DNA from: a virus
IMG/VR virus record: IMGVR_UViG_3300032323_001273
Span: 1-29,817 of that record
Length of the DNA stretch: 29,817 nt
Strand: one strand, 5' to 3'
The translations under genes were made by a program, and so were the position numbers. Positions 1-29,817 of the stretch are shown here, one piece after another. Within the stretch, counting starts at the first letter, position 1. The number at the start of each line of letters is the position of its first letter. A model generated the notes under the pieces. It was given only the letters and a program-made list of their open reading frames with translations, ran no database searches and was not told the origin of the DNA.

Positions 1-26
1 CGTCCCTGACCTCACCCCGATCAAAA

Positions 27-56
27 CCCCTTCTAGGAGACTCCTTTAGGGGGGGG
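27..56 (-). terminator. Probable terminator ending the leftward early operon
   Basis: Read on the minus strand, a C-run and a matching G-run (CCCC...GGGG) flank a short purine/pyrimidine loop region and are followed directly by TTTTG. It lies 13 bases past the stop of the last leftward gene, where a rho-independent terminator would be expected. The stem contains mismatches, so the call is moderate. Confidence 0.5.
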
Positions 57-68
57 AGTGGGTGCTAC

Positions 69-407
69 CTAGCCTAGCAACGCCCGTGCAGCCTGCTTTG
101 CCGCATCCTTCACCGCAGCATGGCTCACGCCCAGTGCAGCCGCTGCCTGTGACATGTCCTTGTGCCCAGTGAGATGCCCCAGCCCAGTGCCAAATGCCAC
201 AGCGTTCAGCCTCAACCTCAGGTTGGCATCCCTGTGCCCACCCGCTAGGTAGGTCAGCAACCTCACAATGGCAATCCCCCCAGCAGTCTGCGCCTGAGCC
301 TCTGCCGTGATCCTATGCCATCCCCAAACGTCTTCAGCCTGCTCCTCGGTCAGTCCGAGGTCGAGCAGGTCATCAAGTGCCGCTTGGTAGTCTTCCGGGT
401 CGTTCAT
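69..407 (-). CDS. Small protein with C-terminal helix-turn-helix, function unknown
   Basis: This is a 112-residue soluble protein. The N-terminal half is acidic (NDPEDYQAALDDLLDLGL). The last 30 residues (about 83-112, SQAAAALGVSHAAVKDAAKQ) look like a helix-turn-helix, so DNA binding is likely. I chose the ATG at 407 because it is preceded by CTGCAA, the CAAATG context seen at many starts in this phage. A GTG at 437 would add 10 residues and overlap the doubtful upstream frame by four bases. It is the last gene before the terminator. It could be a late regulator or, since the large terminase is at the other end of the window, a small terminase subunit. Neither is shown by the sequence. Confidence 0.7.
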   Translation of the reverse strand: MNDPEDYQAALDDLLDLGLTEEQAEDVWGWHRITAEAQAQTAGGIAIVRLLTYLAGGHRDANLRLRLNAVAFGTGLGHLTGHKDMSQAAAALGVSHAAVKDAAKQAARALLG

Positions 408-419
408 TTGCAGGTAGCC

Positions 420-700
420 GTCTCTCCGAGCTGTCACGCCACTTCTGGTGTGCGTTCACCACAACGTCTCATCTCAGTTGCCGAGGATGCTGTCTCTCCA
501 GCTAGTCGCACCACTGCGTCGACCGAGCATCCCCGGTCCATGCGCAACGGGTGAACCCGTCGGCAGGTGTCGCAAAAGCTGAAGCCGCTTGCACGGCCTC
601 GTTTTTCCTTCTGCACATGGCAGATGAAATGGCCTCGTCTCTCCAAGGTGTCACACCACTTTTAGCCGATCAGGTCGAACCACGCAGGTGTCGCGGAAGT
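420..700 (-). repeat. Cluster of diverged direct repeats
   Basis: On the minus strand, three copies share the core GTGGYGTGACA followed by CT.GGAGAGAC. In plus coordinates they cover about 637-660, 492-516 and 420-445. Two related blocks share GCGACACCTGC, around 566 and 687. The copies diverge at 10-30 percent of positions. The stretch 408-755 holds no convincing gene other than the doubtful frame at 434-646, so the repeats dominate it. Confidence 0.5.
434..646 (-). CDS. Doubtful small Cys-containing frame
   Basis: This is an open frame of 70 codons with a TTG start and no ATG near the beginning. It contains CDTCRR and an upstream C-H pair (FICH), which could suggest a metal site, but the frame overlaps the diverged DNA repeats and those repeats are not kept in one reading frame. 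Upstream in the same frame a TAA occurs at 662-664. I list it because it fills most of a 350-base gap and its TGA overlaps a GTG. It may well be non-coding. Confidence 0.25.
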   Translation of the reverse strand: MERRGHFICHVQKEKRGRASGFSFCDTCRRVHPLRMDRGCSVDAVVRLAGETASSATEMRRCGERTPEVA

Positions 701-704
701 ATTG

Positions 705-745
705 GCCCGCCACTTTGAGGATGCTTTCACATAGCCTTGGCGGGC
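705..745. repeat. 8-bp inverted repeat downstream of a small gene
   Basis: GCCCGCCA at 705-712 pairs perfectly with TGGCGGGC at 738-745 across a 25-base spacer. It lies just past the stop of the gene ending at 756. There is no T-run, so it is not a classical terminator. It could protect an mRNA 3' end or be a protein-binding site. Confidence 0.4.
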
Positions 746-755
746 TCTGTCGTCG

Positions 756-944
756 TCAGTGATGCACACTGGGCTGGATCTCGTCAAGGTCAGCCTGCGT
801 CCATCCTTCCCGGCGCATCTGTGTTTCCAGTGCCTCCACGCGACTGAGTGCAGCCCTGAGCTGCCTCTGCGCCTCTGCCAGTGCAGCGCCTAGCGTTTCC
901 AGCGCCAGCGTGGTTTCAACTCGTTCGTGCGGTTTGATGCTCAT
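756..944 (-). CDS. Small coiled-coil protein, function unknown
   Basis: This 62-residue protein has a central heptad-like helix (about residues 10-45, ETLGAALAEAQRQLRAALSR) that should form a coiled coil. There are no membrane segments or cysteines. Its ATG overlaps the TGA of the upstream gene as ATGA, which supports both this start and translational coupling. It belongs to a run of tiny early genes (756-1460). No family was recognised. Confidence 0.65.
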   Translation of the reverse strand: MSIKPHERVETTLALETLGAALAEAQRQLRAALSRVEALETQMRREGWTQADLDEIQPSVHH

Positions 945-1090
945 TTCAACTTCGCCTCCAGTTCACCCAATTCACAGCCAAGTTCTTCCGCCACAATCAT
1001 CCGCGCCTCAATCTCGCTTTCAGCCTGGACGGTCCAAAAGCGAAACGGCATGAAGTCGTGCGAGACTTTGTAAGTGAGATTTGCGATCAT
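941..1090 (-). CDS. 49-residue protein, function unknown
   Basis: The product begins MIANLTYKVSHDFMPFRFWT and ends in an acidic helix (SEIEARMIVAEELGCELGEL). The start ATG overlaps the upstream TGA (ATGA at 1087-1090), and its own TGA overlaps the next ATG (941-944). The four-gene chain from 1460 to 756 is therefore continuous, with four-base overlaps. It is too short for many gene finders, but the double ATGA junction and the fill of an otherwise empty 140-base gap make it credible. Its pattern (a beta-strand-like N-terminus, then a helix containing ARMIVAEEL) resembles small phage proteins of unknown role. Confidence 0.7.
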   Translation of the reverse strand: MIANLTYKVSHDFMPFRFWTVQAESEIEARMIVAEELGCELGELEAKLK

Positions 1091-1275
1091 TCTAGTGCCT
1101 CCCGTGCTATTGCCCGCACAGCGTCCATGCGGTCAGGCAGTGTAATTACAAAGTCGCAATCGCGGATGCGCTTGAGCGCGGCTTCCAATTTGTAAACCTG
1201 CTCGGTTTTAACGTCTATCAACCACTCTAGAGATTTAATTCTGTGCAAAAGAATCTGTTCGCCTGCTTCGTTCAT
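1087..1275 (-). CDS. Small helical protein, function unknown
   Basis: This 62-residue, mostly helical protein (SLEWLIDVKTEQVYKLEAAL) probably forms a short coiled coil. It has no recognisable domain. The start is set by an ATGA overlap with the upstream stop and by the GGCAAATG context. It sits in the tiny-gene run downstream of thyX. Confidence 0.65.
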   Translation of the reverse strand: MNEAGEQILLHRIKSLEWLIDVKTEQVYKLEAALKRIRDCDFVITLPDRMDAVRAIAREALE

Positions 1276-1460
1276 TTGCCTGCCTCTAGTTCACATCTAA
1301 TCTTTTGCCTAGCCCGTGCCACCTCAACTTGAAAGTGCGTCCAGCAATCTCGTTGAATCATCTGCGCCACCGCATCCCGGTCTTGTACTGCCAGATAATG
1401 CCGAGGAAACGCTTCCAGCAAACTGTCTAGTTTCTTAAGAAGTTCAGTTGTTGATTGCAT
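1272..1460 (-). CDS. Small protein, function unknown
   Basis: The likely product is 62 residues, starting MQSTTELLKKLDSLLEAFPR. The ATG at 1460 lies inside the last codons of the thyX-like gene in another frame, overlapping it by 17 bases. A longer start at 1511 would bury 68 bases in thyX and adds a low-complexity Ser/Asn tail, so I rejected it. The protein is helical and amphipathic, with one Cys-Trp pair. No family was recognised. Confidence 0.6.
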   Translation of the reverse strand: MQSTTELLKKLDSLLEAFPRHYLAVQDRDAVAQMIQRDCWTHFQVEVARARQKIRCELEAGK

Positions 1461-2079
1461 TGGAGATTGTCGGGAATTGCTGTTGAAAGATTTCAAAGAT
1501 GGATTGCGCAATCTCGCGGTGTTCCTTCTGCGTATGCTCGCTAAGTCTTTGCTGAAAGTAGTGAATCCAACTACGCACTGAGCCGGTCATGTACAGGGTA
1601 GTCTGTACACAAAGCGGCAGCACCATTCGTGCGCATTCGCGGGCCACTCCTGCGTCTAACAGTTCGCGGTAGAGTGCTTCAGCGCCCCCGATAAACCGCC
1701 TGATGTTGTATTCAAGATCTTGGTTGCGCATCGTCTGGCATGAGCTTTGCCGGTTTGTTTCGGCCTGCTTCCTCAACTCAAACGCCTCGAAGTGCTCAAC
1801 CTCGGAATAGCGTTGTGAGAACTCTTGGAAAGTGAATGAACGATGCCTCAAAATCTGCGCCGCAATCGCCCGGCTCGTTTGAATTTCTACTGTCATGCTG
1901 GCGGTTTCAAAAACACTCCAATGCCCGTGCTCAATGCAGTAGCGTAAAAGCCGGTCAGCGGTTGCCATGTTAAGTTGGTTTGACGGGTTACTAACGCGTG
2001 CGGCGTACACGATCACGCCCTCTGCGTCTGGTACGTCAGGCACCATTGATTGAGTGATGGAAATTAGCTTGGTTTTCAT
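1444..2079 (-). CDS. thyX: FAD-dependent thymidylate synthase (ThyX)
   Basis: ThyX methylates dUMP to dTMP using methylenetetrahydrofolate and reduced FAD, and so supplies thymidylate for phage DNA synthesis. The 211-residue length is normal for the family. The signature RHR...S.R is present as RHRSFTFQEFSQRYS at residues 78-92. The usual RHRxxS serine is Thr83 here, while Ser88, Gln89 and Arg90 are kept. The N-terminal YAARVSNP and the HWSVFE segment (residues 53-58) also match the family. The start is ATG preceded by AGCCAACAA, a leader type repeated in this phage. A 70-base gap separates it from the upstream gene. It is an auxiliary nucleotide-metabolism gene placed after the replication genes. 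Confidence 0.9.
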   Translation of the reverse strand: MKTKLISITQSMVPDVPDAEGVIVYAARVSNPSNQLNMATADRLLRYCIEHGHWSVFETASMTVEIQTSRAIAAQILRHRSFTFQEFSQRYSEVEHFEAFELRKQAETNRQSSCQTMRNQDLEYNIRRFIGGAEALYRELLDAGVARECARMVLPLCVQTTLYMTGSVRSWIHYFQQRLSEHTQKEHREIAQSIFEIFQQQFPTISNAINN

Positions 2080-2149
2080 TTGTTGGCTGTGGTCATACTG
2101 GTTGAGTGTGTCAGGGCATCAGAAAGTGCTATTCTGCGCGTTCTTTGGC

Positions 2150-2443
2150 CTACTCATGCACGCCATTGATTGCGGCTAATTCGTGGCTAATGTCTGCAAT
2201 CTCGTTTTGCAGCCTAGCGTTTGGCTCGGCGTGAGCGGTCAAGTCCTCGATAACCGAGAGCGCCCGGTACACCAAGCGAAACGCAACTTCACCGTCAGCC
2301 GGGCTAAGTGCGCACATCAGGCAAGGACGTGCTGCCTGGCTGCGAAGTTCGGCTCGAAGCGTCTCACTTGTCTGTTTTTCGCGTTCCAGTCGTTCCCCCA
2401 AATCTTGAACAAGTGCGTAAATGTTGGATGGGTCAATGGACAT
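2150..2443 (-). CDS. Small coiled-coil protein, function unknown
   Basis: I chose MSIDPSNIYALVQDL at 2443, giving 97 residues, because this leaves a 31-base gap after the initiator gene, whereas the 2518 start would run back inside that gene. The leader is A/C-rich (CCGACTACAGACC). The protein is helical, with a coiled coil at about residues 18-40 and a CLMC cysteine pair near the middle (residues 42-45). It lies directly downstream of the replication initiator and upstream of thyX. No family was recognised. Confidence 0.6.
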   Translation of the reverse strand: MSIDPSNIYALVQDLGERLEREKQTSETLRAELRSQAARPCLMCALSPADGEVAFRLVYRALSVIEDLTAHAEPNARLQNEIADISHELAAINGVHE

Positions 2444-2474
2444 GGTCTGTAGTCGGTTCGGGTTGGTCTGAGGT

Positions 2475-3134
2475 TTAGTCAAAATCTTCTGCACTTTGAG
2501 CTGCCTTTTGCTCGGCAATGATTCGGTCAGTCTCTTCGGCCTGAGCCCAGGCAGTGCGTAGCCATTGCTGGTCGCGTTCGGAAAGATGAGAAATATCTGG
2601 CTGCTGTTTTTTCAAGACGCTGCCGCGCCTCAAGCGCGAGCAAGCGGACTCAGTTTCTTCTTTCTCTGTTACTCCCGCTGCCGCTTGCGGCGGCGCGGAG
2701 TAACTGTTCTCTTTCTCTTTAAAGCGTCCAAACTGTGTACTCACGTGCCGTCCATGTGGTGTACTCACGTGCCGTTCATCTGGTGTACTGCCGCGTCCAT
2801 GTGGTGGACTGTTAATCGAGGTCAAAAAAAAGGCATTTCGGGTTGCCCGATGTGCTCCATTTGAGCCCGAAAACTTGCGGATTAAGCCCGCTTTTTCGAG
2901 AGCATCAAGTGCCGTTTTTACGGTCCCGCGAGAGCATCCTACGTGCTCGGCTAGCTGCTCATATGACGCAGAAAAACGTCTTTTGTGTTCGCTCGCTGCT
3001 GCACTTTGAAAATGTGTAAGTGCACAATAAATCGCATATGCGTTAATGCCTAACTTGCCAGCTTCAACGGCAGCTTCGCGGGTCTGCCAGGCAAAAGGGC
3101 CTTCATCTTTTGGGTTCTCAGAGCGTGGTTTCAT
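2475..3134 (-). CDS. Winged-helix replication initiator candidate
   Basis: Residues about 30-95 form a winged helix-turn-helix (SYEQLAEHVGCSRGTVKTAL, then LEKAGLIRK), like phage replication or transcription proteins. The middle (about residues 107-137) is a hydrophilic linker of roughly 8-residue repeats of the type STPHGRHV, encoded by tandem DNA repeats that look like iterons. The C-terminus is charged and could bind a partner, as lambda O binds its helicase loader. The gene overlaps the upstream helicase gene by four bases (3131-3134). Place in the operon, domain order and embedded repeats all parallel lambda O. The function is inferred; no experimental homologue is claimed. Confidence 0.65.
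   Translation of the reverse strand: MKPRSENPKDEGPFAWQTREAAVEAGKLGINAYAIYCALTHFQSAAASEHKRRFSASYEQLAEHVGCSRGTVKTALDALEKAGLIRKFSGSNGAHRATRNAFFLTSINSPPHGRGSTPDERHVSTPHGRHVSTQFGRFKEKENSYSAPPQAAAGVTEKEETESACSRLRRGSVLKKQQPDISHLSERDQQWLRTAWAQAEETDRIIAEQKAAQSAEDFD
2724..2813. repeat. Four iteron-like tandem repeats, candidate origin
   Basis: Four adjacent copies of 21-24 bases begin at 2724, 2747, 2771 and 2793. The shared core is GTCCATGTGGTGTACT, and copies 1 and 2 also carry TCACGT. They sit in the middle of the initiator gene. Just beyond the last copy is an A-rich tract (CAAAAAAAAGGCATTT, from about 2823). Repeated initiator sites beside an A/T-rich melting segment, inside the initiator gene, is the design of the lambda origin. 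Confidence 0.65.
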
Positions 3135-4456
3135 TTGCGTTTTTTAGGTTCCTCTGGTGGTTCTGGTTCTGGGCACATTTGCCAAATCATCCCATGCTTT
3201 TCTTGGTTTGGACTGTGTCGGATGAAGATTCGTGCGCTTGGCTTTCCATCCCAACTTTGCATTCCAGCCCGCAGTCTGCGCTTAGTTGCAGTCAGTGAAC
3301 ATGTAGGCGGTTCTCCGGGTTGAGTCTCTACACGCTGCAAAGTGACAACCTCGCGTGCCCAGTTTGTCAGTGCGCTCGATCCAAACCCAGCATATGCCAA
3401 ATCAGAGTCAGTGCGGGCAGTGCCTTCCCTAGGCTTTGGCAAATGATGGATGAGCACTAAAAGCACCCCGGTTTTACTGCTGATTCTGTTCAGCCCGTTG
3501 CAAAACTCTGTAACTACTTTCTGGTCTGAAATATCGTCGCCAAGGTAGCACATCAGAGGGTCAATCCATGCAACATCTGGCCGATGCCGCACCACTAACG
3601 CTTCGAGAACGCGGAGAAACTCTGAGCCCGAATGCACGTTGTCTCTGTAAAAAACTAGCCGCTCGTTGAGTGTGGCCTTTTCTTGTTCGCCGCAATCTGT
3701 GCTCCCGTATTTACAGATCACGCTTTGCAGGATTTCGGCCTGATCTCCAATGTCGTTCTCGGCTTGCAGAATTAGGCTTTTGAGAGCTTTCACCGGCTTG
3801 ATGCCAAAGGTGAGCACGTCAGAAAAGGTGCCACTGCCCAGCGCCCAGCCGATTGCCAGTTGCATGGTCAATGAGCTTTTGCCGATGCCGCTCTGAGCGT
3901 TGATGAGCAGACTGCCACCTTTGCAAAGCCACCGATTGCCGATCAGGCTGTTTCTATCGCACTTTGTATCATAGTTCAGCAGGTCATTGAACGGGGTCTG
4001 TACTATAGAATCAAGCCCCTGCTCGGCGCCCGCTACCGTCACGGCATCGCTAAGTTCGGCCACGATGTCACCAGTCGGAGCTCCTTCACCAAGTGCCTTT
4101 GCTGCCTCTCTGAGTTGCGTCAGTAACTTCCGGCGTCTTGCGGCATCCTGTACCAGCCCGCACCAGCTCGGGAGCGGTTCGAGGCTTGGCATCCCGGTGG
4201 ACAATTCCGAAATGGTCGCAAAAGGAATGCCCTGGTGCGCTAGTTGAGTTGCTAGCGAAAGCGGGTCAAGACTCTGCCCAGCATCTGCTGCGGCTTGAAT
4301 GCCCGCAAAGATGGTCGCAAAGCTAGGGTTGAAAAAGTCCCCAGCGGTCAGCCCAGATGCGACAACTGCGGGAAATGCGGTGTGTGGGGCAAATAAAAGA
4401 CAGCCCAGCACCGCCCGCTCGGCTTGTTCAGCCTGCGGGATCGTTTGTACGCTCAT
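3131..4456 (-). CDS. Replicative DNA helicase (DnaB N-domain plus RepA-like ATPase)
   Basis: The 441-residue protein starts with a DnaB-type N-terminal domain (about residues 5-125: QAERAVLGCLL, then FFNPSFATIFAGI). A RecA-fold ATPase domain follows. Walker A is AQSGIGKSS at 187-195, Walker B is VAWIDP at 295-300, and the sensor-like segment LLVLIHHLPK is at 332-341. This resembles hexameric RepA/DnaB helicases that unwind the fork. The last 12 residues are Pro/Glu then Lys-rich. It lies between a 70-residue small gene (three-base gap) and the initiator gene (four-base overlap), consistent with a replication operon. Confidence 0.85.
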   Translation of the reverse strand: MSVQTIPQAEQAERAVLGCLLFAPHTAFPAVVASGLTAGDFFNPSFATIFAGIQAAADAGQSLDPLSLATQLAHQGIPFATISELSTGMPSLEPLPSWCGLVQDAARRRKLLTQLREAAKALGEGAPTGDIVAELSDAVTVAGAEQGLDSIVQTPFNDLLNYDTKCDRNSLIGNRWLCKGGSLLINAQSGIGKSSLTMQLAIGWALGSGTFSDVLTFGIKPVKALKSLILQAENDIGDQAEILQSVICKYGSTDCGEQEKATLNERLVFYRDNVHSGSEFLRVLEALVVRHRPDVAWIDPLMCYLGDDISDQKVVTEFCNGLNRISSKTGVLLVLIHHLPKPREGTARTDSDLAYAGFGSSALTNWAREVVTLQRVETQPGEPPTCSLTATKRRLRAGMQSWDGKPSARIFIRHSPNQEKHGMIWQMCPEPEPPEEPKKRK

Positions 4457-4459
4457 CGG

Positions 4460-4672
4460 TTAGCGAGCGTCGTGCTGCCTTTGCCTGCGTGCCAAATCGG
4501 ACAGAATCTCTGGCTCGGCAGTGGCTGAAAAGATATGGATTGCGCGTGCCAGCTTGAAAGTCTGCATCGCGTGCGGATTAAGCCCAGGTTGTCCAGATTG
4601 CACCAGTGCAATGTGCGTCTTCATTAGTTCGTCGGCAATCCGTTCGGCTTCGTCTTGTTCGTGCTTGGTCAT
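4460..4672 (-). CDS. Small helical protein, function unknown
   Basis: This 70-residue protein, with an acidic N-terminus and basic C-terminus (SDLARRQRQHDAR), lies just upstream of the helicase gene with a three-base gap. The ATG is preceded by GGAACAACAA, the recurring A/C-rich leader. No family was recognised. Its position suggests a replication accessory role, which is only an inference. Confidence 0.6.
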   Translation of the reverse strand: MTKHEQDEAERIADELMKTHIALVQSGQPGLNPHAMQTFKLARAIHIFSATAEPEILSDLARRQRQHDAR

Positions 4673-4716
4673 TTGTTGTTCCGCGTGGATTGGATGCGCG
4701 GCCCCCAGTTGCCGAA

Positions 4717-5118
4717 TTAGAACGGGATTTCGTCAACCTCTAGCTCTGTGCCAGTCGATGGCGGGAGCCAGCGTTTAATCTCCAAATAAGCCTTGCCAGT
4801 CTTCTCGGAAATGCGGTCACCGGGCCCAAGTTCGACCTTGGCAATCTTGCCAACGCAGTCTTCGGTTTCGATAACCAATGTCTTTCCTTCGACAACCTTT
4901 TTGCCAATCGCCAGCGCAAAGTCTGCCACGTTGCGAGAGTTCTTTGCGGTGAAGACGACCCACGACTTAAACGTGAGCGGTCCCACTTTGACTTCAAGTT
5001 GCAGCATCTCGTTTCCGGCTTTGGAAACTGCCTCGATTGCGTGCTCGATGCGGGCCAGATGGATTCCGGCCTCGATGGACTGTGTTGGTTCTGTTGTTTC
5101 GATCTTCAGTGATGGCAT
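4717..5118 (-). CDS. Single-stranded DNA-binding protein candidate with SSB-like acidic tail
   Basis: The 133-residue protein has alternating beta strands (QLEVKVGPLTFKSWVVFTA, KTLVIETEDCVGKIAKVEL) as expected of an OB-like fold. It ends in an acidic tail finishing VDEIPF, which closely resembles the DDDIPF tip by which bacterial SSB recruits partners. It lies between the RecT-like gene and the helicase operon, where phages often encode their ssDNA-binding protein. A DUF669-type relationship is possible. The overall sequence was not matched to a named SSB family, so the call rests on the tail, size, fold pattern and context. Confidence 0.6.
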   Translation of the reverse strand: MPSLKIETTEPTQSIEAGIHLARIEHAIEAVSKAGNEMLQLEVKVGPLTFKSWVVFTAKNSRNVADFALAIGKKVVEGKTLVIETEDCVGKIAKVELGPGDRISEKTGKAYLEIKRWLPPSTGTELEVDEIPF

Positions 5119-5124
5119 ATGTAT

Positions 5125-5856
5125 TTAGATGGAAAACGCTGCAAAAAACTTTTCTGGAAATGCAAGTGCGTGAGTTACGATGTCTTTTGGGATCTCTTGG
5201 TATGTCTGGCCCTCTTTAATCCAGCCCCTTTTGATAGCGCCCTGCGTGACTTTTTCACGAGCGGCTTCGCTTTTGCCCGCTAAAAGCCGCTGCATCGGGT
5301 TGATGCGTTCCAGCATCGGCGGCGGCGGCGTTGATGATTCAACTGTGATGACTGTCTCATCGTCTGGCTCAGTGTGCGACTGCACCGGCGCAAACTCCTG
5401 CACTTCCTCCGGCGCGTAGAGTCCTGATAAAACACCAGGGTAAATGCCCCGCACTGCCTCAGAGATGCACCGAGCCTTAAGCATTTGCCTCGGAAACTTG
5501 CGCCAAGTCGGATTTGATGTAAGCCCGGCGCGCTCGGCGTCCTTTATCGTCCACGATACTTTCAGACTCCCGCCCTGTGGATGCGCAAACGTCCCAGAAA
5601 CGGCGTCGTGCGTGTAGTCGTGCCATTCCACTTTGCCACCGGCCTGCTGGAAACGTGCCAGCATTGCCTCAGACTTGAGCGAGGGCTTGCCGTTGATGAT
5701 GTGGTAATCCCTCGCGGCCTCTGCGGGATGCCGTCCCTCAGCTTGGCAAAGCAAGCCCAATGCTAAAGCCTGCTCGGCGGTTTGGATTCCAAACAGTTTA
5801 GATTTTGCAATGGCCTCGGCCATTAACTTTGTTTGATCGAATGGTATTAGTTGCAT
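5125..5856 (-). CDS. RecT-like single-strand annealing recombinase candidate
   Basis: The 243-residue protein carries features of phage annealing proteins often annotated as RecT: ARDYHIINGKPSLKSEAMLA near residues 48-67, then WTIKDAERAGL, KFPRQMLKARCISEAVR and a Pro-rich linker (about residues 175-180) before a small C-terminal domain. Such proteins pair complementary single strands for recombination-dependent replication. It overlaps the RuvC-like gene by ten bases, and the ATG is preceded by GAAAAACAA. Neighbours are an SSB candidate, a RuvC-like resolvase and a PD-(D/E)XK nuclease, which together would make a recombination module. The assignment to the RecT/Red-beta superfamily is from recalled motifs and needs a profile search. 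Confidence 0.6.
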   Translation of the reverse strand: MQLIPFDQTKLMAEAIAKSKLFGIQTAEQALALGLLCQAEGRHPAEAARDYHIINGKPSLKSEAMLARFQQAGGKVEWHDYTHDAVSGTFAHPQGGSLKVSWTIKDAERAGLTSNPTWRKFPRQMLKARCISEAVRGIYPGVLSGLYAPEEVQEFAPVQSHTEPDDETVITVESSTPPPPMLERINPMQRLLAGKSEAAREKVTQGAIKRGWIKEGQTYQEIPKDIVTHALAFPEKFFAAFSI

Positions 5857-6329
5857 TTGTTTTTCATTTTTAGCCCCGCCTCAAGAATGAGAAGAGCGTC
5901 TGCTGTTTTTAGTGTAACTGACAGATTTGGGTATAGCGCCTGTGCGCGTCCTTTGAGATGAGCTTTCCAGCGGTTCCCGTGGGTCTTCTTGTCGCCTAGG
6001 CCAAGAGCCTGTTGCCACTTTTTGGGCGGCAGGTATTCGATCCGGGCACCGTAGGCCGCGAGGATGCCCTCAATCCTGCCGTAATTGCGGAACATGGTAG
6101 CCATGCTTGATCCGCTCATTTTGCCTGCAAACTTCGGGAGTTCCTCCAGAAATACAGTGGGTGTGTCTGCTGATGTCGTGTTGTGCTGTGTGCACAAGAT
6201 CATCAACTCACAATCCATGTCGTGAAGCGTGCTTGGCATTGGCAACGCGTGAATACTGCCGTCGGTGTCGGTGTAGGCGATGCCGCCTCCCACGCCGGGG
6301 TCAATAGCTATGTAATTTTGAGCACTCAT
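5847..6329 (-). CDS. RuvC-like Holliday junction resolvase
   Basis: The 160-residue protein has an RNase H fold signature. The first strand is YIAIDPGVGGGIAY with catalytic Asp10. A second acidic site is FLEELPK (Glu62/Glu63), and TADALLI near residue 142 places Asp144 at the expected C-terminal acidic position. RuvC-family enzymes cut four-way DNA junctions, useful before packaging of recombining phage DNA. Its start overlaps the upstream stop as ATGA. It ends inside the next gene's start with a ten-base overlap. Confidence 0.8.
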   Translation of the reverse strand: MSAQNYIAIDPGVGGGIAYTDTDGSIHALPMPSTLHDMDCELMILCTQHNTTSADTPTVFLEELPKFAGKMSGSSMATMFRNYGRIEGILAAYGARIEYLPPKKWQQALGLGDKKTHGNRWKAHLKGRAQALYPNLSVTLKTADALLILEAGLKMKNKCN

Positions 6330-6529
6330 TTTACCAATCGCGCCCAGATACGGGCAAGCACGCTGTGGTTTTCGAGATGGTTAAGCGACTCTCGAAGCAG
6401 TCGCACGGATTCGCCTTGCCACGCAATAATCTGCCGAGCGTCCGTCAGTTTTGCGGATGTTTCTTTGAACCTTTCGCGTTCGTCGCGGAGTTTGCGGCGA
6501 AGCTCCCAGATTTGTTTTTGCGTGCTCAT
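6326..6529 (-). CDS. Small coiled-coil protein, function unknown
   Basis: The 67-residue product starts MSTQKQIWELRRKLRDERER. It is almost entirely a charged coiled coil (residues 5-55), with a hydrophobic-basic end (LARIWARLVK). The ATG at 6529 overlaps the methyltransferase stop as ATGA, so I preferred it to an ATG four codons upstream. It is linked by ATGA on both sides to DNA-modifying enzymes. No family was recognised. Confidence 0.65.
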   Translation of the reverse strand: MSTQKQIWELRRKLRDERERFKETSAKLTDARQIIAWQGESVRLLRESLNHLENHSVLARIWARLVK

Positions 6530-7281
6530 CGTTTGATCCAAGTGTTGAGGGATTCATGCACTTTCACAGTGTATTTTTGCGCCTTTGCTTGTGGCAGCAT
6601 GATTTTGATTTTGGAAATACCTAGCCGAGAAATCACAACCTTGTCATGCGGCACAAATCCTAGCGCCTCCATGATGTTTTCTGTTTGGTGTGTAAGGTCG
6701 TAATAAACTTTAGACGACCTCCAGTCTCCAGTTGCAATGGAATAAACAGCGCCGCGTTTTGCTTTTTCAGAAAACCTGTGAAGGATTTCTTCATATTCCT
6801 CAAGAAACAGTTCCCAGCTTGCGCACTTATCCAAGCCTTGATCGGATTCGTATTCCTCTAAATCCCAATAAGGAGGACAAGTCAGTAAAGCATCATGCTC
6901 TGGCACATTTGCTTCGCGAGAATCTGCCAAAATGTTTGTGACTCCATATGTTTGCTTAGCAAAACTCACCGCTTCACTGGATAGATCAAAGCCGTGATAT
7001 GTTTTTCTGTGACGCAAACAAGCCTCGTGTCTTTCTCCCCATCCTGCAAATGGATCAACAACAGTTTGTGCGTCTCGGAAATAAAGTGACGCGCAAAGTT
7101 CTGCCGCTTCAAAAGGAAACGGACTGTAGGTCGCTCGCGATGATGTTTTGTTGTGGTCTTGCGTCTCTCGAATTGCTTGTGCCCCACCGGCGGCAACTTC
7201 AAGCACTGAAACCGGCAAGACATCCAAACGCGCAGGCGATGGACTTGCCTTGATTTCTTCCATAAAACTAAAAGTGTTCAT
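6526..7281 (-). CDS. DNA methyltransferase (SAM-dependent, TCPPYW motif)
   Basis: The 251-residue protein has SAM-binding motif I as VVDPFAGWG (residues 74-82), followed by GFDLS (97-101) as the motif II region. The catalytic motif IV is TCPPYWDLE (134-142), typical of amino-methyltransferases acting on adenine-N6 or cytosine-N4 in DNA. There is no obvious target-recognition domain and no restriction enzyme nearby, so it is an orphan methylase. It could protect phage DNA from host restriction or mark it for replication or packaging. ATGA overlaps join it to the nuclease gene upstream and to the coiled-coil gene downstream. Confidence 0.85.
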   Translation of the reverse strand: MNTFSFMEEIKASPSPARLDVLPVSVLEVAAGGAQAIRETQDHNKTSSRATYSPFPFEAAELCASLYFRDAQTVVDPFAGWGERHEACLRHRKTYHGFDLSSEAVSFAKQTYGVTNILADSREANVPEHDALLTCPPYWDLEEYESDQGLDKCASWELFLEEYEEILHRFSEKAKRGAVYSIATGDWRSSKVYYDLTHQTENIMEALGFVPHDKVVISRLGISKIKIMLPQAKAQKYTVKVHESLNTWIKR

Positions 7282-8270
7282 TTCGCAGCAATAAGTGGAG
7301 CCTGCCCAATCTTCCGCTGCACCAGCTCATTCGGCAGCACTGCACCGGCAGCACTCCAGAGCGCCTCTGCCTTTTTGGCGCTCATCGAGCCTTGCGCTAG
7401 AATCGCGTCACTGGCACCGATAGCACCGTTACGCACTGCCTGCGCGATGTGTTCGGCCTCAATGTACTCGCTGGCCCTAGGCTTCTGTAGCCTCCAGCCC
7501 GGCACCTTCTGGCCTGCCTCCAGTAATTCGCGGGCCTTTGCCTTGGCCGCGTCTCTGAAATCGTCCAGCGTCTGACAAGCGGCCAGAAACTGCCCGAGTC
7601 GGTCAGGATTGTTTAGGAGCGCCAAAAACGCCTCGTCTTGCACTGTTGGCGCAAGTCCGGCGACTGTCACCAGTGCGCTGTCTTTACTGGCAACGCGAGC
7701 TGGACAGGTCAGCGATTTACTGCACCAGCCGCAGTAGTCGTTTTCCACTGGCTGCGTCCCTACGTTTGCCAGCACCTTTGAGACTAGCTCGAATGCCGTC
7801 CTGTAGCTCCAAACGTGCGTCACAACTTGGCGCTGATCGCAGAAAAGCAAGTGCGTCGTCCACTCGCCAACGAAGTGCTCCTGCATTAGCCCGAGCGCGT
7901 AGGCTGCCATCTGTGCCTGGTAGTCATAAATCTGCCCGCTCTTCAGGTCGATAAGCCAGCGCCCCTTAATTGCCACACCGTCAGCGGTTCCGCGATGCTC
8001 CAGCCCCTCGGTATGGATCCGGCATTTGTCCTCATCGGTAATCAGCTTGTCAGCCCCGCCGTTAAGTCTGATGCACTGGTTAATTGCCCAGCGAACTGCC
8101 TGCGCGTCTTCCTCTGGCAAATCCCAGTTTGGAAACTCTCCGTGCGTCCAGGCGTGCCGAAAAGCTGCATCTAGTTTGGTGCCGCGTTCGGCTGCCGGAC
8201 TGGTGCCAGGCACGCCTTCGTATTGCCCACAGAGCGCGAGCTTCGGTAAACTGCTGTGTCTAATTTTCAT
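7278..8270 (-). CDS. PD-(D/E)XK exonuclease, Cas4/AddB-like with four-Cys cluster
   Basis: In this 330-residue protein the nuclease motif is visible as GTADG (Asp97), LIDLKSG (Asp108, Lys110) and the following YQAQMAAYAL. A cysteine near the N-terminus (Cys14) and a C-terminal CGWCSKSLTC (Cys180, 183, 189) match the split four-Cys iron-sulfur staple of Cas4 and AddB nucleases. DUF2800-type phage proteins are another possible match. A C-terminal extension (about 200-330) is helical and of unknown role. It is a natural partner for the RecT-like annealing protein three genes downstream. It overlaps its neighbours by ATGA at both ends. Confidence 0.75.
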   Translation of the reverse strand: MKIRHSSLPKLALCGQYEGVPGTSPAAERGTKLDAAFRHAWTHGEFPNWDLPEEDAQAVRWAINQCIRLNGGADKLITDEDKCRIHTEGLEHRGTADGVAIKGRWLIDLKSGQIYDYQAQMAAYALGLMQEHFVGEWTTHLLFCDQRQVVTHVWSYRTAFELVSKVLANVGTQPVENDYCGWCSKSLTCPARVASKDSALVTVAGLAPTVQDEAFLALLNNPDRLGQFLAACQTLDDFRDAAKAKARELLEAGQKVPGWRLQKPRASEYIEAEHIAQAVRNGAIGASDAILAQGSMSAKKAEALWSAAGAVLPNELVQRKIGQAPLIAAK

Positions 8271-8857
8271 TTGATTGTTCTGGATTGTTTATATTCTGCG
8301 CCCTTTTGCTTGCGGTACACGCTGGCGCATTCTTTCGAGCATGTTTTGGCAAATGTGCCGCCAGCTTGCCGTCTTGGTTTCATCTCTTTGCAGATGATGC
8401 ACTCCACCAGAATCTCCGCCTTTTTCTTGGCTTCACGTCTAGCGTGAAAAGTCGCAAGCTGTCTCTCCATTGCGCACTTCATCGAGCAAGTTTTTGCCTT
8501 GTTATGAAGTGGCTGAAAGGTTTTCCCACAGAAGCACACAACCGGCCGAAGCCTGCACACTGAGCATTTGCTAATCCCGATTTGGCCTCTGTAAAACTGG
8601 ATGCCGCATTGTGCGCAGTTAATAAACCTCCAGCCTGCCCCATACTTTTCAGTCTTCGGCGGTTTGGCTGGTTTTGGAGCCTGAGCCGGTTTTACCAGCC
8701 CGGCTTTGATGCCAGCCCGTACCAGCTCGGCAGCTTCTGCCAGTATTGCCTCGCGCTCATCTTCTGGTTCCAGCCCGAGCCCGAAATCAAAAACCTTAGT
8801 CCGTGCCGCTGGACTCCAGCACGGCTTCCCGTTCATGCTGCCGTTCATCCCGCTCAT
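8267..8857 (-). CDS. Protein with three tandem zinc ribbons
   Basis: In this 196-residue protein three four-cysteine modules follow a helical N-terminus and a Pro/Lys linker (about 55-70). They are Cys81/84/98/101, Cys108/110/124/128 and Cys153/156/173/177. The second and third have the same form (KTCSMKCA and KTCSKECA). Such ribbons usually bind zinc and contact nucleic acid or protein. It is coupled to the nuclease gene by an ATGA overlap and its ATG overlaps the upstream TAA (TAATG). No family name was recognised. A role in DNA metabolism or as an RNA polymerase-binding factor is possible but not shown. Confidence 0.7.
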   Translation of the reverse strand: MSGMNGSMNGKPCWSPAARTKVFDFGLGLEPEDEREAILAEAAELVRAGIKAGLVKPAQAPKPAKPPKTEKYGAGWRFINCAQCGIQFYRGQIGISKCSVCRLRPVVCFCGKTFQPLHNKAKTCSMKCAMERQLATFHARREAKKKAEILVECIICKEMKPRRQAGGTFAKTCSKECASVYRKQKGAEYKQSRTIK

Positions 8858-9063
8858 TACTTGCTCCAGTTAAGAGCCCAGAGATTCACGATAACCAAGC
8901 ACACTAGCGCAAGAGCTTCGCCTAGGTTGGTGCTGCCAATAAGTGCCAGTAAATCGGCAACGAGGAGTGCGCAAATGGTCGCGATCTTGGCGACTGTGAA
9001 CTTGCGCGTGTTTGGTGCGACGTGTGCGGGCCTGTACGGCCTGCTGTAGTGTGAGGTGCTCAT
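8857..9063 (-). CDS. Small membrane protein with two TM helices
   Basis: The 68-residue protein has a hydrophilic N-terminus with basic residues, then two hydrophobic helices (about 25-43, IATICALLVADLLALIG, and 48-65, EALALVCLVIVNLWAL). The ATG follows an A/C-rich leader ending CCAACAA. It lies downstream of the three-hairpin element. It could be an early membrane-acting protein such as a superinfection or host-takeover factor. A holin-like role is less likely because it is far from the lysozyme. Confidence 0.6.
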   Translation of the reverse strand: MSTSHYSRPYRPAHVAPNTRKFTVAKIATICALLVADLLALIGSTNLGEALALVCLVIVNLWALNWSK

Positions 9064-9086
9064 TTGTTGGTTGGTTTGTTGTTACT

Positions 9087-9138
9087 CTGACGGCCTCGTC
9101 AGCACCAGCGTGACTGGTAGACGCCCCGGAGGGCGTTT
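9087..9138 (-). ncRNA. Structured RNA element: three consecutive hairpins
   Basis: Three perfect stem-loops follow each other with at most one base between them. They are CTGACG-GCCT-CGTCAG (9087-9102), ACCAG-CGTGA-CTGGT (9104-9118) and ACGCCC-CGGA-GGGCGT (9121-9136), the last extendable by two more pairs to 9119-9138. On the minus-strand transcript the last loop reads UCCG closed by C-G, an extra-stable UNCG tetraloop. It lies between two leftward genes, four bases past the stop at 9143 and 24 bases before the ATG at 9063. No T-run follows. It may be an mRNA stability or attenuation element. Confidence 0.55.
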
Positions 9139-9142
9139 CGGC

Positions 9143-9286
9143 CTAGGAAAGTTTGGCAAGCATTGCGTTGAGGCGGGTTAAAGCGTCGATGCAGTCAGAA
9201 ATTGCGTTTGGGTAGCCTTCAAACTGTGCGTAGGCGAGATCCATTTCGTATTCGCGGATTGCGGAAAGAATCTGTTGTTTAGTCAT
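9143..9286 (-). CDS. 47-residue protein, function unknown
   Basis: The product starts MTKQQILSAIREYEMDLAYA and ends in an amphipathic helix (DCIDALTRLNAMLAKLS). The start is the only reasonable ATG, preceded by an unstructured A/C leader with CAAACCAACAACT, which shares an 11-base block with the leader at 9063. It fills an otherwise unexplained gap, and its stop is four bases before the hairpin element. It has no cysteines or membrane segments. No family was recognised. Confidence 0.6.
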   Translation of the reverse strand: MTKQQILSAIREYEMDLAYAQFEGYPNAISDCIDALTRLNAMLAKLS

Positions 9287-9355
9287 AGTTGTTGGTTTGT
9301 TCGTTGTTGTGGTTGCTGTTAACGACGTCCACTATATCCAGCCAAACGCGCTTGG

Positions 9356-9529
9356 CTAGCTATTTTGTAAGTTATTTTTTGCCCACTTTAACTTATTGCG
9401 CTCCCGCGCTTTAGGTCGAGGCTTGCACGCATTCCGGCGCGCTGCCTCTGTTTTTTTTTCGGATTTTGCAGCGCCGCCTAGCTTGCCAATCTCCCGGCAG
9501 TGCTCTCGAAGTGTCTTTTCAGTGCTCAT
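9356..9529 (-). CDS. 57-residue basic protein, GGxAK-type phage small protein
   Basis: The product contains EIGKLGGAAKSEKKTEAARR, a pattern common in small phage or plasmid proteins of unknown function that carry GG.A...K..E.RS..A. It is strongly basic (17 Lys/Arg in 57) and likely helical, so it may bind nucleic acid. It overlaps the upstream gene by 11 bases, and a 6-bp hairpin (AGCCAA/TTGGCT, 9340-9357) covers its stop codon. Confidence 0.6.
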   Translation of the reverse strand: MSTEKTLREHCREIGKLGGAAKSEKKTEAARRNACKPRPKARERNKLKWAKNNLQNS

Positions 9530-9806
9530 TTTTTGCTAGTTGCTCGTCATCAATAACTATTAACAATGCTCCTGGAGAAAGATAGGTGTCTGCGTGCGCC
9601 CATTTGCGCCGCGTTGTCGGGTTTGCATCTAGTATTTCGAGGTGTTGCAGTTCATTGATAAGCTCCATAATTTCAAGATATTCTGGCTCATGGAGTCTGC
9701 GAAAAACGTATTTTTCTTCCGCATCATTCCAAACGGTTTCATGCCAAACCACTTTTGAAAGTTCCTCCGCGCGTTTCCGCAATAGTCTCAAAAGTCTAGT
9801 CACCAT
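9519..9806 (-). CDS. Small helical protein, function unknown
   Basis: The preferred product starts MVTRLLRLLRKRAEELSKVV (95 residues). This ATG lies in the last codons of the DUF3310 gene with an 11-base overlap; an ATG six codons earlier is possible. The N-terminal 20 residues are strongly basic and amphipathic. The rest is acidic and helical with a short beta-like end (GALLIVIDDE). It is second in the leftward early operon. No family was recognised. Confidence 0.65.
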   Translation of the reverse strand: MVTRLLRLLRKRAEELSKVVWHETVWNDAEEKYVFRRLHEPEYLEIMELINELQHLEILDANPTTRRKWAHADTYLSPGALLIVIDDEQLAKNEH

Positions 9807-10005
9807 AGTTTTGCAGCCGGTCAATTTCGCGTTCGATGTACCAAATCGCTTTGCGCAAGTCCTGCACCGGCTCGCCTTTCTTTTGGTGCCTCAACAGGTA
9901 TTTAAGCGCATTGCCGATGCAGAAGTTTTCGTGCTGGCAAAGCTCTATTGCCTCAATCCCAGAGGGATGGGACGTGTAATGTGGTGGATGGTTCACTAAG
10001 TCCAT
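9796..10005 (-). CDS. DUF3310-type phage protein
   Basis: The product begins MDLVNHPPHYTSHPSGIEAI and continues with GNALKYLLRH and DLRKAIWYIEREIDRL, the conserved order of the DUF3310 family, which is widespread in phages and of unclear biochemical role. I chose the ATG at 10005 (69 residues) because family members start close to VNHPxHY and because a promoter sits just upstream, leaving only five bases between the -10 box and the ATG. An in-frame ATG at 10068 lies upstream of that promoter and would add 21 atypical residues. It is the first gene of the leftward early operon. Confidence 0.8.
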   Translation of the reverse strand: MDLVNHPPHYTSHPSGIEAIELCQHENFCIGNALKYLLRHQKKGEPVQDLRKAIWYIEREIDRLQNYGD

Positions 10006-10010
10006 GCCGC

Positions 10011-10038
10011 ACCCTAGCAAACCCCGCTTTGCTGTCAA
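10011..10038 (-). promoter_or_regulatory. Leftward early promoter, probably giving a leaderless mRNA
   Basis: On the minus strand an exact TTGACA (10038-10033) is followed, after 16 bases, by TAGGGT (10016-10011). The start ATG of the DUF3310 gene begins six bases after the -10 box, so transcription would start at or next to the A of ATG. The -10 match is only partial; the -35 match is complete. Confidence 0.55.
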
Positions 10039-10109
10039 TTTTGGTCGCGAAATCTGTTTCGTTACCAAATAGCAAGTGCCTTTGTTTCATGAGGTAAACA
10101 ACGCCCCGT

Positions 10110-10126
10110 TGCAGGTTCTCCCTGCA
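10110..10126. promoter_or_regulatory. Palindromic operator candidate in the divergent region
   Basis: TGCAGG-TTCTC-CCTGCA forms a perfect 6-bp inverted repeat around a five-base centre. It lies in the non-coding space between the leftward early promoter and the only rightward gene, about 60 bases before that gene's ATG. The size suits a dimeric regulator. Confidence 0.4.
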
Positions 10127-10182
10127 CACCATACGGCAAATTGCTATTGCACTATCTGGAAAAAGTATATCTTGGCGAAGTT

Positions 10183-10446
10183 ATGGAAACACCAGCACCA
10201 GTAAAAACTCGTAAACCCCGCACCGTCAAAGAAGCTGCACCTCACGTTGCGGCGCTCAAAAAGTCAGTCTCCAAAGCACTCAAAGCCGAGCACGCTTACA
10301 GCCTAGCAAGTGGCAAAGCTGCCAAGCAGATTGAGCGCATCAAATCGTCTCTCAAGACTAAGCGCGGCGCCGTAAAGGCTGCCTGGTACGAGGTCCAGCA
10401 TCAAGCTGGAGCCTGTGTCGGCGTGTACGACGGCGCGGAGGCTTAA
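10183..10446 (+). CDS. Rightward lysine-rich protein, possible DNA-binding regulator
   Basis: The 87-residue product from METPAPVKTRKPRTVKEAAP has a highly basic, Pro/Lys-rich N-terminus and a helical core (ALKKSVSKALKAEHAYSLAS, AAKQIERIKSSLKTKRGAVK), like a small nucleic-acid-binding protein. An upstream in-frame ATG at 10141 adds 14 atypical residues and would cover the likely promoter, so I chose 10183. It is the only convincing plus-strand gene and stands divergent from the early operon behind a palindrome, the usual place for a regulator. It has no recognisable helix-turn-helix. Its stop shares the bases TTAA with the convergent lysozyme stop. Confidence 0.6.
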   Translation: METPAPVKTRKPRTVKEAAPHVAALKKSVSKALKAEHAYSLASGKAAKQIERIKSSLKTKRGAVKAAWYEVQHQAGACVGVYDGAEA

Positions 10447-11045
10447 TCGCCATTCGGGACGAGGCCGGACTCGAAAAGTTCGGCCTCTTCCTCTCTTCGG
10501 CGCCGCAGCCCTTTGGAGTTCGGCCAAAGCCTGCACATCGCTCGGAACTGAGCTGGAATCTGCGCGAGTTCGTTGACTCGCAAAAGCTCTTGAATCCGCA
10601 GCATTTCGCTTCTGCGTTCGCCGGTAAGCGATGCCCCACGGTTAAACACTAGGCTTACCAGTGCCGCAGCACAATCCCCGTGCAGTGCTTGAGCCTGAGG
10701 ATAAATGCGGAGAGTGCGCAGATACCACGTCGGTATTGTTACCGCCTCAAAAACTGCCAAAGCGGCAGCCCACGGCACAACTAGATGCCGGACGTGCGGC
10801 AACACCGCCTGAGCATCTGCACCTTTACGGCCAGAAACAGCCACCAGTGCGGCCAGCGTTTTCGAGTCTAGATGCGGCGCCCATGCGCGGCTTGTTTCGC
10901 TTGCTGGAGTGTGCCCTAAGTCCCATCCCACGCCGATTGTAATGCCGGACTGTTCACCGGGCCACTCGGGGTTGCGGTCGTAATACGACTCGCCGCCCGT
11001 TTCCCAAGCAATGATGGATTTGATGCCGCGTGGTGAGAGATTCAT
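10443..11045 (-). CDS. Endolysin: GH24/pesticin-like lysozyme
   Basis: The 200-residue enzyme is expected to cut the peptidoglycan glycan strand. The N-terminal catalytic signature is AWETGGES (Glu15), followed by SGITIGVGWDLGH at residues 33-45, which matches the E...T/D region of T4-type and pesticin-type lysozymes. The segment LVSLVFNRG (about 130-138) is also typical of the fold. There is no signal peptide, so it should depend on the holin for release. Its ATG overlaps the upstream TGA (ATGA). It ends the late operon, stop-to-stop with the rightward gene. Confidence 0.8.
   Translation of the reverse strand: MNLSPRGIKSIIAWETGGESYYDRNPEWPGEQSGITIGVGWDLGHTPASETSRAWAPHLDSKTLAALVAVSGRKGADAQAVLPHVRHLVVPWAAALAVFEAVTIPTWYLRTLRIYPQAQALHGDCAAALVSLVFNRGASLTGERRSEMLRIQELLRVNELAQIPAQFRAMCRLWPNSKGLRRRREEEAELFESGLVPNGD
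10461..10487 (+). terminator. Hairpin terminating the rightward transcript inside the lysozyme gene
   Basis: GAGGCCGGACT at 10461-10471 pairs with AGTTCGGCCTC at 10477-10487 (11 pairs, one G-T) around a CGAAA loop. On the plus strand it is followed by a pyrimidine tract (TTCCTCTCTTC). It lies 15 bases past the rightward gene's stop, within the 3' end of the convergent lysozyme gene. Confidence 0.5.
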
Positions 11046-11215
11046 TTACGGAGACTGCGGATGGTTTCGACGATCTTGAGTGCAGTAAACACGGCGGCCA
11101 GAAGGCAGCCGGTGACACGAATCCACTGCTCGACCTCGCTCAACGAGAGCGCAAGAGCGCCGACGTTTGCCAAATTAACGGTAGCGAGATCAAACAGATG
11201 GCGGTGACTAGACAT
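11042..11215 (-). CDS. Small single-TM protein of the lysis cassette
   Basis: The 57-residue product starts MSSHRHLFDLATVNLANVGA. It has one clear hydrophobic helix (about 34-50, IRVTGCLLAAVFTALKIV) after an amphipathic stretch, and ends IRSLRK. It overlaps the upstream small gene by eight bases and the lysozyme by ATGA. It could be a pinholin, antiholin or spanin-like protein, but the sequence does not decide which. An in-frame ATG 22 codons upstream lies wholly inside the neighbour and was not used. Confidence 0.55.
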   Translation of the reverse strand: MSSHRHLFDLATVNLANVGALALSLSEVEQWIRVTGCLLAAVFTALKIVETIRSLRK

Positions 11216-11441
11216 GAGCGATAAAGGTAGATCCTGGCCCTGGGACTCGCGGGAGTTGTCCGTTGGCATCATAGATCCCACTGTACGGCGAAATCTTGTC
11301 GGGCGGAAGTCCGTTGCCGTCAGTTCCTGCTGGTGGGAGCACTCTTTTTACGCTTGCGAGCACTTGGAGCCCGGCGGGAGGAATTGCGCCCAAGTATTTG
11401 GCTTGAAACGCGGGAATGTTTGGAATTGGAAGCACGGTCAT
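11208..11441 (-). CDS. Small Pro/Gly-rich protein, function unknown
   Basis: The 77-residue protein begins MTVLPIPNIPAFQAKYLGAI and is rich in Pro and Gly throughout, with no membrane helix and no cysteine. The ATG lies inside the 3' part of the upstream membrane-protein gene in another frame (122-base overlap). The upstream frame loses its membrane character exactly there and becomes Ser/Arg-rich, so this frame is probably the real coding one after 11441. No family was recognised. Some small phage virion or fibre-tip proteins have this composition. Confidence 0.55.
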   Translation of the reverse strand: MTVLPIPNIPAFQAKYLGAIPPAGLQVLASVKRVLPPAGTDGNGLPPDKISPYSGIYDANGQLPRVPGPGSTFIAHV

Positions 11442-11700
11442 AAAAGAAGGAAATCCACAGGAAGTTGAGCGAAATGCCGATGTTCAGCATCACCTCAGAT
11501 GCTGCTGGACTGGATAGCGTTAGCAGATTCCAGATTGAGCCGCAAACTGTGATAGTAGTGGCCGCTTTGCAAAGCACCGCCGCCCATGGCCTGCGCCAGA
11601 TGGCGCTTTCAGGATGCCCAAAAACACGCACGATTAAGTGCAGCGCGGACACAGCTAAAATGCCGTTAGCGACTGCGTTTATTGCTGTTGCTAGAGTCAT
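11320..11700 (-). CDS. Small polytopic membrane protein of the lysis region
   Basis: Residues 1-90 carry three hydrophobic segments (about 8-26, 41-62 and 68-88, ending NFLWISFFYD), followed by a Ser/Arg/Lys-rich tail of about 35 residues that overlaps the next gene out of frame. The ATG overlaps the upstream holin-like gene by 35 bases. The arrangement suggests a holin- or antiholin-related protein. The unusual tail may be real, or the gene may once have ended near 11430 before losing its stop. Confidence 0.5.
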   Translation of the reverse strand: MTLATAINAVANGILAVSALHLIVRVFGHPESAIWRRPWAAVLCKAATTITVCGSIWNLLTLSSPAASEVMLNIGISLNFLWISFFYDRASNSKHSRVSSQILGRNSSRRAPSARKRKKSAPTSRN

Positions 11701-11977
11701 TTGCTAGAAACTTGGTGCTAATGGTTTCGACTGCCCGCAGCCCGCAAAAGCCCAGCAAGAACGCTGCGGCGTAACTGTACTGCGGCTCGGAATCGAGGCG
11801 TGCCAGTTTGAGGATCAGAGGCGTAACGTAGTTTGCACTAGCAGCTCCACCAAGCAGGCTTGCAAGCGTGCGTGGTAGGTTCTTGCCGGCTTCCTTTGAC
11901 GACATCAGAACGCTCCCAGCAAAGCCCGCCATGGCGAGCCCAAGGTCAATTCCTGCGTTCTTGAGTTCCTCAATCAT
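11666..11977 (-). CDS. Second holin-like membrane protein
   Basis: The preferred product is 103 residues starting MIEELKNAGIDLGLAMAGFA. The ATG at 11977 overlaps the 3-TM holin stop as ATGA; the longer open frame to 12163 is a shadow of that holin. Three hydrophobic segments (about 11-28, 38-58, 68-84) and a basic C-terminus (NKRSR) are typical of class I holins. Next to a 3-TM holin it may act as the true holin or as an antiholin. Confidence 0.65.
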   Translation of the reverse strand: MIEELKNAGIDLGLAMAGFAGSVLMSSKEAGKNLPRTLASLLGGAASANYVTPLILKLARLDSEPQYSYAAAFLLGFCGLRAVETISTKFLANDSSNSNKRSR

Positions 11978-12450
11978 TTCGATGGCGGTTTGAACGAAGC
12001 CCCGTAATAGAAAGCCAGCACGGCGGAGAACGCGGTTGAAAGCGAGCCGATAAGCAGCGAAAGCGTTGTGCTTTCCCAGAGCTTGAGGTCGCCGGTAAGC
12101 AGCCCGATCAGGATTCCAAAGAACCCCGCGGTGACGACACAAGCCAGCACCGGCGGCACCCAAGACCCCGTGGCAGTCTGCATCGTGCGTGCGCTCGCCC
12201 TGTCCTCTGCTGCCAGTTTCTCGGCGTCAATCCCGAGTTCGGTCATCCTCGTCTTGAGTTGCAGGTCAGCGGCCTGCAATGCGGCAATCTGCTCGGCTGT
12301 GAGGTTTCCGCTGGTCAGTGCCTTTTGCACCTTGTCCGTAGTCGCCTCGCTCATGCCAAGCGCCTTTCCAACAGCCTCCACGGCAGCCCCGCCAAGTGGG
12401 CCACCGAGGAGACTGCCTATGGTTGGGAGGAGTTTTGAGAGGAAACTCAT
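11974..12450 (-). CDS. Holin, gene-transfer-agent 3-TM type
   Basis: The 158-residue protein has a Gly-rich N-terminal amphipathic segment (PTIGSLLGGPLGGAAVEAVG), a soluble helical middle (about 35-92, LTAEQIAALQAADLQLK) and two strong C-terminal membrane helices (about 96-118 and 126-150). This is the form of the 3TM holin family first described for gene-transfer-agent release. It opens the inner membrane so that lysozyme can reach the cell wall. Its ATG overlaps the stop of the glycine-rich adhesin gene (TAATG), and it heads the lysis cassette. Confidence 0.75.
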   Translation of the reverse strand: MSFLSKLLPTIGSLLGGPLGGAAVEAVGKALGMSEATTDKVQKALTSGNLTAEQIAALQAADLQLKTRMTELGIDAEKLAAEDRASARTMQTATGSWVPPVLACVVTAGFFGILIGLLTGDLKLWESTTLSLLIGSLSTAFSAVLAFYYGASFKPPSK

Positions 12451-14114
12451 TAGAAGTAGGTGGTTACAACCACAATGCCAGGAGCACCGTTTCCGCCTGC
12501 GCCAGAGTTGCCGACATTATCTAGTCCTGCACCTCCTCCGCCGCCTCCGCCACCATAAAGACCACCGTTCCCACCGTTTCCAGCATTGCCTGTGACACTT
12601 GATCCACCACCTGCGCCAGCACTGCCAGCGGCAGCAAAGTTTGCGACAACATTAGGAGCGGTTCCTCCGTTGCCTCCTATAACTCCACCTGTTGCAGTTC
12701 CACCAGACAACCAAGAGCCAAGGGCAGTTCCACCATTGCCGCCAGCAAATCCAACTGTTGCGGATACTGGTAACCCACCTCCACTTCCGCCACCTGCTCC
12801 TGCTGTAGTGCTATTAACTCCGCCTACGCCAGCACCTCCTCCGCCCGTGCTTCCATTCCCGCCTTGAAACATTGCGCGAGCACTTGATGAAGCTCCTGCT
12901 GGACCAGTTGAATTGGTAGCGGCTCCCGCTCCGCCTCCTCCGGCTACTTGTATCCAAGTGCCAAACGAAGAGTTTCCCCCAGCGCCTCCAGTGTTACCGT
13001 TTGTGCTGTTCGTAGTCACAGATGCGCCGCCAATGCCTCCACTTCCAACGGTAACGGTTTCTGTTGCACCAAGTAGCGCGGCAGAAATGTTTCTCACCGA
13101 ATAAGACCCACCGCCGCCGCCCCCACCACCAGATGCCTGCGTTCCAACGCCACCTTTACGGCCAGACCCGCCACCGCCGCCGCCAGAAATTACAACAACA
13201 TCGACGGCAACTGCTCCAGCAGGCTTGGTCCAAGTGCCGCTTGACGTAAAAGTTTCGACCACAGTTTTTGCCGCTTTTGCAGCAAGCGCGTCAGTCAGCC
13301 CGCTGATTTTGCTCTGCGCAATAGCGGCAGCCGCGTCCACGTCAGCGTCCACCAGCAGGCTCGCAGGAGATTGCAGCACCCCAGCTACGTTCTTCCAAAG
13401 CCCAGTACCTGCGACAAGCCCCAGAGAGGTGTGGACGTGGCTAGGCGTGTTGCCGCCGAACTGCCCCGTCACGCTGTGGTTGTTGCCGGTTGCGTAGGCT
13501 TCGAGCGTCACAAAGATCCGATCCGTCACCAACATGGTCGTCTCCGGCACCAGCACGGTAAATCCCACAAGAGCGGCGGTTGTGCCGATGGTCACTTCTG
13601 CAGAGGTCGCAAGCAGCGTCGGTGCGTCTGTGCCGTTGTACTTAAAAACCTTGGCGCGCACGCTGTTGCTGTGGTTGTTGTTGGCCACCCCAAGCAACCA
13701 CACGTTAAAGTCCCACAGACCCGCCGGGATGTCAGTTGAGCCGGGGTCTTGCGGCGTGGACTCGGTAACAAAACCGGCAAATTGCGTCCACGTCTGCGAT
13801 GTTAACGTGCCACTGGCGGCAGTCGTCTGGCTCGCGTCTGCACTGCGCCCCAGTTGCTTCGGAGTCCCCGGAAGATTTGTCGTCGGCGCGTCTGCATTGG
13901 TGCCCTGGTTGAGGTAATACGTGAGCCCGTTAGCACCGCCGCCACCGCCACCAGAGGGCGTTGCAGGAGTCCAGGCCGTACCATTCCACACGAGCGTCTG
14001 CCCGTTGGTTGGTGCAGTTGCAGATACGGCAGAGCCTTTAAGTTTATCTACACTCGTTGAGTGCAGTCCGCCGGACACGTCGCCGGAAATGATTGGAGAG
14101 TTGAGGTCAGCCAT
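12450..14114 (-). CDS. Tail fibre/adhesin with glycine-rich C-terminal domain
   Basis: The 554-residue protein begins with a tail-fibre style N-terminus (SAVSATAPTNGQTLVWNGTAWTP type). A beta-rich middle follows (about 75-290). From about residue 290, ETFTSSGTWTKPAG leads into a roughly 250-residue glycine-rich domain with many Gly-Gly-Asn/Ser runs, ending IVVVTTYF. Such domains form polyglycine-II sandwiches in phage adhesins, with receptor-binding loops at the tips. It lies five bases after the methyltransferase gene and directly before the holin. It is probably a second receptor-binding protein beside the collagen-like fibre. Confidence 0.75.
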   Translation of the reverse strand: MADLNSPIISGDVSGGLHSTSVDKLKGSAVSATAPTNGQTLVWNGTAWTPATPSGGGGGGANGLTYYLNQGTNADAPTTNLPGTPKQLGRSADASQTTAASGTLTSQTWTQFAGFVTESTPQDPGSTDIPAGLWDFNVWLLGVANNNHSNSVRAKVFKYNGTDAPTLLATSAEVTIGTTAALVGFTVLVPETTMLVTDRIFVTLEAYATGNNHSVTGQFGGNTPSHVHTSLGLVAGTGLWKNVAGVLQSPASLLVDADVDAAAAIAQSKISGLTDALAAKAAKTVVETFTSSGTWTKPAGAVAVDVVVISGGGGGGSGRKGGVGTQASGGGGGGGGSYSVRNISAALLGATETVTVGSGGIGGASVTTNSTNGNTGGAGGNSSFGTWIQVAGGGGAGAATNSTGPAGASSSARAMFQGGNGSTGGGGAGVGGVNSTTAGAGGGSGGGLPVSATVGFAGGNGGTALGSWLSGGTATGGVIGGNGGTAPNVVANFAAAGSAGAGGGSSVTGNAGNGGNGGLYGGGGGGGGAGLDNVGNSGAGGNGAPGIVVVTTYF

Positions 14115-14119
14115 AAAGT

Positions 14120-14653
14120 TTAGAGCGTATTGTCAGCTAAGTAAGCAGCCAGCCGCACCGCTTGCGGCGTTTCTTCTGCGATAATCCGATCATAGCACGC
14201 AGCACCGTATTGCTTAAATACCACCGCGTTGTTCCGAAACCACCCCATGTGGTAGCCGGAAGCCATGAACGAAATGAGCTTTTCGGTTGCGTCTAAGTCC
14301 ACGACGTAATTCAGCAGAGCAAACTTCTCGATCCAGTAGCTTTTTGGCTGGCAGTTAATATGTCCATGCCCGCCTTGCCCAGGAACGGCAGCAGAAAACA
14401 GCACAGTCGGCGCCACAGATGTCAGCCTTTTAACAAGGTCGTCAGCTCGGTTTGCTTGCAGATGCTCTGCAACCTCAATGCACATTGCGAGGTCGTATTT
14501 GCCTGCGTATTTCTGAGCGAAAGCATCAGAAAACACATCCATCACGTCATAAGGACAGCGCGGATCAAGATCCACCCCGTCAGCATGCACTCCGGCTTCT
14601 CTGAGTGCCCGAACGTAGATGCCTGGGCCGCAGCCAACGTCTAGGATCTTCAT
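14120..14653 (-). CDS. Class I SAM-dependent methyltransferase, next to a glycosyltransferase
   Basis: The 177-residue protein begins directly with motif I, ILDVGCGPGIYVRAL (residues 3-17). An acidic adenosine-binding end (GVDLDP) and DLAMCIEVAEHL follow, as in small-molecule or sugar methyltransferases. It lacks DNA methylase motif IV (no NPPY/CPPY). The start overlaps the glycosyltransferase stop as ATGA, so the two should be translated together. The likely role, from context only, is O-methylation of a sugar added to the fibre. A host-envelope sugar is an alternative target. Confidence 0.75.
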   Translation of the reverse strand: MKILDVGCGPGIYVRALREAGVHADGVDLDPRCPYDVMDVFSDAFAQKYAGKYDLAMCIEVAEHLQANRADDLVKRLTSVAPTVLFSAAVPGQGGHGHINCQPKSYWIEKFALLNYVVDLDATEKLISFMASGYHMGWFRNNAVVFKQYGAACYDRIIAEETPQAVRLAAYLADNTL

Positions 14654-15798
14654 TTGTATAGCGCCCCGTAGTTGAGCCCTAGGCCAGTGACTAGCGGCCT
14701 GTTGTGATCCTCGTACCAGCCGTTGTCATCCCAGATGTCTTTAAAGTCGGCAAATGCCCGCTCAAACTTTGGACGCACTGCCGCGAGGCTAAAGTTTTCC
14801 ATCGCAAAATTGACCATCCGAGATCTGTCGATGCTGTCGATGTTGCGTATGGCTCGCAGGATGTCGCCCATCGTGTTGCACCTAAATCCGTTGGTGCCGT
14901 CCACGATATATTCAGTCATCGCGCCAAAGTCAGTCGTGATCGGAACGCATCCGCTCATCATCATCTCCACCGCTGTGCCGCCAAACGGTTCCCAATAGGT
15001 GGAAAGCAGGAAGCCAAACTTGGCGCGTGCCATCAGTTCTTTGCGCGTGTCAATATCAGCGTACCCAATAAAGTCAACATGGTCAGGCCATTCACTCAGC
15101 CCAATGCCATCAGGCCCGCCCTGCCCGGCCACCTTGAGCCGGATGCCAGCACGCTTGCATGCGTCAATCGCTATGTCCAAGCCCTTGTTTGTGCCTAGTC
15201 GCCCGATAAACAGCGCGTAGTCTTCCCGCTTTTGCGTCGCATCAAAGTCTCGCGGGTCAAAGTAGTTTGGAACAACTCGATGATACCAGTGCGGCGAGCA
15301 GTGCGAAACGCCTCCAGTTCCAGCGTAGGCGCCTTTGAGCGGGTAAGACTCATAGCAGCGGAACTGTGCAAATGCCCAGCCTGAGCCAATGCCAGGCTCA
15401 ACCACGATTAGATCGCCAGCAGCGTTTGCAATGTCACATGCGCCTTTTGTGCCGCCCCAGAATGCCAGCACCAAATCCCCGCGTTTCTTGCGCTTTAGAA
15501 TCTCAGCCCCGGCATTTGTGTTAAAAGTCTGATGCGCGAAATCGTCGGACGCGTGCCGAAACTGATTTCGGCGCCAGTCATAGTTTCCGTAGGTTTTCTC
15601 CAGCACCTCGTTTGAGGTCACGTCAACGTGTTCGTGCGCCGATGTCTTGGAATCTGGATGCCCGTAGTGGATCACACGATACTCGCTGGAGTCCTTGAAC
15701 ATCTCGCAGAACTTGAGCACCTTTTGCGTGAAAGCACACGCCGAGTAATCGGGATGCGTCACTGTGTGTGGAACTGCAAGTGCGTGGATGGTCGTCAT
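14650..15798 (-). CDS. GT4-type glycosyltransferase
   Basis: The 382-residue protein has the GT-B C-terminal signature: FIGRLGTNKGLDIAIDA near residue 197 and an EX7E motif in YWEPFGGTAVEMMMSG (Glu270 and Glu278), then GCVPITTDFGAMTEYI. Such enzymes move a sugar from a nucleotide sugar to an acceptor and are retaining. There are no membrane segments. The ATG directly abuts the TAA of the collagen-like fibre gene (TAAATG), and the end overlaps the methyltransferase. The simplest reading is that it glycosylates the fibre encoded just upstream. Modification of host or phage DNA glycans is possible but less supported. Confidence 0.85.
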   Translation of the reverse strand: MTTIHALAVPHTVTHPDYSACAFTQKVLKFCEMFKDSSEYRVIHYGHPDSKTSAHEHVDVTSNEVLEKTYGNYDWRRNQFRHASDDFAHQTFNTNAGAEILKRKKRGDLVLAFWGGTKGACDIANAAGDLIVVEPGIGSGWAFAQFRCYESYPLKGAYAGTGGVSHCSPHWYHRVVPNYFDPRDFDATQKREDYALFIGRLGTNKGLDIAIDACKRAGIRLKVAGQGGPDGIGLSEWPDHVDFIGYADIDTRKELMARAKFGFLLSTYWEPFGGTAVEMMMSGCVPITTDFGAMTEYIVDGTNGFRCNTMGDILRAIRNIDSIDRSRMVNFAMENFSLAAVRPKFERAFADFKDIWDDNGWYEDHNRPLVTGLGLNYGALYK

Positions 15799-17523
<1,725 letters not shown>

Positions 17524-17525
17524 GG

Positions 17526-17846
17526 TCAGGAAATAGTTGTACGCGCCTCAATGATGCGAAAGTCTTTGCCGTCTGGTCGCTGCATGTTCACGGTGAGCAT
17601 GGCGCCAAATTGTACCGCGAGTGCGGATGTCTGAGCATTGGTCAGCGAAAGAGTAACCACGTCAGCATAAGGACGCTCAACGCTAGGAGTGGTCAGCGAT
17701 GCCCCGGAAGCGGTTTTTAGAGTCGGCGTCACCGTCCAGTCCGTCAGGTCAGCATAAGGGCTGCACGGGCCATCCTGTTGCAGCATGAACGAGAAGTCCC
17801 AGTCTGCGCCGCGCTGGATTGTGGAGGATGTCTGGACGGCGACCAT
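17526..17846 (-). CDS. Small beta-rich tail protein, function unknown
   Basis: The 106-residue protein has alternating strands ([33 protein letters not shown]) and looks like a small Ig-like or baseplate-fibre-adaptor fold, as in N-terminal domains of baseplate upper proteins. Its ATG overlaps the upstream TAA (TAATG), and it lies two bases before the collagen-like fibre gene. It may anchor the fibre to the tail tip. That role is inferred from position. Confidence 0.65.
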
Positions 17847-18079
17847 TATATCTGATGGCCTTGGGGCAAGTAATTAACGGCACTGTCACAGCACCCGCTG
17901 ACAGGCTGCGCACCGTCAGGCCAAGCCCTGGCCTGCACCTCTTCGTCTCGCGTTGCAAGGCGTTTCAAAGGGCAATCTGGCGCCTCCATGAAGATATGAA
18001 ACCGCATTCTGCACTCAGCAGTGCGTTCGCACCTTGCACAGATTTGAAGCCTTTTGTCAACAATCCAGCGTGGAATCAT
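17846..18079 (-). CDS. Small Cys-rich zinc-binding candidate in the tail operon
   Basis: The 77-residue protein has Cys14, Cys17, Cys23 and Cys36 (ICARCERTAEC then APDCPLKR), a spacing suited to a zinc knuckle, plus a Cys63-Cys64 pair. It is linked on both sides by start-stop overlaps (ATGA with the upstream tail gene, TAATG with the next). Short Cys-Cys-Cys-CP proteins at this place are common in phage tail operons, but no function is known to me. Confidence 0.65.
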   Translation of the reverse strand: MIPRWIVDKRLQICARCERTAECRMRFHIFMEAPDCPLKRLATRDEEVQARAWPDGAQPVSGCCDSAVNYLPQGHQI

Positions 18080-19398
18080 GACTGCGTCACGCTCATTGAA
18101 AGGCTGATTGTGATTTCGTTTTTTAACACAACTCCATCTGAGTTTGTGATTTCGTTCACGATTTTTGTCACATTTCCATCCTCACAACAGTCAATGTAGA
18201 CTTCTATCGAAACAGGAGGATCTGATTGTGGAGATGGAAACAAAGAGCCATTTCTGCCAATCATCATCACTTGGTTTCGCTGCTTCATCCAATCTATGTT
18301 CCGTTGATGGAATCCACTAAAAACGTCTGCAAAATTAAAAATTGGAGCTATTGCGCCAAAGGGTTGGATGTAGTTTTCAGCATCTCCACTGTAAGCCCAC
18401 CTAAAAACTAGATCTACGCTGTACGGTTGAGGTGGCGGATCTCCGGGAACGCTTTTGGGCGTGAACGTGATAACCACTGGCTGGCTGTCGTCGATGCGTT
18501 GATTTGTGAACCAAAACGGTTTGTAAAAATGCGTGTCGTGAAGACATCCTGCATATTTCCCTGGTGACTTGTAGGGCACTGACAAAAACCGATACTCAGG
18601 AGGCTGTGGTTGCCCATTGTTGTCAGGAGGCTGGTATTTGTATGGAGCGGGAAGTCCTCCAACCCACGAGTAACCATTGAACATCCACCCAACTTTATTC
18701 TGAGCGTAGCGTTGGTAAAAGGGTTCCGTTGGATCTTCAAAGTCGTAATCTTTAGTCGGAATTATAACCGTGCCAGGCTTTGCCAACTCCCCGTTAATCA
18801 TTCCGTTTTCTTCAACGTAGGGAACGGTATTGGGGTCCCAGAAAAAAGTCCGATCTGGCTTGGGTTGCCTGTCTGGAAATGGAAGCACGTTCCACTTTCT
18901 GCCTGTTTGTGTAGGCGTGCTGTAAATCCAGTCGCCGGGATAAACTTTTGCGATGCCGTCAATTGCAGGAGAAATCTCTATGACATCGTCTGCTGTTTTG
19001 TCTTCGGCCACATTGACGATGTAGTAGCCTTTTTCTGACAAAGCACCGTCAATAAGTCCTCCAGAACTCAAAACTGGATCGGTGTTCACAGTCCAAGAGC
19101 CAAGCTGTCGTCCAATAACCGATTCTGCACTTACCGAGTACGGAAGAAGGCCTGGGTCAATGTAACCAGATTGCCCTCCGTTGCTTGCTGGAGCACCAAA
19201 AGATGTCCAAATTAAAGCTGGATCAAGTGGTTTGCAAGTAAACGCGGGACGGGTTGAAGATCCTCCTATTGCAGATACAGTTCCTCCTAAAACCCAATCA
19301 ATTTCGTCACTAGTTCCAAATGGATCAAATTGCCCTTCGCCAGAAATATTGATGGTGATGTTTGACTGCGCCCTATAATTAAAATCCCAAGTAGACAT
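18076..19398 (-). CDS. Large tail-tip/minor tail protein, function unknown
   Basis: The 440-residue protein starts MSTWDFNYRAQSNITINISG. It has aromatic- and Pro-rich loops throughout (PFYQRYAQNKVGWMFNGYSW, EYRFLSVPYKSPGKYAGCLH), the composition of beta-rich virion proteins. The last 60 residues are regular beta strands (VSIEVYIDCCEDGNVTKIVN). Sequence is AT-richer than the early region, as for its two upstream neighbours. It lies four bases after the previous gene. No family was recognised; position places it between tape measure and fibre. Confidence 0.7.
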   Translation of the reverse strand: MSTWDFNYRAQSNITINISGEGQFDPFGTSDEIDWVLGGTVSAIGGSSTRPAFTCKPLDPALIWTSFGAPASNGGQSGYIDPGLLPYSVSAESVIGRQLGSWTVNTDPVLSSGGLIDGALSEKGYYIVNVAEDKTADDVIEISPAIDGIAKVYPGDWIYSTPTQTGRKWNVLPFPDRQPKPDRTFFWDPNTVPYVEENGMINGELAKPGTVIIPTKDYDFEDPTEPFYQRYAQNKVGWMFNGYSWVGGLPAPYKYQPPDNNGQPQPPEYRFLSVPYKSPGKYAGCLHDTHFYKPFWFTNQRIDDSQPVVITFTPKSVPGDPPPQPYSVDLVFRWAYSGDAENYIQPFGAIAPIFNFADVFSGFHQRNIDWMKQRNQVMMIGRNGSLFPSPQSDPPVSIEVYIDCCEDGNVTKIVNEITNSDGVVLKNEITISLSMSVTQS

Positions 19399-19402
19399 CT
19401 TT

Positions 19403-19957
19403 TTAGCTGCTCGGAGCTAGCGAGCACGGATTCGGGTAAGGCTGCTGGCAAATGTTTTGGAGGCTGGAAATAACAGGACTTTGTCCTGTGCTATCAACAA
19501 TCACAACGGCAATGAGATTGTATTGAATCGCATCCGTGTTGCTTTTTATTTCAGTTTCCACTGAAAACTCAACTCCAGTAACCTGCAAACTGTCTGTGTT
19601 AAATGTAATCTTGCTGTAAATATAACAGCTATCAGTTACGGTCAGTTTTAAAGGAGGGTCATTATCCGGAATCATGCCAGATGGCAGCATTTGGTAGATA
19701 AGTCCCCATGCAATCTGCACCTTTAGAGTGTTGTCAGTGCTGGCATCACTGCACTGAAATGGACAAGGAATACTAGATCCAGATGAACCTCCAGATGAAC
19801 CAACAGGGCCAGAAAGAATGTTAATTGATGTCCCGCCAATTGACCTCTGAAACGTTCCCCCGACAATGCTGGTAATTTGAGCAGATTTGACCATGTCAAC
19901 CAGCTCGTTAAATGCACTGGGTGAGATTGGTTGCCCGCGTTGTTGATACGGAATCAT
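19403..19957 (-). CDS. Tail protein with Gly/Ser linker, function unknown
   Basis: The 184-residue protein has a short helix-forming N-terminus (SPSAFNELVDMVKSAQI), a Gly/Ser-rich hinge (about 50-67, SGPVGSSGGSSGSS) and a beta-rich C-terminal domain with several cysteines (CPFQCSD, CYIY, CQQPYPNPC) that could form disulfides or bind metal. A hinge linking an attachment helix to a beta domain suits a virion component. Its ATG abuts the upstream stop. No family was recognised. Confidence 0.65.
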   Translation of the reverse strand: MIPYQQRGQPISPSAFNELVDMVKSAQITSIVGGTFQRSIGGTSINILSGPVGSSGGSSGSSIPCPFQCSDASTDNTLKVQIAWGLIYQMLPSGMIPDNDPPLKLTVTDSCYIYSKITFNTDSLQVTGVEFSVETEIKSNTDAIQYNLIAVVIVDSTGQSPVISSLQNICQQPYPNPCSLAPSS

Positions 19958-20635
19958 TTAGTAAAGCTGCACGTTCCAAGCAGTGCCTGCCGGGCTAGAT
20001 TGATATTCATAAGTTGTCCTGAAGCGATCTCCTTCTTGTTGAGATCGAATGCCTGACAAAATAAAAGTTGATCCAGCAGGTTCCTGAAAGCCTGGTGGCA
20101 AATCTGGAGTTTCAATTTTTCCAAGGCCAGAACAATTTGGAGCGCCAACTTCCAGAATTGTCATCCTTGCTGTAACTCTTCCAACGTAATAGCTTTCCTG
20201 CCCAGCTTTGATAAATGTGTAAAAAACAACAAAGCTTGCATCGTCTTCCGCTGCTGGCTGCCAAAAGTTTGATGGATTTTCAGTTGAGGCTCCAGTTCCT
20301 TTTCCTGCCAAATACGGGTCAGTTGGGTTTTTTTTGTAAACTGCCCATTGTTCCTTGATGTTTTCAGGGATCTCAAAATTGCCACCAGCATTGAAAACCG
20401 GATGTGTTTCAAGTGGTTCAGTTCCAAGAGATCCGTCAAAAGACCATTGCGGGTCGCCTTGCTCGATCAAAAACTCTTCAACCAAAGTGTAGACCCCATC
20501 CACCTGATCTTCTCGGTAGCTTCTTGCATTTGAGTTTTTTGCAATTTCGCCAGACAAGCTTTGCTGCGTGATGGTTTCCATCACACACCGATCAATCCCC
20601 ATGGATTTTTCAATCCTAACTTCAGTAGCTGCCAT
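19958..20635 (-). CDS. Tail protein downstream of tape measure, function unknown
   Basis: The 225-residue protein begins MAATEVRIEKSMGIDRCVME and is beta-rich in the C-terminal half (VGRVTARMTILEVGAPNCSG, GSTFILSGIRSQQEGDRFRT). It occupies the place of a distal-tail or tail-hub gene. It has one of the few plausible Shine-Dalgarno sites in the window (AGGAG about nine bases before the ATG), suggesting stronger independent translation. No family was recognised. Confidence 0.65.
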   Translation of the reverse strand: MAATEVRIEKSMGIDRCVMETITQQSLSGEIAKNSNARSYREDQVDGVYTLVEEFLIEQGDPQWSFDGSLGTEPLETHPVFNAGGNFEIPENIKEQWAVYKKNPTDPYLAGKGTGASTENPSNFWQPAAEDDASFVVFYTFIKAGQESYYVGRVTARMTILEVGAPNCSGLGKIETPDLPPGFQEPAGSTFILSGIRSQQEGDRFRTTYEYQSSPAGTAWNVQLY

Positions 20636-20636
20636 A

Positions 20637-21875
20637 TTAAATAACTCCTAATTGTGGGATAACATTCCCAATGTATGGGCTTTTAGGCTCCATTGCAGTT
20701 TTCAAAAATGCGTCAATTGAGTTTGCTATCCGTTGTTGCATTGCTAATTGTTCGCGTTGAACGTTAATTGAAGCATCTCCACCCCATACTGATCCGCCAA
20801 GTGCTCCAGTTTTTGCGGCATTCGTCGCAATAAACGGGTCCATTGCATTGCTGAAAGATTTTTTGAGGTAATCGGCTCCAGTAGGTGATGCCCCCGGCGT
20901 TGGATTGTTTTTGCGCGCTTCTTCACTCGCCTTCTCAATCTCATCCATGCCTCGGGTAATGTAAGTGTCCTGAGTTTCTGGCGCGCCTTTTTGGTAGCCA
21001 CTTGGGCCACGGTCGCCACCGAGTAACTTTCCAAGCAGCATAGCAGGTGCAAACAATATCTCTGCGGCCTTGCTAAAAGCGTTCACAACCATGTCGGCAA
21101 TACTCTTCATGAAAATGGCTATCTGTTTAACAAACAGAAAAGTCATATTGACTTCTTTTCCAAGCTCTGCGCCAATTTTACTAAAATCCAGCGTTGAGCT
21201 TTTTTCCAAAAGATTCATCAGCGGCGGCACAATTTCAGATGCCATGCCGACAAAAAAGCCACGAATTTTATTCCCAGTAAGTCCAAGAATGTCGCTGGCT
21301 TTTCCAAAGACTCCTGCATTTTCAAGAAGCAAAGCAGCTTGATTGCCTAAAGCTTTTCGCACTTCATCCATCCCGCCCGCAGCAAAAACGGAAAGCAGTT
21401 TTGAACCACTCTTTCCAAAGATCTCCATCGCCATTGCAGAGCGTTGTGCCGGGTTTTGGATTTTTGTGATTGCCTTTCCGATTTTCATCAACTGCTCATC
21501 AGCGTTGAGTCCTTGAATGTCAGCAATTGAGACGCCCATCATTGCAAACTTCATCGCGGCATCCTGGCTTCCAGATGCGGCATCGGCAATAAGTCGCTGC
21601 ATTTTGGCAAGCACTGGCTGAACCTGCTCGGCCTTCATCCCGTTAAGGTCAAAAGCCATTTGCAACTCCATGAGCTTGTCAATGGCAACCCCGGTTTGCG
21701 CGTTAAGGTCCACTAAGTCATCGCCCAACTGGATGGCATCGTAAAAGCCTTTAGCGGCCACTGTAAGCGCACCAAAAATTGACGCGCCACCTCCCAGCAT
21801 GCGCATGGAAGACATTGCGCCTTGAATGCCGCTTTGAAAGTTATTCCAGTCAAGTCCGAGTGAAGCAAAGATCAT
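20637..21875 (-). CDS. Tail tape measure protein (short)
   Basis: The 412-residue protein carries tape-measure features: a helical N-terminus, the segment NPAQRSAMAMEIFGKSGSKL near residues 141-160 (typical of phage tape measures), and hydrophobic helices at about 243-285 (VNMTFLFVKQIAIFMKSIAD and APAMLLGKLLGG). It sets tail length and later passes into the cell envelope. At about 0.15 nm per residue the tail would be near 60 nm, short for a siphovirus. It follows the chaperone genes, the standard place, with one gene between them. Confidence 0.85.
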   Translation of the reverse strand: MIFASLGLDWNNFQSGIQGAMSSMRMLGGGASIFGALTVAAKGFYDAIQLGDDLVDLNAQTGVAIDKLMELQMAFDLNGMKAEQVQPVLAKMQRLIADAASGSQDAAMKFAMMGVSIADIQGLNADEQLMKIGKAITKIQNPAQRSAMAMEIFGKSGSKLLSVFAAGGMDEVRKALGNQAALLLENAGVFGKASDILGLTGNKIRGFFVGMASEIVPPLMNLLEKSSTLDFSKIGAELGKEVNMTFLFVKQIAIFMKSIADMVVNAFSKAAEILFAPAMLLGKLLGGDRGPSGYQKGAPETQDTYITRGMDEIEKASEEARKNNPTPGASPTGADYLKKSFSNAMDPFIATNAAKTGALGGSVWGGDASINVQREQLAMQQRIANSIDAFLKTAMEPKSPYIGNVIPQLGVI

Positions 21876-21876
21876 A

Positions 21877-22650
21877 TCAGCGGATGCGTTCGCGGTTGAT
21901 GTTGGCAGCAGTGCGGCGCGCCATTGCGTTTGCCTGCTGAGTTAATGCCGTGGCAAGTTTGCCTTGGATTCTTGCAGAATCGTTGTGCTGAGTTGCGTTG
22001 GTCACCAAAAACTTTAACTCAGTCAAAGTGTCTCGAATTGTTACCGAGCCTCCAACCTTTCCACCATGCCGAGTGATCCATTGCGGAATGCCACGCACTC
22101 CGAACCTGTTGGCGCCAACAAGCCACCCAGAGGCGGTGAGTCCTTGTTCTTTCAGCAACACCTTTTCGACATAAGCAATGTTTGTCGTCCAAGTTGGAAG
22201 CCTTGGCCTGCCCATGATTCGCCGGTTCCGATCACGTTGTGATTTGTACCAAGCAAGCGCGGCCTCTGGAGTTCTGTCTAGTGCTTCTTGTGTTGCTCGC
22301 GATCCAAAGTTTTGCCGAATAATTGCCCAGCCTCCAGGGCGGCGGGCTGTTTGCTTGAATGCAGAAGGAATCGGCTGAAAAGCTCGGTAAATGTCTTTGC
22401 GAATTGCCTTCTGCCCTTGTCGTTTTCCTTTGGCATAATCCACGCGGATGTTTCTTCCTGTGGTCACGGATGATTTACGCCCGCCCATTGGCGGAGTTAC
22501 TCCAAAGACAAAACGCAACACGCCTTTAAAGTTCTCGGTGACTTCATGCCGAATACCTCGGCGCGAGTTAGCAACCACTCGTTGCAGTTCAGACGTAAAA
22601 CGAGCCTGCGCCGCGTTAAAATCCCATGTGATCGTATCACTCATCGTCAT
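21877..22650 (-). CDS. Basic tail-assembly protein, function unknown
   Basis: The 257-residue, strongly basic protein starts MTMSDTITWDFNAAQARFTS; an alternative ATG lies two codons downstream. It has Arg-rich stretches (RRPGGWAIIRQNFGSR, YKSQRDRNRRIMGRPRLP) and a beta-rich C-terminal part. The start overlaps the end of the frameshifted chaperone frame by 14 bases, and the stop is one base before the tape measure ATG. Lying between chaperone and tape measure, it may be a tail-completion or minor tail protein. This is inferred from position only. Confidence 0.6.
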   Translation of the reverse strand: MTMSDTITWDFNAAQARFTSELQRVVANSRRGIRHEVTENFKGVLRFVFGVTPPMGGRKSSVTTGRNIRVDYAKGKRQGQKAIRKDIYRAFQPIPSAFKQTARRPGGWAIIRQNFGSRATQEALDRTPEAALAWYKSQRDRNRRIMGRPRLPTWTTNIAYVEKVLLKEQGLTASGWLVGANRFGVRGIPQWITRHGGKVGGSVTIRDTLTELKFLVTNATQHNDSARIQGKLATALTQQANAMARRTAANINRERIR

Positions 22651-23196
22651 CGTCCTCCTGTTGCGGCCTCACAAATAGGCTTTCCAATGCCACTTCCTGC
22701 TTTTTGACGGTCCATGCCCCATTGCCCCAGATCGCGGCGTGGTACACGCGCAAAAGCATTGCTAGCGGGGCTCGTCGTTGCAGGCAGTCCAGTGTCCATC
22801 CAGTTTCACGCGCCAGCACCAAGAGGAATGATTCCTCCCAGCCCGGCGCTGTTAGTTTTTTGGCTGATCCGTGCGGCCTCCGGGTTGCGAGATAATGTCC
22901 ACTCTGCCAGTTTCTACGGCTTCAGCCTGCGCTCTGCACCATTCAGCTACCGGCTTTGCCAAAGCCAGCGGGAAAGCCCTTGTAAACGCTTTAATGGCAT
23001 CCAGCGCGGTCTTGTCTGAGATAGCTTGTTCGACCTCTTCGGGCTCGCGGCTTTGTAGCCATGCGCACGCAATCACCTGCTTCTGGTCGTTAAGCTTGGA
23101 AAGCTCAAGTTCCATTATTGCAAGCTGAGTTGTGAGAGTCCAAGGACGCAACTCAAGCGGCCCGATTACCGTATTTTTTAGGAAAAACGGGTTCAT
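22637..23196 (-). CDS. Tail assembly chaperone, -1 frameshift fusion (gpGT-like)
   Basis: A -1 slip at 22861-22855 would join the 114-residue short form to 72 further codons in the second frame, giving a 186-residue product. The added part reads LTAPGWEESFLLVLARETGW, then QRRAPLAMLLRVYHAAIWGN, and ends in an acidic tail (QQEDDDDE). The second frame has no ATG near its beginning and is open back through the slippery site, so it has no normal start of its own. A TTG inside it is an unlikely alternative. Efficiency cannot be read from the sequence. Confidence 0.8.
22815..22861 (-). promoter_or_regulatory. Programmed -1 frameshift signal (slippery A AAA AAC plus hairpin)
   Basis: On the minus strand the heptamer AAAAAAC (22861-22855) is in the right phase: zero-frame codons CCA AAA AAC TAA. 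Four bases downstream a structure begins. AGCGCC (22850-22845) can pair with GGTGCT (22820-22815), enclosing a perfect GAGGAA-TCA-TTCCTC hairpin (22837-22823). Slippery site, immediate stop and stem are the standard parts of a -1 frameshift signal. Confidence 0.85.
22852..23196 (-). CDS. Tail assembly chaperone, zero-frame product (gpG-like)
   Basis: The 114-residue acidic, helical protein (TLTTQLAIMELELSKLNDQK, PEEVEQAISDKTALDAIKAF) ends DQPKN at a TAA that directly follows a slippery heptamer. Tail chaperones bind the tape measure during tail assembly and are typically made in a short and a frameshifted long form, like lambda gpG and gpGT. It lies between the tail-tube-like genes and the tape measure, the expected place. 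Its ATG overlaps the upstream TAA by one base. Confidence 0.8.
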   Translation of the reverse strand: MNPFFLKNTVIGPLELRPWTLTTQLAIMELELSKLNDQKQVIACAWLQSREPEEVEQAISDKTALDAIKAFTRAFPLALAKPVAEWCRAQAEAVETGRVDIISQPGGRTDQPKN

Positions 23197-23618
23197 TAGA
23201 AGCGCGCTTGAAACTCCTGTTTAAGCCACTCGGGGCTGTCTGGGTAGACGATGCCAAAGGTGCGGCCATCTTTGCGGGAAATGCCAACTGCTGCAGACTT
23301 GGCAAACCGCTTTAGGTCGCGTGCGTTGTCGCGGTAGCCGCGCATCCAAGAAATGTCGGAGTCAGGATTTGCCTTGCACCATTCAAGGTCTTCAAAGCGT
23401 TTACGGAACTCATCAAAGTCGATCTCTTCGCCGTCAACTTTGGCGAGTACGTCGCAATTCACAATCCAACGCACATGCGTCTTCCCAGCTTCATCCACGA
23501 AATGCTGGAATCCGCCGCGTTGAATAAGTGCGCCGCCCGATGTCAACCAGGCGGCGATGATGTCAGTGTTGAAGCTTTTGCCGGGAGCTTCGTGGTCCTC
23601 AAGTAATCGGAGGCGCAT
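23196..23618 (-). CDS. Tail-module protein, function unknown
   Basis: The 140-residue protein starts MRLRLLEDHEAPGKSFNTDI. It mixes beta strands (THVRWIVNCDVLAKVDGEEI) with charged helices (FDEFRKRFEDLEWCKANPDS) and has no membrane segment. It lies between the tube-like paralogues and the chaperone, with its stop overlapping the chaperone ATG by one base. No family was recognised. Confidence 0.65.
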   Translation of the reverse strand: MRLRLLEDHEAPGKSFNTDIIAAWLTSGGALIQRGGFQHFVDEAGKTHVRWIVNCDVLAKVDGEEIDFDEFRKRFEDLEWCKANPDSDISWMRGYRDNARDLKRFAKSAAVGISRKDGRTFGIVYPDSPEWLKQEFQARF

Positions 23619-23628
23619 AAGTTAAGTA

Positions 23629-23943
23629 TTAGGTTGCGTTTTTGTAGACGGTGCCGGTCGCGGACCATCCACGGAAATCGTCGTTTTTGGAGTCCAGCGT
23701 GACGTTGGTCCAAATGCCTTTTCCAGAAATGCCAGAAATGCCGGACACAGTTTCTCCTGGATCAAAGGGGCATGTGTCCCCTTTTCCTTTTACGCTTACC
23801 GTGTACGATGTGTCGTAAGTTTTGGCCTCTGAGAATTGTCCCACGCTGTCGATGAGTTGTTTAAACTCACCTTTCATTTCAAGGTCAACAGACTCAACAA
23901 TGGTTCCAGACGCTGTAACAACTGAGATTCCGAAAGTTGCCAT
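23629..23943 (-). CDS. Tail tube-like protein, paralogue B
   Basis: The 104-residue beta-rich protein has KTYDTSYTVSVKGKGDTCPF and C-terminal DSKNDDFRGWSATGTVYKN. The C-terminal NDDF....AT.T pattern recurs in the neighbouring gene, so the two look like tandem paralogues. Position just before the tail chaperone is where tail tube genes usually lie. The leader is AT-rich (GAATAATT before ATG) with no Shine-Dalgarno site. A tube role is inferred; a tube-capping or decoration role is possible. Confidence 0.6.
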   Translation of the reverse strand: MATFGISVVTASGTIVESVDLEMKGEFKQLIDSVGQFSEAKTYDTSYTVSVKGKGDTCPFDPGETVSGISGISGKGIWTNVTLDSKNDDFRGWSATGTVYKNAT

Positions 23944-23945
23944 AA

Positions 23946-24245
23946 TTATTCAAAAAGTGTGTAGGTTGCTTCGGAGGTTGAGAAGTCGTCGTTGGTCTGG
24001 CTAACCTTTGAGCCGGTAAGTTTTGCGCCGCTGAATGCTCCCTCTGGAACTGCCAACAAATCGTCTTCGCCTTTGGTTTTGACAGTTGTAGTGGTCGTGC
24101 TGCGCGGCTTTGCCTGCACTACAACAGTTTGCCCATCTGTGTCGCGAATAGTGGCAAGTTCAACAACAGTTTCCTGCGATGACTCTTGCAGATAACCGCT
24201 GGGGGCGGTGACTCCAAATGTTACTGCACCAAATGAAACAGGCAT
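23946..24245 (-). CDS. Tail tube-like protein, paralogue A
   Basis: The 99-residue beta-rich protein has a Thr-rich middle (KPRSTTTTTVKTKGEDD) and C-terminal GSKVSQTNDDFSTSEATYTL, matching the NDDF....AT.T end of the next gene. The two genes are two bases apart. The start follows TAAAAATT with no Shine-Dalgarno site, like the capsid gene. One of the two may build the tube and the other a specialised ring; the sequence does not say which. Confidence 0.6.
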   Translation of the reverse strand: MPVSFGAVTFGVTAPSGYLQESSQETVVELATIRDTDGQTVVVQAKPRSTTTTTVKTKGEDDLLAVPEGAFSGAKLTGSKVSQTNDDFSTSEATYTLFE

Positions 24246-24254
24246 AATTTTTAA

Positions 24255-24632
24255 TTATTTAGGACCAAAGCCCACGATGTAGGGAAGCGAAGTGCGCCAG
24301 TGGCGTTCCTCGCGGAGATTGTCGGTTGATTGAGCGACGACGCCGTAGAGTTGCACGGCATTGGAAACAAGAACTAGCGAGCGCATTGCGGCATCTACCT
24401 CTGCTGTGAACTCTGCCTGGTCGGCCTTGCTGTAGTCGTCAGCTTGCGAAATCACGTTAAGCGTCAACGTGCCGCGCTGGAGTGGACTGCCCACTACAAC
24501 GTCGGTTTGCAGTTCCATCAGCACAGACTTTGCCGGGATTGGCTGATCGTCTTGAGGTTCGCCAATGTAGACGCCCGGAATGGCAAGCGAGAGCGCCTCT
24601 TGAACTGCTGCGGAGAATACGCCGTCAATCAT
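24255..24632 (-). CDS. Tail terminator/completion protein candidate
   Basis: The 125-residue product starts MIDGVFSAAVQEALSLAIPG. I chose the ATG at 24632 because it overlaps the upstream stop as ATGA; the ATG at 24662 adds ten residues inside the neighbour. The N-terminal helix, Pro-rich turn (PQDDQPIPAK) and strands with an ISQADD segment resemble tail terminator proteins of similar size (lambda gpU is 131 residues). Its place before the tube-like genes fits. Confidence 0.55.
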   Translation of the reverse strand: MIDGVFSAAVQEALSLAIPGVYIGEPQDDQPIPAKSVLMELQTDVVVGSPLQRGTLTLNVISQADDYSKADQAEFTAEVDAAMRSLVLVSNAVQLYGVVAQSTDNLREERHWRTSLPYIVGFGPK

Positions 24633-24931
24633 CGCGTAACGTCCTCCAAGTAAATCTTCCAAGAGATCGGATCTTCATCCCAGCTCGTAATGCGGCGCTC
24701 TGTCCCATTAACGGTCAGCTTTGCGCCTTTTACAGGTTCAGGAAAGCCAGCCTTCAGGAGTCGCACAAAGCCCGCAAAATGCTGCTCAAAACCGCCCATC
24801 GCCAACAAGTCAGATGTCTTTTCGCTAGCCACTGAAAACACCGTCACGCCTTGATAGGTGACGGAATCTGCCTGCATGTAGTCCAGTGCTTGGCTCATTG
24901 CAGATTCAGTGATGGCGGTCCACTCAGACAT
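24629..24931 (-). CDS. Head-tail connector candidate (lambda FII-like)
   Basis: The 100-residue protein has a helical N-terminus (AITESAMSQALDYMQADSVT), followed by strands and the end KLTVNGTERRITSWDEDPIS, which matches the general layout of lambda FII-type head-completion proteins (GDTLTIGEENFWVDRV...). It overlaps the upstream gene by one base and the downstream gene by ATGA. The similarity is at the level of pattern only. Confidence 0.5.
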   Translation of the reverse strand: MSEWTAITESAMSQALDYMQADSVTYQGVTVFSVASEKTSDLLAMGGFEQHFAGFVRLLKAGFPEPVKGAKLTVNGTERRITSWDEDPISWKIYLEDVTR

Positions 24932-25161
24932 CAGATGAGCGTTTCAGCTTTGCGCCGAGAAACAGGCTTTGCAGTTTCTATCTCCACCACTGGCGAAGGC
25001 TTAATTGTGCGAAACAGGTCAGCACGCGGGTTGATTATCAACTCAATCTTTCCGGGTGTGCTGTGCGCCTTATAAAACTGGCGCGCTTCTTCCGGGTTGG
25101 TTGAGGTGTAAATCACGCGGGGCCCGCATCCCGCATCTTCGAGAACAAGAGAAACTTTCAT
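24931..25161 (-). CDS. Small protein after the capsid gene, function unknown
   Basis: The preferred product is 76 residues starting MKVSLVLEDAGCGPRVIYTS. The ATG at 25161 lies after the terminator hairpin (25184-25209), while the longer frame back to 25281 lies within the capsid gene and the hairpin and is not likely coding. It has a short alpha/beta layout and a Lys/Arg-rich end (KPVSRRKAETL). No family was recognised. It is first in the connector operon. Confidence 0.6.
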   Translation of the reverse strand: MKVSLVLEDAGCGPRVIYTSTNPEEARQFYKAHSTPGKIELIINPRADLFRTIKPSPVVEIETAKPVSRRKAETLI

Positions 25162-25183
25162 CGTGATAATCGGATGAAGCAAA

Positions 25184-25209
25184 GGCACCCCCCTGTGAAG
25201 GAGGGTGCC
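25184..25209 (-). terminator. Hairpin after the major capsid gene
   Basis: GGCACCC (25184-25190) pairs with GGGTGCC (25203-25209). On the minus strand the stem is followed by TTTGCTTC. It lies 15 bases past the capsid stop. The T-run is short, so it may act as a partial terminator or an mRNA 3'-end stabiliser. Confidence 0.55.
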
Positions 25210-25223
25210 CCGGCTAAGTTGAA

Positions 25224-26102
25224 TTAGGAGGTGATTACGCGAACGCCCATTGCCGTTCCAGTGCTCACGCCCCAGATGCAACTCACGTTAATGCAAGTCT
25301 TTCCAAGTGCGCGATCATAGAACATGCGGAAAGTGATCGGCAGCCCCAAATCGGGAACGACCACTTCGGCAATCTGGATGGAATCCTGCAACGCGGCTTC
25401 GGGATTAACACGGCGAGCGGCCATGATAAGCGCGGAGCTGTGGCAAGCAAATGCGCCCAGATTCTGGCTGTTGTTGTCGCAAAGATCGGACTGGTACACG
25501 TCCAAGCCAGAAACGCGAGGCACAATTCCGTCGGCTTTGTCAGGAGTAATGCCAGGGATTTCTGCGCTGTTAAGCGTCTTCAGCAACGCACCGTAGAAGT
25601 CGGGGTTACAAATGAAGCTGCGGCCAATTTTGGGAGCCTTGAGCGTGCCGGTAAGCGTGGTGCTCAAGTCGATCAAATCGGAGCGGTCAAAGTTGGCTGC
25701 GGGCGAGGTGATCGAATTGGTGAAATTGCTGGACGTTACCAGATTCCAGAGCTGTCCAAACATGTCAGCACCCAAAGCCTGCACCATGGGGGCCAAGAAA
25801 AGACGCTCGAAATTGATCGAAGACTGAAGAACTTCGATGTCAGTAAACCCAAGAGTCACGCCGCGATGCTGGTCGAGCGTAATGGTTTTGGCAGTCGTGT
25901 CACCAGCAACCGGGACATAGCCCTCGCTAGAAATGCTAACCACCGACGGAACGGTCGCAAAGCGAGTCGTCACAGAAGACCCTTCGGATGCAACATCCGT
26001 AGAGAAATCGGTCGTGATGCCACGCAAAGGAGCGAAGGCATTCGTAAGAAACGGCAGCGACTGCTGCGATATTTGTCCGAGAAAAACGCCATTAAGAGCC
26101 AT
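25224..26102 (-). CDS. Major capsid protein (HK97 fold, P22-like coat candidate)
   Basis: The 292-residue protein contains TTRFATVPSVVSISSEGYVP, then TLDQHRGVTLGFTDIEVLQS and later ARRVNPEAALQDSIQIAEVV and GLPITFRMFYDRALGKTCIN. This is the layout of P22-like phage coat proteins. It follows an Ala-rich scaffold candidate and is flanked by terminator-like hairpins. The ATG follows CACTAAAAAATT with no Shine-Dalgarno site, although the product must be abundant. It differs from the lambda gpE coat expected beside a lambda-type portal, suggesting a mosaic head module. Confidence 0.8.
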   Translation of the reverse strand: MALNGVFLGQISQQSLPFLTNAFAPLRGITTDFSTDVASEGSSVTTRFATVPSVVSISSEGYVPVAGDTTAKTITLDQHRGVTLGFTDIEVLQSSINFERLFLAPMVQALGADMFGQLWNLVTSSNFTNSITSPAANFDRSDLIDLSTTLTGTLKAPKIGRSFICNPDFYGALLKTLNSAEIPGITPDKADGIVPRVSGLDVYQSDLCDNNSQNLGAFACHSSALIMAARRVNPEAALQDSIQIAEVVVPDLGLPITFRMFYDRALGKTCINVSCIWGVSTGTAMGVRVITS

Positions 26103-26122
26103 AATTTTTTAGTGTGTGAGGG

Positions 26123-26524
26123 TTAAAGCTGCATTGCTTTCTTGTTCGCGGCGAAAAACTCATTTCGCTCGTTAAATCCAAGAGTTGCGTAGTGCGCCCA
26201 GAGTTGTTCCTTAGTCTTGGGCGCGGAAAGTTCTTCGGGCACGATTGCCACGGGAGCGACGCCAAGATTGGCGACAATCGCGTTGGCCTTTGCGGATGCT
26301 TCCGCCTCGGCTGCCTTTACAGCTTCGAGTGCTGCGGCCAAGTCCACCTTTTCGGCGGAGAGTGCCTGCACTGCTGCGGCGAGATCGGCATTCGATGCCT
26401 TGAGTGTCTCAAATTGTGCTATCAGCGCGGTATGCTCTGCGCTGAGTGCGTTAAGCGCGGCAACGTCTGCCTGCGCGGCAGATAGCGCGGCCAGCGCATC
26501 GGTCAGTGTTGATGGAAGCTCCAT
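26123..26524 (-). CDS. Ala-rich coiled-coil protein, scaffold candidate
   Basis: In this 133-residue protein residues about 8-85 are a long Ala/Leu/Asp/Glu coiled coil (ALAALSAAQADVAALNALSA), and the last 35 form a small charged domain (KEQLWAHYATLGFNERNEFF). Immediately upstream of the coat gene, a helical acidic protein with a compact C-terminal coat-binding end is the usual form of a scaffolding protein. AGGGG lies three bases before CATATG and could be a weak ribosome site. The gene starts right after a strong terminator. Confidence 0.65.
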   Translation of the reverse strand: MELPSTLTDALAALSAAQADVAALNALSAEHTALIAQFETLKASNADLAAAVQALSAEKVDLAAALEAVKAAEAEASAKANAIVANLGVAPVAIVPEELSAPKTKEQLWAHYATLGFNERNEFFAANKKAMQL

Positions 26525-26552
26525 ATGCCCCTAGAGATCGGAGCAAGAAAAA

Positions 26553-26582
26553 GCCCGTTGGAGCATGCACTCTCCAACGGGC
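26553..26582 (-). terminator. Strong rho-independent terminator after the protease gene
   Basis: GCCCGTTGGAG (26553-26563) pairs perfectly over 11 bp with CTCCAACGGGC (26572-26582) around an eight-base loop. On the minus strand the stem is followed by TTTTTCTTG. It separates the packaging genes from the scaffold and capsid pair. The sequence just after the T-run, CTTGCTC, is shared with the terminator at 29208-29237. Confidence 0.8.
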
Positions 26583-26603
26583 CCAACAACAAATGAAAAG
26601 CAA

Positions 26604-27419
26604 CTACGCGCCGATCATAGCAAGCAATTCGGAATATGCAAGCTCCTGATTTCCGATCCCGTCTATAAGGTTTGCAGTTTTTGCCCGAGGAGCCAAATAC
26701 GCGGCTCCAGTCATAAACTCATCGGCCACGCGCCGGTTGCGCAACACGTTGTCGCGGAACTGCGCAAAGGAGTCATCCACAAGCTGTTGGAGACTAGCGC
26801 GCTGTGCTGCCGTAAGGCTTGGCCCCATGCCTGCGCCTTTAAGCGGTCCCGAAGTGATTGGGTCCCACTTGAGCCCTTCTTCCTCATACATCGCGGACTG
26901 ATCTACCCACGGAATGATTGTACCGATGGAGCCCCAGGTTGATCCGATTGAGCCATAAACTTTATCGCAACTCACGGCGATATTGTACGCGGCAGAGCAA
27001 GCGGTGTCGTCTGAGTAAGCCACTATCGGCACCTTGAAAAACTGGATGAGATCGGTGATCTCCGAGCATCCCGAGCAACTGCCCCCCGGAGAGTTAATCT
27101 CCAACAACACGCCTCGGACGTTTGCTTCCATTGCGGCTTCGAGGTCTTCGGCGACCCATTCGTAATCCCAAGCCCCGCAGCACGCCTCAATTGGCGAAAT
27201 CCCCTTGGCAAGCGTGCCCTCAATGCAAATGTGAGCAATTCCTTGCCCGTCAATTTCCATCGGTTCGCGCTGGGATTTCATGCCAAAAGGCATCTCGTAA
27301 TCCTCACCATTGGCGCGCAACAGCCGACCTTCCACAAGCTTGCGAACTGCTGCGTAGCCTCCAGGGGTGATGAGCCAGGGGCGGTAAAAGACTTGTTCGA
27401 TGATGCGTTGGAACTTCAT
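26604..27419 (-). CDS. S49 (SppA/lambda gpC-like) capsid maturation protease
   Basis: The 271-residue protein has the S49 fold: GIAHICIEGTLAKG, LLEINSPGGSCSG (about 105-117), then YSDDTACSAAYNIAVSCDKV with nucleophile Ser142, and STWGSIGTIIP. The general-base lysine is probably Lys194 in SGPLKGAG. In lambda-like phages this protease cuts portal and scaffold during head assembly. Unlike lambda gpC it is short and shows no nested scaffold at its C-terminus; a separate scaffold candidate follows. It overlaps the portal gene as ATGA. Confidence 0.85.
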   Translation of the reverse strand: MKFQRIIEQVFYRPWLITPGGYAAVRKLVEGRLLRANGEDYEMPFGMKSQREPMEIDGQGIAHICIEGTLAKGISPIEACCGAWDYEWVAEDLEAAMEANVRGVLLEINSPGGSCSGCSEITDLIQFFKVPIVAYSDDTACSAAYNIAVSCDKVYGSIGSTWGSIGTIIPWVDQSAMYEEEGLKWDPITSGPLKGAGMGPSLTAAQRASLQQLVDDSFAQFRDNVLRNRRVADEFMTGAAYLAPRAKTANLIDGIGNQELAYSELLAMIGA

Positions 27420-28915
27420 TCGGTCGGTACGGATGTAACGGGATTCCCGTTTGGTGTAAGTAAGCCGAAAACTTCCCGAGTAAGTCCCGAGCGTTCAATG
27501 CGCTTTTTGATTTCCAGTTCCTCGCGCTCTACCTCGTCGAGGTGTTCTTCAAGAGTCTTGGAGCCGGAAGCCAGAATGTCAGTCATGCTGCGCATGCCAG
27601 CTCGGTAAGCCTCAATAGCATCGCGGGAAGCGTAGCCGGAATCGGCGGTGAGCCTGGCTGGTTCGGTAAATCGGAATTGGTAGGCGCCGCCACGGTCTTT
27701 GTCTGCGCCTGTGTAGGGCGGCAGCATGCCCATCTCCACGAACTTTGCCACTGCGTAGGCGCAACGCCGCTTGCAGAACGCCGCGAGATAGGCGTGTCGC
27801 TCGGACGTGATGCGGTTGACCTGCTCCAGCACAATTCTGGCGCTGGCGCCGCCCAGCTTGGACATATCCCAGCCAAACTCAGGCGGCCATTGAGCGGCCA
27901 ACAGTGCGTTGCGGATAAGCCTTTCCTGCAAGCGGTCCTGAGCCTCGGTCGGAATCTTTGCGTCGATCTGGTCGATTGACTCTCCAGCGTTGGCTTGCAG
28001 GTACTCAATTCGGCCACCAGCCATCGGTGTCATGCGCAAGCCCGGCCCGCACTGCGGCATGTTTGTCTCGGTCAAAGCATTGTAAGCGTCTGATGCGTCA
28101 GCCATGCCCTGCTGATTGGTGACAAGCAGCCCAATCTTTGCAGCCATGCGGGAGGCGCTCTGAATGTCGTCACCGAGGTCTTTGAGGGAAATGAGATCGC
28201 GGATGGCGGGAGCAAATGCAGAAATGCCGCGCACCTGATCCACCTCTCGCGGGTCCATCGTCAGCATGCACGATTGCACCGGGATGTCGCGATCCTCGGC
28301 GCCGCTCTGGTCTTCACCTAGCACGCGGTACGCTACTGCGCGGTTCGTGCGGGAAAGAATAACGCCGTTGTAAATCCGCAGGCCACGATAGCGGCCCTCG
28401 GTCAAAATGCCGTCATCTCCACGGCTGCCGATTTGATGCCAAGGCACCTGTTGGAGTTGCGGGTAGCCCGTTGATGCGGTTGTGAGAATAGTGAGTAGAT
28501 CGCCTTCGCGGTCGATCGCTGTAGACTCCAGCCGCAATCCTTCCCACCACGATTTCCCGTCCAGATAAGCAATCTGGAACCAATCAAGCAGCACGGCCTC
28601 GGCTTGTTTGCCCCACTCTTTGTCGGCGCCAACAAAGATCGGACGCATCGCCATTCCCACGCTCAACATGGACTTCTGGTCAATGGCGGCATTCACCATC
28701 CCGTTGTTCCAATACAATTTCCTAGCTGCCGAATTGACCGTGCGCCATTCGCCAACGGTAAGCTCGCGGGAAATGCTCTGAGTGTGGTTCCTCCACCAGG
28801 GTTCGCCCCATACGCCGCCTTCAACCAAACGTTGCCTCCGGTAGGCTTCATTGACTGCCTGCACTTTAGGAGTGCCAAACCCCGCCAGCTTTTTTAGTCG
28901 GTCCAGAAAACTCAT
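27416..28915 (-). CDS. Portal protein, lambda gpB type
   Basis: The 499-residue protein forms the twelve-fold DNA entry ring. It has the lambda-type portal features RTVNSAARKLYWNNGMVNAA near residues 58-77, the strand GDLLTILTT (about 138-146), and SLKDLGDDIQSASRMAAKIG near 245-264 as the clip/stem helix region. The length is close to lambda gpB (533). It starts with an ATGA overlap after the joining protein and ends with an ATGA overlap onto the protease. Confidence 0.9.
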   Translation of the reverse strand: MSFLDRLKKLAGFGTPKVQAVNEAYRRQRLVEGGVWGEPWWRNHTQSISRELTVGEWRTVNSAARKLYWNNGMVNAAIDQKSMLSVGMAMRPIFVGADKEWGKQAEAVLLDWFQIAYLDGKSWWEGLRLESTAIDREGDLLTILTTASTGYPQLQQVPWHQIGSRGDDGILTEGRYRGLRIYNGVILSRTNRAVAYRVLGEDQSGAEDRDIPVQSCMLTMDPREVDQVRGISAFAPAIRDLISLKDLGDDIQSASRMAAKIGLLVTNQQGMADASDAYNALTETNMPQCGPGLRMTPMAGGRIEYLQANAGESIDQIDAKIPTEAQDRLQERLIRNALLAAQWPPEFGWDMSKLGGASARIVLEQVNRITSERHAYLAAFCKRRCAYAVAKFVEMGMLPPYTGADKDRGGAYQFRFTEPARLTADSGYASRDAIEAYRAGMRSMTDILASGSKTLEEHLDEVEREELEIKKRIERSGLTREVFGLLTPNGNPVTSVPTE

Positions 28916-29178
28916 ATAAAGTAAGCCTGAGTCCTGCGCACTGGTGCGGAAATGCCTGCGGCTTTGTAGTTTAATGCCTGCTGAGCCAGCATCATTACGT
29001 CCAGCGGCGAAAGTGTTCCGCCCACATTAAATTGGAACGATGCTCCGTCAATCGAGCTAGATACCAGAGAGCTTTTGCCGGCAGACACCAACTCAAACTT
29101 TTGCGAAACAATGGCGCGAAGCTCTGCCACGTCTCGCGTTAAAAACACTTGCAGCAGGAGTTTATTGTCAGGAGCCAT
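28912..29178 (-). CDS. gpW-like head-tail joining protein
   Basis: The 88-residue protein ends GISAPVRRTQAYFI, like the Arg-Arg then aromatic-hydrophobic end of lambda gpW, with helical segments around a two-strand middle (SSIDGASFQFNVGGTLSPLD). gpW-type proteins sit between large terminase and portal genes, as here. It is about 20 residues longer than lambda gpW at the N-terminus. It overlaps the portal ATG (ATGA). Confidence 0.65.
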   Translation of the reverse strand: MAPDNKLLLQVFLTRDVAELRAIVSQKFELVSAGKSSLVSSSIDGASFQFNVGGTLSPLDVMMLAQQALNYKAAGISAPVRRTQAYFI

Positions 29179-29207
29179 CTATCTAAGCCCTTTTGAGCAA
29201 GAAAAAT

Positions 29208-29237
29208 CCCCGGACATCTACACACGTAGAGCCGGGG
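29208..29237 (-). terminator. Terminator between large terminase and joining-protein genes
   Basis: CCCCGG (29208-29213) pairs with CCGGGG (29232-29237), enclosing a second stem TCTAC/GTAGA (29217-29221 with 29226-29230) around ACAC. The stem is flanked by A5 on the left and T5 on the right, so it could work in both directions. On the minus strand the run is ATTTTTCTTGCTC. Confidence 0.7.
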
Positions 29238-29291
29238 TTTTTCTGATAAGCCCACCGTCTGCCCGTCGTAAGGTTTAGGTGAGCCTTAGAT

Positions 29292-29817
29292 TTACTCTGT
29301 CGGCGCCGGTTCGTCAACCTCTGGTGCGGCGGAAACCATATCTGGCAAAATGCCCAGAATTTGCGCGGCCAGCACATTCATCGCTTCAGCATCCCACATG
29401 TGGTTGGGTCTGCCTGTAGCGGTCCAGCGGAGCCGAGTCTTCTTCGTCCTTTTGTCCACCGTTGCCCGTTTACGTTCCGAGTTAATGTGCCTGACATACT
29501 CAGGCGGTGCGTCCTGTGGAAACTCCCAAACTGGCGATCCCGTGTTTCGGAGATTGGCAAGGATGTCTTTGATGGGGTCGCTGGACCAATAGAAAAAGGT
29601 GACAAAGACTCTTTTGCCGGCAGCGTCCCGAGTTGTTGGCGCCACCACGCGATCCGGCGCGGAGTAGTAACGGCGGATCGGCTTGCCATCCTGCCCGCGC
29701 ACGGTGAAATGATCCTCGGCGCGTCCCACCAAAGCGGTCCACCCGAACTTGGCGCACGTGTCGTAGATTCGCCCGTGGAAACTGTTGCCGGCGTCCAATA
29801 GCGTGCGCTTGTCGGGC
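29292..29817 (-). CDS. Large terminase subunit, C-terminal part (runs off the window)
   Basis: The frame is open to the right edge, so only the last 174 residues are visible. The edge region LLDAGNSFHGRIYDTC contains the nuclease-domain aspartate of the lambda gpA family (V.ID.G..T..V...C). The C-terminal RKTRLRWTATGRPNHMWDAE, followed by an Ala/Leu helix (AMNVLAAQILGIL), matches the GRPNH..D motif of that family. The enzyme cuts and pumps phage DNA into heads. A TTG at 29798 is an internal codon, not a start. The ATPase domain and any small subunit or cos site must lie outside this window. Confidence 0.85.
   Translation of the reverse strand, partial: PDKRTLLDAGNSFHGRIYDTCAKFGWTALVGRAEDHFTVRGQDGKPIRRYYSAPDRVVAPTTRDAAGKRVFVTFFYWSSDPIKDILANLRNTGSPVWEFPQDAPPEYVRHINSERKRATVDKRTKKTRLRWTATGRPNHMWDAEAMNVLAAQILGILPDMVSAAPEVDEPAPTE

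Follow-up and report, generated by a model that had tools for sequence, protein, structure and literature searches.

In the phage lambda record, four iterons are located inside gene O at 39034, 39054, 39078, and 39101 (codons 117–145, spacing 20/24/23), followed on the 3' side by A-rich DNA and then by the inverted repeat ATTCGTCAGA-GAAT-TCTGGCGAAT. Lambda O is dimeric, and the lambda iteron is an inverted repeat of imperfect symmetry (PMC7466680). PMC4488673 cites O/ori pairs that are type-specific among the lambdoid phages and shows that ectopic ori copies arrest lambda. The P22 record carries a rep_origin annotated in gene 18, beside the DnaB-like gene 12. In the plasmid pPR9, an HTH_36 (PF13730) DNA-binding N-terminus was exchanged on a conserved C-terminus, and the origin lies within rep (PMC5703833). 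In the Vibrio satellite PLE, the RepA DNA-binding domain covaries with an iteron origin and is exchanged along with it; cognate specificity was shown experimentally, and an origin-directed nuclease is the likely selective force for the exchange (PMC8263062).

We analysed a window of viral DNA, the whole 29,817-base stretch of IMG/VR record IMGVR_UViG_3300032323_001273, in which the original prediction had placed a lambda-style origin inside an initiator gene, with tandem repeats in the linker of a winged-helix protein beside a DnaB-type helicase gene. These repeats were confirmed at 2725–2741, 2749–2765, 2773–2789, and 2794–2810 (spacing 24, 24, and 21 on the plus strand), and the helicase gene adjoins the initiator gene (Table 1). 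The array occupies codons 109–137 of the initiator ORF, on the minus strand, inside a linker predicted to be disordered. On the coding strand each repeat was an interrupted 15-bp dyad, GTNCA-N5-TGNAC, within AGTACACCACATGGACG-like units, and the dyad starts were 21/24/24 bp apart. GTNCAN5TGNAC had exactly four matches in the window, all within the array, compared with 0.39 expected, and none of 100 shuffles reached four or more.

Table 1. Features of the candidate origin and its neighbouring helicase gene, in window coordinates.
Feature	Coordinates	Strand	Basis or sequence
O-like replication initiator gene, 219 aa: winged helix, disordered linker, C-terminal helix	2475..3134	-	HTH_36, PHROG, AlphaFold2
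Recognition helix, residues 69–81, RGTVKTALDALEK, type A	2892..2930	-	AlphaFold2 helix; helix/half-site correlation
T8 run, coding strand, 5' of the iterons (A-tract of the original prediction)	2824..2831	-	codons kept
Iteron 1	2795..2809	-	GTCCA-ccaca-TGGAC
Iteron 2	2774..2788	-	GTACA-ccaga-TGAAC
Iteron 3	2750..2764	-	GTACA-ccaca-TGGAC
Iteron 4	2726..2740	-	GTACA-cagtt-TGGAC
A-rich tract between iteron 4 and H1, 70% A+T; candidate DNA-unwinding element	2705..2724	-	duplex stability
Inverted repeat H1, 37 nt; missed by the original prediction	2668..2704	-	compensatory changes
Inverted repeat H2, second, conserved	2613..2652	-	compensatory changes in relatives
DnaB-type helicase gene, 4-bp overlap with initiator start	3131..4456	-	DnaB N-terminal 1.9e-11, AAA_25 1.6e-18, phrog_19

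The initiator matched HTH_36 in Pfam at 1.8e-7, and in PHROG it matched family 270 (replication initiation) at 1.5e-13 and the O-like family 678 at 7e-8. In the AlphaFold2 model, residues 8–104 formed the winged helix and residues 186–216 the C-terminal helix; residues 108–176, which hold the iterons, had pLDDT values below 50. Phage_rep_O (PF04492), matched by lambda O at 5.7e-36 in the positive control, gave no match in the relatives L019, L077, and L101 at E ≤ 1 and was absent among the best 25 of the 33 Pfam families listed for the window initiator; the PHROG O-like profiles do match the family, weakly. RepA_N (PF06970) was absent from the complete Pfam lists of the same three relatives; for the window initiator, it did not appear among the best 25 of 33 families. 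The best Foldseek matches in the PDB were weak and generic winged-helix proteins, with plasmid RepA initiators among them (5kbj, 4pt7), and a PDB search by sequence gave nothing significant. The protein would work like lambda O or P22 gp18, without belonging strictly to Phage_rep_O.

The lambda-type intragenic architecture was present in its full order, with dyad iterons in the linker, an easily melted AT-rich segment, and an inverted repeat beyond, which supports the original prediction of a lambda-style origin. Both origins have four dyad iterons directly after the winged helix, spaced 20/24/23 in lambda and 21/24/24 here, then A-rich DNA on the 3' side of the coding strand and an inverted repeat. 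They differ in iteron sequence, in the shorter AT-rich segment here, and in the initiator, which is not in PF04492. Moreover, this phage has its own DnaB-type helicase, whose gene precedes the initiator, and no P-like gene was seen next door. P22 genes 18-12 are likewise annotated with an origin in an O-like gene and have an adjoining DnaB-like helicase gene, but the gene order is reversed. RepA_N initiators (pSK41) and pPR9 Rep share the winged-helix N-terminus and an ori central within rep; however, they belong to plasmids and have a DnaG-binding C-terminal domain, and no RepA_N match appeared among the families listed here. PLE differs in that its origin is outside repA, it has two types compared with seven here, and it is a satellite and not a phage.

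Three scans of uncultured-virus contigs yielded 48 relatives whose gene could be read; together with the window, these make 49 loci with 44 distinct genes. All relatives came from one collection of uncultured viruses. A search of isolated phages found no relatives, and genome contigs gave short HTH matches only.

As the original prediction noted, the iterons encode a peptide repeat, although its unit is 7/8/8 residues and not uniformly eight. Selection on this linker peptide, with the DNA repeats as a by-product, would fit the single reading register of all iterons. However, the peptides were wholly unlike between iteron types (STPHGRHV, NAPQARLV, KPSQGHDV, RDYKSTLP) while dyad geometry and spacing were kept, and the linker is predicted to be disordered. 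When 16 representatives were recoded synonymously with the window's codon usage, dyad pairs fell to 143 ± 6.5 compared with 268 in the real sequences; none of 2000 recodings was as high, and the codon null was rejected in 16/16 representatives. Among the 23 distinct type A copies, wobble bases 3, 6, 12, and 15 were invariant while the central codons varied (PH, PD, RG, QF, NG, CG, and others). Since recoding destroys the dyads, and the wobble bases stay fixed at places where the amino acids differ, selection acts on the DNA, and a protein-level origin of the repeats is extremely improbable. The DNA cores are indeed more alike than the peptide requires, as had been predicted, and the proposed comparison of synonymous positions in relatives gave the opposite of scrambled codons, with half-sites kept at wobble positions while amino acids change.

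Mean synonymous codon identity across relatives was 0.53 for codons 2–97 and 0.85 for codons 98–148, a measure in which highly variable columns draw same-residue pairs from closer relatives and inflate the constraint. At codons 102, 104, 107, 115, 123, 131, and 147, nearly all pairs were used and were still 87–100% identical. Both the T8 run and the GGC and GTG codons of the spacers fall under this constraint.

The recognition-helix cores of the 49 loci could be sorted into seven types; every type had a half-site of its own, in one fixed geometry (15 bp with a 5-bp centre). Helices RG..KT, QR..CR, KN..AR, RG..RI, ER..AR, TK..QR, and RA..AR (types A to G) were paired with half-sites GTNCA, RCGCC, NACCC, GGTCA, NTGMC, RGGAC, and GTMTC, respectively. 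The table of helix type against dyad pattern had no off-diagonal site in any iteron block of the 49 loci; the half-site consensus patterns were drawn up after viewing the sequences, a bias which the fixed register and a Mantel test on raw sequence limit but do not remove. The 21/24/24 spacing was present in nearly all loci. Five iteron copies were found in L016, L073, L074, and L076, and three in L109 (two from the site search and one degenerate copy visible in its DNA); the site search overlooked the third copy of L023 and, in some loci of type C, a degenerate fourth copy. Within this set of only seven types, Arg69 was present in every type whose outer G is fixed or nearly so and in no other, and Arg74 likewise marked the types with an inner C.

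Iteron distance tracked helix distance (r = 0.85), and a partial Mantel test of iteron on helix distance, given the flanks (N-terminal and tail distances), resulted in r = 0.85 with p ≤ 0.0005. On the helicase tree, at least 20 type changes were required, compared with a mean of 22.2 for shuffled labels, and the starred branches alone forced 12 changes for type A. Type switching thus appears to be as frequent as random reassignment relative to the adjacent helicase. That helix and iteron types stayed strictly paired through at least 20 switches argues strongly, on comparative grounds, for binding of the repeats by the initiator.

Three pairs of loci of different type (L009/L019, L003/L017, and L075/L077) were 90–100% alike over much of both sides, and identity dropped to ~50–75% across gene nt ~200–400, which covers the helix and the iterons; in L003/L017 and L075/L077 the dip started earlier, near nt 50. 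Because the loss of identity is confined to the stretch with helix and iterons, these two are swapped as a single cassette. H1 is independent of specificity type, as L003 (type A) and L017 (type C) have exactly the same H1, and the exchanged cassette therefore ends before H1. Recognition helix and iterons would in this manner be inherited and exchanged as one specificity cassette of ~200 nt. We tentatively read at least seven helix/iteron types, circulating as this cassette, as an origin-specificity polymorphism under diversifying selection, with the helix/half-site set as a natural recognition code; on the comparative evidence, this joint reading has somewhat less than an even chance of being right. 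Escape from origin decoys, from origin-directed nucleases, or from cross-binding by co-infecting relatives is perhaps the driver of the switching. Four samples were noted to contain two contigs, and in three of them the two were of different type.

The 20-nt A-rich tract directly 3' of the last iteron was at the median 1.3rd percentile of duplex stability within ~3.7 kb over the 49 loci, with a weaker signal, up to the 16th percentile, in some loci of types A, B, and C. The original prediction had an A-rich tract following the iterons, but the tract it named is the T8 run, which is on the 5' side of the coding strand. An A/T-rich segment as in lambda is present, at a different place from the tract first named. 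The T8 run is probably not an unwinding element, as the 5' side was at the 13.5th percentile of stability compared with the 1.3rd for the 3' side. Its codons 102–104 (TTT/TTT/TTG) occurred in nearly all relatives and were identical in 95–99% of same-residue pairs, and it may be a bending tract or a spacer. A terminator at the T8 run was also considered and rejected: the two terminator-like matches were within the number expected from shuffles, and the small stem before T8 looked, by eye, not to be kept in relatives.

In most loci, 20–21 nt separated H1 from the final iteron; in a few, the spacing was different or the final copy had been missed. In 20 distinct versions of H1, all 8 outer pairs had changed on both sides and 97.5% of cells paired, with a covariation of 0.917 vs 0.265. 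Synonymous recoding weakened H1 in the measured representatives (in L013 and L021 the second hairpin was scored instead). H1 had no one-sided (G-T) pairs, whereas H2 does have them; the missing G-T intermediates of H1 suggest, without proving, a DNA rather than an RNA structure. A search of Rfam at the hairpins gave chance-level matches only. Located inside the initiator gene, H1 and H2 are likely part of the origin.

Each of the four dyads is itself an inverted repeat, and with true structure-type hairpins downstream in H1 and H2, the dyads might act as RNA or single-stranded DNA hairpins instead of duplex binding sites. However, the third arm position of type A was unpaired in 60 of 73 copies (A-G 42, A-A 16, C-A 2), which speaks against iterons as hairpins, while the other four pairs were perfect; it is the arm sequence, not mere pairing, that is fixed per helix type. 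H1 showed the opposite pattern, with the arm sequence free and the pairing kept. A hairpin role of the dyads is accordingly very unlikely. A somewhat less remote alternative, still improbable, is that the dyads are operators at which the winged-helix protein acts as a transcription factor and shuts down an antisense transcript or the operon that encodes it, with replication starting elsewhere. The fold is common to MarR/CodY/Crp-type regulators, and autoregulation sites within the gene would give identical helix-site covariation. Against operators, replication initiators were the best PHROG matches, and the sites are in the middle of the gene; the window has no further site, and the loci have few outside the array. 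Furthermore, 2400–3200 contained no promoter-like sequence, and the A-rich tract and compensatory inverted repeats keep the order of lambda's origin.

The array is, with high probability on this comparative evidence, the core of a phage replication origin inside the initiator gene, with O-some-like assembly and adjacent melting. Each 15-bp dyad would be read by a winged-helix dimer whose two recognition helices take one half-site apiece, and four bound dimers at 21/24/24-bp spacing would give an O-some-like complex. This complex may then melt the adjacent A-rich tract on the 3' side of the coding strand, where the phage's own DnaB-type helicase, encoded by the neighbouring gene, would be loaded. 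As the strands part, H1 and H2 would probably fold as DNA hairpins or cruciforms and may help loading or priming.

Such a mechanism is already known; the novelty lies in this family of phages, the series of seven types, and the rate of switching. A probable origin is hereby defined from sequence alone for a whole group of uncultured phages. The seven naturally matched helix/half-site pairs are carried on an otherwise similar protein backbone, so that both the evolution of origin specificity and the winged-helix DNA-reading code can be tested directly. Diversifying selection on origin type, if real, would be a sign that phage origins are the target of competition or defence not yet seen.

A GC-skew inflection near 2.8 kb, which the original prediction proposed as a check, was not found in the window, an absence that carries little weight in a 30-kb fragment where nearly all likely genes share one orientation. 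The helicase gene was upstream of the initiator in 49/49 loci, and beyond it profile matches of Pfam/PHROG type showed RecT-like, RusA-like, exonuclease, and methyltransferase genes. Downstream of the initiator, a flavin-dependent thymidylate synthase (ThyX) is encoded at 1444–2079 on the minus strand (Thy1, 4e-52). A collagen-like GATGATG-repeat protein of 574 aa with many tandem DNA repeats, probably tail-fibre-like, is encoded at 15799–17523, also on the minus strand.

Some relatives had additional genes between the helicase and initiator genes. An extra ORF of ~182 aa (MNYTKIGALPTHRYIWVDS...) was observed in L009, L012, L016, L024, L073, L075, and L077, sometimes with one further gene beside it (L016, L073), and similar gap lengths occurred in L008, L010, L074, L078, and L079. 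The PCQPF motif of the gene inserted in L002 and L023 suggested, on sequence inspection only, a C5-cytosine DNA methyltransferase. L013 and L018, which differ in origin type (A and B), shared at the same place a 202-aa ORF that was nearly identical between them and, by eye, might be acetyltransferase-like.
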